From: Gimesia alba
Lineage (GTDB): Bacteria; Planctomycetota; Planctomycetia; Planctomycetales; Planctomycetaceae
DNA: 64,000 nt
Direction: 5' to 3'
Assembly (NCBI RefSeq): GCF_007744675.1
Contig: NZ_CP036269.1
Coordinates: 2,955,546-3,019,545 of the forward strand
In this document: positions 1 through 64,000 of the stretch, piece after piece
Numbering within the stretch: position 1 is the stretch's first letter
Layout: each line of letters opens with the position of its first letter
The notes under the pieces: model-generated
What the model was told of the DNA's origin: nothing
Seen by the model: only the letters and a program-made list of their open reading frames with translations
Databases searched by the model: none
Program-made: the position numbers and the translations under genes

Positions 1-1220
1 TGGACTGCTTTCCATTTCCCAGATCGCAGGGCGACTTTCCCGCGGTACTTCCAGAATAGCGTGTCGTGGGGCGTCTGCGGTTGCCCCAGTAGCGTGGGCA
101 GATAAGAAACTCCGTCGATGCTTTGTGGCGGCTTGATACCCGCCAGTTCACAGGCAGTTGGCAGAAAATCCCAGAAGGCACTGATGTGATCTGTTGTCGT
201 TCCGGCTTGAACTTTGCCGGGCCACTTCACGATCAGGGGAACGCGAATGCCGCCTTCATAGAGATCCCGCTTATAGCCGCGGAGTGGGCCGTTAGAATTG
301 AAAAAATCGACCTGATGCATGCCTTCCTGGTGCGGGCCATTGTCTGATGTGAAAAAGATGATCGTCTTGTGTTCCAGGTTCAATTCTTTTAACAGTTTGA
401 CCATTTGTCCCAGGTCGCGGTCGAGGCGGGTGATCATGGCGGCAAAGCCTTTTTCGGGAGCCGGCCATTCACGGTCTGCGTATTCTCCGTATTCAGGCAC
501 TTCCATTCCGTCGCCGGTCGCCCGCCCCCCTTCATTATTGGCATGCGGGATCGTGTAATGCGCCTGGAGAATGAAAGGCTTCTTAGCGTTGTGCTTGATG
601 AAGTTGAACGCTTCCTGAGTGAGCAGATCGTGCGAATAAGTCTCGCGTTCGATTGAGACTCGTTTCTGCGGCCCGACTTTATTGCCCGGCAGCGAAATTT
701 CCTGTTCGTTGCTCCACAGAAATTCCGGATAAAAGTTGTGGGCATTTCCCTGGTCCAGATAACCAAACCAGAAATCAAATCCCTGCTTGCTGGGAACACC
801 CGTTGATTCGGGGGGCCCCAATGCCCATTTGCCGACTCCCCCGGTCGCGTAGCCGGCTTCCTTTAAGAGTGAGGTGACAGTGGTAGCGCCTTCAGGGAAA
901 TAATATTGTTCATTCTGGCTGATCGGAGTGTGTCCGGTATGCTGGCCTGTTAACAGAACCAGCCGCGAAGGACGACAGACCGTGTGGCCGGCATAGTGAT
1001 TTGTGAATCGCATTCCCAGTTTGGCCAACTGATCGATGTTGGGAGTCTTGATGACCGTCTGTCCAAAGCAGCCGAGATCACCATAACCCAGATCGTCCGC
1101 CATGACGTAGATAATATTGGGGGGCTCTGCCGCCTGAGTCTGATTGAGCAACATGAGGCTGAAACACAGGCAGGCGATGCAGCGGACCAGAGTGCGAATG
1201 GTGTTCTCTAAGAAGTTCAT
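1..1220 (-). CDS. Sulfatase (arylsulfatase A type), 3' end outside the window
   Basis: Formylglycine-dependent sulfatase that hydrolyses sulfate esters, probably on algal or host polysaccharides, and is exported. I translated it directly: it begins at an ATG (1220-1218) and stays open for 406 codons to the window edge. Residues 1-31 form a signal peptide ending near NQTQAAE. The metal-binding motif YVMADDLGYGD follows at about 38-48, and the catalytic signature VCRPSR has Cys82 as the residue matured to formylglycine. Further on are GKWALG and FFTSDNGPH, typical of the family. The C-terminal part is missing because the window ends. It is transcribed away from the dehydrogenase at 1301-2284, with which it is co-oriented. 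The substrate cannot be deduced. The family call is secure. Confidence 0.93.
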   Translation of the reverse strand, partial: MNFLENTIRTLVRCIACLCFSLMLLNQTQAAEPPNIIYVMADDLGYGDLGCFGQTVIKTPNIDQLAKLGMRFTNHYAGHTVCRPSRLVLLTGQHTGHTPISQNEQYYFPEGATTVTSLLKEAGYATGGVGKWALGPPESTGVPSKQGFDFWFGYLDQGNAHNFYPEFLWSNEQEISLPGNKVGPQKRVSIERETYSHDLLTQEAFNFIKHNAKKPFILQAHYTIPHANNEGGRATGDGMEVPEYGEYADREWPAPEKGFAAMITRLDRDLGQMVKLLKELNLEHKTIIFFTSDNGPHQEGMHQVDFFNSNGPLRGYKRDLYEGGIRVPLIVKWPGKVQAGTTTDHISAFWDFLPTACELAGIKPPQSIDGVSYLPTLLGQPQTPHDTLFWKYRGKVALRSGKWKAV

Positions 1221-1300
1221 CAATAACCTCTGTTTTGATCGGGATGCGAAAATCGGGGAGTGTCTGAGCCCCGTTTGTTGTTCCGGGGTACTCTCTATCT

Positions 1301-2284
1301 TTAACGACCCAGAGAGGGAAATTCAACAATGACTTTAATCACGCCGTCTTTGCGATCGCGAAATAGTTCGAATGCCTGCTGAATTTCTGCCAGGGGAAAG
1401 CGATGTGTAATGATGGGAGTCACATCGATGCGTCCTTCGGAGAGCCATTGCATGGCGAGTGGGAAATCACGTTTGAAGTCGGGATTGATACTTGTATTCA
1501 CAGTGATGTTTTTAAAGAGCAAGTCGCGCCAGCGGATCTGATCGATGGTTTCAGGGGGAACGCCGAACACGAGAATGTTGCCTGCTTCGCGGCAGAGATC
1601 GATACAGAGATTGAGCTGTTGATCGGCGTGGCCGACGGCTTCGATGACGATGTCGGGCAATTCCCCGATCAGGATTTCCCGTAGTGCGGCGACGGGATCG
1701 GTGTTCTGATTACAGATCGTCGCGGTGGCTCCCATGCGGGGACTGACCTCTAGACGGGATTCCAGCAGGTCGATACCGACAATCTGACGCGCGCCCATAT
1801 TGCTGAGCGCGGCATTCATTAATTGTCCCATGGGGCCCTGCCCCACCACGGCCACTGTTTTATCCAGCAGATTGGGCAGTTTCTTGAGAGCAAACAGCGC
1901 CGTTCCCAGAGGTTGTGCCATCAAAGCATGTTCTTCCGGGATGTTGGTGGCGATGGGAATCGTGCGGGATTCGTCCAGCACAAAACGTTCGCTGAGGCCC
2001 TGCTGCATGACGGGAACGGCGAGGACTCGGTCCCCTGCTTTCCAACGCTGTCCATTCGTTGCAGTGACAGTGCCGATCATTTCGTGCAAGGAGTGACCGA
2101 TTTCAATTTCCCATTCATCTGTGCCATTGAAATACGGCAGATCCGAACCACACAGGCAGGTCGTTTCCGGCTGGAAGATGATTTGTCCACTGCCTGGCTC
2201 CAGTGTGGAAGCCGGTGCAAGTTCGGGTTCGGGGACTTCAATGAGTTCAATTTTTCCTGGCGCGACAAGATGGCTTGTTAACAA
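1301..2284 (-). CDS. Zinc-type medium-chain alcohol/polyol dehydrogenase
   Basis: Probable NAD(P)-dependent medium-chain dehydrogenase acting on an alcohol, polyol or sugar. The N-terminal GroES-like domain has the catalytic-zinc cysteine in TCLCGSDLPYFNG and a modified GHE-type motif, GHSLHEMIG. The Rossmann domain has VAVVGQGPMGQLM. The four-cysteine structural zinc loop of classical ADHs is not seen. I chose the TTG at 2284 (AGGATC-like SD just upstream), giving 327 residues. An ATG-initiated frame extends to 2506, but those extra 74 residues do not look like the family and would overlap the start of the divergent oxidoreductase gene. It shares a 168-bp AT-rich divergent promoter region with the Gfo/Idh/MocA gene at 2453, suggesting a common sugar or polyol pathway. 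Substrate unknown. Confidence 0.82.
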   Translation of the reverse strand: MLTSHLVAPGKIELIEVPEPELAPASTLEPGSGQIIFQPETTCLCGSDLPYFNGTDEWEIEIGHSLHEMIGTVTATNGQRWKAGDRVLAVPVMQQGLSERFVLDESRTIPIATNIPEEHALMAQPLGTALFALKKLPNLLDKTVAVVGQGPMGQLMNAALSNMGARQIVGIDLLESRLEVSPRMGATATICNQNTDPVAALREILIGELPDIVIEAVGHADQQLNLCIDLCREAGNILVFGVPPETIDQIRWRDLLFKNITVNTSINPDFKRDFPLAMQWLSEGRIDVTPIITHRFPLAEIQQAFELFRDRKDGVIKVIVEFPSLGR

Positions 2285-2452
2285 CGAACTGATCCTGATA
2301 TGAAGAGAGTGCTCCCCTGCTCCAGAACTAAAGAAGATTCTGGTGGGAGTGAAATCGATTGGATATAGTATATAAAATATACAAAGAACTTGAAATGCAA
2401 TGTATCGATGCAAGTCCGATCCGGCAAAGATCGAAATGACAGGAGGAGATTC

Positions 2453-3490
2453 ATGATGAAGAAACAAATTTCTGTTGCTGTGCTGACGAATGAGACGGGA
2501 GCGCACTTAAGCGCCTACTTTTCAGCGCTGAAGGAGATTGATGCCGTCAAGGAAGTATTTCTGTCTGATCCCAGTCACAAACAGGTTGAACTGGCCCGGC
2601 GGGAACTCGGTTCCAAGCTGAGCGAAGTCTATGATAAGCCTGAAAATTTGCTTCAGATCGAGCATCCAGAACTGGCTTTGGTCACGATGGAAGCCCGACA
2701 GGCACCTCAAGCGATCAATCTGGCTTTGGAACAAGGCTGCCATGTGTTATCAGAAAAGCCCGCTTGTTTGAGTGTTGCGCAATTTGAGCCTTTGGTTCAA
2801 AAGGCCGAGAGCAAGCATTTGGATTTATCGCTGGCGCTTGCGAATCGGACGAACCCGGAAATCCAGTTTGCAAAGTCATTGATCGATGCCGGAACCCTGG
2901 GAAAGATCTACGGAGTGGAAATGACCCTGTTAGCCGACCAGACTCGGTTGACGAATCCCGCTTATCACCAAAGCTGGTATGCGCAGAAGGACCGAGCTGG
3001 AGGGGGATTTCTGTCGTGGTTAGGAATCCACTGGCTGGATCTGTCGATGTATCTGACGGACTCTTCGATCACTGATGTTTCCGGATTTACGGCGTTAGTC
3101 GGGGGACAGCCGATTTCCGTGGAAGATGCAGCCGCCCTGTCCTTTCGCTATGAAGCCGGTTTTTTAGGAACGCTCACAGCTGGTTATTTTATGAATCGGG
3201 GATATCAGTCCCTGATCAAAATCTGGGGCAGCAAAGGCTGGCTGGAAATGGTGCCGTTTGAGGAGCGTCATCTGGAATGGACGCTGAACCATAATGGAAA
3301 GAAATTTCGATTTGAAAAACCGGTTGAGCCACGAGGATATACACCCGCTGTTCGAAAAGCCGTACAGGCGGCTGCTGGAAATGGCGATCCGTTGCTGACG
3401 AGCCGGGAGAGTTTGAGAATCATTCGCACCATCTATGCATTTTACGATGCGGCAAAATCCGGCAAAGCTCAGAAGATCTCACAAGCTTGA
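2453..3490 (+). CDS. Gfo/Idh/MocA family oxidoreductase
   Basis: Predicted NAD(P)-dependent sugar or inositol oxidoreductase of 345 residues. The start is the ATG at 2453, preceded by a strong AGGAGG at 2441-2446; an upstream in-frame start at 2390 has no such site. The N-terminal Rossmann fold is atypical, with SVAVLTNETGAHLSAY in place of a clean GxGxxG. The family hallmark SEKPACLS (the EKP motif, usually EKPxxxx) lies near residue 100. The C-terminal alpha/beta substrate domain has GGGFLSWLGIHWLDL, carrying the usual His near the active site. Planctomycetes carry many such paralogues, often next to dehydrogenases or sulfatases in carbohydrate catabolism. The divergent dehydrogenase at 1301-2284 is the likely partner; the substrate is unknown. 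Confidence 0.88.
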   Translation: MMKKQISVAVLTNETGAHLSAYFSALKEIDAVKEVFLSDPSHKQVELARRELGSKLSEVYDKPENLLQIEHPELALVTMEARQAPQAINLALEQGCHVLSEKPACLSVAQFEPLVQKAESKHLDLSLALANRTNPEIQFAKSLIDAGTLGKIYGVEMTLLADQTRLTNPAYHQSWYAQKDRAGGGFLSWLGIHWLDLSMYLTDSSITDVSGFTALVGGQPISVEDAAALSFRYEAGFLGTLTAGYFMNRGYQSLIKIWGSKGWLEMVPFEERHLEWTLNHNGKKFRFEKPVEPRGYTPAVRKAVQAAAGNGDPLLTSRESLRIIRTIYAFYDAAKSGKAQKISQA

Positions 3491-3503
3491 GCAGGTGATC
3501 TGG

Positions 3504-4001
3504 TCAAATATACTCGTCGTCGTCTTTGAGATCTTTCTCTGTGATGATGCGATGCCCTTGCTCGGTCAGGGTTTTGATACCCAGATCAATATCATCGACG
3601 CACAGAGCTATCGCACCTCGACCATGTCTGCGGTAAAGTAATGGGTAGGTATAATCGATATTCACCTCTGCCTGGAGTAAAGAGAGACAGATTCGCATAT
3701 AGGGTTGCGTGTCATCCGGTAGCTCGACGCCGATCAGGTCTTTTTCAAAGAATGTATATCCTGAAAATTCAAAAATTTCCCGTGCCCTCTCGTAATTGTC
3801 GAGGACTATGCGGCTCATCGCGACGTCGACCGAGTCGACCGTACTCAAAGCGATGATTCTGAGATCGAATTTTTCAAGTAGTTTTAACAGTTGATGGAGA
3901 TAACCAACCCGGTTTTCCATAAACACACAGAATTGGCGCAGGCATGGCCACTCTTTGCCTGGTTCTCCTGACGGGTAGGAGGATTGACCTTCAAAATCCA
4001 T
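3504..4001 (-). CDS. ACT-domain amino-acid-binding protein
   Basis: A 165-residue soluble protein that appears to be two consecutive ACT-like modules. The first contains FCVFMENRVGYLHQLLKLLE and IIALSTVDSVD, the standard ACT pattern beginning with a ligand-contacting loop and ending in a strand. The second covers about 85-165. ACT modules bind amino acids and regulate metabolic enzymes; this protein has no catalytic domain, so it is a stand-alone sensor or regulator. I placed the start at the ATG at 4001 with GGAGAG upstream; the frame stays open to 4157, but the added residues do not look like protein of this family. It converges with the oxidoreductase gene, 13 bp away. The ligand is unknown. 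Confidence 0.8.
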   Translation of the reverse strand: MDFEGQSSYPSGEPGKEWPCLRQFCVFMENRVGYLHQLLKLLEKFDLRIIALSTVDSVDVAMSRIVLDNYERAREIFEFSGYTFFEKDLIGVELPDDTQPYMRICLSLLQAEVNIDYTYPLLYRRHGRGAIALCVDDIDLGIKTLTEQGHRIITEKDLKDDDEYI

Positions 4002-4316
4002 CTTTTCTCTCCACGAAGTGATCATATCAGGCTTGCTTGATGGCACAGAAGCATCGGACAAACCTGACTGAGTAGTGTGACAAGAACCAAGCTGACAGCT
4101 AGCTTTTATCAAGTTCTTATCTACAGGCAATTTAAGAAAATATACTCTGAGCGTCAATAAGAGGTGTATTCTCTAGTTCCCGAGTCGGCCAATTATTCAC
4201 GATTGAGGGATTTTGCTCAAATTGGGGAGTGTTAAGTTACTTGTATGACTGGTGATGGTCGCATACAACTTGAACTGGTCAGTATGAGAAACGAGTAATA
4301 TTTCGGGAGCCCTGTT
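4002..4316. other. Divergent intergenic region, no gene seen
   Basis: This 315-bp gap lies between the divergently transcribed ACT-protein and HAD-phosphatase genes and should hold both promoters. I see no RNA gene, repeat or convincing open frame in it. Confidence 0.5.
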
Positions 4317-4922
4317 TTGATTCGTACATTTCTATTTGACATGGGGAATGTTCTGGCGTTTTTTTCGCATGATAAGATGTGTGAACAAATGGGGCGTCTG
4401 TGTGGCCGATCTGAGTCTGAAATCAGGACGCTGTTGATCGGATCCGGTAAGCAATGGGAGTATGAACGAGGTCAACTGACCCCTGCTGAATTTCATCAGT
4501 GGTTTGAACAGGCAGTCGGCCAATCAGTTGATTTCGAAGCCTTAGCACTTGCGGGCTCTGATATTTTTGAGCTGAATACATCGATCCTGCCTGTATTGGA
4601 TTCCATCAAGGCGAGTGGGTATCGTCTGGTCCTGTTGTCGAATACCTGCGTGTCACACTTTGAATTTATCTGGAACCGATATGATGTATTACAGCGGTTT
4701 GATGATTTTGTGACGTCCTATGCAGCGGGGGCGATCAAACCGGAGCCTGCCATTTTCGAGTGTGCCCTGCAAAAAATTGAGTGTGCTCCTGCAGAAGCCT
4801 TTTACACAGACGATATCCCCGATTACGTCAAAGAAGCGAAAAAGCTGGGAATTCAGGGTGAAGTCTTTACCGATACGGAAACACTGATTGAGCAACTGGC
4901 CGGTCGTGGGATTCATCTTTAA
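4317..4922 (+). CDS. HAD-superfamily phosphatase (subfamily IA, YihX-like)
   Basis: Predicted phosphatase of 201 residues acting on a small phosphorylated metabolite. All four HAD motifs are visible: motif I FDMGNVL, with the nucleophile Asp at residue 8 and the second acidic position replaced by Asn, as in the YihX/alpha-glucose-1-phosphatase branch; motif II LLSNT; motif III Lys in GAIKPEP; motif IV YTDDIPDYV. The cap is a small helical type. Translation appears to begin at a TTG (4317) with CGGGAG upstream; there is no ATG close enough to include motif I. It stands alone between the ACT-domain gene and the 5161 operon. Substrate is inferred only from the family. Confidence 0.87.
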   Translation: MIRTFLFDMGNVLAFFSHDKMCEQMGRLCGRSESEIRTLLIGSGKQWEYERGQLTPAEFHQWFEQAVGQSVDFEALALAGSDIFELNTSILPVLDSIKASGYRLVLLSNTCVSHFEFIWNRYDVLQRFDDFVTSYAAGAIKPEPAIFECALQKIECAPAEAFYTDDIPDYVKEAKKLGIQGEVFTDTETLIEQLAGRGIHL

Positions 4923-5160
4923 GTTCGTTTTGCACGATCTACTTTGAGCCTCTTTGTTTCTGGTTTCTAACGCGGTGCTTTACACTTTGATCAGATCCCT
5001 TATCCGGCCTGCCTGCTGCTGTGTTCGCATTGAATCCTAGTGAACACCTTTGGAACATTGTTTGCGGGAATCTGACAGTATCTTTTGAGATGAATCCAAA
5101 AGAACCTGAATTTCAGGCGTAAAATAAGAACTTACGTTCGTTTTATTTGTGGAAGGCGTT

Positions 5161-6906
5161 ATGTCGGTCGATTCTCACCCAGGCACTTTAGAGTCTTTGA
5201 CTCCTGTCGCGAAAAAGCGATCTTATCGAGAAACTTTTTCGATGGGCTGGCCGCAATTAATCACGTGCTTTTGGTTTGCGTTCTTATTTTTCTATTTCGG
5301 CAATGTTCATATCTTTTATTCCGATATCTGGGGACATGTTTCCTATGGCGACTGGATCATCGCGAATCAAAAGTTGCCTGAGTATGACCCTTTTCTTTCT
5401 CTGGCGGAGGGAGTTCGTTGTATCGATGCAGCCTGGCTGTCGCAGGTTCTCTTTGCCAAAGTCAATACGGCATTCGGAGTGCGGGGGCTATCGAATCTCT
5501 TTGCTTTGACTGTGTTTGCGACACATGTTTTGTTCTGGTGTGCCTTCTATCTCAAAACAGGGCGCGTGGGAATAAGCACTTTCGCTTCTGTTTTGCTGGT
5601 TTTGATTGCATCCAGCAGGATCGCGATTATCAGACCGGAAATTTTTGGAACGTTCTGCGTAGCTTTGTTACTGGTGATCATGGCCTGGTCAGAAAAATAT
5701 GACTCCGTGAAGACTGGCTTAAGGTCGGCCGATGAGCCTGACCAATTAGAAAAACAGGGGCAAAAAACGCCCAAAATGCTGCTGTTTTCCCTTTATTTAG
5801 GCATTCCTCTGATCTTTCTGGCCTGGGCCAATCTGCATGGTTCTTTTGTCGTCGGGCTGGCGATTATTGGTCTGCAGTTTCTGGGACGAGTTCTGGAAGT
5901 CGGCTGGAGAACACGCAGTCTGGTTGAAGTTTGTACGGATAAATGGGTCAGACGCTGGCTGGTGGTCACAGAATTGTCGGTTTGTGGCGCGCTGCTCAAT
6001 CCCTATCATATTGATTTGTTTCTTAACTCGCTGACCTTTCCGCGGAATCCGAATTTAAAAGACGTGTTGGAGTGGGAACCACTCGAATTCCGCGATGCGG
6101 AAGGGATTTTGTTCTGTTTTGCCTGGGTTTTGATGCTGGCTTTGTATCGACATAGTCGCGAAACGATCCGGGCTGCCGATGTCCTGCGTGTGGGATTACT
6201 TTCGCTGGCGACGATTATCGGCGTGCGTATGATTGGCTGGTTTTCTGTCGTGTTTGTGTATGCCATGGTCCCGCATCTGGCGAATGTCACTTCAAGAACA
6301 AAACAGAAAAGTCACAGTTTGGCTGAAGGCGCGCCTCAAAAAATACCGTTCTGGGCCAGGAAATCTCCTGTGATGACAGCGTTATGTGCATTAATCCTGT
6401 GGTTCGGTTTTGCCTTTTCGAATATTGCCACCCCCCTGTTTGGCGGAACACCTCGTAGTCTGGATAAGGTCTATAGTGAGGGAACTCCTCGAAAATTGAC
6501 GGAATACTTAAAAGCGCATCCCCCTCAGAAGCAGGTTTGGAACCCCCAATGGTGGGGTGACTGGCTGGTCTGGGACGGCCCCGCTGACATGACTGTTTTT
6601 ATGACGACCAATGCAGTTCATCTCTCACCTCAGCATGTCTGGAAAGACTATCTGGGGATAGCCAGGGCGAATCGGGGTTGGCAATCTGTCGCAGAAAAGT
6701 ATGACGTTTCGACGTTTATCGTAGATAAAGAGAAACAAGTCAAACTGGCTGAGGGAGTGCGTAAATTAGAGGGTTTTCAAGTTGTTTATGAGGATGATTT
6801 GAGTCTGGTCGTGTCGCGCGAACCAGGGTTGATTTCAGCGGCAGAACGGGCAAAAGCGAAATCGGAAGTGAAGACTTCTGCATCAGAAAATGAGGTACAG
6901 AAGTGA
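5161..6906 (+). CDS. Polytopic membrane protein, GT-C glycosyltransferase-like
   Basis: A 581-residue integral membrane protein with about ten hydrophobic segments in the first 400 residues and a soluble C-terminal domain of roughly 170 residues. After the first membrane helix comes YSDIWGHVSYGDWI (about 53-66), which matches the acidic DxWWH-like motif in the first periplasmic loop of GT-C enzymes that use polyprenyl-phosphate sugars. That is a family resemblance, not proof. The ATG at 5161 is preceded by GGAAGG; an upstream GTG at 5149 would absorb that site. Its stop codon overlaps the GTG start of the next gene by 4 bp, so the two are translationally coupled. The pilus locus follows downstream, which leaves a role in surface glycosylation possible but unproven. 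Confidence 0.68.
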   Translation: MSVDSHPGTLESLTPVAKKRSYRETFSMGWPQLITCFWFAFLFFYFGNVHIFYSDIWGHVSYGDWIIANQKLPEYDPFLSLAEGVRCIDAAWLSQVLFAKVNTAFGVRGLSNLFALTVFATHVLFWCAFYLKTGRVGISTFASVLLVLIASSRIAIIRPEIFGTFCVALLLVIMAWSEKYDSVKTGLRSADEPDQLEKQGQKTPKMLLFSLYLGIPLIFLAWANLHGSFVVGLAIIGLQFLGRVLEVGWRTRSLVEVCTDKWVRRWLVVTELSVCGALLNPYHIDLFLNSLTFPRNPNLKDVLEWEPLEFRDAEGILFCFAWVLMLALYRHSRETIRAADVLRVGLLSLATIIGVRMIGWFSVVFVYAMVPHLANVTSRTKQKSHSLAEGAPQKIPFWARKSPVMTALCALILWFGFAFSNIATPLFGGTPRSLDKVYSEGTPRKLTEYLKAHPPQKQVWNPQWWGDWLVWDGPADMTVFMTTNAVHLSPQHVWKDYLGIARANRGWQSVAEKYDVSTFIVDKEKQVKLAEGVRKLEGFQVVYEDDLSLVVSREPGLISAAERAKAKSEVKTSASENEVQK

Positions 6907-8096
6907 CACAGGTAAAAACTCCATTACGTCAAAAATTGCGTGTGGCTGGCTTTCTCAGTTTTCATCTCCTGCTGGTTGGTGTTGCGATTGGTTGGGGTGC
7001 GGTCCGCTATCAAGAGTGGGAAGCACAAAAGAAGCTTCCTCAGCTACGCTTGAATCCATTAAAAGTGGTTCCCCAGTATGATCAACCGGAGGTTGTTTCA
7101 GATCAGGATCTATCAGACGTACTGAATCGATTACGGCCCCAATTTCGCGGGAAAGAGCCGCGAATTAATCATGTGGATCACGCATTGCGTTTTTGGGGAC
7201 TTGAAGCGACGTTTGATGATCCTAAATGTATTTCGGGAATCGAAATGCGCGATATTCTGCTAGACCATCGTCGATTTCATCAAGTCTGGGGGGCAGAAAC
7301 CAAGCCCCTACTCGTGCAGGAACAATATGGACTTCGACCGCGCGTTAAGAAAGGGTATGCGACTTCAAGCCATGAAGATCATACTCTGGCAACGTTAGCG
7401 GAAGTCGGAACTCCTGTGGATTATCCAGTCGTCACTTCTCAGGGAGAAACGACGCTCGCTGAGATGATTCAAGAGACTTTGAGATCGTTCAGTCTGAATC
7501 AGTTAGAGTATGAATGGTCGGCACTGGTGTTTGCCCTCTATATCGATCAGTCCCAGGACTGGCTGACGACTGAAGGTCAACGAGTTAATTTTGATACCAT
7601 CGCGGACCGGATTATGCGTCAACAGCCAACCAAAGGAGTTTGCTACGGGAATCACCGATTGCATGCTTTGGTCATGCTGTTGCGCGTGGATGAACAGACC
7701 CCTATCTTGACCAAAGCGGGACGGGAGAAAATCATTGGTTACCTCAAAAACATCACAGAATTACTGGTGAAAAATCAATCGGAAGAGGGATTCTGGGATA
7801 AAAACTGGGATGGAACAAAGCTGAAACCATCCACTGGGATCATCTTCACGCCTCGTGCTCGACGCGTCCTGGCCACGGGACATGCGATGGAATGGTGGTC
7901 CCTGGCGCCACGCGAGGTACTGCCTCCCGAAGAGACACTCCGAAAAGCTGGAAGTTGGCTTGTGACGACCATCAAGGACATGCCTGATTCCGAGATCAAA
8001 AGCAGTTATACGTTCTTGACGCATGCAGGACGTGCACTCGCTTTATGGAGAGGAAAATTTCCTTATCAGGTTGAATTGTCCTCTGAGAAAGATTGA
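6903..8096 (+). CDS. Membrane-anchored hypothetical protein, possible alpha/alpha-toroid fold
   Basis: I do not recognise this 397-residue protein. It starts with GTG at 6903 inside the stop of the previous gene (GTGA overlap). A single transmembrane segment at about 14-35 anchors a large extracytoplasmic domain. The C-terminal half is helical and holds NQSEEGFWDKNW, reminiscent of the QxxxGxW motifs of squalene-cyclase and prenyltransferase-like toroids, followed by GHAMEWWSLAP. Conserved-looking His and Cys residues occur in GVCYGNHRLHAL. Translational coupling to the GT-C-like protein suggests they act together, perhaps as a transferase with an accessory subunit. The fold assignment is tentative; structure prediction would settle it. 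Confidence 0.55.
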   Translation: MTQVKTPLRQKLRVAGFLSFHLLLVGVAIGWGAVRYQEWEAQKKLPQLRLNPLKVVPQYDQPEVVSDQDLSDVLNRLRPQFRGKEPRINHVDHALRFWGLEATFDDPKCISGIEMRDILLDHRRFHQVWGAETKPLLVQEQYGLRPRVKKGYATSSHEDHTLATLAEVGTPVDYPVVTSQGETTLAEMIQETLRSFSLNQLEYEWSALVFALYIDQSQDWLTTEGQRVNFDTIADRIMRQQPTKGVCYGNHRLHALVMLLRVDEQTPILTKAGREKIIGYLKNITELLVKNQSEEGFWDKNWDGTKLKPSTGIIFTPRARRVLATGHAMEWWSLAPREVLPPEETLRKAGSWLVTTIKDMPDSEIKSSYTFLTHAGRALALWRGKFPYQVELSSEKD

Positions 8097-8567
8097 AGCT
8101 GCTCAAGATCGCTTCAGTGATTTACTGCCAGGACCCTATTTCGAAATTGCGTTTCGAGAGCTCTCCTGTTGGATCGAGTTTGTTCCGAATGCGATTTCTC
8201 GTGAGCTGTGCACGATTGGTTACGCCTGGTTGCAAAGTGTTAACTTCCGGAAGCGCTCTCCCTTTTCATTTTTCTTTCGCCCAGGATATAGCGGAATTTT
8301 GCTGTAACTGCTCCTGTTGTCTGATTGTTACTGAATTTAAGGACTATGACACAAAATAACGTTAGCAGAGACAGTCGTAATATACATTGTGGAGTGAAAT
8401 TGCGAAAAATATGTACTGTGGGGCAAAATGGCACATGGTCTGCTGTTAAAACGAAACGTCTGCGCTGGGCGTATGCAGACGAGTTAATTTGCTGGGGTGT
8501 TTATAACCACACATTCGTGTGGTGCATCCAGTAAACATTAACCATCTGATTAATGTGAGGAGTACGA
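8097..8567. other. Intergenic region upstream of the pilin genes
   Basis: This 471-bp stretch separates the GT-C operon from the first pilin. Short frames cross it, but none has an RBS or a recognisable product. Its supported element is the sigma-54 promoter at 8429-8444, listed separately, which leaves a leader of about 110 nt before the pilin start. Confidence 0.5.
8429..8444 (+). promoter_or_regulatory. Sigma-54 (-24/-12) promoter of the first pilin gene
   Basis: The bases read TGGCACATGGTCTGCT. The -24 box TGGCAC is perfect and the -12 box CTGCT differs from TTGCT at one base. The invariant GG (8430-8431) and GC (8442-8443) are exactly 10 bases apart. Transcription would begin near 8455. 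A sigma-54 activator is encoded at 14569-16005. Confidence 0.72.
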
Positions 8568-8888
8568 ATGAAGATGTTTCAGCAGCTTTGGAATGATGAA
8601 AATGGTTTCGTCGTTTCAACAGAATTAGTGCTGATCGCAACCGTGTTGGTTCTCGGTATGATTGTCGGGTTAACCACACTGCGTGATCAGGTAATCGCGG
8701 AACTTGCTGACGTTGCCGCTGCAATCTCAAACACCAACCAGACTTATACTTTTACTGGGATTACAGGGCACTCATCCAGCACTGCAGGGTCTATTTTTCT
8801 AGACAACGAAGATTTTTGTGATGCAGCACCTGCCGCAGGTGCGGATGAGCACTGTATCGCTATCGTTGATCCTGAGGCGGAACTCTAA
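8568..8888 (+). CDS. Flp/type IVb pilin-like protein 1, C-terminally extended
   Basis: A 106-residue pilin-like protein. Residues 1-13 are a short polar leader ending in NG; residues 14-36 are the hydrophobic alpha-1 segment (FVVSTELVLIATVLVLG), with the conserved Glu at 19. This resembles a class III prepilin site, except that Glu is at +6 from Gly13, not the usual +5. The helix continues through TTLRDQ, as in Flp pilins. Ordinary Flp subunits stop near here, but this one continues with a Gly/Ser/Thr-rich region and an acidic tail containing Cys84 and Cys96. The RBS is GAGGAG. It is the first of three tandem paralogues and has a sigma-54 promoter upstream. Predicted to be cleaved by a TadV-type peptidase not present in this window. 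Confidence 0.82.
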   Translation: MKMFQQLWNDENGFVVSTELVLIATVLVLGMIVGLTTLRDQVIAELADVAAAISNTNQTYTFTGITGHSSSTAGSIFLDNEDFCDAAPAAGADEHCIAIVDPEAEL

Positions 8889-8977
8889 GTTTCAAAGAAG
8901 ATTAAGTGTTTAAACTATTTATCAAAATGTTCAACAGAGCTGTATACCGCAGCTCACATAATTAATAAGGAGTTAGG

Positions 8978-9304
8978 ATGAACATGCTTACTAAATTTTG
9001 GAATGATGAGGCAGGATTCGTTGTCTCATCTGAACTCGTTCTGATCGGCACAATTCTCGTACTGGGTGTTGTAGTTGGATTGGCAACGGTTCGTGATCAG
9101 GTTGTTCAAGAACTGGGTGACCTTGCTTTAGCTATCTCAAACATTAACCAAAGTTACAGCTTTTCTGGTGTTACCGGGCACACTTCTAGTGTAGCTGGTT
9201 CCATCTTTGCAGACGCTCTGGACTTCTGTGATTCAAATGCAGATATAAGCACTGAAGAGCCTCCTTGTATCAGTGTTCAGATTGATCCGTCAAACGAACT
9301 GTAA
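8978..9304 (+). CDS. Flp/type IVb pilin-like protein 2, C-terminally extended
   Basis: A 108-residue close paralogue of the preceding gene. It has the same architecture: leader to Gly13, hydrophobic helix with Glu19 (FVVSSELVLIGTILVLG), a charged TVRDQ boundary, then a shared block around GVTGHTSSVAGSIF and an acidic tail with Cys84 and Cys97. The cysteine pair is kept at nearly the same spacing as in pilin 1 (12 versus 11 intervening residues), which points to a functional disulfide. TAAGGAG lies upstream of the ATG. No sigma-54 motif is visible in the 89-bp gap, so it is probably co-transcribed with pilin 1; a strong terminator follows at 9325-9362. Either could be the major subunit. Confidence 0.82.
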   Translation: MNMLTKFWNDEAGFVVSSELVLIGTILVLGVVVGLATVRDQVVQELGDLALAISNINQSYSFSGVTGHTSSVAGSIFADALDFCDSNADISTEEPPCISVQIDPSNEL

Positions 9305-9324
9305 GATCTGAATCTTTGCAATCT

Positions 9325-9362
9325 GTTCCCGAGGACGCCCACTCGGGAACAGGCTGTTTTTT
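9325..9362 (+). terminator. Rho-independent terminator after pilin 2
   Basis: A perfect 9-bp stem (GTTCCCGAG at 9325-9333 with CTCGGGAAC at 9342-9350) is followed shortly by a run of six T. It separates pilins 1-2 from pilin 3, which has its own promoter. Confidence 0.85.
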
Positions 9363-9391
9363 AACTGGTTTTTGTTCAGATGGATCCTCTT

Positions 9392-9407
9392 TGGCACACA
9401 AGATGCA
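9392..9407 (+). promoter_or_regulatory. Sigma-54 (-24/-12) promoter of the third pilin-like gene
   Basis: The bases read TGGCACACAAGATGCA, preceded by T. The -24 box TTGGCAC is perfect, the -12 box ATGCA has one mismatch, and GG (9393-9394) and GC (9405-9406) are spaced by exactly 10. Transcription would begin near 9418, upstream of the ATG at 9477, which also argues against a start at 9372. Confidence 0.78.
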
Positions 9408-9476
9408 TATTTTCCGAATGTTCGGGAGATTCAGAGTTTACGGTTGATGATTGATACTGGTCAGGATGTAGTAGGA

Positions 9477-9770
9477 ATGAGAATTGCTCGTCAATTTTGG
9501 AATGAAGAGAGCGGGAGTATCTCTCCCTTTGCGACTGTCTTGATGATGACAATTCTTGTTCTTGGAATCATACCAGGCATCGCGACTTTGAGAGATCATA
9601 TCGTTCAGAAATTTGGTGATATGGCTGTTGCTTTAGAAAGTATCGATCAGTCATACAGCATGACTGTGAATGGTGTGACCAGTGAGTATGTTGATACCAA
9701 CAGTTTAACTGATCCTGTCGGGGAAGCACCTGCCTGTCTGGATCTTACGATTTCACCTTCTGGTGAATAG
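9477..9770 (+). CDS. Pilin-like protein 3, lacking the conserved Glu
   Basis: A 97-residue third paralogue. It aligns with pilins 1 and 2 through RQFWNEESG at the leader, ILVLG at the helix, ATLRD at 36-40 and a SIDQSY block. At the position of the conserved Glu19 it has Ala, and Pro17 sits inside the would-be mature N-terminus. The C-terminal tail is shorter and has only one cysteine (Cys87). Loss of the Glu is typical of tip or minor pilins that do not need to neutralise the neighbouring N-terminus during assembly, so a minor or initiating pilin is plausible. The start is the ATG at 9477: a longer frame from 9372 contains the sigma-54 promoter and is rejected. cpaB follows 138 bp downstream. 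Confidence 0.76.
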   Translation: MRIARQFWNEESGSISPFATVLMMTILVLGIIPGIATLRDHIVQKFGDMAVALESIDQSYSMTVNGVTSEYVDTNSLTDPVGEAPACLDLTISPSGE

Positions 9771-9908
9771 ATATTTTTAGTCGGTAATGACCGTTTCATT
9801 AGTTGAATCACGGTTAAAACAATTCAATGTAAGTCACTTGTGTCTGGAAAACCAGGCATCTGTGTGAAGTGTATTTTTTCAGTATCCGAAGATTTCAGGG
9901 AAGTTAGC

Positions 9909-10913
9909 GTGGCAAAAATTAGTCCAGGAACAATGACGGCAGCGATTTTCGCAATTCTACTTGGGTTGGGCGCAGCTTATACTGTGCGACAATTTATGGA
10001 CAAGCAGCCTGGCCCACCGATTTTAGCAGAAGATCCGGTCACGCCGAAAAAGGTGCTGATTCCCATTGCATCAAGAGATCTGATACCAGGGCAGACACTG
10101 TCACTTGATGATATTTCAATTTATCGCGCCACGCCTGAAATGGTAGACGAGAAATTTGATTCTCAAGGAAAACAGCGAATTATGAGCACGCAGTATATTA
10201 CAGGTCGTGTGCTCAAGACAGCAATCAAAGCCGGACAACCATTTCATACTGTTGACTTGTTTGCAAATGGGATGGGACCAGGATTGTCAGATATTCTGGA
10301 GCCAGGCAATCGAGCTGTGACAGTCGCCATTCACAAAATTGGAAACGTGGCAGGTTTCTCGCGTCCCGGCGCTATCGTTGATGTGCTGTTCCGTTCCGAT
10401 GCAACCAATGGAATTCCGGAAACGACAATTACGTTGCTTGAAAAAGTGAAGGTTCTCGCAGTGGGGGAAATCGCCGTTCCCGGACATAAATATCTCAGTA
10501 ATTCAAGTGGGGGCAAGGTAGTAGAAGATTATTCTGTCACACTCGAAGTTTCGCCCGAACAAGGCAAAGTGCTCAAAGTGGTTGAAGATCATGGTGTGCT
10601 CAGCCTGGCACTGAGAAACCCCAACGAGAATACAGAAGTTGTTTCTGCTGGTCGTTCCAGCGACCGACTGACTCTTTCCAATATCCTTGGTTTTATTCCC
10701 AATCAACGCGTTTCCAGTATGGATATTTACCGGGGAGGCAGTTTAAACACGGTGCATTTTAAAGGCAACCGTGCTTATAAAAGCCAGAACTGGATCGACG
10801 CGATTGAGACTCCCGTTGCATCAGACGTAGTCCCTTCCAATAAAGCAACGACTACGATGAAGCAAAATGACGGTAGAACATCTGAGATTTCTACGCCCCT
10901 CAGCGGGTTATAA
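9909..10913 (+). CDS. cpaB: Flp pilus assembly protein CpaB/RcpC
   Basis: Periplasmic Tad-pilus assembly protein of 334 residues, thought to act with the outer-membrane secretin complex. An N-terminal membrane anchor lies at about 9-25 (TAAIFAILLGLGAAYTV). An SAF domain follows at about 46-110, with VLIPIASRDLIPGQTL, and then the RcpC/CpaB region containing LEPGNRAVTV and GFSRPGAIVDVLF. The GTG at 9909 has AGGGAAG upstream; an earlier in-frame GTG at 9840 would add a non-family extension ahead of the anchor. It lies between the pilin genes and cpaF, the usual Tad gene order. No secretin gene follows it here, which is unusual for a complete tad locus. Confidence 0.93.
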   Translation: MAKISPGTMTAAIFAILLGLGAAYTVRQFMDKQPGPPILAEDPVTPKKVLIPIASRDLIPGQTLSLDDISIYRATPEMVDEKFDSQGKQRIMSTQYITGRVLKTAIKAGQPFHTVDLFANGMGPGLSDILEPGNRAVTVAIHKIGNVAGFSRPGAIVDVLFRSDATNGIPETTITLLEKVKVLAVGEIAVPGHKYLSNSSGGKVVEDYSVTLEVSPEQGKVLKVVEDHGVLSLALRNPNENTEVVSAGRSSDRLTLSNILGFIPNQRVSSMDIYRGGSLNTVHFKGNRAYKSQNWIDAIETPVASDVVPSNKATTTMKQNDGRTSEISTPLSGL

Positions 10914-10998
10914 GCTCTAGCCTGATTTATGTTCTCTCAGATCGTGGTAAGTTGGAACAGAGTCATTAGTATTTTGTAGCTTTGATCTATTTAAATTT

Positions 10999-11032
10999 CT
11001 TTGGGTCGATGAAGGTACGCCTTCGCTCAAAG
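10999..11032 (+). other. Hairpin in the cpaB-cpaF intergenic leader
   Basis: CTTTG (10999-11003) pairs with CAAAG (11028-11032) and an inner GAAGG pairs with CCTTC, forming a stem interrupted by a small asymmetric bulge. There is no T-run, so it is not a terminator; it may be an mRNA processing or stability element ahead of cpaF. Confidence 0.35.
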
Positions 11033-11082
11033 AACGTCATGGCAACCTTCGCATCTAAATTTTGAAGATTTTGGGTTTACAC

Positions 11083-12414
11083 ATGGAATCACTCGGTACA
11101 AAAAAACTTTTTGTGGAACCTGAAAGTTATCTTCCTGAAGACAGGGAAGCTGAGCTTCATTTTCAGAAGCAAAAAGTGTTGATCCATCAGGAACTGGTCG
11201 ATTCACTCGATTTGTCAATGTTGGCTCAGATTTCGGAAAAAGAGCTTTCAGCCGAAGTTCGTTCCGTGGCTACGGAAATTTGTGATGAACACGTTTCGGT
11301 ACTGGAAGGTATTGATCGAGAGCGTTTACTGGACGAATTACTGAGTGAAGTATTTGGGTTGGGACCATTGGATAACCTGATGTCTGACCCCACAATCAGC
11401 GATATCCTGGTGAACCATGCCTATGAAATTCATATCGAACGAAATGGCCAACTGCAGGAATCAGACGTCATTTTTGCAGATAATCAGCACTTAATGAGAA
11501 TTATCCAGCGGATTGTTTCGCGAGTGGGCCGTCGAATTGATGAAGTCAACCCGATGGTTGATGCCCGACTGCCTGATGGGTCGCGAATCAACGCAATCAT
11601 TCCTCCTTTGGCTTTGAATGGACCATCATTGTCAATTCGAAGATTTGGAGCGACTCCACTGCAGATCGATGACCTCATTGATAAGGAGTCGGTGACTCCT
11701 GAAATTGTCGATTTTCTGGCAGCAGTTGTTGATTCCCGGATCAGTATGCTGATTTCCGGAGGGACAGGTAGTGGTAAAACTACTTTATTGAATGCCCTCT
11801 CCAACTTTATTCCCCGTGAAGAACGTCTGATTACGATTGAAGATTCCGCTGAGTTATTGCTGCAGCATAAACATGTCGTCCGTCTTGAGACAAAAATTGA
11901 CAATACCGAAGGTGTGGGTGAGATCTCACAGAGGCAGCTTGTAAAAAACAGTCTGCGTATGCGGCCCGACCGAATTATTATCGGCGAAGTTAGAGGCGCT
12001 GAGGCGTTGGATATGCTTCAAGCCATGAATACCGGCCATGAGGGATCTCTCACCACAATTCACGCCAATGATACACGAGATGCCCTGGCTCGATTGGAAA
12101 TGATGGTCGCCATGAGTGGTTTCGAGCTTCCCTTGCCTGTGATCAGACAATATATCGCGAATGGTATTGGGATTATCTTACATGTTTCCCGTCTCAAGGG
12201 GGGGCAACGCTGTATCACTAAAGTATCCGAAATCGTCTCTCTCAATAGCCAGGGGGATTACAAAGTAGAGGATATCTTTGGGTTTGAACAAACCGGAATT
12301 GATGATCAGGGAAATGCACAAGGCACGTTTTATGCGACTGGCTATCGTCCCAACTGTCTGAAGCGAATGGAAGCTTCCGGAATTCACTTGAGTGATCAAA
12401 TTTTTGAGAAATAA
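11083..12414 (+). CDS. cpaF: Tad pilus secretion ATPase CpaF/TadA
   Basis: Hexameric cytoplasmic ATPase that powers Flp pilin polymerisation. The 443-residue protein has the typical N-terminal domain with LLDELLSEVFGLGPLD, then the RecA-like domain: Walker A GGTGSGKTT at about 226-234, Asp-box ITIEDSAELL, Walker B region RIIIGEVRGAEAL and the His-box SLTTIHAND. All catalytic features are present. I used the ATG at 11083; TTG at 11062 or 11071 is also possible, and no strong SD distinguishes them. tadB and tadC follow at short spacing on the same strand and are probably co-transcribed. Confidence 0.96.
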   Translation: MESLGTKKLFVEPESYLPEDREAELHFQKQKVLIHQELVDSLDLSMLAQISEKELSAEVRSVATEICDEHVSVLEGIDRERLLDELLSEVFGLGPLDNLMSDPTISDILVNHAYEIHIERNGQLQESDVIFADNQHLMRIIQRIVSRVGRRIDEVNPMVDARLPDGSRINAIIPPLALNGPSLSIRRFGATPLQIDDLIDKESVTPEIVDFLAAVVDSRISMLISGGTGSGKTTLLNALSNFIPREERLITIEDSAELLLQHKHVVRLETKIDNTEGVGEISQRQLVKNSLRMRPDRIIIGEVRGAEALDMLQAMNTGHEGSLTTIHANDTRDALARLEMMVAMSGFELPLPVIRQYIANGIGIILHVSRLKGGQRCITKVSEIVSLNSQGDYKVEDIFGFEQTGIDDQGNAQGTFYATGYRPNCLKRMEASGIHLSDQIFEK

Positions 12415-12484
12415 CAATTTTGGCTTGGTCGTTAGCAATCCCAGGCTCTGAAACGTTTTTAGATACTAGTGGAGTAAACCTGTA

Positions 12485-13417
12485 GTGGACAGTTCCTTGG
12501 TTGCATTGATTTGTTTTGCTGCAGTGACGGTATCGGTCCTGGCGGTCTATCTTTTTTTTCGCGATTTATCTGGCGCTGGTAAATTAAAGTCGGGGCAGTT
12601 TTCAAAACGTCCTCGCCTGAGAAGAATTCGAAATGTATTTGACCAGGAGCCGTCTGCCAGTATTTTGGGAAGAATTGATCAAAGTTTTGATCGACTTGTT
12701 CTCGAAAATGGCTCTGATTTCACGCCGTTTTCTGCATTTCTATTGTTGATTGTGTGTGGTCTTGCCATTGGCGGGAGTATTTTTGTCTATTCGGATCAAC
12801 CTTTGGCAGGTATTGCCGGCATGGTTGGTGGCATGGTTGCTGTTTTGATCGTTTTCCATTTTCGTCGAAAACGAAGAATGCAGATGATTCAGGAAGAACT
12901 TCCTGAGATGATTGATTTACTGGCACGATCGACACATGCTGGTGCCAGTCTGGAACAGGCGATTGCCATTGTGGGTGAAGAAACCAAGGGGCCTTTAAGT
13001 TCTGAGTTCAGACGCTGTGCCCGACAATTAGACATGAATATGTCTGTGCCTGCTGTGATGAAATCGCTTTCAAATCGAATTCAGCTGGTGGATCTCAAAA
13101 TTCTGACATCAACATTAATGTTGTATCGTAAGACAGGTGGAAATCTGCCTGCGAATCTAGAACGGATGGCGGATGTGATTCGTGACCGAATCAACTATCG
13201 CCGTCAAATGAAGGCGTCTACTGGTGCTGGTCGTGCATCAGCATTATTGATGACTGTAGTTGCCCCTGTTGCTTTTGTAGTACTTTTAGTGGTTTTTCCC
13301 GATCACGTTTCCAATTTATATACTGACCCCATTGGTAATATGCTGTTACTCATTGCCATCGTCCTGGAAGTGATCGGAATCATCTGGGTATCTACTTTAT
13401 TGAGAACGGAATATTAA
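12485..13417 (+). CDS. tadB: Tad pilus inner-membrane platform protein TadB
   Basis: A 310-residue polytopic protein with the type II secretion F domain, forming the inner-membrane platform with TadC. An N-terminal helix (about 5-24) is followed by a cytoplasmic linker, two central membrane helices (about 78-122), the T2SSF cytoplasmic domain (ELPEMIDLLARSTHAGASLE, about 138-157) and two C-terminal helices. Translation starts at GTG 12485, with GGAG 13 bp upstream. It lies 70 bp after cpaF and 65 bp before tadC, in canonical order. Confidence 0.92.
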   Translation: MDSSLVALICFAAVTVSVLAVYLFFRDLSGAGKLKSGQFSKRPRLRRIRNVFDQEPSASILGRIDQSFDRLVLENGSDFTPFSAFLLLIVCGLAIGGSIFVYSDQPLAGIAGMVGGMVAVLIVFHFRRKRRMQMIQEELPEMIDLLARSTHAGASLEQAIAIVGEETKGPLSSEFRRCARQLDMNMSVPAVMKSLSNRIQLVDLKILTSTLMLYRKTGGNLPANLERMADVIRDRINYRRQMKASTGAGRASALLMTVVAPVAFVVLLVVFPDHVSNLYTDPIGNMLLLIAIVLEVIGIIWVSTLLRTEY

Positions 13418-13482
13418 ACATTCGATGAATGAAGACCTGCTTCTAGAGCTGCGTATTCAGATTTCAGATAAAAGAGAATTCT

Positions 13483-14481
13483 ATGTTTGTTGATTTTGTT
13501 TCCATTGCTACTTTTTTACTGGTCTGCTTTGTTTTCTTCTTGATCGGAGATGCCATTGCCGCAGGGCATCGATCTAACCAAAAGAAAAGATTAGATCTGA
13601 GCGATCAGAGTTCGAAGAACTATGCAACCTCAAAAGTGGGTATGTTTAGCCGGGCAATGGCGGGTGTCGTTCCACAGTCAGATGATGAAATTAAAAAAAT
13701 TGAACTGGATCTCAAGCGGGCCGGTTATTATCGGTCAACGGCTTTGGTTGAATATCTGGCCACCCGGAATTTACTGATCGTCTTGGTACTCATTGGGACG
13801 GGAGTCGGTTGTGTTTTAGCTGATCCTGGAACCAATATACCAGAGATTATTCTCTTTGTTGGTTTATTGGTTGCTGGTGCCGGGTATGGCCTTCCCCGAA
13901 TGGTATTACGTAATCAAGCGAACCGCCGCGTTCATCGAATTCAAAGAGGATTGCCCGATGCACTCGATCTGGTGATGATGTGTTTGACAGGTGGGGTTCC
14001 GTTGCGGACAGCACTGCAGCGTGTGACAGAAGAAGTTCGTTATTCTCATCCAGATATTGCAGTCGAATTTGATATTATACGTCGTCATGCTGATGCTAAT
14101 TCAATGTCCGATGCACTGAAACAATTTGCCAAACGAATTGATGCTCCTGATGTGAATGCCCTTTCGTTGATGATCTCTCAGACAGAAAGATTGGGGACGA
14201 ATGTTTCAACGGCTTTGATTGACTTTGCAGATGGTGTTCGTCGAAAATACCGTCAACGTGCAGAGGAGCATTCAAGTAAGACCAGTATCAAACTGCTCTT
14301 CCCCGTGATTTTTTGCATGGCACCACCGATTTATATTTTATTCTTCGGGCCCGCCGTTCTTGAACTGCGGAACTTCCTGATTCGGGAACATCGCCAAGGT
14401 GGAATTCTTGAACCTGAAACATATGGGGAGACAATCAGCACTACTTCGGAATCCGTTCGCAATATCACGAATGGGAATTAA
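13483..14481 (+). CDS. tadC: Tad pilus inner-membrane platform protein TadC
   Basis: A 332-residue membrane protein paralogous to TadB with the T2SSF domain. Helices occur at about 5-27, 90-140 and 270-295; the cytoplasmic domain has LPDALDLVMMCLTGGVPLR (about 160-178), which is typical of TadC. The ATG at 13483 has AAGAGAA upstream. It is the last gene of the tad run; the next gene, the sigma-54 activator, converges with it 87 bp downstream. TadD, TadE/F, the TadV peptidase and TadZ do not follow, so pilus biogenesis must draw on genes elsewhere. Confidence 0.92.
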   Translation: MFVDFVSIATFLLVCFVFFLIGDAIAAGHRSNQKKRLDLSDQSSKNYATSKVGMFSRAMAGVVPQSDDEIKKIELDLKRAGYYRSTALVEYLATRNLLIVLVLIGTGVGCVLADPGTNIPEIILFVGLLVAGAGYGLPRMVLRNQANRRVHRIQRGLPDALDLVMMCLTGGVPLRTALQRVTEEVRYSHPDIAVEFDIIRRHADANSMSDALKQFAKRIDAPDVNALSLMISQTERLGTNVSTALIDFADGVRRKYRQRAEEHSSKTSIKLLFPVIFCMAPPIYILFFGPAVLELRNFLIREHRQGGILEPETYGETISTTSESVRNITNGN

Positions 14482-14568
14482 TAGGGCTGACGAAAAGGTA
14501 CAAGCCGGCAATCTCTTTGCTGAGAAACATCCTGCTTCAGAGTAAGAAAAGAAAGCTCGTTGCGAGAT

Positions 14569-16005
14569 CTAACTCTCTGCGTGAAGTTTATCTTGGGGGA
14601 CAGGTTTCTTTTGCTCAAGCATGCCGTACTTTCTCATTTTTTTGTAAAGTCCTACCCGGCTGATTCCCAGTGCCTTTGCCGTCGCCGTTTTGCGGTACCC
14701 ATTCTCTGACAATGATTTTTGCAGCAGGTGCATTTCATTCATCGCGACCTGATCGGCTAATGTTTTGCTTTCCTGTGATGAATGCAGGCATTGTTCAGGA
14801 AGCGACATCGTTTGCTGAAGAATATCAGGTGAAAATTCATCGGTGGTCAACTCGCCATTGCTCGAAAATAAGACGGCTCGTTGAATCTGATTTTTCAACT
14901 CGCGCAAGTTGCCCGGCCATTGATATTGTTTGAGCATCCGAAGCACTTTTAAATGTACTTTGTTGATCGCAACTGAATGTTGCTGGCAGCACTCTTTGAT
15001 GAACTGCAGGGAAAGTGGAATAATGTCGTTTGGCCGTTCTCTCAAAGCCGGTAAGCGAAACTGCAGAACATTTAAACGATAATATAAGTCAGAGCGAAAC
15101 TTGTTTTTTCGCGTCAATTCATCGAGTTCGACATTGGCAGCGACGATCAGTCGTGCTTCTGAAATACGAGATTCCGTTGAGCCAATGGGTTCGAATTGTC
15201 CGGTTTCAATTACTTTGAGAAGTTTTGCCTGGTCTTTCGCAGAGAGGATATCAATTTCATCTAACAGTAATGTCCCTTTGCCTGCTGCTTCGAAACGACC
15301 AATTTTACTCCGCTCTGCTCCTGTAAACGAGCCGCGTAAATGTCCGAAAAGTTCGCTTTCAATTAAATCAGACGGAAGCGCACCACAGGCAATATTCTGA
15401 AACGGTTCAGAGCTTCGTGGGGAGAGTTCATGAATCATTGAGGCCAGTGTGGTTTTACCAGTTCCCGTCTCACCAACAAGTAGCAATGTGACATTGTGTT
15501 TCGCAATCTTGGAAATTTGATCAATGATGGGGAGCATTGCCGGGGTATATGTTGTTACATGCCGGTTATAGGCGTAAATTTGACGAGATTCTGGTAACGA
15601 CGCAGGTTTCTTGACAGCTTGAATCCCCTCTAACTCTTTAGCAAGGCTACTCAATTCTTCCGGTTTCGGTGGGTATTCCAGGAAGGCATCAGTTAAAAAT
15701 GTAGCAGTCTCGACTAAATCCAGGGGAAGAAATTGATCAATAACTGAGACGAGTTTGAGGGGAACGGGGCAGATTTCTCTCAAATAGGTTAGGACATCAC
15801 TTCGGTAATCATGTTCACAAGGGACATCAGACGTTCTCAAATCCAAATATAAAACGGCCGGTGATGAGCTCTCTTGAAGACATTGTTCCAGTTCAGCAGG
15901 ATGAGAGGCCGTTTGAATGCACTGGTTGATATTCTTTTCCAGATTGGTTTTGAGGACCGACTCCAACTGAGCGTCGGTTGTATAAATAATTCCAATAGGG
16001 GGCAT
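14569..16005 (-). CDS. Sigma-54-dependent enhancer-binding activator (NtrC family)
   Basis: Bacterial enhancer-binding protein of 478 residues that opens sigma-54 promoters by ATP hydrolysis. The N-terminal 125 residues resemble a degenerate receiver domain, with LYLDLRTSD near the expected phosphoacceptor region. The AAA+ domain has Walker A GETGTGKTT (about 178-186), the sigma-54 contact loop GSFTGA (about 225-230, a known variant of GAFTGA) and Walker B LLLDEID. A Fis-type helix-turn-helix ends the protein (TATAKALGISRVGLYKKM). GTG at 16008 and ATG at 16005 are adjacent; I used the ATG, with AGGA upstream. Three pilin promoters of sigma-54 type in this window are its natural candidate targets (inference from proximity). 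No cognate kinase is adjacent. Confidence 0.93.
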   Translation of the reverse strand: MPPIGIIYTTDAQLESVLKTNLEKNINQCIQTASHPAELEQCLQESSSPAVLYLDLRTSDVPCEHDYRSDVLTYLREICPVPLKLVSVIDQFLPLDLVETATFLTDAFLEYPPKPEELSSLAKELEGIQAVKKPASLPESRQIYAYNRHVTTYTPAMLPIIDQISKIAKHNVTLLLVGETGTGKTTLASMIHELSPRSSEPFQNIACGALPSDLIESELFGHLRGSFTGAERSKIGRFEAAGKGTLLLDEIDILSAKDQAKLLKVIETGQFEPIGSTESRISEARLIVAANVELDELTRKNKFRSDLYYRLNVLQFRLPALRERPNDIIPLSLQFIKECCQQHSVAINKVHLKVLRMLKQYQWPGNLRELKNQIQRAVLFSSNGELTTDEFSPDILQQTMSLPEQCLHSSQESKTLADQVAMNEMHLLQKSLSENGYRKTATAKALGISRVGLYKKMRKYGMLEQKKPVPQDKLHAES

Positions 16006-16678
16006 CACGAGTCCTTTTTTATCTCACTAAATCAATAGATGACTTTGATCAGCCTGCCCATTGGCAATTGCTCAGCCAACTATGATGGGGAGCGACAAAA
16101 TTCCACTAACCAAAATATAAATAAAATAGGAAGAATGTAGTGGTTGTGAGGCTGGGGACACGATAACAAATGTTATCACTATAATCAATTGTGTAACTTA
16201 AGGTATATAGGTTAGTCGTATCAATTAGAATCGATAGTAGTGTTCTTGATTGATCTAATGCCAGCACGAAAATCAAAAAAAGGTGTGATGGGAATATTTT
16301 TTTAAACGAAATCCCAATTGAGGATCTACTAATTCGTATCCCATATTGAAACAGGATATATCGCAAGTGTCTATATATAAAAGAGATATGTCAATTTCTT
16401 GGGGTGTGGTGCTTGATGTGCTTTGGGGGATTGCATGGTTCGGGTGGGGCGGGAGTCGGTCTAGTTAGTCATATCGTAACAGTTTGCATGTCACTGACAG
16501 AAATACATATCAATTGCATTACAATGCCATCTGCTGAAATTGAGTTTTTGTATAAAAGATTATGCCGATAGACTCAAAAAGGAGAAATTAGTAGCAAACA
16601 GCACGGATCGCTCTGACCATGCCCCTAAAAAAATCTGATTGATCGGGGCTCTATCCTTTCTGGCGATTCAGTATCTCA
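16006..16678. other. AT-rich divergent intergenic region
   Basis: A 673-bp gap between the divergent activator gene and the anchored protein gene at 16679. Frames crossing it are low-complexity and lack an RBS. Weak GG-N10-GC matches at about 16064 and 16408 do not meet the sigma-54 standard of the pilin promoters. I see no RNA gene or long repeat. Confidence 0.5.
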
Positions 16679-18031
16679 ATGAACGATCGAACTCATTTCT
16701 TTATTAGCTGTTCCATTACTATTTTAATGATCTGCTTCGTTCTCTGGCTGAAATATCCTGCTCCCTCTCAAAGATTGGCATCGCAGGAACCACCGGTCAT
16801 AGAAGCACCTCCACTGGATCTACAGAGTTTTCTGGATGTGGAAGAAGGTTCAGCGACGTCTTTAGTAAGCCTCCCACAATCGACTCATTTCGAGGGGGGA
16901 AAGAAAAAGCAATTTATTCCCCTCAATGTTGTACCACAACAAAAGAGTCAGCAGAGCCCCAAAGTTCAAATCGTTGCTACGAAGCGATCTGCCAGCAAAC
17001 GACAAGGAATTTCATCAAATCTGAGAAAACAGTTAGAGCAATCGGAATCGAATGCAGACCAACTGGTCGGGCAGAGTACCGATGCGTTTTCTCGAGGACT
17101 GCTTTCACTGTCAGAGTATCATCTCGCACTCAATATTGGATTCGATACCAAACTGAAAGCTGCTGAAATTCGTCAAACAAAACAGGCAAACATATCGTTT
17201 TTGAATCAGAAACAACAACTGTTTCAACAGGCTGTTGAACAATTGCAGGCTTTCGACCAACCAGCCGCTCAAGGGTGGTATGGAGATCTCGTGCATGCCA
17301 GGCTTCTTCTGGCACAAAATCAATATGAAATTGCCGATGCAACCAAGAATATTGATCGTCAGCAAGCAGCGTTATCCCAGATCTCAAACCTGTCGCGTGA
17401 ATACTTTAACATACGGAAGGCGGAATTGCAGATCGGTGAAGCAGACCTGTCTGAATTTCGTAGAGCATCAAGAGCCGTTTATCTTGCTAATCAAGAGAGT
17501 CAGTATTTATATGGTAGAGACAAAAATGATACCGCTGGATTGTCCGTCTATGTGCGTGAGCTGGAAGAAATTCAGACTGAATTACAGTGGATGGCAAATC
17601 GAGACGCCGGAATGGGAAGAAATGACTTGTTAAGTCTTTCCAAATCGCATCTGGCATATACACGGGGAAAATACTACCAGAAAAAAGATCACAAGAATGA
17701 GAGTCGGAAATATTTTCAAGAAAGCATGCAGTATTCTCAGGACGCCTGGAAGGAGAGGATCAATGTTTACTACCCGGCAGGAACGGCAAGTTTACATGAT
17801 CTTACCTCAGCGTGGATTATGTGGAATGCTTCTGGAACAGAGTATACTGAATTAGAATCGAGAGATTCCGGCACGATCAACCGGGAGATTCAAGCAGGCC
17901 TGGATCAAATGCTGAATATTGCGGAAAGGATCAGGGATCGCAGAGGGCGCATGGCCAGCGATATCTCTCTGGTCCGCTGTCTGAAGAATTCAGAAATGTT
18001 GAAAGAATTCAAAGTAGCTCAGACGAGATAA
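16679..18031 (+). CDS. Membrane-anchored hypothetical protein
   Basis: I do not recognise this 450-residue protein. A single N-terminal membrane segment (about 8-25) is followed by a Pro/Gln/Ser-rich linker to about 120, then a predominantly helical, Gln- and Ala-rich domain (about 125-450). The stretch around LSLSEYHLALNIGFDTKLKA and a later EIADATKNIDRQQAALSQIS suggest TPR-like or long helical-hairpin repeats. It would sit in the periplasm, tethered to the inner membrane. It is divergent from the sigma-54 activator and downstream of the tad locus, so a role in pilus assembly or surface attachment is possible, but only by position. No strong SD precedes the ATG. A terminator follows at 18066. 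Confidence 0.68.
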   Translation: MNDRTHFFISCSITILMICFVLWLKYPAPSQRLASQEPPVIEAPPLDLQSFLDVEEGSATSLVSLPQSTHFEGGKKKQFIPLNVVPQQKSQQSPKVQIVATKRSASKRQGISSNLRKQLEQSESNADQLVGQSTDAFSRGLLSLSEYHLALNIGFDTKLKAAEIRQTKQANISFLNQKQQLFQQAVEQLQAFDQPAAQGWYGDLVHARLLLAQNQYEIADATKNIDRQQAALSQISNLSREYFNIRKAELQIGEADLSEFRRASRAVYLANQESQYLYGRDKNDTAGLSVYVRELEEIQTELQWMANRDAGMGRNDLLSLSKSHLAYTRGKYYQKKDHKNESRKYFQESMQYSQDAWKERINVYYPAGTASLHDLTSAWIMWNASGTEYTELESRDSGTINREIQAGLDQMLNIAERIRDRRGRMASDISLVRCLKNSEMLKEFKVAQTR

Positions 18032-18065
18032 AAAGAGAAAAAAGACCTTTGATTGAGATCGAAGA

Positions 18066-18097
18066 CTGGCAGCAATGATGTTGCCAGGTTTTTTTTT
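18066..18097 (+). terminator. Terminator after the anchored hypothetical gene
   Basis: CTGGCA (18066-18071) pairs with TGCCAG (18082-18087), followed by G and nine T. The stem is short, but the T-run is strong. Confidence 0.7.
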
Positions 18098-18221
18098 GCA
18101 GGTTTTGCTCAAACCCCAGCAGGGAGTAGAAATGGGATCTTCCAGCGCCGCCTGTCATGATTAAGGCTAAGCCACGATCAGAATTGAAGGTCACCTCAAG
18201 CTGGTTTGACTGACCATCAAT

Positions 18222-18244
18222 AAAAAAAGCCTCAAAAGAGAGGC
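18222..18244 (-). terminator. Terminator of tRNA-Cys
   Basis: On the minus strand GCCTC (18244-18240) pairs with GAGGC (18233-18229), with a six-base loop and then seven T. It lies 13 bp beyond the tRNA 3' end. Confidence 0.75.
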
Positions 18245-18256
18245 AAAATCGAAAAG

Positions 18257-18330
18257 AGGCGCCGCCCGGATTCGAACCGGGGAATAACGGATTTGCAATC
18301 CGCCGCCTTAGACCACTTGGCTACGGCGCC
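18257..18330 (-). tRNA. tRNA-Cys (anticodon GCA)
   Basis: A 74-nt cloverleaf can be drawn by eye. The acceptor stem GGCGCCG pairs with CGGCGCC and is followed by discriminator U, the base characteristic of tRNA-Cys. The anticodon loop is TTGCAAA on a TCCG-closing stem, so the anticodon is GCA. The T-arm carries GGTTCGAATCC. CCA is not encoded. It is the only tRNA gene in the window. Confidence 0.95.
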
Positions 18331-18715
18331 TGAAATTCTGTTAGAACAAATAAACTCTTACAACAGAGGAGTTTATAGTGTTGAAACTATTTAATCAACA
18401 GAAGCGATAGAGTCATTATTCGACGCTTCTTCGTTTGAATTTGACCGAATCCTAATAACCGATCGAACTTAGGTCAAGCAAACCACGGATGATCCGAAAT
18501 ATTTTTGCAACCTTCCCATTTTAACCCATGGGCCAGTGATAAAGTTTAGGGAAGACGTAGCGGCCGAAAGTCTCTTCTCTGTGACTAACCACTCTGCTTT
18601 GGTGGAATTCTCAACTCAATCCGTGTAGCATCGAAGGTATTCCTTTTCTGCTTTCTAACTGGATGCATTTAAGGTTCTGAGGGTTCAAAAAAATCTCTCT
18701 CCCTTCCTTCTAGAG
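18331..18715. other. Intergenic region, promoters only
   Basis: This 385-bp gap contains the upstream region of tRNA-Cys on the minus strand and the leader of the 18716 gene on the plus strand. I see no gene or repeat in it. Confidence 0.45.
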
Positions 18716-19594
18716 ATGGATAGAAGTCTTGAGGGGAGCATTTTCCGTTTCCAGAAAAGACACATCGAAACTATGACTGATCAGACTGATTCCACATCAA
18801 AAATGACTGAAGAACAATTAATCGACTGTGCGCGAGAAGCATTAAGTGAGAGTAGTTGGGTAATCGGTGAGTGTGCCTCGCAATGGACCAAAAAATACGC
18901 GAAAGGGAGAACCGACGCTGATTTTGGTGCGATGGTCGGTTTAAGCGGCGATCAAATCTATCAGCGCAGAAGAGTTTGGGAGACTTTTGGAGACGTTCGG
19001 GAGCAATATGCCAAACTAAAATGGTCGCATTATTATATTGCCCTCACCTGGGATGATGCCCCTGAATGTTTACAGTGGGCAGAAGAAAATGAGGCGACAG
19101 TTGCAGAACTGAAAGCCTGGAGACGTGCCGTCAATGGTGAAGACCTTTCGATCTCAGAACCATTTGAAGAATATCCTGTCGATTCTGAAGTCGCTTTTAT
19201 TTCTGATGAACCGATTTCGGTCAAAGATCCATCTGAATATGGACAGTCTGATCGAGACGGTTTTGAATCTGGTGGACGAGACCAGGCAGATGCTGCTGCT
19301 ACAGTTGGCGGGCATGCCCGTGATATGGGAACTTCCGGAAGTGACTATAGTCCGTTTCGGTCAGGAGCCGCGTCCCCTGCCCCACAAGGTTCTGGAGCAG
19401 AGACAGCGGTTGTCGCAAAACCAGAAATCACTCCAGAGCAGGCGATCAAACGGATCTGCGCTGCAGTAGAACGCAGCTATAAGATGTTAACGCCCGAAGT
19501 GCAATCAGCATTTCCAGAGCTGAAACCCAAACTGAAAACGCGATTTATTAAAGCGGTCAGTGATCTCAATTCGGTGGCGGCAAAGTTGCAGTAG
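18716..19594 (+). CDS. Hypothetical protein with possible N-terminal helix-turn-helix
   Basis: A 292-residue soluble protein not recognised by family. The first 130 residues are helical; DADFGAMVGLSGDQIYQRRR has the spacing of a helix-turn-helix, followed by a Trp-rich segment (WSHYYIALTW) and further helices. This loosely recalls ParB/KorB-type or phage regulators. A low-complexity Gly/Ser/Asp linker spans about 150-240, then a helical C-terminal domain from about 240. A start at ATG 18773 (MTDQTD) is as likely as 18716, since neither has a clear SD. DNA binding is a guess. It lies between tRNA-Cys and the HtrA-type protease. Confidence 0.62.
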   Translation: MDRSLEGSIFRFQKRHIETMTDQTDSTSKMTEEQLIDCAREALSESSWVIGECASQWTKKYAKGRTDADFGAMVGLSGDQIYQRRRVWETFGDVREQYAKLKWSHYYIALTWDDAPECLQWAEENEATVAELKAWRRAVNGEDLSISEPFEEYPVDSEVAFISDEPISVKDPSEYGQSDRDGFESGGRDQADAAATVGGHARDMGTSGSDYSPFRSGAASPAPQGSGAETAVVAKPEITPEQAIKRICAAVERSYKMLTPEVQSAFPELKPKLKTRFIKAVSDLNSVAAKLQ

Positions 19595-19713
19595 ACAGTT
19601 CAGCGATCATCAGTCTTCTCAAGAGTCTTGCGATCAGCGTGTTGGCCTGCCTAAAATGAACATTGTATGACATCAGTGTCCAATTTTTTCGTTTTCTGAG
19701 AAATCAGCATTTT

Positions 19714-20889
19714 ATGGCCCCAGAACAACAGTCACATCGGTTTGACTCTCCCGCGAGAAAATCTTCGATTACGCAGAGATGGCTTATTCTAATTCTGATT
19801 GTCCTGATAGGTCTCATGTCATTTGAGATCATCAGTCGCAAATTGAGACAGTCGACGTCCCGAATTCCCCTGCGTACGGATCTGACACAATCTGAGCGGA
19901 GGACCATTGAATTATTTCATGAATCTTCGCCATCGGTTGTGCATATCCGAACGGCAGAGTTTGCGCTGGAAGCAGATCAATTCAGTATGAATCTGCAAAA
20001 GACGCCACAGGGCTCAGGAAGCGGTTTTATCTGGGATCGCAACGGGCATATCGTAACCAATTTTCATGTGATCCAAAAAGCGGATGAAGCGACCGTCACA
20101 TTAGCTGATAATACGATCTGGAAAGCAAAATTAGTCGGTTTTGCGCCTTCCAAGGACTTGGCTGTCCTGAAAATTAATGCGCCACGTGAGCGGTTGAAAC
20201 CGATTCAAGTGGGGTACTCTGCCGATCTTCAGGTGGGACAGACCGTGCTGGCGATCGGGAATCCGTTTGGCCTGGATCAATCTCTGACGACAGGAATTAT
20301 CAGTGGGTTGGGGAGAGAAATCATTTCCGTGACTGGCCGGTCCATTCGCAATGTGATTCAGACGGATGCCTCGATCAATCCGGGAAATTCAGGAGGTCCT
20401 TTACTCGACAGCTCAGGGCATTTAATTGGGGTGAATACCGCCATATATAGCTCTTCCCATGTCTATGCCGGAATTGGTTATGCCGTTCCCGTTGATCTGA
20501 TCAGCCGATTTGTCCCTCAGTTAATTCGGTATGGTGTGATTCAGATTCCCAGCTTGAACTTTACTGGTGTGGATGACTTTGTCATTCGAAAACTGAAAAG
20601 CAACCGACTTTTGCCTCAGGATGTCAAGGGAGTCATGGTTCAGGACTTGATACCGGGGGGAGCAGCTGATCAAGCCGGCATAAAGCCGATTGGGGTGGAC
20701 CAGGCAGGTGATGTAGTTCTGGGAGACCTGATCATGCAGTTGGATAAAATGCCAATTACCAATGCGAATGACTTATTAGATGCGTTAGAGACCCACAAAG
20801 TGGGGGATGAAGTGAACCTGATCGTCTTGCGCAATAATCAAAAAAAGAAATTGAAAGCAGAATTGCAAGAGTGGAAAAACGAACCATAA
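19714..20889 (+). CDS. HtrA/DegP-family trypsin-like serine protease with PDZ domain
   Basis: Envelope quality-control protease of 391 residues. One membrane anchor (about 22-40) leads into a trypsin-like domain with the full catalytic triad: His118 in NFHVIQK, Asp148 in KDLAVLK and Ser226 in NPGNSGGPLL. A single PDZ domain occupies about 290-391, with VQDLIPGGAADQAGIKP. One PDZ domain plus an N-terminal anchor is DegS/DegQ-like architecture; it degrades or senses misfolded periplasmic proteins. The ATG at 19714 is used; an upstream TTG at 19663 would add 17 residues without family similarity. No sigma-E-type partner is adjacent. Confidence 0.93.
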   Translation: MAPEQQSHRFDSPARKSSITQRWLILILIVLIGLMSFEIISRKLRQSTSRIPLRTDLTQSERRTIELFHESSPSVVHIRTAEFALEADQFSMNLQKTPQGSGSGFIWDRNGHIVTNFHVIQKADEATVTLADNTIWKAKLVGFAPSKDLAVLKINAPRERLKPIQVGYSADLQVGQTVLAIGNPFGLDQSLTTGIISGLGREIISVTGRSIRNVIQTDASINPGNSGGPLLDSSGHLIGVNTAIYSSSHVYAGIGYAVPVDLISRFVPQLIRYGVIQIPSLNFTGVDDFVIRKLKSNRLLPQDVKGVMVQDLIPGGAADQAGIKPIGVDQAGDVVLGDLIMQLDKMPITNANDLLDALETHKVGDEVNLIVLRNNQKKKLKAELQEWKNEP

Positions 20890-20995
20890 GATTTCCCTCA
20901 AAACGCAATTCTGAACCGAACTAGATGCCAAGTAGTGATTATTGATTGGTTTTGAGTGTGATTCTCATGGTTGAAACCTAACTGAGATCGGCATT

Positions 20996-21083
20996 AACCG
21001 CGGCTAACGCCGTGCGGCTGATCCGGTTATTGGTGATTTCCCAGCCGGAATGACTTCTTAGCCGAAGGGCGTTAGCCCCGGTT
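20996..21083. repeat. REP-like inverted repeat
   Basis: The two 24-nt arms, 20996-21019 and 21060-21083, are reverse complements at 21 of 24 positions; both hold the core GGCTAACGCC or its complement. They are separated by a 40-nt spacer and lie in a gene-free 386-bp gap between the protease and the STAS gene. Arm size and GC-rich core are those of REP/BIME-type elements. It is not followed by a T-run. Confidence 0.7.
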
Positions 21084-21275
21084 CCTTCCATTTGCAAAGA
21101 GGCATTCGAATTAAGAAACACTACTTAGGTGAGATACGAAGAGCGAATCATATTGGTAAATATTCGGTTTTAATGGACTTGCGCCAATAGATCTTGACTA
21201 CTCAAACGGATTTCTTGGTTGACAGTTTACTGATTTGGATTACTATGTGTAGGTTCCTTTGATATCCCTCGAGTT

Positions 21276-21689
21276 ATGACTTGCAGGGTTTTTACAAACG
21301 ACGATCTTGTTGACAGTTCCATTATGCCTGCCGATTATCCACCAGAAATAGTCAAAGAGGGTCAAGTCACTATCGTGTCTTTGGGGCCAGAGTACGAAAA
21401 TCTGGATGAACCCCGACTCGATGCGTTGACGGATGTTCTATTACAGGTTGCGGAAACGGCATCCCCCCCCATTGTCTTACTCGACCTCTCCCACACTTCA
21501 TTCTTTGGTTCTGCTTTTATTGAAGTGATTTTCCGGATGTGGAATCGCCTGAATCATCGGGAAGGTGGCAAATTCTGTATTTGCGGGCTCAGCGAATATT
21601 GTACAGAAGTGCTGGAAGTGACCCATCTTGATCAGCTTTGGGAAACATTTGCGACTCGAGAAGAAGCGGTTCGAGCTCTTAATTCTTAA
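21276..21689 (+). CDS. STAS-domain protein (anti-sigma-factor-antagonist type)
   Basis: A 137-residue single-domain protein with the STAS fold: an N-terminal strand (VTIVSLGPE), the central loop LLDLSHTSFFGSAFIEVIF, where SpoIIAA-type proteins have the phosphorylatable Ser in DxSxxxxxDSxG, and helices near the C-terminus. The Asp usually preceding the Ser is replaced by Phe-Gly (FFGSAF), so phosphorylation is uncertain. Such proteins switch partner kinases or anti-sigma factors. ATG 21324 is an alternative start that would drop 16 residues. No kinase or phosphatase partner is adjacent; a Flp pilin lies 336 bp downstream. Confidence 0.78.
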   Translation: MTCRVFTNDDLVDSSIMPADYPPEIVKEGQVTIVSLGPEYENLDEPRLDALTDVLLQVAETASPPIVLLDLSHTSFFGSAFIEVIFRMWNRLNHREGGKFCICGLSEYCTEVLEVTHLDQLWETFATREEAVRALNS

Positions 21690-21958
21690 GTGACTCTTGA
21701 TACCAGTCTTACAGAGGCAGCTTTCTCCCCTGCTTCCCTTGCGATAGCTTGTATCCTCTTGGATTCCTTGTAGTGCAAAGTGTATCTGATTGTTAACACT
21801 TTGGGTGGTCGCTGATCGATTTTGTTACGTTTTTTACGCATTCCACAGGACCCTGGCTGAGCAATTTTGTGGTGCTGGGAGCGGTATTTCCACTTCACCT
21901 GTTGGGTTTCTTTAAATCGAATTCTCCAAGCGTGCCGAATCCAGAAAATCCGAATGAT

Positions 21959-21974
21959 TGGTACAGGTTATGCA
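21959..21974 (+). promoter_or_regulatory. Sigma-54 (-24/-12) promoter of the canonical Flp pilin
   Basis: The bases read TGGTACAGGTTATGCA, preceded by T. The -24 box TTGGTAC has one mismatch and the -12 box ATGCA has one; GG (21960-21961) and GC (21972-21973) are exactly 10 apart. The ATGCATA core equals that of the 9392 promoter. Transcription would start near 21985, 40 bp before the GTG. The rest of the 336-bp gap from 21690 shows no gene. Confidence 0.72.
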
Positions 21975-22025
21975 TACTATTTCCTGAGAGGATTTTCTAT
22001 CTGGACTACATGAAAGGGCGACCCT

Positions 22026-22214
22026 GTGTTAAATAAAATCCGGACACAATCTCGGCGATGGAAGAAAAAAGTCCGTGGTGCTGTCTTTGTTGAATATTTA
22101 CTGCTACTGACAATCATTGGGATTGGGGCTATTGCTGGTCTGACGACACTCAGAAGTGCTTTGATCAATGAACTGATGGATTTAGCGAATGCGATTAACG
22201 CCATCAATTCATGA
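22026..22214 (+). CDS. Canonical Flp/type IVb pilin
   Basis: A 62-residue prepilin of normal Flp size. A basic leader (MLNKIRTQSRRWKKKVRG) ends at Gly18; cleavage would expose AVFVEYLLLL, with Glu at +5 and Tyr at +6, the signature of Flp subunits. The hydrophobic helix continues to about 40 (GAIAGLTTLRS) and the protein ends with an amphipathic ANAINAINS tail. It starts with GTG at 22026 behind AAAGGG. It lies about 7.5 kb from tadC, separate from the three extended pilins, but shares their sigma-54-type promoter. It is the best candidate for the main structural pilin. A terminator follows at 22253. Confidence 0.88.
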   Translation: MLNKIRTQSRRWKKKVRGAVFVEYLLLLTIIGIGAIAGLTTLRSALINELMDLANAINAINS

Positions 22215-22252
22215 ATTGAAAATCCATTGAGACAACTTATGAATACAATCAA

Positions 22253-22283
22253 AGGTCTGTGCTAAGGGCACAGGCCTTTTTTT
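22253..22283 (+). terminator. Rho-independent terminator after the Flp pilin
   Basis: AGGTCTGTGC (22253-22262) pairs with GCACAGGCCT (22268-22277) with one G-T pair and runs into seven T, a strong intrinsic terminator. Confidence 0.88.
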
Positions 22284-22415
22284 CGTTTGGTGTGGTGAGT
22301 ATTTTCCTTTTTGCGTTAAAAAGATTGGAATAAATGGAATGGTTTGAATATAATGAGTTCGATGAATAAATAACCTGTGGTTATTTCGCATTTAAGAAAG
22401 AGATGAGGCGAACTG

Positions 22416-22952
22416 ATGAAACGATTACTGACATTGGCTGTTGCAATGGGCCTGTTTTACGTCACTATGGCCAGCTTTAGTTCTGCACACCAAAAAGCAG
22501 CTGAGCTCAAATCGGTAAACTCAGGTCAGAAGAAGTCGGACGAGTATTCAAACTATGATCGCGATGATTTGAAAACTGGTTTGGCCCGTGCCTACTATGA
22601 TGCACTTATGAACGCCAAGAATGACATTGAAGACAACGAAGGCGACAATGACTTGGGAGAGTATAAAGGCCCTGATGGAAAGAATCATACCGCCTTCGAC
22701 GAAGCGCGGAGGACCATTCTCCAGGCAGATCGGATTCTTGCACGGGTCAAAGCAGAAAATAAAAAAGCCCTTGTGAAATTGCGAAATCCTCCCCGCCGAA
22801 TTCTGCCGGGACAAAAACAGCCTCCTAAGGCAGCAGTATCGAAAAAGCAGGTGCTAAAGCAAAAAATTGAGGCACAGGAAAAACTGCTCAAACGTCAAGA
22901 GCAGAAACTGGCGAGTCTCAAAAAAGAGCTGGAAACAGCTCCTGCAAAATAA
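22416..22952 (+). CDS. Exported hypothetical protein with C-terminal coiled coil
   Basis: A 178-residue secreted protein not recognised by family. Residues 1-24 are a signal peptide ending near ASFSSAH. The mature part is highly charged and helical: DDLKTGLARAYYDALMNAKN, then an acidic Asp/Glu/Asn-rich segment, a second helix, a Pro-rich linker (PPRRILPGQKQPPKA) and a Lys/Gln-rich coiled coil over about 145-174 (KLLKRQEQKLASLKKELE). No catalytic motif is visible; a structural or binding role in the periplasm is likely. ATGAGGCG acts as SD before the ATG. It converges with the propeller gene at 23010 through a shared terminator. Confidence 0.72.
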   Translation: MKRLLTLAVAMGLFYVTMASFSSAHQKAAELKSVNSGQKKSDEYSNYDRDDLKTGLARAYYDALMNAKNDIEDNEGDNDLGEYKGPDGKNHTAFDEARRTILQADRILARVKAENKKALVKLRNPPRRILPGQKQPPKAAVSKKQVLKQKIEAQEKLLKRQEQKLASLKKELETAPAK

Positions 22953-22976
22953 AATGAAGTATCGTATCTGAAAATC

Positions 22977-23020
22977 ATAGCCGTGCGGGAATCAATGATT
23001 CCTTCGCGGCTATTTTTGTT
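22977..23020. terminator. Bidirectional terminator between convergent genes
   Basis: ATAGCCG (22977-22983) pairs with CGGCTAT (23007-23013), and an inner GGAATC (22988-22993) pairs with GATTCC (22997-23002). A TTTTTG run follows on the plus strand. Its right arm overlaps the end of the propeller gene at 23010. Confidence 0.75.
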
Positions 23021-24416
23021 TGAGATCGAGGCAGACGAGCCGTTTTTCATCGCGAAGATAGAGCCGTCCGTTTGCCAGAGCAGGATGGGCCCAGGCTTTA
23101 AATCCCAACAAGCCGGTCAGCTTGCCTTTTTCGCGATATTCGGCTGGGTTGGCTTCAATTAAGATCAGTGTCCCCTGCTCCGTCAGGCAGATAATGTGAT
23201 TTTCCACGGCGATTTGAGTACATTTGCCAACACGTCTGGACATCCATTGGACCTGCCCCCGCTGCAAATCCAGGCAGCGGTAAGTGACCGCAGCCAGATC
23301 GCCGTGCGGGCCGTAGATATAACCATCTTTGATGATGCTGGTGGCAAACTGGTTCTGCATTGTCAGAGTTTTCCAGCGAGAGATCGGACGCAGGCTCTCA
23401 TTCTGACGAATCAAGGCAAAACGCATTGCGCCTGTTCCATACGCAGAAGAGATAAACAGGGAATCCTCATTCCAGACAGGAGTGGCGCAATTGCAGTTGT
23501 ATTTGTTACCCCAGACCACGCGCCAGAGCAGACCTCCCTGTTTCGGGTTGAGTGAGAGAATCGATTGTCCTGTCGGGACAATAATTTGCCGCTGATCTTC
23601 TGCTTCGATGACAATGGGAGAGCCATAACCGGGTGGATCGTTTCCAGCAGACCAGACCAGTTTTCCGGTCTCTTTATTCACAGCAATGACCGAGTTATTG
23701 TTGGATCCCCCCGGTTGAAGAATGACAAGGTCTCCTTCGATCAGGGGAGACGCAGACATGCCCCAGTAATAAATGGTCTTCTGTTCCTGTTGTGCAGCAC
23801 CACTCAGCCGGAAAATATTCTTTTTCCAGATGATTTTTCCGGAATTGGCTTCCAGGCAGAGTAGATCCCCGGCTGGTAAGAGGCAGTACAATTTTCCGTC
23901 ATGATAGGTGGGAGTGGAACGGGGGCCACGTGCTTGTCTCTGGCTATCCAGGTAAGTCGGTGCGGCGATTGTGGCCCAGAGTTTCTTACCAGTGTCCGCG
24001 TCAAAGCAGACGACAAAATCATTCGTCAGATGAGTGGCCATTGTCCAGATCCGGCCGTCAGCCACCACAATGGAAGAATAACCGCTGCCCAAGGGAACAC
24101 GCCAAAGCACAGAGGGGCGATGGACGTTCCAGTTTAAATTCAGGCCGGTTTCCTCTGAAATTCCGTTACGTTGATTTCCCAGGAAAGAAGTCCAGGTACC
24201 GTTCTGATTCGTTTTCTGCGTTCCAGGCTCAACTGTCACGGAAGAGCTGGGGGCTGATTTTGAACCGCGCGGGGAAATCTGAGGTAACTGAGCTGTGGCG
24301 AGACTGGTGTTGATCAGCATAGCAAGCAGAAGACTTGCTACTTTTCTCTGGGTTGAACCGGAGCAAATCAAGGAACTCCAATCAAGTTGTATTTCACGCC
24401 AGTTCATAGAGGCCAT
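23010..24416 (-). CDS. Exported PQQ-like beta-propeller protein 1
   Basis: Eight-bladed WD/PQQ-type propeller of about 468 residues. It has a long, weakly positive N-terminus and a hydrophobic segment (VASLLLAMLINTSLATAQ). Blades repeat patterns such as VVCFDADTGKKLW, LLCLEANSGKIIW and IAVNKETGKLVW, in which the Trp closes each blade. The quinoprotein dehydrogenase active-site residues (such as the Cys-Cys disulfide pair) are not seen, so it is probably a scaffold or binding protein, not a PQQ enzyme. ATG 24416, ATG 24407 and TTG 24458 are all possible starts. It follows ridA by about 50 bp on the same strand and is related to the protein at 26340. Confidence 0.85.
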   Translation of the reverse strand: MASMNWREIQLDWSSLICSGSTQRKVASLLLAMLINTSLATAQLPQISPRGSKSAPSSSVTVEPGTQKTNQNGTWTSFLGNQRNGISEETGLNLNWNVHRPSVLWRVPLGSGYSSIVVADGRIWTMATHLTNDFVVCFDADTGKKLWATIAAPTYLDSQRQARGPRSTPTYHDGKLYCLLPAGDLLCLEANSGKIIWKKNIFRLSGAAQQEQKTIYYWGMSASPLIEGDLVILQPGGSNNNSVIAVNKETGKLVWSAGNDPPGYGSPIVIEAEDQRQIIVPTGQSILSLNPKQGGLLWRVVWGNKYNCNCATPVWNEDSLFISSAYGTGAMRFALIRQNESLRPISRWKTLTMQNQFATSIIKDGYIYGPHGDLAAVTYRCLDLQRGQVQWMSRRVGKCTQIAVENHIICLTEQGTLILIEANPAEYREKGKLTGLLGFKAWAHPALANGRLYLRDEKRLVCLDLKQK

Positions 24417-24466
24417 TCCAGTTTCAGGTAGTGCCCAGGCAGATGCTCCTGATTTCAAGTTAAGTC

Positions 24467-24934
24467 TTACGGCGAGACTTCAACCCAGAGCGCGATTTGA
24501 ACAGCAGCGTTGAGAGGCATTTCCGATATTCCCAGCGCGACGCGCGTATGTTTTCCTTTATCGCCTAAAACGTCGGTTAAGAGCTGTGATGCTGCATTCA
24601 GGACGTAAGGCTGTCGATCAAATCCCGGAGCAGAATGGACGTATCCTTCCAGGCGAATGATTTTGTTGATCTTGGAGAGCTCACCTGTGATGGACTTGAT
24701 TTGGGCCAGTGCATTCAGAATGCAGAGACAGGCTGCATTGGAGCCATCATCTTCATGAAGATGTTCACCAATTTTTCCTTTGAACATCAATTCGGTCCCA
24801 ATAAACGGGAGTTGGCCGCTTGTGACAATTGTATTTCCAAACTGCGTCACTGGAATGTATGATCCCACAGCGGCGGGGGGAGATGGCAGTGTATGTCCGA
24901 GTTCCTGTATGCGTTCTTCCGGTGTCTGGCTCAT
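24467..24934 (-). CDS. RidA/YjgF family enamine/imine deaminase
   Basis: A 155-residue RidA-like protein that hydrolyses reactive enamine or imine intermediates from PLP enzymes to ketoacids. It has the family signature near the C-terminus: HTRVALGISEMPLNAAVQIA, where the Arg binds the substrate carboxylate. An N-terminal TVTSGQLP-like block (IVTSGQLPF) and a central ILNALAQIK are conserved too. It is of the longer YjgF group (usual RidA is about 128 residues). The SD AAGGGAAA precedes the ATG. It is upstream of the propeller gene and presumably co-transcribed, though a functional link is not obvious. Confidence 0.92.
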   Translation of the reverse strand: MSQTPEERIQELGHTLPSPPAAVGSYIPVTQFGNTIVTSGQLPFIGTELMFKGKIGEHLHEDDGSNAACLCILNALAQIKSITGELSKINKIIRLEGYVHSAPGFDRQPYVLNAASQLLTDVLGDKGKHTRVALGISEMPLNAAVQIALWVEVSP

Positions 24935-25108
24935 GTTGAGTTTATTTCCCTTGTCGTAAGTAAAGAATTCAGAGTGTTTCGAATCTGTGAGAATCCCAAT
25001 GTCACTGGATCATAATATAACCGAGACTCACTTTTCTATAAATAGATCAATGGATTCCGATGAAAATCAGGCAGACTGGAATAAGTGGTTTCAGAGAAAT
25101 GAATTAAT

Positions 25109-26152
25109 ATGAACGCAGGACCGTCAGATAATCGGACGAAAAAACATTCGGATTCAGCAACCCAAACTGTGCCGGCTGCTTCAGGCAGGCTGCGAATATG
25201 GCTGCTGAAGCTCTTGATATTGATCCTCTCGGCCAGCTGGGTTTTGGCGATCATCATTCGGTTAACAGTGCGCGATGCAGGGGGACTTGTGCCGAGATTG
25301 GTGTTTTATTTGTCTCCCCTCATCCTGTTGAGTCTGGGGGCAGCGTCTGTTTTTATTTTGTCCTGGTATGTGCGTTGGCATCGGATTTCTCTGGTTTGGC
25401 TCTTTCTGACTTTGTTAGTAGGGAGCTGGTGTTGGAACTCTCAATTTCAAAGACACGATACCCCGTCAAACACTCCAGAACAAACGCCGCCAGTCATCCG
25501 TGTTCTTTTCTGGAACATAGGTGATCGAATCTGGGGGATGGAACGAGTTCTGGACGAACTGAGAGCCGTCGATGCGGATCTGATTGGTTTGGTGGAAGCG
25601 GGTGCTGACTCAGACAAAATGAAATTGTTCTGGAAAGAGTCATTTCCAGAACATCCTTACCAGTTTGTGAAGGAGGGGTTGGTCATTCTGTCGCGGTTTC
25701 CCATATCGAATCAGAATTCGGGGGCCCTTGCCAAGATGGGGAAATATGAGTCTGTCGATTTGACGATAAGTCAAGCGCCTCAAGGCATCGTGTCGGTCTA
25801 TCTCGTCGATATCAGAAGCGATATTTTACGATCCAGAAAATTTGCTCTGCAAGAACTCGCGAATCTCGTCTCAGCAAAGAGCGATCGTCCGATTTTGGTC
25901 TTGGGAGACTTTAATACTCCCAGTGATTCGGTTCACTTTGATCCTGTCCGAGCCCAGCTTAAAAATTCGTTAGAATCGGCGGGCAATGGTTACATGGCAA
26001 CCTGGCCTTTACCCTTGCCTGTACTGGATCTGGATGGAATTTGGGCCAATCAATTGATAAAGGTTCTTTCTGCAGAGAACCGGTGGACCTGGGTGTCGGA
26101 TCATCGTCCCGTCGTGACCCTGGTCGAGTTCAGTTCTCTCCCCACCGACTGA
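25109..26152 (+). CDS. Membrane-tethered endonuclease/exonuclease/phosphatase-fold protein
   Basis: A 347-residue protein with three N-terminal membrane helices (about 30-56, 63-90, 95-112) and a C-terminal EEP domain over about 125-345. The metal and phosphate-binding motifs are present: VLFWNIGDR (Asn), GLVEAGAD (Glu), LGDFNTP (Asp/Asn) and SDHRPVV (Asp-His pair). This fold covers nucleases, sphingomyelinases and inositol-phosphatases; the substrate cannot be told from sequence. The VanJ/teichoplanin-resistance-associated proteins share this membrane plus EEP layout. The ATG has GAGAAATG upstream. It is divergent from ridA. Confidence 0.83.
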   Translation: MNAGPSDNRTKKHSDSATQTVPAASGRLRIWLLKLLILILSASWVLAIIIRLTVRDAGGLVPRLVFYLSPLILLSLGAASVFILSWYVRWHRISLVWLFLTLLVGSWCWNSQFQRHDTPSNTPEQTPPVIRVLFWNIGDRIWGMERVLDELRAVDADLIGLVEAGADSDKMKLFWKESFPEHPYQFVKEGLVILSRFPISNQNSGALAKMGKYESVDLTISQAPQGIVSVYLVDIRSDILRSRKFALQELANLVSAKSDRPILVLGDFNTPSDSVHFDPVRAQLKNSLESAGNGYMATWPLPLPVLDLDGIWANQLIKVLSAENRWTWVSDHRPVVTLVEFSSLPTD

Positions 26153-26339
26153 GGGCCGCTGGGGATTCCTATTCATCTGAATCCGATGAGATCAGAAAAG
26201 GTCCTCAAAATCCTGCAATTCGAATTTCCTGCTTCATCCGCTGTTCTGAACCGGCTATAATCGAGCTTCAAAACTATGTCTGCGGGTAGCAGCAATAAGG
26301 GAGTAACTGACTGGTTTCTGAAAAACAAGAGGGCTTCTC

Positions 26340-27902
26340 ATGCGATTAAAGCGGCTTCTAAGTCTGATGGTCTGCCTGTTCTTCACATCTTGTGTGGTGC
26401 AGGCGGAAGCAGCAATTTTTAGTGGCATCATCACCTCACTTTCCGAGTCGCAAAAACAGGTCACGATTAAATCGACTCTGGGGAAAGAAAAAAGTTTCAC
26501 GATTCCCGACTCAGCACCTTCTACATTTAACGGAAAAAAATCTCAATTTGACCAGTTCAAGATAGGTCAAAGGGCAACTGTTTTTACAACCGCATCAGGA
26601 AAGATCACACGGTTTTCCGTTCGTGATGTCGTGGCTTCCAAATCCAGCAGCACGGTGAGTCGGCCCAAGAAAGAAATGAAAGCCAAAAAAAGAACGGATA
26701 TAGGAAATCCGTCTCCCGTTGCTCAGGGATGGACGCAATTTCGTGGTCCCGGGCGTACTAATATTTCGACCGAGACCGGCTTGATCAAAGACTGGAATCA
26801 AAGCCCGCCGAAATTACTCTGGACCGCCCGCGGTTTAGGCGAGGGCTATTCTTCGGTCTCGCTCAGTGGCAATCTGGTGTTTACGATGGGGACCAAAGCG
26901 AATGAAGAGGTCGTGATCGCCATTGATGTCAATACCGGGGAAATTGTCTGGACTCAGCCTAATGGTTCAGTATTCAAAGATGGACAGGGAAATGGCCCCC
27001 GCTCTACTCCTACAATTGATGGCGATGCATTGTATGTATTGGGGGCGAGTGGAGACCTTTCACGAATGTCAACCAGGAATGGAAATGTGGAATGGACCAA
27101 AAATATTTTGCAAGATTTTGGCGCCAGTAATATTGTCTGGGGAATCAGCGAATCTCCCCTGATCGATGGGGATAAACTGATTTGTTCTCCCGGTGGGCAA
27201 GGTGCCACGATGGTGGCTCTCAATAAGCAGGATGGCAGTCCGATCTGGAAGGCGGCTGTGCCTGGGAATCCCAAAGCCGCTTACTCCTCGCCCATTAAGG
27301 TGACAGTGGGGGGCGTGCAGCAGTATGTGAATTTTACGCATGACGGCATTATGGGAGTCGAAGCACAAACCGGGACACCACTCTGGGGAAATAATCGGGC
27401 GGCGAATAAAACGGCTAACTGCTCTGCACCGATCTTTTTTCCAGGGAATAACTCGATTTTTTATGCATCCGGTTATGGTACGGGGGGTGCCCTGCTCCGT
27501 TTAACGGCGGCTCAAAATCGGGTGTCTGCTCAGTTGGGTTTCTTTACGCAGGATATGAAAAATCATCATGGAGGCATGGTTCAAGTTGATGGGTTCCTCT
27601 ATGGCTCCAGTGATCCTGGCAAGCTGACCTGCATTAACCTGAGAGATGGTCAGACGGTCTGGCAGAATCGATCTGTCGGTAAAGGCGCCCTGACTTGTGC
27701 CGACGGTCATATTTACATGCGGAGTGAGAAAGGGCCCATCGCACTGGTGGAAGTGAATCCCAAGGCCTATGTGGAAAAGGGACAGTTCGACCAACCCGAG
27801 CGGAGCGGCAGGCCCGCCTGGCCACACCCGGTTGTTGCGGATGGAAAGCTCTTTTTAAGAGATCAGGATTTATTGTTGTGTTATGATGTCAAAGCAAACT
27901 GA
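26340..27902 (+). CDS. Exported PQQ-like beta-propeller protein 2
   Basis: A 520-residue exported protein with signal peptide at 1-24 (LMVCLFFTSCVVQAEA), then a short beta-domain (about 25-115) with KSFTIPDSA and a Lys-rich linker, and a propeller at about 130-520. The propeller has repeats such as VIAIDVNTGEIVW, ALYVLGASGDLS and LTCINLRDGQTVW, and is clearly a paralogue of the protein at 23010-24416; both contain the phrase GPRSTPT early. The extra N-terminal domain distinguishes it. GAGGG precedes the ATG. No catalytic motif is visible; an extracellular binding role is inferred. Confidence 0.87.
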   Translation: MRLKRLLSLMVCLFFTSCVVQAEAAIFSGIITSLSESQKQVTIKSTLGKEKSFTIPDSAPSTFNGKKSQFDQFKIGQRATVFTTASGKITRFSVRDVVASKSSSTVSRPKKEMKAKKRTDIGNPSPVAQGWTQFRGPGRTNISTETGLIKDWNQSPPKLLWTARGLGEGYSSVSLSGNLVFTMGTKANEEVVIAIDVNTGEIVWTQPNGSVFKDGQGNGPRSTPTIDGDALYVLGASGDLSRMSTRNGNVEWTKNILQDFGASNIVWGISESPLIDGDKLICSPGGQGATMVALNKQDGSPIWKAAVPGNPKAAYSSPIKVTVGGVQQYVNFTHDGIMGVEAQTGTPLWGNNRAANKTANCSAPIFFPGNNSIFYASGYGTGGALLRLTAAQNRVSAQLGFFTQDMKNHHGGMVQVDGFLYGSSDPGKLTCINLRDGQTVWQNRSVGKGALTCADGHIYMRSEKGPIALVEVNPKAYVEKGQFDQPERSGRPAWPHPVVADGKLFLRDQDLLLCYDVKAN

Positions 27903-28008
27903 TCAGATTTTGTTCTGAACGCCCGCTGGATCAGACATGTATTAAAAGGATATGCCATTTTATTTGTGAGATGGCTTTCAGCTTCAGCTTAGATTTGAAA
28001 GAAGAAAA

Positions 28009-29916
28009 ATGCAGTTTAAAAGTGCTCTGCGAAACAATCTCGGATGGATGTTGCTTTCTTTAATGATCGTAGCCGTATGTGGCTCTGATCTTTCCCTTTT
28101 CGCAGCGGAGTCAGAAGGCAGCCGCCCGAATATTTTGTGGATTACCAGTGAAGACAACGGTCCCCACCTGGGTTGCTATGGAGACAAATACGCCGATACG
28201 CCACACATCGACAAGCTGGCTTCAGAGGGGATGATCTATCTCAACTGCTGGTCGACGGCGCCGGTTTGTGCTCCCGCGCGAACGACATTGATTACAGGCA
28301 TGTACCCGACCTGCCTGGGGGCCGAACATATGCGGAGCATGGTCAAGTTACCCAAAAACTTTCTGATGTATCCACAGTACCTCAGAGAAGCCGGCTACTA
28401 CTGCACGAATAACAGCAAAGAAGATTACAACGTCGCCAAGCCAGGCAAGGTCTGGGATGAATCCAACAGAAAAGCGCATTGGAAGAATCGGAAATCCGGG
28501 CAACCTTTCTTTGCCGTCTTTAACCATACGATCAGCCACGAAAGTAAAATTCGCAACCGTCCGCATACACTGGTGCATGATCCTGCGAAAGTGCGTGTGC
28601 CTGCTTACCATCCGGATACTCCCGAAGTTCGTCATGACTGGGCACAATACTATGATCGCATTACGGAAATGGATGCATTGGTCGGGAAGAATCTCAAGGA
28701 ACTCGCCGACGCAGGGCTAACGGAAGACACGATTATTTTCTATTACGGCGATCATGGTTCGGGAATGCCACGCAGCAAACGTTGGCCTTATAACTCGGGT
28801 TTGCAGGTTCCTCTGGTGATCTATGTTCCCCCGAAGTTCCGCAAGCTGGCTCCCCCTGATTATCAAACGGATGGCAAGTCGGATCGACTGGTTGGCTTTG
28901 TCGATTTCGCACCCACGGCGCTCAGCCTGGCTGGTATCAAGCCGCCCGCCCACATGCAGGGAAATGCGTTTATGGGACAATATGAGACGGCGCCCCAAGA
29001 GTATCAATACGGTTTTCGTGGTCGGATGGATGAACGCTATGACCTGGTTCGATCAGTCAGAAACAAGCGTTATCTGTATATCAAAAACTTTATGCCTCAC
29101 AAGGAGTATGGTCAGTACCTGAATTATATGTTCCAGACCCCGACGACTCAGGTCTGGAAAAAACTGTATGATGCCGGCAAGTTGACTCCGCCACAGACCT
29201 ATTTCTGGGAAACCAAGCCGGCCGAAGAGTTGTATGACCTTGAGGCAGATCTGGACGAAGTCAATAATCTGATGAACTCCGACGAACATCAGGACATTCT
29301 CAAAGAGCTGCGGCAGGCCCAACAGCAGAAAATTCTTGAGATCAGGGATCTTGGATTTATGCCGGAAGCGGAAATCCACAGTCTGTCTGATGGCGGTGCC
29401 CCCTACCTCGTTGGGCAAAATAATGAACTCTATCCCTTAAAGAAAATTCTGGCGATGGCAGAAGTGGCGTCCTCCGGTACGCAGGATGGTCAGGCAGAAC
29501 TCGTTGCCGGATTGAATGCTCAAAATTCGGCGGTCCGCTATTGGGCGGCAATGGGACTCTTAATGCGGGGCGAAAACGCCGTCAAACAGGCTCACAGTGC
29601 ATTACAAAAATCGTTAAAGGATTCTTCCAAATCGGTACGCTGTATCACCGCAGAAGCACTTGGCAAATATGGTAACGCGCAGGAGTCCAAAGAGGCGGTC
29701 CGGACGCTGGTTTCACTTTCGAACCAGAATCAGGACGGAGTGTATGTCGCGATGCTGGCGCTGAACGGACTTGATAAATTGAGCAATGAAAAAGTGGCGC
29801 CGGTCAAAGACGAAATTGCGCAATTGCCTCTCAAGAATCCCAAGCTGGATCGACGTTTGCAATCCTACGTGACGCGACTGGTAGAACGAATTGAAGAAAA
29901 ACAGTCCCAGAAATAA
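28009..29916 (+). CDS. Sulfatase with C-terminal HEAT-like extension
   Basis: An exported sulfatase of 635 residues. After the signal peptide (about 1-33) the N-terminal metal site is ILWITSEDNGPH. The formylglycine signature is VCAPARTTLITG with Cys87 as the modified residue. FYYGDHGSGMPR supplies the second metal site. The sulfatase domain ends around residue 470. The remaining ~150 residues are helical, with AVRYWAAMGLLMRGENAV and SVRCITAEALGKYGNAQ, repeating about every 35-40 residues in HEAT fashion. Such add-ons probably mediate binding. Substrate unknown. It converges with ileS through a perfect hairpin at 29931. Confidence 0.93.
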   Translation: MQFKSALRNNLGWMLLSLMIVAVCGSDLSLFAAESEGSRPNILWITSEDNGPHLGCYGDKYADTPHIDKLASEGMIYLNCWSTAPVCAPARTTLITGMYPTCLGAEHMRSMVKLPKNFLMYPQYLREAGYYCTNNSKEDYNVAKPGKVWDESNRKAHWKNRKSGQPFFAVFNHTISHESKIRNRPHTLVHDPAKVRVPAYHPDTPEVRHDWAQYYDRITEMDALVGKNLKELADAGLTEDTIIFYYGDHGSGMPRSKRWPYNSGLQVPLVIYVPPKFRKLAPPDYQTDGKSDRLVGFVDFAPTALSLAGIKPPAHMQGNAFMGQYETAPQEYQYGFRGRMDERYDLVRSVRNKRYLYIKNFMPHKEYGQYLNYMFQTPTTQVWKKLYDAGKLTPPQTYFWETKPAEELYDLEADLDEVNNLMNSDEHQDILKELRQAQQQKILEIRDLGFMPEAEIHSLSDGGAPYLVGQNNELYPLKKILAMAEVASSGTQDGQAELVAGLNAQNSAVRYWAAMGLLMRGENAVKQAHSALQKSLKDSSKSVRCITAEALGKYGNAQESKEAVRTLVSLSNQNQDGVYVAMLALNGLDKLSNEKVAPVKDEIAQLPLKNPKLDRRLQSYVTRLVERIEEKQSQK

Positions 29917-29930
29917 TCGAGGGATCAATG

Positions 29931-29964
29931 GTCGTAGTCGCGAAACCGAATCAGCGACTACGAC
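29931..29964. terminator. Shared hairpin between convergent sulfatase and ileS
   Basis: A perfect 11-bp stem, GTCGTAGTCGC (29931-29941) with GCGACTACGAC (29954-29964), separated by 12 nt. No long T-run follows on either strand, so termination may be only partial. Confidence 0.6.
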
Positions 29965-29982
29965 TTGAAGATCAGATTTGAC

Positions 29983-32900
29983 TTATGATTTCTCGATGCG
30001 AATTCCGACTTTGGAATTTCCAATCGTGACTTCTTTGGTGTCCGCTGCACTGTCTGACGGTTTCAGTTGATCTCCCAGTGTTTCTCCCAGGATGTAATCA
30101 GACCAGGTCGAGACGGCCTGTTCGACTTCGGTTGCGCCATTAGAGTTGAAGTAGACTTTGATCCGGTCTTCAATTTCCAGGTCGGCTTCTTTGCGAAGTT
30201 GTTGAACCTGCCGCACAAAATCGCGGGCCATGCCTTCTTTTTCCAGTTCAGGCGTGAGCTTGGTGGAAATCGCAATCTGGATTCCTTGATCATCGGAGCA
30301 AACCCAGTCGGCCGCTTGTTCGGTTCCGACTAACACATCTTCGGGTTCCAGATCAATCTGGTTACCGGAAATTTCGAGCGAGACCGATTCACCACGTCTG
30401 AGCGGGCCGAGTACCGCGTCTCCGACTTCGGGCAGATCCTTTCGGAGCATGCCGAGCAGCTTGCCGTATTTGGGGCCCAGTGTTTTCAAATTCGGTTTGT
30501 ACGTGTAGCTGACCAGATCGTCCAGGTTTTCGCAGCGCGTGACCTGTTTGATATTCAACTCTTCTTCAATGGTATTGGCCAGACTTTCGATGGCCTCAGA
30601 CTGTTGCGCTGTCTGACAGGCGAATCGGAGTTCCGCCAGAGGCTGACGCACGCGCTGGTTGGATTCATCGCGTAACTTATGCCCCAGTTTGACGACGATC
30701 TGGGCCTGTAGAGCACGGAAGTTGAGTTCTTCATCCAGCAGCGAGTCGTCACACAGGGGATAGTCACAAAGATGCACACTGTTTGGAGCACTGTCATCCC
30801 AGCTGGTGACCAGATTCTGGTAGATTCGCTCACTGAGAAACGGGATGCTGGGAGCGAGTGCTTTGGACAGGGTGACCAGCACTTCGAACAGAGTCTGGTA
30901 CGCGGCCAGTTTATCCGTGTCATTCGCATCTTGAGAACGCCAGAATCGACGTCGGTTTCGTCTGATGTACCAATTCGACAGGTCATCGATGAAGGCGGCC
31001 GCATTCTTGAGGAAACCGGCGATGTTAAAGGCTTCGATTTCCGTTTTGGCAGATGCGAGTAAAGCTTGCAGATTGGATAAGATCCAACGATCGATTTCGG
31101 GACGATTTGCCACGGGGACACGTTCCTGAGCAGGATCAAATTCATCCAGGCGCGCATAGTTCACAAAGAAGGCATACGAATTCCAAAGCGGAATCAGAAC
31201 CTGACGGCGAATTTCATCGGCCGGTTTACTTTCCACCAGACAGGTGGGAGCGCCCTCTTTCGTTTCGCTGATCGGGCCTTCCGGCGTATTCAGCGTCACC
31301 TGTTGTTCCGGGTTCCGCATGCCGAATCGCAGGTCAGATGCCGGGTTGTGTGCCAGATACATCCAGCGCATCGTATCGACGCCCAACTGCTCGGCGGCTT
31401 CTTCAAACCAGATGGCGGTTCCATCCGATTTGTGCATCGGCTTGCCTTCTTCATTCAACACCAGTCGATAGCCGAGCAGGGTCTTGAACGGCGGCGTGCC
31501 GTCCATCATCGTGGCCATCGAGAGTAACGCGTAGAACCAGTTACGGAACTGACCGGGGAAACACTCGGTGACGAGATCCGCTGGATACCACTTCTTCCAT
31601 TCTTCCTGATTCGTATTGTATTGCATTGTCGAAAACGGCACGATTCCTGCATCCAGCCAGGGGTTTCCGACATCGGGGATGCGCGACATCAGATTGCCCG
31701 TTTTGGGGTTTTGCAGCTTGACCTGATCGATCCAGGGACGGTGCGGCGTGTGTCCTTTCAGAGCGTCCCAGCCTTCAACCGCACGTTCTTTCAGTTCGTC
31801 CAGGGAGCCAATGACTTCAAAATCACCCGTTTCTTCATCGACCCAGATCGGCAGCGCCAGGCCCCAGAAGCGTTTCTTGGAGACCATCCAGTCCCGCATG
31901 TTGGTAAGCCATTCCAGCTCATGCTGCTCACCATCAATGCTGGAAGGAACCCAGTCGATTTGACGGGTGACATCTTTGATCTCTTCGCGCCAGTCCATGT
32001 TGATGAACCATTCATCGACCAGACGGAAAATCAGTTCATCGCCGGTACGCCAGCAGTGCGGGTAGATGTGCGGGTACTGTTCGACGTAGACCAGCAGCCC
32101 TTTTTCTTTCAGCCGTTCGAACACCAGCTCGGGTGTGGCAGGATCAATGGCTTCTTTGCCGGTGAATTCACCGAATCCGTCTTCGAAGCGGCCATCCTCG
32201 CCAAGCGGGGCGATTGCCACCAGTCCTAACTGCTTGCCCAGTTGATGGTCAACATCACCACAGCCGGGAGCGGTATGCACGATACCGGTCCCTTCGCCAG
32301 CGACGACGTGCGGATTGCCTTTGAAATCGCGACCGCCGTCAACCACTTTATGACAAGAGACTCCGGTTTGATCGAGTAACGATTCATCACTGGGATAGCC
32401 GCCCGGTGATTGTTGGGCGGGAAGATCATCGAAGGGACCCTCGTATTCCCAGTCCACCATGGCGGCTCCTTTGATGGTGTCGAGAATTTCATAGCCCCCC
32501 TGCTCTTTAAAGATCTGGGCCAGCGTTTTCAGTTTGGGAACCTCTTTCGGCCAGGACCACTCGGGTTTGCCGAAGCCTTCTTTAAACTCCCGGCTCAGTC
32601 GCTGGTATTCCAGGTTGTCTTTGGCGAAGTAGTAGATGGCGTCATCTTTTTTGGACTGCAATTTGACATAATCCAGATCGGGGTTGATGGCCGCCGCGAC
32701 GTTACTGGTGAGTGTCCAGGGAGTCGTCGTCCAGATCAGCAGATATTCATTTTCACGGTCCTTAAGGGGGAACCGGACGAAGACGGAACGATGCACAGAG
32801 AGCTTTCGTCCGTCTGCGACTTCCATCTGACTGTAGGCACTGCCTCCCCGACCTGACCAGGGCATGACATCATGGCCGCGATAGACTTTGCCGCGTTCAA

Positions 32901-33531
32901 AACACTTTTTGAGGAAGGTCCAGATGGTTTCGTTATTTTCGGTGGAGAAGGTGAAATAGCTGCCCCCCCATTCGGCATTCCCCAATTTTGAAACCAGCAT
33001 GTCTGCTTTGTCGGTGATCTGCTTTCCACTGGGGGCTGTGAGCGTGACTTCGGTATCTTTGCCGACGTACTCTGCAAGATTGCGCAGTTCGTCGGGATTA
33101 TCCCAGTCCATCCAGTAACCCAGTCGCACCGACTGTTCTGTTTGACGGGCAGCGAAACGCAGGACGCGTTTTTTGCATTCGTTGACGAATTTATCGATGC
33201 CGTGTGCGACGACTTCCTGTTTGGTTCCATAGCCCAGCTCTTTTTCCACTTCGACTTCGACCCAGAGCCCCTGGCAGTCGAAACCATTCTGGAATCGCAG
33301 TTCGTGTCCCGTCATGGCGTAATAACGCTGGTAGGCGTCTTTGTAGGCGCGCCCCCAGGCATGGTGAACGCCCATGGGGTTATTGGCCGTCATGGGGCCG
33401 TCAATGAAGCTCCACTTGGGTTTGCCTTTGTTTTTTTTGCGAAGCTGATCAAAAGTCTGGTTGTCTTCCCAGAATTTGAGGATTTCGTGTTCACCTTGAA
33501 TGAAGCTGGCATCGCTGACTTTTTGAAACAT
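29983..33531 (-). CDS. ileS: Isoleucyl-tRNA synthetase, type 2-like, with altered HIGH and KMSKS motifs
   Basis: Class I synthetase of 1182 residues that charges tRNA-Ile. The CP1 editing domain is intact (TTPWTLTSN and [16 protein letters not shown]), and the C-terminal part with [18 protein letters not shown] and no Zn-finger cysteines marks the eukaryote-like IleRS2 branch. The ATP-binding signature normally HxGH reads G54-V55-H56-H57 ([10 protein letters not shown]), with the first and third positions exchanged. The KMSKS loop reads PMHKSDG (Met699-Gly704), keeping one Lys-Ser. IleRS2 with GxHH is known to give very high mupirocin resistance. It is divergent from trmL; the 338-bp leader is annotated separately. 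Confidence 0.95.
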
Positions 33532-33869
33532 GGGAAAATCTTATTGAGTTGTACTAGTTTGAATTTGAGTTTGTAGACTGTGTCCAGTTTTACTGTAGCG
33601 TCTCCAAGGCCATTTGGACCGAGTATATTAGATTGAGTGACGCTATAGTTAAATGTGATGCGCTCTAGAATTAGAAAAATGTTCGACAGCGGGAACGGCT
33701 GTCCGTACCATTCTCTTGCCTGTTCGAGTACCCTGCCCAAGAGCTGATTTTGAGCAGAAGTATCATAACGGGAACGCGTTAAGTATTACATAGATCGTGC
33801 TTTGTTACGAGTGCTATAAATTCGTATTTATCCCTGTTTTACGAGAATTTTACCAATTTGAGAGTGGAA
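33532..33869. other. Divergent leader region of ileS and trmL
   Basis: No gene is seen in this 338-bp gap. On the ileS strand GACAGC (33703-33698) pairs with GCTGTC (33690-33685) around a 7-nt loop, and TTTTT (33679-33675) follows five bases later: a weak terminator-like element inside the ileS leader. A TGGTAC lies just ahead of it, which recalls part of the T-box sequence, but the rest of that motif is absent. Confidence 0.4.
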
Positions 33870-34346
33870 ATGTCATCATCGTCTGAGCCTTCAATGCACG
33901 TTGTCCTTTACCAGCCGGATATCCCGCAGAATACCGGCAATATCGGCCGCACCTGCGTGGCCGTCGGTGCCAAATTGTGGCTGGTCAGACCTCTGGGCTT
34001 TAAGCTCGATGAAAAGCATTTACGACGTGCCGGCATGGACTACTGGCAGCATTTGAACTGGGAAGCAGTCGACAGTCTGGCGGAAGTGCAGGAACAGCTC
34101 TCTGACAGGACATGGTGGAAGCTGACCAAGTTCGCAACCCGCTTCGTCTGGGAGGCGGAGTTGGAACCGGGACAGGTCTTCTTGTTTGGCAGTGAAAGCA
34201 ACGGCCTGCCCCCCCGCATTCTGGAAGAGTCCCCCGATTCCAATCTGAAACTGCCGATGTATGAGCAGGTTCGCAGCCTGAATTTAGCGAGCACCGCGAC
34301 CGCCGTGATGTACGAAGCGGTGCGACAGTTTGGGGGACTCCCCTGA
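33870..34346 (+). CDS. trmL: tRNA (cytidine/uridine-34-2'-O)-methyltransferase TrmL
   Basis: SPOUT methyltransferase of 158 residues that 2'-O-methylates the wobble base of tRNA-Leu. The trefoil-knot SAM motifs are visible: [20 protein letters not shown] near the N-terminus, [14 protein letters not shown] (motif 2) and [16 protein letters not shown] (motif 3). Length is normal for the family. The ATG at 33870 is used; ATG 33894 is possible, while the TTG at 33858 is unlikely. It is divergent from ileS, giving a pair of tRNA-function genes, and converges tightly with the aldo/keto reductase gene, 6 bp away. Confidence 0.94.
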
Positions 34347-34352
34347 CGGGAA

Positions 34353-35354
34353 TTATTTCCCTCGTCCTGTGACCGGATATTGAGGATCCTGGAATCCTTT
34401 GCCGCTGTGTTCTCCCGGGGGAACGAGCGAATCGATAAAGGCTTCGTCTTCGGCGGTGATTTCCACATCCAGGCAACCCATGTTGTCGTCGAATTGTTCC
34501 ATTGTGCGGGGGCCGATAATAATTGAGGTGAGAATCGGATTTGCCAGACACCAGGCCAAGGCAAAATTCGTCATGGAAACGCCTTTTTTGTCACAGTAGT
34601 CGGCAATTTCCTGCGAGAGTTCAATGCTGACATCACGGAGTTCCGCTTCGTTCATGCGTTTGTCATTACGGGAAGCGCGACTCCCTTCGGGGAAGGGTTG
34701 GTCTTTGCGGTATTTTCCGGTCAGGATTCCCCGGGCAAGCGGGCTGTAACTGACGACGCCGATTCCCTTTTCCTGACAGAGGGGCATCAATTCGACCTCA
34801 ATGTCCCGGTTCATGATGTTATACAGGGGTTGCACACAGCTGAACGAATAGAGGTTGCGTACATCGCTGGTCCAGAGTGCTTCCGCCAATCGCCAGGCAC
34901 GAAAGTTGGAACAGGCGATATAGCGGACTTTTCCGGACCGGACCATGTCGTCCAGGGCGCGAAGTGTTTCTTCAATCGGTGTCTGATAATCGGGGGTATG
35001 GACATAGTAGAGATCGACGTAATCGGTTCCCATTCGTTTGAGGCTGTTGTCTAATTCTCGCATCAGGTGCACGCGGCTGGCGCCGGCATCATTGGGGCCG
35101 TCTCCCATCGGGGCGCGTCCTTTGGTTGCCAGAATGACTTTTTCACGTCGATCCGCCAGGGCTTTTCCCACAACGATTTCTGATCCACCGGTGCTGTACA
35201 TGTTTGCGGTGTCGAAGAAGTTGATGCCAAGATCGATGGCTTTATGCATAATGGCGATCGAGTCTGATTCGTTAGTGGGTCCGCCGAACATCATTGTTCC
35301 CAGACAAACGGGAGAGACGCGTACGCCAGCTTTTCCTAAGTTGCGGTAATCCAT
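34353..35354 (-). CDS. Aldo/keto reductase
   Basis: NADPH-dependent oxidoreductase of 333 residues in the AKR superfamily, closest in look to the YajO/potassium-channel-beta group. The catalytic tetrad can be placed: Asp and Tyr in FFDTANMYSTGG, Lys in ATKGRAP and His in YVHTPDYQ. The C-terminal NADPH-phosphate-binding segment is IIGPRTMEQFDDN. Full length. AGGAAC precedes the ATG. It reduces aldehydes or ketones of unknown identity. It is co-oriented with no close neighbour; upstream lies the leader of the 29-codon gene. Confidence 0.93.
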   Translation of the reverse strand: MDYRNLGKAGVRVSPVCLGTMMFGGPTNESDSIAIMHKAIDLGINFFDTANMYSTGGSEIVVGKALADRREKVILATKGRAPMGDGPNDAGASRVHLMRELDNSLKRMGTDYVDLYYVHTPDYQTPIEETLRALDDMVRSGKVRYIACSNFRAWRLAEALWTSDVRNLYSFSCVQPLYNIMNRDIEVELMPLCQEKGIGVVSYSPLARGILTGKYRKDQPFPEGSRASRNDKRMNEAELRDVSIELSQEIADYCDKKGVSMTNFALAWCLANPILTSIIIGPRTMEQFDDNMGCLDVEITAEDEAFIDSLVPPGEHSGKGFQDPQYPVTGRGK

Positions 35355-35509
35355 TTTAGCTGTTCCTGGTGAAGAGTTGAGTCAGTTTGAGCTTCTAAGG
35401 CTGTGGTTCTATCTTCCGGTTTTCAGACAGATTTCTCAAGGGACCTGAAATTCCTTGAACAGGCGTGGTTGAAGATTCTGCCAAAGCCTGTTAAAGTAAC
35501 GGTTTGCAC

Positions 35510-35583
35510 CACGGTTTCCGAATAAAAACCGTGAGAATCTACTTGAAATGGGACGTTAACCCGAAATCGGTCGATGGGTTAAC
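35510..35583 (+). promoter_or_regulatory. Two-hairpin leader before the 29-codon gene
   Basis: Hairpin A pairs CACGGTTT (35510-35517) with AAACCGTG (35526-35533). Hairpin B pairs GTTAACCC (35555-35562) with GGGTTAAC (35576-35583), perfect over 8 bp. Neither is followed by a T-run. They sit 60 bp upstream of the start, where ribosomal-protein leaders often fold; function is inferred. Confidence 0.45.
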
Positions 35584-35643
35584 AGAGCCGAATATATTGA
35601 AAATCACTTAAATTAGAAGCAGAAACGAAAGGCATTTCTTCGA

Positions 35644-35733
35644 ATGGGTACCAAGAAGACAGGTAAAGGTCGTCGAAAAATTGGTCGTAAAAAACGACGT
35701 GCACGAGCTAAAATCAGACACCGTAAAGGCTAA
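35644..35733 (+). CDS. 29-residue basic protein, mS38/bS22 (AURKAIP1/COX24)-like
   Basis: A tiny ORF: ATG at 35644, stop at 35731-35733, 29 residues. It is extraordinarily basic, with 10 Lys and 8 Arg and not a single acidic residue (KKTGKGRRKIGRKKRRARA, then KIRHRKG). The pattern of RRKxxxRKKRRxRxKxRHRK recalls the small ribosomal protein family mS38/bS22 (AURKAIP1/COX24 domain), known from mitochondrial ribosomes, mycobacteria and Bacteroidetes, but exact homology is not shown. A purine-rich AAAGG lies 11 bp before the ATG, a slightly long spacing. An in-frame stop at 35614 limits any upstream extension. It is flanked by hairpins on both sides. Confidence 0.7.
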   Translation: MGTKKTGKGRRKIGRKKRRARAKIRHRKG

Positions 35734-35751
35734 GCCCATTTGAGGGTTGTT

Positions 35752-35778
35752 CAAAGCGACTTCAATCAGGTCGCTTTG
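35752..35778 (+). terminator. Hairpin after the 29-codon gene
   Basis: CAAAGCGAC (35752-35760) pairs perfectly with GTCGCTTTG (35770-35778) around a 9-nt loop. Only a mixed ATCTT follows, so it may stabilise the transcript end more than terminate. Confidence 0.5.
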
Positions 35779-35937
35779 ATCTTGAGCCTTTACATGCTTA
35801 TTGAGAACGCGATCTCAGACAGGTCGCCCGCTTTATTGCGGCTTCAGATCTCTTTGATTGGATCTATTGTCTCGCGTTCTCACCCGCTTCTGAGTATTTC
35901 AGAAACTCATTGCGCAGTTCAAGTCAGCGTCCAACAA

Positions 35938-35956
35938 GGGGCTTTATAAAAGCCCC
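35938..35956 (-). terminator. Probable terminator of the ferredoxin-NADP reductase gene
   Basis: The minus strand reads GGGGCTTTTATAAAGCCCC followed by TTGTT. It lies 44 bp downstream of the stop codon at 36001. Confidence 0.5.
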
Positions 35957-36000
35957 GATTGCTTCGTCGGTTGTGATCTGCATGCTTGAAAACGGCGGTC

Positions 36001-36960
36001 TTACCAGTATTTCTCGAAGTGGATATTTCCCGGATTTTTGGCCGTGGTAAGTTGATATCCCTGTTCGGAAAGCAGTTCGACCATGCCCTTGGGCTGAGGA
36101 AAGACCAGCGTTCCCTGCTCGTCTTTCTCCGGAAGTCCGATCATGGAAGGATTGCCACACAGGAAGACATGCGTCTGTTCCGGATTCGGAGTCCAGCCAA
36201 ACTGTTCCTGAAATTTTTCAGGATGAATGATGTCCTGCAAATACTGTTTGCCGACATACTGGGGGTGGTTCTGGTCTATATTTTCAGGCTCGCGTGTCGT
36301 GAAGGCAGCGTACCGATAATTAGAGAATTGTTTCTGTAACTGGTCCTGTTGATCCAGATAACCGAGGTCTCCTTTGTAGCGTACACAGGTCATGGAGACG
36401 ATTTTTCCGGTGTGCCCCCGTTTGAGTAACTCCACGCTCATCGAGTTGTGAGGAGCCTCACCCGTGCCTGTTCCGGCAAAAATGACATTGTCATCGGATT
36501 GAATCGGCTTGAGTGTGTAAGTTCCCACAGGTTTCTTGCCCAGATGCAACCGGTCTCCTTCTTTCAGAGAAAACAGGCGGGGCGTCAGTGGTGGATCGTC
36601 TGAATCGGGACGTAATACGAGCGTGATATAAAATTCCAGATAGTCGATCTGATCATTGGCAAGCAGATTCCCCTGCGCATCGAGCATGGGGCAGGAGATG
36701 GAATAAGCGCGGCGGATGAGTTTAGGCTTTGGTAGTTCCGCCAGCGGACCTCCATCAACCCGCGATTCCCAGGAACCTAAACCGAGCGTCGTATATTGAC
36801 CACCTGAGAAGCTGGGAACCTCTGCATCAGGTTTGACTCGCACGATCATCAAATGATCGTGTGGCTTGCGCAATTCTTGAATCGTTGCGTTGTAATGCTT
36901 GTTGACTAGTTCTTCAATTTGAGGAGTCGATGGCCCGGGCGGAGGGTTCGATGGATTCAT
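36001..36960 (-). CDS. fpr: Ferredoxin-NADP+ reductase
   Basis: FAD flavoprotein of 319 residues that exchanges electrons between ferredoxin or flavodoxin and NADP(H). The FAD-binding barrel contains GGQYTTLGLG and RRAYSISCPM (RxYS motif). The NADP domain has FAGTGTGEAPHNSM, CVRYKGDLGYL and FLCGNPSMIG; the C-terminal aromatic FEKYW stacks on the flavin, as in bacterial Fpr. ATG 36960 has AGGGAG upstream; an earlier frame start at 36990 adds 10 residues that lack an SD. It appears monocistronic. Confidence 0.9.
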   Translation of the reverse strand: MNPSNPPPGPSTPQIEELVNKHYNATIQELRKPHDHLMIVRVKPDAEVPSFSGGQYTTLGLGSWESRVDGGPLAELPKPKLIRRAYSISCPMLDAQGNLLANDQIDYLEFYITLVLRPDSDDPPLTPRLFSLKEGDRLHLGKKPVGTYTLKPIQSDDNVIFAGTGTGEAPHNSMSVELLKRGHTGKIVSMTCVRYKGDLGYLDQQDQLQKQFSNYRYAAFTTREPENIDQNHPQYVGKQYLQDIIHPEKFQEQFGWTPNPEQTHVFLCGNPSMIGLPEKDEQGTLVFPQPKGMVELLSEQGYQLTTAKNPGNIHFEKYW

Positions 36961-37327
36961 GACACTCCCTGTCGCGCTTGACTGCCACAAAAAACAGTGG
37001 CAGTTTTATATTGGAATGTGGAATTGATTGTTCTTCAGGTTAAAAACAAACGTTTTTTTTCATTTGTACCCTCGTAGATTGAATTATCAAAATGGGTGAC
37101 AAATGGATAATTTTATGCGTATCTCTAAATCAAGTTCTTTCCTCTATCACTTTTTCAGGCCAGATTGTCAAGTCTGATGGACGGTTTAATAACAGTCTGT
37201 TTCATTTCGAACCGCATTCGGTGTAGATATCAGATTTGGAAGGGGCTGCGGATGCTCGATTTCGCCAGGCTAATTCAGGCATGACTTAACAATTAGGTCG
37301 GAGGTTTTGATTGGGGTATCTGTTTGG
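36961..37327. other. Intergenic region upstream of fpr
   Basis: 367 bp between the methyltransferase stop and the fpr start, both on the minus strand. I see no gene, repeat or clear terminator; it should contain the fpr promoter. Confidence 0.45.
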
Positions 37328-38302
37328 CTAAGCGGTTTTCGTACCCTGGATGTTCACGCCGCTGCCTATTAAGAGGTTATGGTGGTAGCACCAGAGGTAG
37401 AAGGCACCTGATTTTTCCGGCGGGAGAATCTTCAAGTCTTCAAACCCGGCCTGCTCGAACCAGCTTTTGAGTTCGTCGGTGGTATGATGGTATTGATAGG
37501 CGGGGGCGAACCAGTCAAAGGTATCACAGACTCGATTTTCCCAATTGGGGTGGTTACTGAAATTAACGATTTTATTCAGCACTTTGTTGATCACGGGGAT
37601 ACCGCCCAGCCACGCCCCCAAACGGCACCATGGTTCCAGTTTTTTGGGAGTCATGCGGGTGGTAATTTTACGAAGTCCGGAATTGATTCTTTCCTGCCAC
37701 CACTGGTTTTTGCGATAGAGCCAGACCGAATAGCGGCCCCCCGGTTTGACCATGCGGGCTACGGCATCGAAGACGGCCCGTGTATCTTTGTCGTGATGCA
37801 TCACGCCAATCGAGAAGACGAAATCAAATGATGCGGGTTCAAACGGGAGATGTTTCAGATCGGCCTGGACCAGTTGAACATTCTTCAGGTGACTGCAGAG
37901 CGTTTGTGCTTTCTCGACTGCAGTCGTGTGATCGGCACCGAATACATTGCCCCCTGCTTCAGCGGCGACTTTACAGTAACGGCCGCCTCCACAGCCGGCG
38001 TCCAGGATTTTGAGTCCCTGTAATTCACTGAGTTCTAAGCCGGTTTTGGCAGCAAAGGTGGCGCGGTCTTCATCATCATGCGCTACCTCGTATTTATTCC
38101 ACTGCAATCCGAAGCTGGTAAGATGTTCGGATTCGACAAACCGGGGGATATTCATTTTGACAGGAAAAGAACCTTTGGTTTCCCGGTCGATGAGTACACT
38201 TTGTTCCGCATCCCATTCCAGATGATTTCCATTTTCCGGGTTTCTCAACAGTTCAAGCAGTTCTTGAGAAAGAAATGTGTTGCCTGCTGTTTCTTTCGTC
38301 AT
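37328..38302 (-). CDS. Class I SAM-dependent methyltransferase with Trm112-like N-terminus
   Basis: A 324-residue methyltransferase. The first ~75 residues look like a cysteine-free Trm112-type domain (LLELLRNPENGNHLEWD, then GSFPVKMNIPRFVE). The Rossmann methyltransferase domain follows with motif I ILDAGCGGGRYCK, an acidic residue in GADHT, and motif post-I FDFVFSIGVMHH. The C-terminal part has several Trp residues and a helical cap. This layout occurs in natural-product and small-molecule methylases; the substrate is unknown. It follows the metallo-hydrolase gene by 56 bp on the same strand, likely an operon. Confidence 0.85.
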   Translation of the reverse strand: MTKETAGNTFLSQELLELLRNPENGNHLEWDAEQSVLIDRETKGSFPVKMNIPRFVESEHLTSFGLQWNKYEVAHDDEDRATFAAKTGLELSELQGLKILDAGCGGGRYCKVAAEAGGNVFGADHTTAVEKAQTLCSHLKNVQLVQADLKHLPFEPASFDFVFSIGVMHHDKDTRAVFDAVARMVKPGGRYSVWLYRKNQWWQERINSGLRKITTRMTPKKLEPWCRLGAWLGGIPVINKVLNKIVNFSNHPNWENRVCDTFDWFAPAYQYHHTTDELKSWFEQAGFEDLKILPPEKSGAFYLWCYHHNLLIGSGVNIQGTKTA

Positions 38303-38358
38303 GGGGAATGCTTGCCTGGTCTTAAGAGAGTGGACGACTTGGATTTCATGTTCCGGGT

Positions 38359-39093
38359 TTAAAATTCGAGTTCCATCAGATCTTCGCCGAGTGTGGTATT
38401 CGGAAAGATTTTCTGGGCAACTTGGATTCCGATGGGATCATCGCCTGAACGTTGCGGGTCGATGTGTGTCAGCACTAATTTTCCGACTTGCGAATCTCTG
38501 GCCAGTTCCGCGACGGGCGTTGTGTGGCTGTGCCCGGTTTTTTCGGCCCACTCTGCCATATCATCGGGAAAGTAGCACTCATGGATCAAGAGATCGACAC
38601 CTTGAACAAAGTCGAGATGCTGTTCCGGATTGGCGGTATCGGTGATGTAAGCCAGCGAATGTTCGGGCCAATCAATGCGATATCCCACAGATCCGCCCGG
38701 ATGTTCCAGCTTTAAGTGCCTCAGAATTCCCTCACCGGGAACGTTGACTGTTTTCGGCAAGGGAATGTATTCGTAATCAGGCAGGACGGGAAAGATTTCT
38801 TCACAGAACAGGTGTGTCTGAATCGCGGTCAGCTTGGCTGCTTCCCCATACACTTTGACGGAATCGACTTGATCGGTCAGCATGGGAACCAGGAAAAAAG
38901 AGAGCCCTGCAATATGGTCCAGGTGGGCGTGCGTCAGGAAAATCTGTAAATCGCGCGTTTGCAGGAAATCGGGAACGCGAAAAAAACTGGTTCCCGCATC
39001 AAAAATGATTCCCAACTCGGGGAGCATTAAGCAGGCGGTATGCCGACGCTCATTAGGGTGATAACCACCTGTCCCCAACAGCACGATTCGCAT
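38359..39093 (-). CDS. Metallo-beta-lactamase-fold hydrolase, RNase Z-like
   Basis: A 244-residue protein of the MBL-fold, RNase Z/phosphodiesterase group. The zinc motif THAHLDHIAG (HxHxDH) lies at about 53-62, after an N-terminal LLGTGGYHPN loop and an Asp in IIFDAGTS. Later metal ligands are in YITDTANPE (Asp), LIHECYF and VLTHIDPQ. It is short for a full tRNase Z and lacks the tRNA exosite arm, so a small phosphodiesterase or other hydrolase is as likely. A strong GGAGTGGAG precedes the ATG. First gene of the pair with the methyltransferase. Confidence 0.86.
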   Translation of the reverse strand: MRIVLLGTGGYHPNERRHTACLMLPELGIIFDAGTSFFRVPDFLQTRDLQIFLTHAHLDHIAGLSFFLVPMLTDQVDSVKVYGEAAKLTAIQTHLFCEEIFPVLPDYEYIPLPKTVNVPGEGILRHLKLEHPGGSVGYRIDWPEHSLAYITDTANPEQHLDFVQGVDLLIHECYFPDDMAEWAEKTGHSHTTPVAELARDSQVGKLVLTHIDPQRSGDDPIGIQVAQKIFPNTTLGEDLMELEF

Positions 39094-39178
39094 TGCTCCA
39101 CTCCCCGCTAATCACCATGTAGCCCGTCTATCAAGTTATTCCCTATATTAACGGGCGAATCATCAGGCTGGCTACAGC

Positions 39179-39214
39179 AAAAAAAACGGCAGGTTCATTT
39201 GTATGAACCTGCCG
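39179..39214 (-). terminator. Strong terminator of the PPi-PFK/HAD/gnd operon
   Basis: A perfect 12-bp stem (CGGCAGGTTCAT, 39187-39198, and its complement to 39214, loop TTGT) is followed on the minus strand by eight T, right after the gnd stop. Confidence 0.92.
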
Positions 39215-39222
39215 GGATCTGC

Positions 39223-40659
39223 TTATGAGTCCAGACGGCGCTCACGAATCCAGTCAGTATGGAACGTTCCCTCTTTATCAATTCGTTGATAGGTATGAGC
39301 GCCAAAGTAGTCACGTTGTGCCTGCAGCAGGTTGGCTGGCAAGCGCGCCTGGCGATAGCCATCGTAGTAGCTCAAAGCGGCAGTGAAACTGGGAACCGGC
39401 AGTCCCAGTTCAACGGCGGTCGCGACAACGCGACGCCAGCTGGGTTGCGCGTTTTCAACGGCATTGCGGAAGAAATCGTCCAGCAGCAGGTTTTCCAGTT
39501 CCGGGTTCTTGTCGAAGGCTGCTTTAATGTCCTGCAGGAAGGTCGAGCGAATAATGCATCCGCCGCGCCAAAGCAGAGCAATATCGCCGTTATTCAGCTT
39601 CCAGCCAAAGTGCTCGGCGGCAGAATTCAGCTGAACGTATCCTTGAGCATAGCTGCATAATTTGGACGCATACAAGGCCTGACGGACATCTTCGATGAAC
39701 TGATCGCGATCACCTTCAAACTTTTTATCAGGCCCACCCAGGATTTTAGAAGCACGCACACGTGCGTCTTTCTGAGCAGACAGGCAACGGGCATAAACGG
39801 CTTCGGTGATCAGCGTTGTGGGAACACCCAGATCCAGAGCATGCTGGCTCATCCATTTTCCGGTTCCCTTTTGTTTGGCGGTATCCAGGATTTTATCAAC
39901 CAGATAATCGCCGGTTTCTTCATCAATGACGGTGAAGATGTCACGGGTGATCTCAATCAGGTAACTTTCCAGTTCGCCTTTGTTCCATTCATCGAAGACC
40001 TTGTAAAGTTCTTCGTTGGTGAGTCCCAGGGCATGTTTGAGGATGTAGTACGATTCACAGATCAGCTGCATGTCCCCGTATTCGATGCCGTTATGCACCA
40101 TTTTGACATAGTGCCCTGCTCCGGCTTCGCCGACCCATTCGCAGCAGGGAATGTCGTGATTATCGCCGACCTTTGCAGAGATGTCCTGCAGGATCGATTT
40201 GACATGCGGCCAACCAGCTGGAGATCCGCCGGGCATGATGCTGGGGCCTTTGAGGGCGCCCTCTTCACCACCGGAAACACCGGTTCCAATGAAGAGCAGA
40301 CCGGCCTCTTCGACTTCTTTAGTCCGACGATTGGTGTCGTCGAAATGGGTGTTACCGCCGTCGATGATGATATCACCAGGGCTGAGTAAACCTTTGAGAT
40401 CATCAATGATGGCGTCGACGGCAGGTCCCGCTTTGACCATCAGCATGACTTTACGAGGAGCGGCCAGACTGTCCACAAGATCTTTGAGGCTGTGGTAGCC
40501 TGTGATCTTCTGCTCGTCCGTTTTGCTGCTGACGAATTCGTCTGTGGTGCTGGTGGTGCGGTTGAAAACACCCACTGCATAGCCATGATTGGCCATATTC
40601 AGTACCAGGTTTTGTCCCATGACAGCCAGGCCTACCAGGCCGATATCGTTTTTTGACAT
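39223..40659 (-). CDS. gnd: 6-phosphogluconate dehydrogenase, decarboxylating
   Basis: Oxidative pentose-phosphate enzyme of 478 residues that converts 6-phosphogluconate to ribulose-5-phosphate, CO2 and NADPH. The N-terminal NADP-binding domain has GLAVMGQNLVLNMA. The catalytic Lys and substrate-contacting residues are in GHYVKMVHNGIEYGDMQ. The all-helical C-terminal domain ends with GAHTYQRIDKEGTFHTDW, characteristic of the long, homodimeric form. Last gene of a probable three-gene operon after PPi-PFK and a HAD phosphatase; a strong terminator follows. Confidence 0.97.
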   Translation of the reverse strand: MSKNDIGLVGLAVMGQNLVLNMANHGYAVGVFNRTTSTTDEFVSSKTDEQKITGYHSLKDLVDSLAAPRKVMLMVKAGPAVDAIIDDLKGLLSPGDIIIDGGNTHFDDTNRRTKEVEEAGLLFIGTGVSGGEEGALKGPSIMPGGSPAGWPHVKSILQDISAKVGDNHDIPCCEWVGEAGAGHYVKMVHNGIEYGDMQLICESYYILKHALGLTNEELYKVFDEWNKGELESYLIEITRDIFTVIDEETGDYLVDKILDTAKQKGTGKWMSQHALDLGVPTTLITEAVYARCLSAQKDARVRASKILGGPDKKFEGDRDQFIEDVRQALYASKLCSYAQGYVQLNSAAEHFGWKLNNGDIALLWRGGCIIRSTFLQDIKAAFDKNPELENLLLDDFFRNAVENAQPSWRRVVATAVELGLPVPSFTAALSYYDGYRQARLPANLLQAQRDYFGAHTYQRIDKEGTFHTDWIRERRLDS

Positions 40660-40749
40660 TGATCAATTCTCGTTTACTTCTGATGTGATTTAAAATAAGG
40701 TTGAGGGCGATTTATTTCGATCGTGCTGAGACGAACTCAGTTCACGGGA

Positions 40750-41634
40750 TTATCGTTTCCAGGGCGGTAGCTCTGGAAGATAACTGTCAAATTCCGCAAT
40801 GACTTTTGCCTGATATTCACCAGCGTACTCGCCTTTGAGGAACTTGTCACAAGCTTCGCCGATGAAGCGTTCCCAACTGGCTTCTTCCGCACCGGGATTG
40901 ATGGGATAGAAGAGTGCGCCGACCGCTTCCGCCGCTTTCATATCGCCGGGCGCATCGCCGATCATAAGCACTTTGTCTGCTTCGTAGCCACAAGCTTTGG
41001 CTTGTCCCAGGGTTTCCTTTTTGCTGCCCGCTTCCTGACCGCAGATTGCATCGACAAATTGTGCGATGTCGTGTTCTTCCCATTCTTTATTCAATGCTTC
41101 ATTGGGTGTCGCGGAACAGACAATCATGTCGGCGACCGGATCGAGCTTCATCAGGCTCTCTCTGACGTTCGGATAAGGGGGAACGTCATGGACCATGTCA
41201 GCGATCATTTCATTGACTGCCAGTGACCATTTCAATGCCAGTTCCAGATCGGCATCCTTGGTTTTTTCGACTTCCGCGGTCAATGTCGGGTTGCCCAGCT
41301 TGGTTTCGCGTTCAATCCAGTCTCTGACGCCTTGCAGCTTAGGAACGCTTACTTTACGTGATTGTACTTCCGGGCGTTCTTCAAGCAGATCGAGTGCCAG
41401 TGTATAAGAAATGAAGCGATTTGCCCCGCGCCACTTCGAATACAGGTTGGTAAATTCAGCCGCTTCCCGTGCGTATTTTGAGATGGGTTGCAGACCAAAG
41501 TAGTTGATGAAATTAGGAATAAAACACTCTTTGTGTTTAATTTCCATTGAGTCAAAGGCACAGCCGTCTGAGTCGATGCCGATCAAAAACTCGTTTTTCT
41601 TCTGGAAGTTGGTATCCAATGGATTATCCGACAC
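40750..41634 (-). CDS. HAD-superfamily hydrolase in the sugar-phosphate operon
   Basis: A 294-residue HAD-type hydrolase. Motif I is GIDSDGCAFDSME with the nucleophile Asp about residue 22; it uses Ser between the two Asp residues. Motif II may be VCSATPNEAL, motif III Lys in GSKKETL and motif IV MIGDAPGDMKAAE. A large helical cap (about 30-150) suggests a small-molecule phosphatase or phosphonatase-like enzyme. GTG 41634 is the start, behind GGGAGAAG. Position between PPi-PFK (54 bp upstream) and gnd (90 bp downstream) suggests action on a hexose or pentose phosphate. Confidence 0.83.
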   Translation of the reverse strand: MSDNPLDTNFQKKNEFLIGIDSDGCAFDSMEIKHKECFIPNFINYFGLQPISKYAREAAEFTNLYSKWRGANRFISYTLALDLLEERPEVQSRKVSVPKLQGVRDWIERETKLGNPTLTAEVEKTKDADLELALKWSLAVNEMIADMVHDVPPYPNVRESLMKLDPVADMIVCSATPNEALNKEWEEHDIAQFVDAICGQEAGSKKETLGQAKACGYEADKVLMIGDAPGDMKAAEAVGALFYPINPGAEEASWERFIGEACDKFLKGEYAGEYQAKVIAEFDSYLPELPPWKR

Positions 41635-41688
41635 AATCTTCTCCCGTTTCTCTTTATGAAATATTTTTATGTGTTCTGGTGGTTTGTG

Positions 41689-42975
41689 TTATCTGTCTGC
41701 CTGAGGAACATACTTCGGCAGTTTCTGATCAGAAAACAGTGGTTGTAATTGGGCAAATCGAATACGGCCGTTGATCATGGGGATGCTGGGCCAGTCATTG
41801 CCAACCAGAGGTTTACAGTACTTGATAAAATCGTCCGTGACGTCCATTCCATCCGCGCTGATCCAGTTTTTCGGGAAGGTACGCTCGCTGTTTGCGACTT
41901 CCGGCAATGGAACTTTGTCGTAACGGACATTGTATCCCGGGCCTTCTGCCCGGAGAATTGTGGACATGAATCCGGACTCACCGGCGGCTGCCAGCAATGC
42001 GGCTTTCTGGCCTGCCCCATAGGCTTCATCAAGGTCAACGGTCGAAGCATACGCGATATTATGACGCTGGTCGGTTCCAGGAATGTTGGCCCGAGCGGCC
42101 CCCTTGACTGCCAGGCCTCTCTGATTCAGCTCGTTGACCAGCAACTGAGCCACCGTCAGCTGACTGGAACTGAACTGGGTATGGCCGAATGAGTCCTTGG
42201 TTTCGCCGATGTCTCCCAGAGACAGTCCTTCGCTGACCACAACAATCAGACGACCATCTTTTTTCAGCTGTTCGTTGACCTGGGCATGAATCTGATCAAT
42301 GCTGATCGGGTTCTCTGCCAGATAAATCTGCATTGGGATTTTTCGTTGTGGATCTGCCAGACGAGCGGCAGCGGGAATGAAGCCGATTTTCCGTCCCATG
42401 GCCTGTAGAACCAGAACGGGGTCAGCCGGACAGCTTCCGCGGTTCTCTTCATTTGCCATCTGAACCATGCTCATCCAGTAGCGGGCAGTACTACCGTAAC
42501 CGGGCGTATGGTCAATCAGTTTGAATTCACTGTCTCCCACATCGTTGTCGATGGTTTTGGGAACGCCGATACCAACAATATCAACGCCGCGTTCTGTCGC
42601 CATCTGGGCCACTTTGTTGGCAGTGTCCATCGAGTCGTTGCCGCCGATGTAGCAAAAGTAGCCAATATTATGGGCTTTGAAGACTTCCACAATGCGGTCA
42701 AAGTCTTCGTTTTGATGCTCTTTCAGTTTATAGCGACAGGTTCCGACTGAACCAGCGGCCGGAGTGACGCGGAGTAACGCAATTTCTTCGGGTGACTGTC
42801 CACTGAGATTCAGTAGTTCTTCTTTGAGGACCCCTTCAATTCCATGCCAGCCAGCATAGATGGTTCCAATCTCTGGCAGATCTCTGGCGGTTTCCACCAG
42901 TCCCCGCAGGCTGTTATTGATGACAGGTGAAGGACCACCCGATTGGGCCACAATCATGTTCTTTGGACTTGCCAC
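41689..42975 (-). CDS. Pyrophosphate-dependent 6-phosphofructokinase
   Basis: A 428-residue PFK that phosphorylates fructose-6-phosphate, most likely with PPi as donor. The evidence is GGNDSMDTA, where an Asp replaces the Gly that ATP-dependent PFKs use (GGDGS), and PKTIDND, the PPi-type version of PGTIDND. Catalytic Asp residues are in the latter motif. Other conserved blocks are SGGPSPVINN at the N-terminus and GRKIGFIPAAAR. The reaction is reversible, so the enzyme can serve glycolysis and gluconeogenesis. GTG 42975 has TGAGGAG upstream. First gene of the operon. Confidence 0.9.
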   Translation of the reverse strand: MASPKNMIVAQSGGPSPVINNSLRGLVETARDLPEIGTIYAGWHGIEGVLKEELLNLSGQSPEEIALLRVTPAAGSVGTCRYKLKEHQNEDFDRIVEVFKAHNIGYFCYIGGNDSMDTANKVAQMATERGVDIVGIGVPKTIDNDVGDSEFKLIDHTPGYGSTARYWMSMVQMANEENRGSCPADPVLVLQAMGRKIGFIPAAARLADPQRKIPMQIYLAENPISIDQIHAQVNEQLKKDGRLIVVVSEGLSLGDIGETKDSFGHTQFSSSQLTVAQLLVNELNQRGLAVKGAARANIPGTDQRHNIAYASTVDLDEAYGAGQKAALLAAAGESGFMSTILRAEGPGYNVRYDKVPLPEVANSERTFPKNWISADGMDVTDDFIKYCKPLVGNDWPSIPMINGRIRFAQLQPLFSDQKLPKYVPQADR

Positions 42976-43464
42976 GTTTTCTCCTCACTCAACTGTTGTA
43001 TATTTGAGATGTGATTGCCGTCATGATGGCAACAACATTTCCGACTGTTACTTTGCGCCCCCGAAACTGACTTGATCTCAACCGTCATTCAGGCTTTCGT
43101 CATCGATTCCCGAATTTATTCCTAAATTCTGTCGGCAGAAGGATGACCGGTTCCTCACGAATCAATTAGGGCGTTTACGAACGCTTCCCACAAGATCTAG
43201 GACGATTCTCAGAAGGCTTCTTTGATAAAGTGTTATTCACAAATAGTTTATGAATATCATATTCTTTGCCTGAGCGGGCAGAAAATAGCCTCTGTCCAGT
43301 GTGGGTGATAAAGTTAATAGACTCACAAAGACTTGTTTTAACTCACACAGTCGGGATATTACCCGATTTAGGGTTCTAATTCAAAGTATCGCCGTATCAC
43401 CAAAACAGAAAGTTCCGGGAAAGTTTGGGAATCCGTTTTTATGAACTTTCGGAACAAAATGATT
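42976..43464. other. Intergenic region upstream of the PPi-PFK operon
   Basis: 489 bp with the PPi-PFK promoter on the minus strand. It is AT-rich around 43220-43280. I see no RNA gene or repeat, and no frame with support. Confidence 0.45.
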
Positions 43465-44682
43465 TCATTTGGGTGTCAAAATGACTTTGGTTCCTTGAAT
43501 TTGATAGTCCAGATTCAGAGGGCTGAACAGAGCGTCAAAAAACTCCGGCGGTTTCGCATCTTTGACGGTGACATCGATCAATTTATTGAGATCAATGCCT
43601 GCGGATTTTAACTGACTTGCATTATAGTCGAATTCGATCCCCGACTGTTCCAGTTTGTTCATGATGGCAAGTAAGGGAACCTGTTTCACCCGGAGTGTAA
43701 ATTTCCGTCTTTGAATGGGAACGGCATCAGCATTGACTGGTTTTGGACTTCGAAGTGTCTTTGTTGGATTCAATAGTTGCTCAATTTTTTCATGCACTTC
43801 GATTGAGGCCTGAATGGTGATCGATTTCCCGGAGGGAACCACGGTCAGATCTGGAAACGCCTGTTTCAGCTGTGTGATCAATGCGGAAACAGAACCCTTG
43901 CGTGGCTGATACGTTTTTTTGATGGTGACGATCTCTGGGACTGGTTCCAGTTGGATTTGCCTGCCCTGTTGCTCCCACTGAAATGTAAAACCTAATTGGA
44001 TCAAAACCAGAGAGAGTGCCTGGTTGGCATTGACTGCGGTCAGGCTGCCATTTGCCCAGAGATCGTGAGGAATTTGTTTTGGATCTGTCAGCGTGAGCTG
44101 ATAGGCGTCTGTGATTTGTTTCAAAATCTCAGCGGGTGTCTCCAGATCCTGGTAATGAAACGTCTTCTTCCGAGAGAGAAATAGAACACGCGATTTCAAA
44201 CTGGCCCGTGAGGCTGACAGATTCTGCAATTCTTCCTGTTTCAATTCCAGCAAGGTCATCAGGTTAGCGACAGCCTGAGCGGGACCGATGTAAATATTGC
44301 TGCCCACAATCCCTATTTGGGCATGCGCTTCTGAAGCGATCTTTTCCAGCCCTGCTTCGAGAGACAGATTTTGGGTGTCGATGGTCAGTTTCAGAGAGGG
44401 ATCAATTCTCCGATCGAGAATAATCGATATATTTTGCGTACTTTGAATGCGTTGCAGAATCGCGCGAATCCCCACATTCGACCAGGAAGCCGAAAAAGGC
44501 TGAACGAGAACGCGGCGAAAGTTTCGATCAGTCAGATACTTAGGGGGATCTCGATCCAGAACAGCTAACTGGTGATCAGAGTTTTGGTTGGCGGCTCGTG
44601 CGAGACGGCTTTCATTCCCGCCTGTCATCAGGAGCAGAAAGAGCGGAATCCACCAGTTCAGGCTGTTACGCGAAATTTTCAC
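43465..44682 (-). CDS. Exported protein with repeated STN/secretin-N-like domains
   Basis: A 405-residue periplasmic protein. After a signal peptide (about 1-30) there are three segments that resemble the secretin and TonB short N-terminal domain (STN): ISIILDRRIDPSLKLTIDTQ, a central DAYQLTLTDPKQIP block and a final FTLRVKQVPLLAIMNKLEQ. A further AMIN- or secretin-N-like part runs between (SALITQLKQAFPDLTVVPSG). The secretin channel domain is missing and the protein is too short to form a pore; it may be a periplasmic partner of an outer-membrane secretin or receptor. It is divergent from the Hsp70 gene at 44855. Confidence 0.65.
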   Translation of the reverse strand: MKISRNSLNWWIPLFLLLMTGGNESRLARAANQNSDHQLAVLDRDPPKYLTDRNFRRVLVQPFSASWSNVGIRAILQRIQSTQNISIILDRRIDPSLKLTIDTQNLSLEAGLEKIASEAHAQIGIVGSNIYIGPAQAVANLMTLLELKQEELQNLSASRASLKSRVLFLSRKKTFHYQDLETPAEILKQITDAYQLTLTDPKQIPHDLWANGSLTAVNANQALSLVLIQLGFTFQWEQQGRQIQLEPVPEIVTIKKTYQPRKGSVSALITQLKQAFPDLTVVPSGKSITIQASIEVHEKIEQLLNPTKTLRSPKPVNADAVPIQRRKFTLRVKQVPLLAIMNKLEQSGIEFDYNASQLKSAGIDLNKLIDVTVKDAKPPEFFDALFSPLNLDYQIQGTKVILTPK

Positions 44683-44854
44683 AAAACGGGTCTTTCAAAT
44701 GAAGGGTGATTTATCCGGCGCCTTTAGCATGAAAAACAGGAATCAAGTGCTGGAGTGTTGCCTTGCGCCATGATAACATAGTAACAGTACCCTTTCCTGT
44801 CATACTTCATCATCAAGTATGTGATAATCCTTATCTTTTGAGAGTCAATGCTTT

Positions 44855-46885
44855 ATGCAGAAAATACAGGCCGTTGGAATCGATTTGGGAACGACTTATT
44901 CCTGTATCGCTCATCTGAACGAGCATGGAGAACCGGTTACGATTCCTAATCAGGAAGGAGAGCTGTCCACACCTTCAGTCGCCATGTTTGATGGCGCCGA
45001 GGTGATTGTGGGAACAGAAGCCTTACGTCATGCGATTGTGAATCCCCGCAATGTCATTCAACATGCGAAGCGTTTCCTGGGTAAACAGGACTTTCGCTGG
45101 GAGATTGACGGACGCTATTTCTCGCCGAAAGATATCTCGGCGTTTATTTTGAAAAAGCTGCTTTCTGCCGCCGAAGAACGCATCGGCCCCATTGAATCCG
45201 CGGTCATTACCGTTCCTGCTCAATTCAGTGATGTTCAGCGACAGGAAACGATCGCTGCCGGGAAACAGGCCGGATTAAAACAGGTTGACCTGATTAATGA
45301 ACCCGTGGCTGCGTCGCTCTGCTACGTCTTGGGAACCGAGGGAATGTGGTTTGCTGAACTGGCTGAGGAACAGCGGATTCTGGTCTATGATCTGGGGGGC
45401 GGTACCTTCGATCTGTCTCTGGTCAAATATCAGAAAGATGAAGTCAATGTGATTGCCAGTGGCGGTGATTTGAAACTGGGCGGCATTGACTGGAACAGTA
45501 AATTGCAGGCCGCCATTGCCGAGCAGTTTTTCACCGAGTTCGGTACTAACCCGTGTAATGATCCTGAGAGTCTTCAGTATCTGGCAAATGAAGTAGAACA
45601 GGCGAAACGAAGTCTGACCGTTCGACCTAAGACGACCCTTGCCTGTCAGGTCGGTTCTACGCGAAAGACCTATCAGATTACACAGTCTCAGTTTGAGCAA
45701 CTAACTAAGGATCTGGTTGAACAGACGACCAAAATCACGAAAGCATTGTTGAGCGACAATAAGATGGGCTGGGCCCATGTGGATGTGGTATTGACGACCG
45801 GTGGTTCCTCACGGATGCCGATGGTGCGTGATGCGTTAAAACAGTCAAGTGGTACGACGCGCAACCTGTCACTCCCTCCGGACCAGTCGATTGCCCATGG
45901 TGCCGCTTATTATGCCGGGATGCTGTTAAGCAATCGAGAGTATGCCGAGTCGATTCTGACGACGGAAGCAGCCAGCCGTCTTGCAAAAATCAAACAACAC
46001 AGCGTCAATGCCCGTTCACTTGGATTTCTCGTGAGAGATCAGACCGGGCAGCAACGCATGCCGCATTATCTTCTACCTGCGAATACCCAGTTACCGGCCT
46101 CAATCAAACACACCTATGGTACGGTTTCACCCAACCAGCGTCGTGTGCATCTCAAATTGATTGAAAGTGGTGCTTCTAAGGACGAACCCTTTGTGGTTCT
46201 GGGAAATTGTGTCATTGAGGGATTGCCGGCTGATTTGCCCGTCGATTCCAAAATCGAAGTCTTAATGGAGTACGATTCGGAAGCCCGCGTGCATGTTTCC
46301 GCGCGGGATTGTACGAGTGGCAAAGAAGCACGGATCGAGATCACACGCGAACAGAATCTGGTTCAGGGGACTCTGGAAGAGGCAGAAGTGAAAACGGAAC
46401 CTCAGGAGCCCGCCGGGCATTCCGATCCGATCATGTTGAAAGAAATTCTGGATCAGGCAGAACCTGCCAATCCGCCTGAGCAAAAGAAGGCTCCTCCTGC
46501 AAAGCAGTCTTTTTCTGCACAACCCAACCCGGTGGCACGTGGTCTGGATAGCTCTGAACGCCCGATTGCATTGTGTAATCAATGTGGTGAGCCTCAACTC
46601 GGGCCAGCGGGGGCTGATTGTTCGACTCCGGAACAGCATACAAAAGGGGCATTGTCGACCCGAAAATCGGCCCCTCAAAAGAAGAGTGGCAAACGTAAGC
46701 CGGTCCAGAAGAAAGGCCCCCAGGCTTCCGCAGAGTCAGCCCGCAAACGGCAGTCAACATCGCGGCGGTCGGCTTCGAATCAGGGGAAGCGTCAGGGGCA
46801 AAAAAAGGCCAGGCCTCAAGCGAAGCCTACGAGTCAATTAGATGCTGCAGAGAGTGAATTCTGGGATCTACTGGAAGACGCATAG
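44855..46885 (+). CDS. Divergent Hsp70 with C-terminal basic tail and Cys motif
   Basis: An Hsp70-family chaperone of 676 residues, not a canonical DnaK. The nucleotide-binding domain (1-375) is well preserved: GIDLGTTYSCIA, YDLGGGTFDLSLV and LTTGGSSRMPMV. The substrate domain is present (about 390-530) but shortened, and the usual helical lid is replaced by a Pro/Glu-rich linker and a Lys/Arg/Ser/Gln-rich tail (about 590-660). CNQCGEPQLGPAGADC lies at the boundary, a possible small metal-binding motif. The EEVD/EEV-type terminus is absent. DnaJ and GrpE are not nearby. Paralogous Hsp70s with unusual tails are common in planctomycetes. Confidence 0.88.
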   Translation: MQKIQAVGIDLGTTYSCIAHLNEHGEPVTIPNQEGELSTPSVAMFDGAEVIVGTEALRHAIVNPRNVIQHAKRFLGKQDFRWEIDGRYFSPKDISAFILKKLLSAAEERIGPIESAVITVPAQFSDVQRQETIAAGKQAGLKQVDLINEPVAASLCYVLGTEGMWFAELAEEQRILVYDLGGGTFDLSLVKYQKDEVNVIASGGDLKLGGIDWNSKLQAAIAEQFFTEFGTNPCNDPESLQYLANEVEQAKRSLTVRPKTTLACQVGSTRKTYQITQSQFEQLTKDLVEQTTKITKALLSDNKMGWAHVDVVLTTGGSSRMPMVRDALKQSSGTTRNLSLPPDQSIAHGAAYYAGMLLSNREYAESILTTEAASRLAKIKQHSVNARSLGFLVRDQTGQQRMPHYLLPANTQLPASIKHTYGTVSPNQRRVHLKLIESGASKDEPFVVLGNCVIEGLPADLPVDSKIEVLMEYDSEARVHVSARDCTSGKEARIEITREQNLVQGTLEEAEVKTEPQEPAGHSDPIMLKEILDQAEPANPPEQKKAPPAKQSFSAQPNPVARGLDSSERPIALCNQCGEPQLGPAGADCSTPEQHTKGALSTRKSAPQKKSGKRKPVQKKGPQASAESARKRQSTSRRSASNQGKRQGQKKARPQAKPTSQLDAAESEFWDLLEDA

Positions 46886-46951
46886 GCTGGCTGTCTTCCC
46901 GAATGAGTCATTAATCCCTTAACTACATTTAACCAGGATTTGAGACAACGG

Positions 46952-48064
46952 ATGAAAATTGAACGGATTGAATTGTTTCATGTAGCAATGCCCCTGATCT
47001 ATCCCTGGCGAACCGCATATGGAGAAGATGCTGCCATTCATTCCGTCTTGTGCCGCATGACGAGTGTCTCGGTCGAAGGCTGGGGGGAAAGTACTCCGCT
47101 GGCAGCACCCTGCTATAGTCCTGAATGGGCCGGCGGTGTTTTCCAAACGGTTTCTGAATGGCTGGCACCCGCATTACTGGGGCAGGATATCGAGAGTGGT
47201 GATGCGTTACAGGAGAGCCTGTCAGTCTATAAAGGAAATCCCTTTGCCAAAGCCGCGCTGGATAATGCCTGGTGGAGCTTACACAGCAGAATTAGCAACA
47301 CGCCTTTGCATATTGCGCTGGGGGCAACGAGAAATGAAGTGCCGGTCGGCGCGGATTTCGGGGTCATGGATCATGTGGATGAGCTCATCGAAGCGGTGGG
47401 ATCGGCCGTCGCGGAAAATTTTCCCCGCATCAAACTCAAGTTTCGTCCGGGGTGGGACATTCCCATGCTGAAAGCGATTCGTTCCTCGTTTCCCAAAGAG
47501 ACATTTCACATCGATTGTAATAGTGGCTACCGCATTCAAGATGTCCCCCTGTTTCAGGCGATTGATGAATTTGATCTGGCCATGATCGAACAGCCGCTCC
47601 AGCACGATGATCTGACCGACCATGCGAAGTTGCAGGAATTGATTCGAACGCCGGTTTGTCTGGATGAAAGTATTACACATCCGTATCGCGTTCAGCAGGC
47701 ACTGAAATTGAAAAGTGCCCGTTATGTGAATGTGAAGCCGGGCCGGGTTGGAGGCCTTACGAATGCGGTGAAAATTCATGATCTGTGCCAGGACGCAGGA
47801 ATTCCCTGCTGGGTGGGCGGCATGTTGGAAAGTGCCACCGGTGCCTCTCATTGTACCGCGCTTGCGATGCTCGATAATTTCACTTATCCGGCTGACATTT
47901 TTCCGAGCGAGAAATATTATCACGAGGATATGGCGCAGGTTCCCCTGGATCTGGTGGATGTCGGCGGGGGAATCCCCGGAGTGAAGGCGTTTGAAGAACT
48001 GCCCGATCCGGACATGAAGCGTCTGGAGGCATTAACCATTCAAAAGAAAATCATTGGGTCCTGA
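46952..48064 (+). CDS. Enolase-superfamily enzyme, o-succinylbenzoate synthase/N-acylamino acid racemase-like
   Basis: A 370-residue enolase-superfamily enzyme of the muconate-lactonising subgroup. Catalytic elements: Lys pair in IKLKFRPGWD, metal ligands Asp in HIDCNSGY, Glu in IEQPLQ and Asp in CLDESI, and the general base Lys in VNVKPGRVGG. This pattern matches menaquinone-pathway MenC or the related N-succinylamino acid racemase; the two cannot be told apart without phylogeny, and no other men gene is in the window. The start is ATG 46952. The gene lies 66 bp after the Hsp70 gene. Confidence 0.85.
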   Translation: MKIERIELFHVAMPLIYPWRTAYGEDAAIHSVLCRMTSVSVEGWGESTPLAAPCYSPEWAGGVFQTVSEWLAPALLGQDIESGDALQESLSVYKGNPFAKAALDNAWWSLHSRISNTPLHIALGATRNEVPVGADFGVMDHVDELIEAVGSAVAENFPRIKLKFRPGWDIPMLKAIRSSFPKETFHIDCNSGYRIQDVPLFQAIDEFDLAMIEQPLQHDDLTDHAKLQELIRTPVCLDESITHPYRVQQALKLKSARYVNVKPGRVGGLTNAVKIHDLCQDAGIPCWVGGMLESATGASHCTALAMLDNFTYPADIFPSEKYYHEDMAQVPLDLVDVGGGIPGVKAFEELPDPDMKRLEALTIQKKIIGS

Positions 48065-48126
48065 AGTTGCTTTTGAAACAAGAGGATGGTAGCGAATGTA
48101 TATGGCGTGAGGTATTGCTGAAGCAG

Positions 48127-48158
48127 AAAGCTAATAAAAATTTCAATAAATTAGCTTT
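48127..48158 (+). other. Hairpin between the enolase-family gene and the ECF sigma gene
   Basis: AAAGCTAAT (48127-48135) pairs with ATTAGCTTT (48150-48158). No T-run follows. It may be a weak terminator or a leader element of the sigma factor gene at 48212. Confidence 0.4.
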
Positions 48159-48211
48159 ATTGGGGAATAACAAGATGTGTTTCAGCATCTTCCTACATAG
48201 AGAATCAGGTT

Positions 48212-48733
48212 ATGTCATCACAGAATCAACACAATTCTGAAGAACTTACCTTGTTAGTTGAGCAGCATTATCAGCTGTTGTTTCGCTATGCCTACCGTTT
48301 GTCAGGCGATCGGACTGATGCTGAAGATCTGACGCAACAGACATATTTGATCGCTCAGAAAAAACTGTCGCAACTACGTGATCCGCGTCTTGCGCGTTCA
48401 TGGCTTTGTACAATATTACGCAATCTGTTTTTGAAAAAAGTATCTCAGAAGAACAAGCCTGTCTCTCTGGGGCAGTCATTCGATTTGGCCGCTGAGGAAT
48501 CAGTCCTACCTGAACTGACATCTCAAGAGTTGCAGCATGCTTTGAATGAATTACCCGAAGACTTTCGAATTCCATTGTTAATGTTTTATTTTGAAGAGCG
48601 GTCCTACAAGGAAATTTCCACCGAACTATCTATTCCGCTGGGTACTGTGATGAGTCGTCTGGCAAGAGCCAAGTCGTTTTTGCAGGAGCGGTTTTCAGAG
48701 CTGTCAACAAAAGAAACAACAATTCCTACCTAA
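48212..48733 (+). CDS. RNA polymerase ECF sigma factor
   Basis: A 173-residue extracytoplasmic-function sigma factor. Region 2 (about 15-80) has YAYRLSGDRTDAEDLTQQTY, the -10-recognition helix; region 4 (about 110-165) has the helix-turn-helix EISTELSIPLGTVMSRLARA. There is no extended C-terminal domain. It probably controls genes reacting to envelope signals and often its own operon. AATCAGG precedes the ATG. The next gene, 39 bp downstream, encodes a membrane protein with the features of its anti-sigma factor. Confidence 0.94.
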   Translation: MSSQNQHNSEELTLLVEQHYQLLFRYAYRLSGDRTDAEDLTQQTYLIAQKKLSQLRDPRLARSWLCTILRNLFLKKVSQKNKPVSLGQSFDLAAEESVLPELTSQELQHALNELPEDFRIPLLMFYFEERSYKEISTELSIPLGTVMSRLARAKSFLQERFSELSTKETTIPT

Positions 48734-48772
48734 TGCTCAGGTCGAATCCTGAAACAGTTAAGTGAATTTATA

Positions 48773-49543
48773 ATGAGTCCTGCTGAACCATCTTCATCAT
48801 CCGGTTTTTCTGATTCAGATCATACTGATCCAGGATCGTTCTCCGATGAAATGGCATTTCATCAACAGCTCAAGAATGTGCTGTTTGATGTTGAAGTTCC
48901 CGATGGATTGAAAGAGTCGGTACTTGATTCGCTGCAACAGCATGATGCTGACGATATTTCCGTACGAGATCATTCACAAGAATCAAGCCGAACGCGTTTT
49001 CACAAAAGACCAGGCACGATTGCAGGACTCTCAGCCTGTTTGCTGTTTGCAGCATTGTTGACCTATTTCTGGGCTGCGCAGCAACCAGTCATTGCCCTGT
49101 CAGAATTCAGTCCGGAACAAAATCCTGAATTCAATCTGGATAGTCGGCTGCTGCCTGATTTTGATGACAACTTTTCAGCAAAATTGCCTCTTCAGGGGGC
49201 CTGGCATGCCAAAGATCGTTTGAGCTTAATTGGTGATAAGTTTTTTGGCCTTTCTCCCAGTCAATCCTCTACCCATGATGCTGCCGTCGGTTTTTTCAGA
49301 TTGCGCATGGGGAATACCTCGCCTGTTTTTGTAGCGCTGGTGCAGATACCGGCATATCGGGTTGAACCACTGCCTTCGCAGACCCGTTTTGACACGGGAA
49401 GCGTTGAATATGCACAACTCAAAAAGGGGAACTACGCGACCGTCAAGTGGATCGAAGATGATCGGGTTTATATCTGTATTGTCTTTGGAGGCCCCCGGGA
49501 ACTGGAAGCTCTGGGAAGGGCTTTGCAATCCTCTACTGCTTGA
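48773..49543 (+). CDS. Membrane protein, candidate anti-sigma factor
   Basis: A 256-residue protein that follows the ECF sigma gene by 39 bp and is presumably co-transcribed. The cytoplasmic N-terminus (1-80) is acidic, with a helical segment FHQQLKNVLFDVEVPDGLKE, as in many ECF anti-sigma factors, although a clear zinc-binding ZAS motif (Hx3Cx2C) is absent. One membrane helix lies at about 84-105 (LSACLLFAALLTYFWAA). The periplasmic part (about 110-256) is globular with beta-strand character (FVALVQIPAYRVEP). Function as the anti-sigma factor is inferred from position and topology. Confidence 0.7.
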   Translation: MSPAEPSSSSGFSDSDHTDPGSFSDEMAFHQQLKNVLFDVEVPDGLKESVLDSLQQHDADDISVRDHSQESSRTRFHKRPGTIAGLSACLLFAALLTYFWAAQQPVIALSEFSPEQNPEFNLDSRLLPDFDDNFSAKLPLQGAWHAKDRLSLIGDKFFGLSPSQSSTHDAAVGFFRLRMGNTSPVFVALVQIPAYRVEPLPSQTRFDTGSVEYAQLKKGNYATVKWIEDDRVYICIVFGGPRELEALGRALQSSTA

Positions 49544-49621
49544 AATTAGCTCCTGAACCGGCTCTACTTATAGAGAGTACGATTTACGCATTTGGACCGG
49601 TTCATTCTGAGAGGGGCTGCT

Positions 49622-50701
49622 ATGGGGATTTCACTTCGTTTTTGTCTGCTGGTTGTGGGGTTGTTTTTCGTGTCTGAAATCCCCTGTCGTGCGGCGAGTT
49701 TTATGTATCTCTCTCTGGGGGGAGAAAAGAAAATCGCCATTTATCGGCTCAACGAACAGGATGGGGCGTTAACCCATGTCGAGGATGTGCCACTGGCCGG
49801 TGCTCCGGGCTGTCTGGAAGTCGATCCCGAAAAGAAATACCTGTTTGCTTCCGTTCGCTCCGCCAAGCAATTCATGAGCTTTGCCATTGATCCCGAAAAC
49901 GGAAAACTGAAGCAGATTTCCGCGGTTCCCGCCGGCGGGAATGCGGCCTATATCGCCACTGATAAGAACGGGAAGTATCTTTTCTCTGCTTACTATGGTG
50001 AAGGGAAAGTTGCCGTTCATCGCCTTGGAAAACAGGGAGAAATCTCTGCCGAGATTGTGCAGACAATTCCCACCGACAAGAATGCACACGCGATTTTACC
50101 CGATCAGACAAACCAATTCGTCTTTGTCCCTCATACGGGGCCGAATGCCGTTTATCAGTTTTTGTGGGATGTACAAAACGGGCAATTGAAGGCAAACGAG
50201 AAGCCAATCTTTGAAGCGGCAGCCGGTTTAGAGCCGCGACATTTGGCAATTGCGAAGGACAATCGCTTCATTTATTTTGATAATGAAAAAGGGAGCTCCG
50301 TCACCGCCTGCAAGCTGGATCCAAAATCGGGGACGTTGACTCCGTTCCAGACGATCTCAACACTGCCAGCAGGGTTTGAGGGAAAGAATACGTGTGCGGA
50401 CATCGAACTTTCCCCCTCCGGTAAGAATTTGTATGCCTCAAATCGCGGCCATAACAGCATTGCCTGCTTTAGTGTGGATCAGAAAACAGGACGGTTAACT
50501 GCGCTGGAACAGGAGCCAACCGAAGATACTCCCCGTTCGTTTAATATTGATCCTACCGGGACTTATCTCTATGCGGCGGGGCAAAGAAACGGCAAACTGG
50601 CGGCTTACCGGATTTCGCCCCAAACTGGTAAACTGAAACGGCTTGCGACATACGAAGTCGGAAAGTCGCCCTCATGGGTCGAAATCGTAAAGTTCCCCTA
50701 G
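49622..50701 (+). CDS. Exported 6-phosphogluconolactonase-like (YbhE/lactonase) protein
   Basis: A 359-residue seven-bladed beta-propeller of the lactonase family, which in E. coli (YbhE/Pgl) hydrolyses 6-phosphogluconolactone. Here a signal peptide (MGISLRFCLLVVGLFFVSEI) puts it in the periplasm or beyond, so a cytoplasmic pentose-phosphate role is unlikely. Blade motifs recur about every 50 residues, such as YLFASVRSAKQFMSFAID, YLFSAYYGEGKVAVHRL and NLYASNRGHNSIACFSVD. The SD GAGAGGGG precedes ATG 49622; the longer TTG-initiated frame from 49592 absorbs that site. Confidence 0.85.
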   Translation: MGISLRFCLLVVGLFFVSEIPCRAASFMYLSLGGEKKIAIYRLNEQDGALTHVEDVPLAGAPGCLEVDPEKKYLFASVRSAKQFMSFAIDPENGKLKQISAVPAGGNAAYIATDKNGKYLFSAYYGEGKVAVHRLGKQGEISAEIVQTIPTDKNAHAILPDQTNQFVFVPHTGPNAVYQFLWDVQNGQLKANEKPIFEAAAGLEPRHLAIAKDNRFIYFDNEKGSSVTACKLDPKSGTLTPFQTISTLPAGFEGKNTCADIELSPSGKNLYASNRGHNSIACFSVDQKTGRLTALEQEPTEDTPRSFNIDPTGTYLYAAGQRNGKLAAYRISPQTGKLKRLATYEVGKSPSWVEIVKFP

Positions 50702-50979
50702 TCCGTATTTTCTTGAGCAATATCGGGGCTGATCAGCGGTTTTGAAGAAAATCGTTCAGATCATCGTTTTTTAAAGTCGATGAACCTCCAGTAACCAGAG
50801 CGCTTTTGATGACATCTTAGCAGTCTCTGTTCTGAATATGATGGGGGTGATTCGATTCCCATTCACGACAACGAACCAGAAACCAGTTTAACCGATTTCT
50901 GGAATAAGAGTGAGGCAGTGCTTTGTCGCTGTGAATTGTCATTGACTTTAAAAAATCCCCCTGTGAAGAGAGACTCTCT

Positions 50980-51390
50980 ATGCGCTCTTCTGTTTTTGCT
51001 CTGCTGATTGTATCTCAAGTCTTCCTGTCTGCTGCTTTTGGCCAGGAACAAAAGCCTCTTCAGATCAGTTCTGATTCGAAGGGAACGACCAGCGGAAAGA
51101 GCACGTTGAATATCACGCGAAGCGCTTCTAAGGATTCAGGTCCCGCGTATCAGCGAATGTCCGTCAGTCAAAGGCTGATCCAGCAACGGGCATTTTTGCG
51201 AGCCAAACAAAGAATGAATCGAATTAGCGCACGAAAAGCCATGGGGATTACACCCGGGCGGCCCACGATCGATTTCAATCCCAGCATGATCCCAACGAAC
51301 GCACAAATCATGCAAGAGATGACTTATTTCACATTGAGTCCCTTCAGTAGTGGTTACTGGTATGGCCCCATCTATGAACCAGTTCCCTAA
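50980..51390 (+). CDS. Small exported hypothetical protein
   Basis: A 136-residue secreted protein not recognised. Residues 1-22 form a signal peptide ending SAAFGQ. The mature part has a Ser/Thr-rich segment, then a basic helix (SQRLIQQRAFLRAKQRMNRI) and a C-terminal Pro/Tyr/Gly-rich stretch, SPFSSGYWYGPIYEPVP. No cysteines are present after the signal. GAAGAGAGA lies before the ATG. It is flanked by the lactonase and a convergent TfoX-like gene. Confidence 0.65.
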   Translation: MRSSVFALLIVSQVFLSAAFGQEQKPLQISSDSKGTTSGKSTLNITRSASKDSGPAYQRMSVSQRLIQQRAFLRAKQRMNRISARKAMGITPGRPTIDFNPSMIPTNAQIMQEMTYFTLSPFSSGYWYGPIYEPVP

Positions 51391-51452
51391 GCGTCTCCGA
51401 AATTGATCGCGTTGCACTTGCTCAAATGATGCCGTCAAACGACCAGGCACGT

Positions 51453-51785
51453 TTACGCTTTGGGTGGAAGTGATTGGGCAAACTTCACCGCCCGATTGAC
51501 CCAGTCTTTCAGATCTGCTTCATCCTCAAATCCGGGTTGGTCTACATAGATCATGCTTTTGAGTGGCTTGCCGGTGAAATCCATTTCACGTGTGAACGGT
51601 TCTTCTAATGCCTTGCGGGCGTTTTTCTCTCCCAGTCGCAGCATCAGCTCATTCTGCGTCACGCCACAGCACATGTTCCCGTGCAGCATAAAGCAGATGC
51701 CGCCGAACATTTTTCGCTGTGAAAACCCCTTGCGGCGTTTCAATAACTGGTGGACGCGTTCTGCCAGATGTTCGTTGTAAGCCAT
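51453..51785 (-). CDS. TfoX/Sxy N-terminal-domain protein
   Basis: A 110-residue protein made of the TfoX N-terminal domain only. Its key segment is KMFGGICFMLHGNMCCGV, with the conserved Phe-Gly-Gly and two Cys, followed by LMLRLGEKNA. In competence regulator Sxy/TfoX a second domain exists; the short form found here is widespread in bacteria and its role is unknown. The length is normal for the single-domain type. It converges with the small exported protein gene and is divergent from the phosphatase-cytochrome gene. Confidence 0.88.
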   Translation of the reverse strand: MAYNEHLAERVHQLLKRRKGFSQRKMFGGICFMLHGNMCCGVTQNELMLRLGEKNARKALEEPFTREMDFTGKPLKSMIYVDQPGFEDEADLKDWVNRAVKFAQSLPPKA

Positions 51786-52116
51786 GATTTTTCCAGAACA
51801 GGAAAAGACACTATTTCAGTCAAACGGATTAAGGCGACCTTTTCCCCATTCAAAGTGTTAGATCGAGGTCGGTGAAATTGTATTGCGTTTTCCGTATTAT
51901 TCAACCCGCTCAGCATCGACAGGCTGGCTGTGGTGCAGAGAAAGATTCATGGGCAAATAGAAGATACGGTTTTCCGATGTGTTTCGATGTGAAGAAACGA
52001 TCTTATTTTTCTATTCCACTTTTTTTATAAAATATATGAACAAAAATCGATTGTTTGTTATTCTGAATAATGAGAGTCTCTATATGTGAAAATTGAAAAC
52101 GAGAGAAGTTTAAGAT
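51786..52116. other. Divergent intergenic region
   Basis: 331 bp between the TfoX-like and the phosphatase-cytochrome genes. The second half is strongly AT-rich (about 52000-52090), a likely promoter region. I see no gene or repeat. Confidence 0.45.
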
Positions 52117-53046
52117 ATGTCGTTTAGAATTCTGATCTTCATTGGTTTATGTGTTTGGGGTACATCCATCGAGCCTGCCTGTTGTCAGTCTCAGAATATT
52201 GATGCTCGGACAGTGGATACCTCTGAAAAAGTCAACAATCATGCGCGATTTCATTCACTGAGCCGCCCGGGTTTGCACAATGTGTTTCAAATAGACGATC
52301 AGGTTTATTCGGGCAGTGGTCCTGAAGGGAAACAGAGTTTTGACGCTCTGAAGAAAATGGGGATCAAAACCATCATCAGTGTGGATGGCACCCAGCCGAA
52401 TTTGAAGCTGGCGAAAGCAGCCGGGATGAAATACATCCATATCCCGATCGGCTATGATGGAATTTCTGAAGACGCAAGTCTGTCGTTTCTGCGTGCGGCG
52501 AAAGAAGTAAAAGGCCCCGTTTATATTCATTGTCATCATGGTCGGCATCGGGGACCAGCGGCCGCAGCGATGGTCGGCCTGTGTCGGGGGAGTCTCGATA
52601 AACAACGTGCCTTGCTGTTTTTGGGTCAGGCCGGGACCAGTAAGGATTATTCAGGTCTCTGGAAAGATATCAGGCAGTTTCAAGTTCCCGCTGAGGGGAC
52701 TCCGTTGCCCGAGTTGGTTGAGTCAGCCCCTGTCGAACCAATGGTGACTGCGATGGCTCAGATCAGCCATTATTACGAGGAATTGCTTAAAAAGGCGGAG
52801 GGTACGCCTCGAGATGAGAAGAACGCAATGCGGATCTCTGTGCTGTTGCGCGAAGAGTTTCACGAGTCCTTGCGAAAACATTCTGATGATTACGATGACA
52901 CGTTTAAGAAATGGATGCGTGAATCAGAAATGGAAATCAAGCAACTGGAAGCGGAACTCAAGCAGGGAAATCAGAAACAGGTGAGTGCCCGATTGAAACA
53001 GTTCAAGTCACAGTGTAAGCGCTGTCACAAAGCGTATCGGAATTAA
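52117..53046 (+). CDS. Exported tyrosine-phosphatase-fold protein with C-terminal cytochrome c'-like heme motif
   Basis: A 309-residue exported protein with two parts. After a signal peptide (about 1-24) a dual-specificity phosphatase-like domain covers about 50-190; its P-loop HCHHGRHRG has the CX5R motif, Cys139 to Arg145. The second part (about 205-309) is four-helical and ends CKRCHKAYRN, a c-type heme attachment motif (Cys300, Cys303, His304) positioned as in cytochromes c' and c556. The phosphatase fold is one thing and heme the other; I know no characterised protein with both. It is followed, 10 bp away on the opposite strand, by the transglutaminase-like gene. Function unknown. Confidence 0.82.
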   Translation: MSFRILIFIGLCVWGTSIEPACCQSQNIDARTVDTSEKVNNHARFHSLSRPGLHNVFQIDDQVYSGSGPEGKQSFDALKKMGIKTIISVDGTQPNLKLAKAAGMKYIHIPIGYDGISEDASLSFLRAAKEVKGPVYIHCHHGRHRGPAAAAMVGLCRGSLDKQRALLFLGQAGTSKDYSGLWKDIRQFQVPAEGTPLPELVESAPVEPMVTAMAQISHYYEELLKKAEGTPRDEKNAMRISVLLREEFHESLRKHSDDYDDTFKKWMRESEMEIKQLEAELKQGNQKQVSARLKQFKSQCKRCHKAYRN

Positions 53047-53056
53047 GCTTCCTTTT

Positions 53057-54742
53057 CTATTCCGTCTCTTTCCAGACCAGTTGCACTTCAAGCCCTTTCC
53101 CTTTCTTTTGGGGAGGCGGAGTCAATTTCATCTCGAACTGATTGTTGGTCTTTTGCAGATGCGCCAGAGCCCGCGGAGCAAACTGGAAGATCCATTCTGA
53201 ATTCAATTGACTGATGGACTCTGCCGGGTCGCCGCCGTTGGAATTTTCGATTCGAATAAAGCAGTCATAAACGGCCGTGGGTTGGCTTTGAATCCATTGA
53301 TCGAGTGAAATGGCGAGTGTCTGGTTTGTTAGAACGCCCTCCAGTTTGTGCCATGACTTTGCATCAGGGGACACAAAAACAGAGGGAGTGGGAGCGTTCG
53401 ACTTCAGTTCCAACTCAAATTTGCCTTTGAGCAGAACATAAGGCCAACTGAGATGCCATTGTCGCTGGTTCGGGGCTGTTTGTTTAAGCGTCTGCAGCTG
53501 GCGGACCGTTCGATTTAACGTTCCGTTGCCCACGATGGGAGGTCGGGATTGATCTGTCGCATTTTTCTGATGCACATACTCTGGAGCGGTGAAGCGAAAC
53601 TCCACTCGGTCCAGCGGTTCCAGCATGGGAGTCAGAGTGGAGTCTTTGATTTTCGGTTGTCGTTCTGACGCCCGGTTATTGTTTGTTGAAGTGTAGAGGT
53701 CGGCAATCAATTGGGAGGGGCTGCCAATCGGATCCCGGGGCGTTTTGGTAATCAGTTCCGGGTGTTGCGCCAGCTCTTCTACGCCTGCGATGATTCCCCT
53801 TGAATTGCGATAAACGACTTGATGATCGGGATCAAACATGTGCCATTTCCCATCATAAAACGCTTCGGCCACGACGTGCCCCGATAGTCCCCAGACACGA
53901 CTCCGCAACCCTGCTTTCCGGGCGAGCACTACGAAGTTGGTGGCGCAGTCATCACAGAATCCGTAACCATAGACATTGAGGAACTTGACCGGGTCATGTA
54001 GTTCATCCCCCTGCTCTGCCGGGGTAAAGTGATACCGCCAGTCAACCAGAAACTTCCAGATGGCGAGGGCTTTTTCTTCTTCTTTCATTCCCGGTGTTAA
54101 AATACTGGCCAGCATCGCTTTCTGGCTGGTCAGGTCAGGAGTGCCTTTTCGTTTCCAGTGGAGCGCAATTTTGTTTTGGGGATCAAGGTTTTGCCAGATC
54201 AGTTTAAGGGGCTGAATCTGTCGATCGGGGACTGTTGGAAATTGGATTGAAGACTGCGCTGCAGACAAGACAAAGGAACTTTGTTGCTCCGTATAGGATT
54301 CCTGATTAACCAGTTCATATTTTTTGCCGTTTGTTTTGGGGTTGGAAGCATCACTGGATGAAAAATAAAGCGTAGTCGGGGTCCAGTGGCTATAGTGTCC
54401 CCTGCCCTGTTCGCGGATCAGTTGGTGGCGCGCGTGGGGATGTGAAAGTGGTTTGCCGTCTTCCAGCAAAACGCAGTTTGATTTCGATTTGCGGTCTGCG
54501 TTCCGCGGAATGACCAGTCGCGCAACATAACAGGAGCCTTGTTCGTGTGACATCGCATCAGGAGTAATCAACTCGCGAATCGTTTCCGCTTTGACCGTTG
54601 ACTGGATTGCCGGCTGAAGCGTGTCTCGCTGGCTGTTTTCAGTCTGCTGAGATTGATCAGAGTACACAACTGCCAACTGACCGTTTGAAACGAACAAGAG
54701 TGTTGGAAAGAACTGAAAGAATAGTAGTAGTTGTTTCTTCAT
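53057..54742 (-). CDS. Exported transglutaminase-like protein
   Basis: A 561-residue exported protein with signal peptide (about 1-22). A transglutaminase-like cysteine-protease-fold domain lies at about 215-335. Its triad can be placed: Cys in YGYGFCDDCATNF, His in GLSGHVVAEAF and Asp in WHMFDPDHQV. N- and C-terminal flanks are beta-rich and match nothing I recognise. Such proteins may act as proteases or amidases on extracellular peptides. The gene converges with the phosphatase-cytochrome gene and is divergent from the alpha/beta hydrolase gene at 54861. Confidence 0.83.
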   Translation of the reverse strand: MKKQLLLFFQFFPTLLFVSNGQLAVVYSDQSQQTENSQRDTLQPAIQSTVKAETIRELITPDAMSHEQGSCYVARLVIPRNADRKSKSNCVLLEDGKPLSHPHARHQLIREQGRGHYSHWTPTTLYFSSSDASNPKTNGKKYELVNQESYTEQQSSFVLSAAQSSIQFPTVPDRQIQPLKLIWQNLDPQNKIALHWKRKGTPDLTSQKAMLASILTPGMKEEEKALAIWKFLVDWRYHFTPAEQGDELHDPVKFLNVYGYGFCDDCATNFVVLARKAGLRSRVWGLSGHVVAEAFYDGKWHMFDPDHQVVYRNSRGIIAGVEELAQHPELITKTPRDPIGSPSQLIADLYTSTNNNRASERQPKIKDSTLTPMLEPLDRVEFRFTAPEYVHQKNATDQSRPPIVGNGTLNRTVRQLQTLKQTAPNQRQWHLSWPYVLLKGKFELELKSNAPTPSVFVSPDAKSWHKLEGVLTNQTLAISLDQWIQSQPTAVYDCFIRIENSNGGDPAESISQLNSEWIFQFAPRALAHLQKTNNQFEMKLTPPPQKKGKGLEVQLVWKETE

Positions 54743-54860
54743 AATGAACTCTTGTTTTCGTCAGCAGGAAAAACCTCAGAAAGTAGAATTAAGTTGTTGT
54801 GAATGATATCAGAGATTGATGATAATGCATTCGTATTTCTATTTATTTGATTGGTATGCT

Positions 54861-56000
54861 ATGCGATTGTTATATCTATGTCTACTTATGTGTTTGTTCT
54901 GCAGCATTTCATTTCAAAGTAGGATTGAGGCAGACGAGCCCGCTGTCAGAAAACGTTCTGAGCCTGTCAAAATCAGTTCCAGTTGGGACGATCTACTTGA
55001 AGGAGTCGAAACGCCTGAAGAGTGGGTTGCACGTAAAAAAATCCTCCGGCAACGTTATCTGGAACTGATTCGTGATCAGTTTAAACCCAAAAAGCCGGCG
55101 TTGGAAATCCAGTTTCATGACACGGTGATTGTCGACGGTGTCTATCGAAGACAATTGATTAGTTATCAGGTCGAAGAGGGAGAACGGGCACATGCGTTTC
55201 TAGGCGTTCCCCTGACTCTCAAAGGACCTGCGCCAGCCGTCGTCGCTTTGCATGGAACCTATGCCAAAGGCAAGCAGCGTGCGGCGGGGTTAGTTGATAA
55301 TCCGGATAAAGCGTATCTGGATCATTTATGTCGCCGGGGATATGTCGTGATTGCGCCCGACCATTTTGTCGCAGGTCATCGGATACCGGATGCGGGCCCT
55401 TATGACACCGAGGAGTTCTACAAAAAACATCCGGAGTGGACTGCAGTCGGAAAATTTACCTATGAGCATTCGATTGCCATTGATGTACTTGAAACATTGA
55501 GAGAGGTGAACCCGGAACGAATTGGAGTCCTCGGACATTCTCTGGGAGGTCACGGCTCCCTGTTTCTGGCCGCCTACGATGAACGGGTCAAAGCCGCTGC
55601 GGGAAACTGCAGTGCGTCGTTTTTCCGGCAGAATTCGAAAGTCGAAGCCTGGTCTCGCGACCATTGGTATGTTTATTTTAAGCATATTCGCCCGGGATTA
55701 TTAAAGGGAGAGTTGCCTCCCATCGATTTTCATGAAATCATGGCACTGGTTGCACCGCGTGCCTTTCTTGACTTATCGGGACTCAATGATGGAGATCCTC
55801 TGACGCAACGACAGCGGATACTGATGTTGCTGAAGGTCATGGATGTGTATGAACTGGAGAAGGCTCCCCAGAACTTTGCTTTCTTCGTACATGGCAAAGG
55901 GCATTCGGTCGCACATGAATCACGAGAATTGATGTATGGCTGGATGGATACCCATTTAAAGCCTGCCTCAGCGACGAAAACAAAGCTTGTGGTTCCATAA
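54861..56000 (+). CDS. Exported alpha/beta hydrolase (dienelactone hydrolase/acetyl-esterase-like)
   Basis: A 379-residue alpha/beta hydrolase. The nucleophile elbow GVLGHSLGGHGS carries the catalytic Ser; the Asp is in DLSGLNDGD and the His in GKGHSVAHES. A hydrophobic leader (MRLLYLCLLMCLFCSISF) suggests export. It resembles the large family of planctomycete acetyl-xylan-esterase/dienelactone-hydrolase-like proteins; substrate unknown. ATG 54861 fits the leader peptide best; ATG 54819 and TTG 54816 are alternatives, and no SD decides between them. Confidence 0.84.
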   Translation: MRLLYLCLLMCLFCSISFQSRIEADEPAVRKRSEPVKISSSWDDLLEGVETPEEWVARKKILRQRYLELIRDQFKPKKPALEIQFHDTVIVDGVYRRQLISYQVEEGERAHAFLGVPLTLKGPAPAVVALHGTYAKGKQRAAGLVDNPDKAYLDHLCRRGYVVIAPDHFVAGHRIPDAGPYDTEEFYKKHPEWTAVGKFTYEHSIAIDVLETLREVNPERIGVLGHSLGGHGSLFLAAYDERVKAAAGNCSASFFRQNSKVEAWSRDHWYVYFKHIRPGLLKGELPPIDFHEIMALVAPRAFLDLSGLNDGDPLTQRQRILMLLKVMDVYELEKAPQNFAFFVHGKGHSVAHESRELMYGWMDTHLKPASATKTKLVVP

Positions 56001-56067
56001 GCCTCATATATCACAATTCGAGTTTTTTATTGGTCACCCTGACACATCAGTCGAAAAGAGGAATTAG

Positions 56068-56544
56068 ATGGAGCTAATCGTAATCAGGCATGGAAAAGCG
56101 GAAAATGCAGGTGTGGTTTCCGGCGGTGATTCTGCTCGCCCTTTGACCGAGCACGGCAGTCACCAGTTTCGCAAAGTGGCGAAATGGATCGGTAAGCATC
56201 AAAGTGCGCCCGATCTCATCTTGCATAGTCCACTGGTTCGAACGACGCAGACAGCTCAGATTTTACGGGATGTTGTGGAATTGAGCGAAGACCTGTGCTG
56301 TCCCCAGAATTGGCTGGGATTTGGACTGAATCTGGATGCACTCATCTCTCATGTTCGATCAACGGCCTGTGAACGTATTGCGATTGTTGCACATATGCCG
56401 GATGTGGCACGCTGTACTGCCGACCTGATCGGCGGCGGCTCGATTACATTTAAACCCGGAAATGCGGCCTGCATTCAGTTTGATTCGCTGATTGGAATCG
56501 GACAAGGCAGTTTGAAATGGCATCTGAGCGCCCCGCTATTTTAA
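56068..56544 (+). CDS. sixA: Phosphohistidine phosphatase SixA
   Basis: Histidine-phosphatase-superfamily protein of 158 residues. The catalytic RHG is in VIRHGKAENAG near the N-terminus, the second Arg in HSPLVRTTQTA and the second His in IVAHMPDVAR. The size and VIRHGxA start fit SixA, which dephosphorylates His on phosphotransfer proteins. GAGGAATTAG precedes the ATG. It follows the alpha/beta hydrolase by 67 bp, without an obvious functional relation. Confidence 0.9.
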   Translation: MELIVIRHGKAENAGVVSGGDSARPLTEHGSHQFRKVAKWIGKHQSAPDLILHSPLVRTTQTAQILRDVVELSEDLCCPQNWLGFGLNLDALISHVRSTACERIAIVAHMPDVARCTADLIGGGSITFKPGNAACIQFDSLIGIGQGSLKWHLSAPLF

Positions 56545-56619
56545 GCGCAGCGATTGGAGCGACGCGATTGAATCGGAATCGTGATACGCGAAGCAGGCAG
56601 AGTGAGTCTTTGCCGGCGA

Positions 56620-57291
56620 TTATGCATGGCCGTCTGTGAATAGTGCGAGCAGCACCGGATCGGCCAGTGTGTTCGCAACCAGATTCGCGGCGCTGAAATC
56701 GCCGTAGTCGCTGTATTCATGAGGAATGGAAACGACATAAGCACCTGAGGCGGCTCCGGACTTGGTGCCCGCTTCGCTGTCTTCCAGAACCAGCATCTGT
56801 TTCGGATCGACTTTGAGTCTCTCAGCGGCAGTCAGATAAATTTCGGGATGGGGTTTGCCGTGCGTTACATCTTCCGCCGTTAAAGTGATCGGAAAACGAT
56901 GCGCCAGGTCAAATTCTTTCAGTAACATTTCCAGATAAGGTCGCGGTGAAGAGGTCGCAACACATTTGGGGATCTCCAGTTCGTCCAGATAATCCAGGAG
57001 TTCAAACAACCCGTGCATCGGCTTTAAGTGCTGATGCAGCAATGAGTGAAAGATTTCCTGGCTTTCCACCCAAAGCTCATGCGGATCTTCCGGTTCGTGC
57101 AGATGACTGGAAAGGTGTGCAAATCCTTCCAGCGCACGGCGGCCCATCATGCCTTTCAGGATCTCTTCAGTCATTTCTTTACCCCGACGCTGCAGCAATG
57201 CATCGCCTGAAAGAAAAAAAACGTGCTCAGTATTAAACATGAGTCCGTCCAGATCAAAGGCCACAGCCTGGATGTGGGGTTTATCTGACAT
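56620..57291 (-). CDS. HAD-superfamily phosphatase (beta-phosphoglucomutase-like)
   Basis: A 223-residue HAD phosphatase, subfamily IA with a helical cap. Motif I AFDLDGLMFNTEHV, with two Asp, begins at about 11; motif II is ATSSPRPYL, motif III Lys in HGKPHPEIY and motif IV LEDSEAG. It resembles YcjU/PGMB-like enzymes, with phosphatase or mutase activity on sugar phosphates; no sugar-metabolism gene is adjacent. It is divergent from nothing close and precedes, on the same strand, only the sixA convergent gap. The glcF gene lies 86 bp upstream. Confidence 0.9.
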   Translation of the reverse strand: MSDKPHIQAVAFDLDGLMFNTEHVFFLSGDALLQRRGKEMTEEILKGMMGRRALEGFAHLSSHLHEPEDPHELWVESQEIFHSLLHQHLKPMHGLFELLDYLDELEIPKCVATSSPRPYLEMLLKEFDLAHRFPITLTAEDVTHGKPHPEIYLTAAERLKVDPKQMLVLEDSEAGTKSGAASGAYVVSIPHEYSDYGDFSAANLVANTLADPVLLALFTDGHA

Positions 57292-57377
57292 AGTGCCATT
57301 CTTTAAAAACTGTTGGAGAGAAGAAACGCTTCAGGTGAAGAATAGTACTTTGGGGAGCGCGGATCAACTTAGCGTGT

Positions 57378-58739
57378 TTACAGTGTCGGTTTTTGATTTC
57401 GATAGCTGAGATCCAGAATTTCCATCGGATGCGCCACCCAGAGCGGCTTGTGTGCCTGACGTAATTTTGAATCGATCTGTAAAGTACAGCCGACATTACC
57501 ACTGATGACGACATCGGCTCCGGTGTCGAGAATATTTTTCAATTTCCGTTGGCCCAGCTGATCTGCCATCTCGGGCTGGGTCAGATTATAGCTGCCCGCT
57601 GCACCACAGCAGATGGTGGACTCATTCAGTGGAATCAGTTCCAGTCCCGGAACCAGTTCGAGCAGCTTGCGGGGCTGGTTCTGGATTCTTTGTGCATGCA
57701 CCAGATGACAGGCATCGTGGTAGGTCGCCCGGATCGGAATTTCGCCTTCCGGCGCAATCGGGCCCAGTTCAAACAGGAATTCAGAGACATCGCGAAATTT
57801 CGTCGCCAGTTGTTTCAGCTTTTCGACCTGTTCTGCCGGGACCCCTTGGGTTTCTTCTGCGATGTGGCCGTAATCTTTGAGCATGGCACCACAGCCCGCG
57901 ACATTGACAATAATCGCATCGATGTTATCCAGGTCAAAGGCTGTCAGATTCTGTAGCGCGAACGCGATGGCCTGCTCATCAGCGCCGCTGTGATAATGAA
58001 TGGCGCCACAACAGCCTTGAGTGCGCGGGACAATTACTTCACAGCCGTTGGCTTGTAACACACGGGCCGTCGCATGATTCACATGGCTGTACATGGCTTC
58101 AGAAACACAGCCGGTGAAGAGTGCGACGCGGGCCCGTTGCGTTCCTTTGGCGGGTAGGATTTCGGGCAACGCCGGTTCCGCAGGCTGAAGGCGCGGCAGC
58201 AAATCATTCATGCGTCTTAATTTGGCAGGCAGCAGGTAAGGCAGCCCTAAGGCATTGATCACTTTGTCGAGCTTTAAAAACTGCATGAGACGTGCCGGCA
58301 AGAGCGTCCAGCGAATGCGGTTTGGATAGGGAAAGAGGCGATAGAGGATCCAGCGGTGGAACCAGTCGTTCTGGGGCCCAGCTCCGTCTGCGGATTCCAT
58401 TTTGTGGACATCGACACGAAAGGGCTCGATTAAACGCCCGTAATCGACACCCGATGGGCAGGCCGACTCGCAACTGCGACAGTCCAGACAGAGATCAAGG
58501 TGCCCCCGGACGGCGTCGGAGAGCTCGATACGCTGATCCACGATGGCCCGCATCAGATAGATGCGTCCACGGGGGCTGTCATTTTCGTTACCCGTTTCCA
58601 GATACGTCGGACAGGCGGCGGTACAGAGACCGCAGTGGATGCAGTCCAGAAAGTTCTCATAGGGGATCTGCGAACCGGGGACCTGTTCTGGATCTTTGGA
58701 GAAGACAGACGAATTGGAGGGGGAACTACCGGGTTTCAT
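57378..58739 (-). CDS. glcF: Glycolate oxidase iron-sulfur subunit GlcF
   Basis: Fe-S subunit of membrane-associated glycolate dehydrogenase, 453 residues. Two [4Fe-4S] ferredoxin-like motifs occur near the N-terminus: CIHCGLCTAACP (about 33-44) and CLDCRSCESACPSG (about 83-96). Two CCG domains follow, with CCGAIHYHSG and CCGAAGSYNL, as in GlcF and heterodisulfide reductase subunits. It accepts electrons from the GlcD/E flavoprotein part. Third gene of the glcDEF operon, 57 bp after glcE. Confidence 0.95.
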   Translation of the reverse strand: MKPGSSPSNSSVFSKDPEQVPGSQIPYENFLDCIHCGLCTAACPTYLETGNENDSPRGRIYLMRAIVDQRIELSDAVRGHLDLCLDCRSCESACPSGVDYGRLIEPFRVDVHKMESADGAGPQNDWFHRWILYRLFPYPNRIRWTLLPARLMQFLKLDKVINALGLPYLLPAKLRRMNDLLPRLQPAEPALPEILPAKGTQRARVALFTGCVSEAMYSHVNHATARVLQANGCEVIVPRTQGCCGAIHYHSGADEQAIAFALQNLTAFDLDNIDAIIVNVAGCGAMLKDYGHIAEETQGVPAEQVEKLKQLATKFRDVSEFLFELGPIAPEGEIPIRATYHDACHLVHAQRIQNQPRKLLELVPGLELIPLNESTICCGAAGSYNLTQPEMADQLGQRKLKNILDTGADVVISGNVGCTLQIDSKLRQAHKPLWVAHPMEILDLSYRNQKPTL

Positions 58740-58796
58740 ATATTCACTCGTATGAGATGATGCGTTCGATTAAATGACGATGACAATGCTATCGGG

Positions 58797-60047
58797 TTAT
58801 GCTTCTACCAGTTCTGAAAATCGTTGTGCATTCAAAAGTTGGTCGGGATCTAATGCATTTTTAAGTTGTTGCATTAAAGCCCACCCGGATGGAGCAGAAC
58901 AAAACAGCGGGAGTGACTCAGCCCACTCTGATTCACATTGATAAATGGTTAAATGTCCGGTCTGGGGAGAAATCGCTTTCTGTAATTGCTGCAGTATTTG
59001 TTGGACATCTTCCAGAGAACTCGCGGAATCGGGTAAGTGACCGAAGACAATTCCATCTGCGGCATGTGCCTGAACGGCAATATTCAGTTGTGATGCCGCT
59101 TCCACAAATTTCATCATTTGCGACGGGAGCAAAACGGCTTTCAGTGTGACAGGATCATCTGAGGATGTCTGGTATTCTGTGAATGCGTTATACAGTTTAG
59201 TGGCTTTTTCTGCTCCCACGATTTGGGAACTCAGAGGTGAGAATGTTTTCCATTCTTCCCGGATTTGGTCTGCTTGCCAGTTAACGACATTGGCGGGACC
59301 TTCGAAACAGACGCAGACAACCTGATGTTCTGAGGGAAGTTCCGAACGCGATTCCGCCGCGATTTGCCGCGCCGCTTTGCTGTTACAGTATTCAACGGCG
59401 GTTGGCCGGGTCCCGGAGGTGACAATTGCTTCCAGGGCACGATCTGCATTTTGAAAGGAGTCAAACGCGAACCAGACCATGCTCATCGTTTCCGGTTTGG
59501 GACGCAGATTCAGTGAGACCTGACTGATGACGGCCAGGGTTCCCAGCGAGCCGACCAGCATTTTGCTCAGATCATAACCGGCGACATTTTTGACCACGCG
59601 TCCCCCGGATTTGAACAGGTTTCCCTTGCCATCAATGGCGGAAATTCCAATGACGTAGTCGCGAATGGTGCCATAGGAAAACCGTCTGGGGCCACAGGTA
59701 TTGGTGGCGATCACACCTCCCACGGTGGCACGGTTCGACTGGGGCACATCGATCGGCAGACGCTGTCCTTCCGCAGACACGATTTCATTGAGTTGATCGA
59801 GCCGCATGCCCGCTTCGACGGTGATCGTCATATCGCGGACGGGATAGTCGATCACCCGATTCAACTGGGACGTACAAATCAGGGTGCCGGATTGACTCGC
59901 AGGGCAACAGACCGACAAAGACGTTCGACCGCCCACAGGGAAAATCTGCTTTTGAGCTGCCGCCGTATTGTCAGTCATGAAGCGGCTCAGCTCAGTCTGC
60001 GATGCGGGAACGAATTCTTCCTGAGAACCGGAATGCGTAGGCGACAT
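58797..60047 (-). CDS. glcE: Glycolate oxidase FAD-binding subunit GlcE
   Basis: FAD-binding (PCMH/VAO fold) subunit of glycolate dehydrogenase, 416 residues. The FAD domain has IDVPQSNRATVGGVIATNT, GPRRFSYGTIRDYVIG and GGRVVKNVAGYDLSKML, a block diagnostic for GlcE. The C-terminal half is shorter and more variable than in GlcD, and lacks its catalytic residues. AAAGAAG precedes the ATG. It lies between glcD (70 bp upstream) and glcF. Confidence 0.94.
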   Translation of the reverse strand: MSPTHSGSQEEFVPASQTELSRFMTDNTAAAQKQIFPVGGRTSLSVCCPASQSGTLICTSQLNRVIDYPVRDMTITVEAGMRLDQLNEIVSAEGQRLPIDVPQSNRATVGGVIATNTCGPRRFSYGTIRDYVIGISAIDGKGNLFKSGGRVVKNVAGYDLSKMLVGSLGTLAVISQVSLNLRPKPETMSMVWFAFDSFQNADRALEAIVTSGTRPTAVEYCNSKAARQIAAESRSELPSEHQVVCVCFEGPANVVNWQADQIREEWKTFSPLSSQIVGAEKATKLYNAFTEYQTSSDDPVTLKAVLLPSQMMKFVEAASQLNIAVQAHAADGIVFGHLPDSASSLEDVQQILQQLQKAISPQTGHLTIYQCESEWAESLPLFCSAPSGWALMQQLKNALDPDQLLNAQRFSELVEA

Positions 60048-60117
60048 AGGTCTTCTTTCAGTGGCCTTAATAAAAAACGATTGGGAAGCGGATGAACGAG
60101 ACGGAGATTTTCAAACA

Positions 60118-61626
60118 TCAATGTGGTGCACGACGTGCGGGATGCGACTGGACCACCCCTGCTTTCTCATCAGATTGATGCTGAGGCAGAACTTTGTCCC
60201 GGCTGCAGATTTGACGGGGATTAAAAATATCGCGCACCGTTTCCATTGTGTCCAGATCCGTTTCATTGAAGATCCGACTCATAAAGTTGATTTTTTCTAC
60301 ACCAATTCCATGTTCCCCTGTTACACTGCCTCCCAACTCCAGGCACTTTTCGAGGATCTCTTCACTGGCTTCCAGAACTTTCTGGATTTGTTCCTGATCG
60401 CGCTCATCGAACAACAGGATCGGATGCACGTTGCCATCGCCGGCATGGAATACATTCACGATCCGCATGTTGTACTTTTTACTGGTGGCTTCGATGAATT
60501 CGAGGATTTCCGGGAGACGCGTTCGCGGGACTACGCCGTCCTGAGTGCAATAGCTCGGGCTGAGTCGGCCGATGGCGCCAAACGCCTGTTTGCGGCTTTT
60601 CCAGATGAGTTGTCGTTCTTCCGGGGTATCGGCTCTTTGAATTTCCCGGACATTACAGCTTTCACAGATCTCCAGGATCTGACGGACCTCTTCGTCGAGG
60701 GCGATTTCCAGTCCATCGACTTCAATCAGCAAGACGGCACCAGCATCCAGGGGGAAGCCGAAGTGAAATGCTTCTTCGACGGCCTGGATAATTCCATGAT
60801 CCATCATTTCCAGTGCAGACGGAATGATACCTGCAGCGATGATGGCAGAGATGGCGCGAGTGGCATCGGCGATCGTTTGAAATACCGCCAGCATGGTGCG
60901 GTGCGATTCCGGATCGCGGGTGATCCTGACGATGGCTTTGGTACAAATTCCGAATGTGCCTTCGTTGCCGACGTACAGACCATGCAGATCATAACCGGGC
61001 GTTTCTGCCGTGGGGCCACCCAGTTCGATGATCGAACCATCGGGCAAGACTGCTTCCAGTCCGAGGACATGGTTGGTTGTCACTCCATATTTCAGGGTAT
61101 GGGGGCCACCCGAATTCGTCGCAATATTTCCCCCAATGGTACAGGAGCCCTGGCTGGAAGGATCGGGAGCATAGTGATATCCGGTCCCTTTGAGGGCATT
61201 CGTCAGATGCAGATTTACCATGCCTGGTTCCACGATGGCATAGCGGTCTCGCAGGTTGATTTCCAAAATCTGTTTCATCTTGGTCAGAACAATCATGACC
61301 CCGCCGCCAATGGGAAGGCAACCGCCGGAAAGACTGGTACCTGCACCACGGGCCAGAAACGGAACATTGAACTGATTGCAGAGCTTGACGATTTTCGAGA
61401 CCTGCTCGGTCGATGTCGGGAAAATCACGATATCGGGAGCGGATTTATCAACGATGTAACCATCGCATTCGTAGACCAGTAATTCGTCGGCGTTATACAG
61501 GATGTTGGCTTGGCCAACAACTTGTGTTAACTGTTGCACCAATGATGTAAAAGGCGGGCTCCCCGATTTCAGTTCATCTAACGGGGGGGCTTCTTGAGTG
61601 ATCGTCTGGTTGGTGGAATCAACCAT
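60118..61626 (-). CDS. glcD: Glycolate oxidase catalytic subunit GlcD
   Basis: Catalytic FAD subunit of glycolate dehydrogenase, 502 residues, oxidising glycolate to glyoxylate. The FAD-binding fold has FLARGAGTSLSGGCLPIG, DPSSQGSCTIGGNIATNSGG and GLYVGNEGTFGI. The C-terminal catalytic domain has NVFHAGDGNVHP and GGSVTGEHGIGVEK, with the His residues that bind substrate. First gene of the glcDEF operon. Glycolate dehydrogenase salvages the phosphoglycolate and algal glycolate carbon. Malate synthase or glyoxylate genes are not in the window. Confidence 0.96.
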   Translation of the reverse strand: MVDSTNQTITQEAPPLDELKSGSPPFTSLVQQLTQVVGQANILYNADELLVYECDGYIVDKSAPDIVIFPTSTEQVSKIVKLCNQFNVPFLARGAGTSLSGGCLPIGGGVMIVLTKMKQILEINLRDRYAIVEPGMVNLHLTNALKGTGYHYAPDPSSQGSCTIGGNIATNSGGPHTLKYGVTTNHVLGLEAVLPDGSIIELGGPTAETPGYDLHGLYVGNEGTFGICTKAIVRITRDPESHRTMLAVFQTIADATRAISAIIAAGIIPSALEMMDHGIIQAVEEAFHFGFPLDAGAVLLIEVDGLEIALDEEVRQILEICESCNVREIQRADTPEERQLIWKSRKQAFGAIGRLSPSYCTQDGVVPRTRLPEILEFIEATSKKYNMRIVNVFHAGDGNVHPILLFDERDQEQIQKVLEASEEILEKCLELGGSVTGEHGIGVEKINFMSRIFNETDLDTMETVRDIFNPRQICSRDKVLPQHQSDEKAGVVQSHPARRAPH

Positions 61627-61802
61627 TGTTGTGGGATGCTTTCAATGAGACTGAAAGAAAAATAGTTTAGACTTTAAGCTGTATTTTAAAGCAAATCCGG
61701 TCCAGGAATCAATTCTCTGATCGCTGCTTCGTTCAATTCGGATCGTTTAAAATGAGACTCTGGCGAGACAGGCGAAGGATTATGGGTTGCAAAGGGCTCG
61801 AA

Positions 61803-63299
61803 TCACTTTTTATTGACCCAGATAGGGCTGGACCAGGCCATTTCCCCGTTGGCTTGAATCACACGGACATAGTACCAGTCGTCCTTGTTTCCGTCGCTGT
61901 GATCTTCAAATTCAAATTCGGTTTCCCAGTTGTCCTGGAACACGAGTCGATGCAACATAGCCGATTCCCAGGGAAACGGTCGGGTAAACAGCATTTCATT
62001 ACTGGTGGCAAGCTCAGCAAATGTCTGGGTAAGCTGACATTCGCTGGGCTGATTGCAGGAAATCGAGACCTTTGTATTGGCGTCTCCCTGAATCCGCATC
62101 ACGATTGCTTTCTGGGACCAGTCATCCACCTGCTGTTTGAGGGCGGTGAAGGATTGAACCTTGAGCTGGTTCGGCGTTTGCTCCAGAATGCGATCGCGGC
62201 GAAACTCGTCGAGCGGACCTGTGGTAAAACAGGGGTGCATTTGCTGGAGCTGTCCCCCTGCGATATCGACGGTAAAATTCCAGTCAGCTGTTCCACCCCA
62301 GCCTAAAGCCGGCCAGGGACCCCAGCCGTATTCGAATCGCAGGACAACCGGTTTGTCCCAGGCACTCTGATCCGGTTCTCGATCGACGGGGAAATCCCGG
62401 TGAATCACACGTCCATTCTTCAGGACTTCGACGCGATCAATTTCATCCCAGCCCCGGACATGGACTTTGAGCCGACGCTCTGAAGTGAACTCTAATTCCT
62501 GTCCCATCATCTGGTCGTTCAGGAAAAAGTCGAGTTCAATCCGATCTCCGGTCACGGCGTAGGTCCGCCGGTTGCGGATCGCATCAAACAGGGCTTCGCG
62601 GGTCAGCTCGGCAGCTTTGATGGCGGCGAGTCCTTCGCGGTAGCCGCCGGGATGTCCCAGGTGATCGTCGGTACTGGCGACGACTCCGAGTCGGTAGCCC
62701 TGGTTTAAGTACGATTGCAGCGTATGTTTGGTCCAACGTCCCCCTTCCGTGTGGCGTTTGTAGGGAAACGGTGCACGATCATGTTCGGCGCAACCCCATT
62801 CCGAGTGTATTTCCAGAACGGGGGAAACAGCGGGATCCATTTTGCTGGCATCAAAACCACGGTGCCCGAGGCGATTGGCGGGATGATGGGGAATCAGCAG
62901 GCAGCCTCGTTGTCGGGCGAATGCCTGAAGTTCAGACAGATCTTCGATGAGTTCATAGTCTCCCTTCAAGTCCGGGAAGAGAATGTGGTAGTCCCCTTCC
63001 TGTGTGCCATGGCGTTCGTATCCCAGAATGGTGACGAACTCTCCCGGTTGCTCAAACTGTTTGGCCAGTTCGACGACTTCCGGCCAGCGAGACCGTGCGA
63101 TATGGAATCCGTTTTTCCATTTATGCGTGATTTTTCCGTCGTAGTCTTCCACATCAGGCCAATAGGAGTGAGGCGTGAAGGCATAAAAGTCGAGGTGATT
63201 GCGGGCGATCTCGAAGGAGCGGTCCAGAGATCCCTGCGCATAGCCCACCTGATTGTGATTGTGCAGGTCGCCAAAGTAGTTGTTCAAGCCTGATGTCAT
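61803..63299 (-). CDS. PHP-like metal-dependent phosphoesterase-fold protein
   Basis: A 498-residue protein with a PHP-type metal site and no evident signal peptide. The motifs are: FGDLHNHNQVGYAQGS (HxH) at about 9-24, AFTPHSYWP, LIPHHPANRLGHRGFD and VASTDDHLGHPGG, in the order seen in PHP and DUF3604-like proteins. The C-terminal ~230 residues are beta-rich with several Trp. Related planctomycete proteins are of unknown function. It stands 177 bp from glcD on the same strand and has its own leader. Confidence 0.8.
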   Translation of the reverse strand: MTSGLNNYFGDLHNHNQVGYAQGSLDRSFEIARNHLDFYAFTPHSYWPDVEDYDGKITHKWKNGFHIARSRWPEVVELAKQFEQPGEFVTILGYERHGTQEGDYHILFPDLKGDYELIEDLSELQAFARQRGCLLIPHHPANRLGHRGFDASKMDPAVSPVLEIHSEWGCAEHDRAPFPYKRHTEGGRWTKHTLQSYLNQGYRLGVVASTDDHLGHPGGYREGLAAIKAAELTREALFDAIRNRRTYAVTGDRIELDFFLNDQMMGQELEFTSERRLKVHVRGWDEIDRVEVLKNGRVIHRDFPVDREPDQSAWDKPVVLRFEYGWGPWPALGWGGTADWNFTVDIAGGQLQQMHPCFTTGPLDEFRRDRILEQTPNQLKVQSFTALKQQVDDWSQKAIVMRIQGDANTKVSISCNQPSECQLTQTFAELATSNEMLFTRPFPWESAMLHRLVFQDNWETEFEFEDHSDGNKDDWYYVRVIQANGEMAWSSPIWVNKK

Positions 63300-63451
63300 T
63301 TGAGTTCTGCAATTCTGAATTTATGTGACGGTTTTACATCAAAAGAACTGCCAGTAGTTTATCAGAAACCGTGGTCGGCAGAAATACAAGCGACCAGGCG
63401 AATTCGGTTTGAAGAATGTGATCTGGCAAATTTCAGAAACGTCGACGGCTG

Positions 63452-64000
63452 TTAGCGAGTCCACTCGAGCCACTTTGAGAACAGACGTTTGATGAACGGA
63501 CTGAGACGCGTGCGGTTGAACTGATCGCCAATTTTCCGGATGGCGTCCGCCTGTGTGGGATAGGGATGAATGACACTGGCCAGTTTTTTGAGCCCCATCC
63601 CGGACTTCATCGCCACAGAAATTTCAGAGATGAGATCGCCCGCGTGAGCAGCCACGATGGTGGCACCTAAAATTCGATCTGTGCCCTGCTTCGTATGGAT
63701 TTTGACAAAGCCGTCGGTTTCGCCATCCAGAATCGCCCGGTCCACGCCGCTGAATTCCTGGATGAAAGTTTGAATGGCGATGTTCTGTTCGTGTGCTTCA
63801 TGCTCATACAGACCGACGTGGGCAATTTCCGGATCGGTGTAAGTACACCAGGGAATTAAGAGCTGACTGGTTTTACTCCAGCCTTTGAAGAGTGCATTTC
63901 CGATTACAATGCGTGCCTGGAAATCGGCACTGTGTGTGAACTGAAAACGAGAGCAGATATCTCCCGCACTATAGATCGCCGGGTTGGATGTCTGCAGGTA
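63452..64000 (-). CDS. Pyridine nucleotide-disulfide oxidoreductase (mercuric reductase/dihydrolipoyl dehydrogenase-like), 5' end outside the window
   Basis: The last 182 residues of a flavoprotein disulfide reductase; the frame stays open to the window edge. The end of the FAD domain is visible as NPAIYSAGDIC, followed by the dimerisation domain with PWCTYTDPEIAHVGL and GATIVAAHAGDLI. The active-site His-Pro is in HPYPTQADAIRK. This pattern fits the mercuric reductase-like branch (the C-terminal Cys pair of MerA is absent). The redox-active Cys pair is beyond the window. The sequence ends SKWLEWTR. Confidence 0.88.
   Translation of the reverse strand, partial: YLQTSNPAIYSAGDICSRFQFTHSADFQARIVIGNALFKGWSKTSQLLIPWCTYTDPEIAHVGLYEHEAHEQNIAIQTFIQEFSGVDRAILDGETDGFVKIHTKQGTDRILGATIVAAHAGDLISEISVAMKSGMGLKKLASVIHPYPTQADAIRKIGDQFNRTRLSPFIKRLFSKWLEWTR

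Follow-up and report, generated by a model that had tools for sequence, protein, structure and literature searches.

What would an exported protein do with the cysteine loop of a dual-specificity phosphatase and the haem attachment motif of a class II cytochrome c on one chain? This question is raised by a gene in a 64,000-nucleotide stretch of the Gimesia alba genome (the window). An earlier note on this DNA placed both motifs, CX5R and CxxCH, in a single ORF, and the ORF (309 residues), its coordinates and the motifs are as it described them (Table 1). Two readings were offered there: a haem-regulated or redox-sensing periplasmic phosphatase, or a Cys139 loop that binds an oxyanion while the haem transfers electrons. 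Cysteine phosphatases are known to be switched off by oxidation, but a literature search turned up no example of such a pocket linked to an electron carrier on the same chain, and none is known to us.

Table 1. Features of the phosphatase-fold/cytochrome gene, in window positions
Feature	Position	Strand	Basis
Exported phosphatase-fold/class II cytochrome c gene, 309 residues	52117..53046	+	ATG start; phylum-wide conservation
N-terminal export signal, residues about 1-24, without clear lipobox	52117..52188	+	By eye and hydrophobicity scan
Dual-specificity-phosphatase-fold domain, residues about 50-190	52264..52686	+	Pfam, solved-sequence matches, model
Asp90, invariant in fused family; Arg in five ordinary relatives	52384..52386	+	Alignment
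Tyr113 (95/95) and Asp114 (61/95; aligns with TpbA general acid Asp105)	52453..52458	+	
P-loop HCHHGRHRG, residues 138-146; Cys139 (catalytic-type), Arg145; family marks His144 and Gly146	52528..52554	+	
Four-helix class II cytochrome c domain, residues about 205-309	52729..53043	+	Pfam, model, profile matches
Met213, invariant, predicted distal haem ligand	52753..52755	+	Ligation inferred
CKRCH, attachment site for haem c (residues 300-304), with His304 as predicted proximal ligand	53014..53028	+	

Two domains in one exported protein

The window protein falls within the cysteine phosphatase (DSP/PTP) fold superfamily by its HCX5R P-loop in an alpha/beta PTP fold, and within the class II cytochromes c (PF01322) by its four-helix bundle with CxxCH near the C-terminus. 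The Pfam DSP-PTPase model PF22785 (Tc-R-P) matches residues 72-149 (E 1.6e-6, 29.0 bits against a cut-off of 27). PF00782 (DSPc) stays below its cut-off (28.5 against 33.5), and the DSP models together span residues 72-153. At the other end PF01322 (Cytochrom_C_2) matches residues 261-308 (E 5.1e-7, 31.1 bits against 26.5), and the last ten residues, 300-309, read CKRCHKAYRN, which follows the pattern CxxCHxxYR.

Could the motifs have arisen by chance? In 200,000 random shufflings of the window protein HCxxGxxR appeared 211 times and CxxCH within the last 20 residues 70 times, and the two never appeared in one shuffled protein (0/200,000). Together with conservation in the family, this rules out chance motifs. 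A frameshift or gene-end artefact is ruled out by the single open frame in homologues from 27 family codes. The proposal of an exported protein with a CX5R phosphatase-fold domain and a cytochrome c'-fold domain is therefore borne out by Pfam, the shuffles and the homologues.

The solved sequences closest to the window protein are those of TpbA, a periplasmic dual-specificity phosphatase of Pseudomonas aeruginosa (2m3v, with the entry title putative uncharacterized protein, E 1.9e-8; 4r0s, E 4.5e-8, or 2.1e-11 with a profile). An AlphaFold2 model made from a three-sequence input is of moderate quality (mean pLDDT 67.7, pTM 0.58), with an alpha/beta part at residues 45-187 and four helices at 208-308. 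With a structural aligner the first part matches TpbA (Z 9.6, 3.8 A, 153 residues) and the second the Kuenenia cytochrome Kusta0087 (Z 12.8-13.0; 6r6n has Z 13.0, 2.6 A, 102 residues). However, the match list for the helical part is headed, at Z 13.2, by a designed helical protein with no relation to cytochromes. The Kusta0087 fold match alone is thus no proof of kinship, and for this part the sequence evidence weighs more. Foldseek with the model gave no match at E up to 0.001.

TpbA and the window protein share the phosphatase fold, export and an HCxHGxxR loop. However, TpbA has the loop HCKHGNNRT with Thr after the Arg, Asp105 as general acid and no cytochrome domain. The phosphatase-like domain also has weak sequence and fold matches to the Blh sulfur transferase and DUF442 (TIGR01244, 3gxg), but these are far below the NCBIfam cut-offs (27.3 bits against 625 for the Blh bifunctional sulfur transferase/dioxygenase, NF040641, and 19.4 against 85.85), and the window protein has no dioxygenase domain. 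No Pfam or NCBIfam model among the matches spans both domains. A full-text literature search, which covers few subscription papers and is weak evidence of absence, also returned no description of the pair. To this extent the remark in the earlier note that no described family has both domains holds.

Distribution of the pair

A search of 392 sampled Planctomycetota genomes gave matches at E up to 1e-5 in 183, stand-alone relatives included, and below 1e-20 in 135, one of which (G001) has the two domains split. From 100 fetched stretches and 13 other loci, 113 homologues were extracted, and 102 of them have both CX5R and CxxCH. In other words, the domain pair recurs in the phylum. The remaining 11 lack CxxCH. 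Five are ordinary TpbA-like stand-alone proteins (L002, L121, L123, L125, L126), one is a stand-alone protein with the loop HCHGGNHRA (L124), two have the cytochrome as a neighbouring gene (L117, L122), and three lie at or near contig ends, judging from their coordinates (L095, L131, L132). None of these cases refutes the pair, although the earlier note had named homologues without one of the motifs as grounds for doing so.

Conservation was read from 95 rows covering 27 family codes, in which 149-194 residues separate the P-loop Cys from the haem motif. These rows were selected on HC[HFYQ]xGxxR plus CxxCH, so the selection itself fixes His138, Cys139, Gly142, Arg145 and CxxCH and restricts residue 140. 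Left out of the 102 were L120, with the loop TCETGRDRA, and L008, L009, L013, L014, L026 and L118 (three second genome copies, two close relatives and one long tail). An ad hoc heuristic for export signals found a lipobox-like motif in 50 of the 95 and a hydrophobic stretch alone in 45. The long N-terminal parts of L052, L054, L098, L100, L119, L128 and L130 look like longest-ORF artefacts in GC-rich DNA, a call made by eye, with a Pfam scan of L119 and L130 only.

The Gimesia alba genome (one 7.77 Mb contig) has a single further match, a stand-alone TpbA-like gene with 22% identity. In this gene (L002, G000:C1:6307703-6308110) the loop reads HCQHGADRT, and no cytochrome gene lies within 1.5 kb of it. 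Two Gimesia loci in MAGs and one cyanobacterial stand-alone protein without CxxCH came out of a pattern scan for close relatives. Two of 72,556 plasmid records carry the gene, both planctomycete and annotated as 'hypothetical protein' and 'dual specificity protein phosphatase', and the fused gene was found in none of 50,697 phages. Presence beyond Planctomycetota was weakly probed by these scans, and other phyla could hold the pair.

The phosphatase-like pocket

Outside the selected motif, Pro69, Asp90, Pro110, Tyr113, Tyr178 and Gly180 are found in all 95 rows and His108, His141 and His144 in 94. The positions linked with turnover are not so constant. Position 114 is Asp in 61 rows, the window protein's included, and otherwise Ser (9), Arg (9), Lys (6), Asn (4), His (2), Ala (2), Gln (1) or Gly (1). 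Right after the P-loop Arg, where an active dual-specificity phosphatase has Ser or Thr, the window protein has Gly146, and the 95 rows have Gly in 77, Ser in 17, Ala in one and Thr in none. In five ordinary relatives that stand alone, positions 90, 144 and 146 are occupied by Arg, Asp and Thr. As judged from these alignments, the pocket differs from that of a standard phosphatase in that turnover residues are relaxed while other His, Tyr and Asp residues are fixed.

Is this nevertheless an ordinary periplasmic phosphatase, with its activity regulated by the redox state of the haem? This was the first reading in the earlier note, and we consider it unlikely. The CX5R loop is intact, PF22785 scores above its cut-off and the window protein has Asp114. 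Moreover, TpbA, the nearest relative that has been characterised, is active as a phosphatase in the periplasm (PMC4409338). However, Asp114 is kept in less than two-thirds of the rows, Ser or Thr follows the Arg in only the 17 with Ser, and the fixed His, Tyr and Asp residues are absent from ordinary relatives. Loss of Asp114 does not by itself exclude phosphatase activity, because the acid-loop Asp is dispensable for the first step in PRL phosphatases (PMC12192612) and the D105A change in TpbA lowers efficiency by only 53% (PMC4409338). It is the conserved pairing together with the rebuilt pocket that makes an ordinary phosphatase unlikely. The fused protein of Planctomycetota is probably something else, and regulated phosphatase activity is the weaker of the two readings first proposed.

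The PRL (PTP4A) phosphatases are cytosolic and eukaryotic. Like the window family, they have a small residue in place of Ser/Thr after the P-loop Arg. However, theirs is Ala rather than Gly, and they have no haem. The usual Ser/Thr helps hydrolysis, and its replacement by Ala gives PRLs a phosphocysteine lifetime of over 1 h; the state of the PRL cysteine also controls binding to CNNM (PMC12192612). What if Cys139 behaved similarly? In this scenario the protein would be a slow phosphatase or switch in which Cys139 forms a long-lived phosphocysteine or oxidised state that is read by a partner, for example a transporter, while the haem sets or senses that state. Gly or Ala follows the Arg in 78 of the 95 rows, and PRL chains match both the family profile (E 3.9e-6) and the model (Z up to 8.9). 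On the other hand, the 17 rows with Ser do not fit, and TpbA is a better match than PRL. We regard such a switch as rather unlikely (for links with transporters, see below).

The haem domain

Cytochromes c556 and b562 are stand-alone carriers in which the haem is ligated by a Met of helix 1 and a C-terminal His. Both residues of this class IIb arrangement are present and invariant in the window family, with ligation predicted from them. Among 34 C-terminal domains, with a mean column identity of 30%, the sole invariant columns are Met213, Cys300, Cys303, His304 and Arg308 (the 34-row alignment, A5, is the 36-row A4 minus L048, which has no Arg308, and the short L130). Met213 is found in 95/95 rows of one set and 36/36 of another. 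The Arg after the C-terminal His is likewise shared with c556 and b562. However, b562 has no covalent haem, whereas one is predicted for the window family from its CxxCH. With cytochrome c' (class IIa) and Kusta0087 the family shares the four-helix bundle and the C-terminal CxxCH, but it has the invariant helix 1 Met and the fused phosphatase-fold domain in addition. Window residues 206-309 align structurally with residues 25-129 of 6r6n, which places Met213 opposite residue 32 if ungapped; 6r6n is a C32M/C101M mutant.

An invariant Met at the likely distal-ligand position predicts a six-coordinate electron-transfer haem and not a gas-binding cytochrome c'. The haem would then be of the Met/His, c556/b562 type, and the cytochrome c'-type label originally given to this domain would need revising. 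What of a gas sensor or NO/CO binder, in which a five-coordinate cytochrome c' controls the phosphatase-fold domain? PF01322 scores above its cut-off, the best matches in a sequence-profile search with the haem domain are cytochromes c' (E 1.1e-8), and Kusta0087, which of all natural proteins matches the fold best, belongs to a complex that a reference list cites under a title calling it NO-binding. However, the same profile also matches the Met/His haem protein b562 over nearly its full length, and Met213 never varies. A gas sensor is therefore highly improbable.

Split genes and the history of the pair

In three genomes the domains are encoded by separate neighbouring genes (L117; L180, with a four-base overlap; L181/L122). 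Export signals are seen by eye on both parts at L117 and L180; at L181 the phosphatase-fold ORF is close to the end of a contig, and its N-terminus looks odd. Tyr113, His144, Tyr178, Gly180 and an acidic residue at 90 recur in these split forms, whereas His108 is not present in every one. At L122 the ORF (8579-9529, minus strand) seems by eye to run on into a second, degenerate phosphatase-like stretch.

Of four stand-alone loops of the H144 type, three have an ORF with a terminal CxxCH on the same strand no more than 1.5 kb away, compared with none of 31 other loops (37 loci viewed, 35 with a readable ORF; G386 is counted twice among the 31). The remodelled loop, as far as these loci go, accompanies a cytochrome in the split arrangement too. 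The exception is L124, an H144-type loop without a cytochrome neighbour, which speaks against coupling of pocket and cytochrome. In a tree of 44 phosphatase domains all 37 fused ones form one clade (95/92). L117 is the sister of this clade, but its branch is long and the support lower (92/49). The simplest history would be fusion of two neighbouring genes.

Gene neighbourhoods

No conserved operon was found around the window gene, and both of its immediate neighbours (110 and 561 aa) are on the opposite strand. Across 68 loci there are 54 close same-strand neighbours. Pfam scans of 45 of these gave Glycos_trans_3N as the commonest domain (7/45) and no common redox partner. One family code (f59: L056, L058, L059, L064, L065, L067, L082, L094) has a conserved upstream gene on the same strand, with about 1 kb between the gene centres and a Glycos_trans_3N domain in the L058 copy. 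Within 5 kb of 91 fused loci, six of 771 genes were flagged as possible redox genes, some of them spuriously.

Some loci are linked with transporters. At five of them, from five family codes (L061, L070, L104, L117, L133), the gene is in line with that of an FbpA/PhnS-kind ABC binding protein. A profile of those five binding proteins (A3, E up to 1e-45) was positive in 232 of the 392 genomes and added one adjacent case (L162), bringing the adjacent loci to six. At L163 a distance of 5.8 kb separates the two genes, which lie on opposite strands. The six adjacent loci include a permease in five, an ATPase in four and a multihaem cytochrome in three (L061, L133, L162). Among 26 binding-protein loci, a non-random set because five were picked for adjacency, 17 have an ABC ATPase on the fetched stretch, 16 a permease and 12 a multihaem cytochrome. 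That cytochrome, with about five CxxCH, clusters with the importer at L061, L133, L157, L159-L163, L166, L167, L173 and L175. TDTDD is conserved in five aligned members of the binding protein, and its solved relatives are mostly iron-binding proteins; NCBIfam leans towards aminoethylphosphonate, far below cut-offs. The binding protein is present in 128 of 135 genomes with the fused gene compared with 104 of 257 without it, a difference that carries little weight because relatedness is uncorrected.

In three cases the pair looks to be genuinely fused to a further domain. An exported glutathione-peroxidase domain (PF00255, E 8.1e-41) is fused to it in frame at L105 (8306-9796, plus strand), where the two other domains score just below Pfam cut-offs. 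The pair is a C-terminal extension of a Na/Ca exchanger at L120 (8982-10886, minus strand) and of a nucleoside transporter at L099 (7457-9772, plus strand). The last two, with the six ABC loci, speak for a PRL-like switch, although the linked transporter types differ. As for the plasmids, the Planctomyces sp. SH-PL62 copy is near a cytochrome c oxidase operon, and the Aquisphaera copy has no cytochrome c oxidase-like neighbours.

A haem-coupled redox protein?

On sequence grounds, the pocket and the class II cytochrome bundle occur in one exported protein and have been kept together across Planctomycetota, with the pocket consistently changed. For its function we tentatively prefer a haem-coupled extracytoplasmic cysteine redox protein on a dual-specificity-phosphatase scaffold. 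Cys139, which Arg145 and the P-loop would hold in place with Asp90, His108, Tyr113, His144 and Tyr178 around it, would bind a small substrate that is either an anion or a thiol. The predicted Met/His haem, covalently attached, would give or take single electrons and exchange them with Cys139. The cysteine would then cycle through redox states in place of fast-turnover phosphate-ester hydrolysis, giving the protein a redox or switch role. In some lineages it might work beside the FbpA/PhnS-like importer and the multihaem cytochrome.

Several observations favour the haem-coupled redox reading. Met213 is as constant as expected for an electron-transfer haem, and turnover residues are relaxed while Asp90, Tyr113, Tyr178, Gly180, His108, His141 and His144 are fixed. 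H144-type loops also tend to have an adjacent cytochrome ORF, and multihaem cytochromes at half of the adjacent ABC loci, the L105 fusion and the plasmid oxidase operon point the same way. However, most loci, including the window's, have no redox neighbours. In addition, the acid-loop Asp can be dispensable in true phosphatases, and Asp114 is kept in most rows and in the window protein. On balance the second of the original readings, in which the cysteine pocket holds a ligand and the haem moves electrons, fits better than the first, given the relaxed turnover residues and the invariant Met213. A fuller version is conceivable but doubtful. In it a phosphatase fold has become a redox enzyme driven by haem, in which an oxyanion- or thiol-binding Cys pocket exchanges electrons with the class II cytochrome on the same chain. 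It would have originated through fusion of neighbouring genes in an extracytoplasmic ABC-importer operon, followed by wide spread in Planctomycetota.

Because the pairing is old and common in one phylum, with a consistently rebuilt pocket, a single small soluble protein is enough to test whether a phosphatase fold can be coupled to electron transfer. A redox enzyme would extend a large fold family by one reaction type, and a switch would be a bacterial parallel to the control of transporters by PRL phosphatases.
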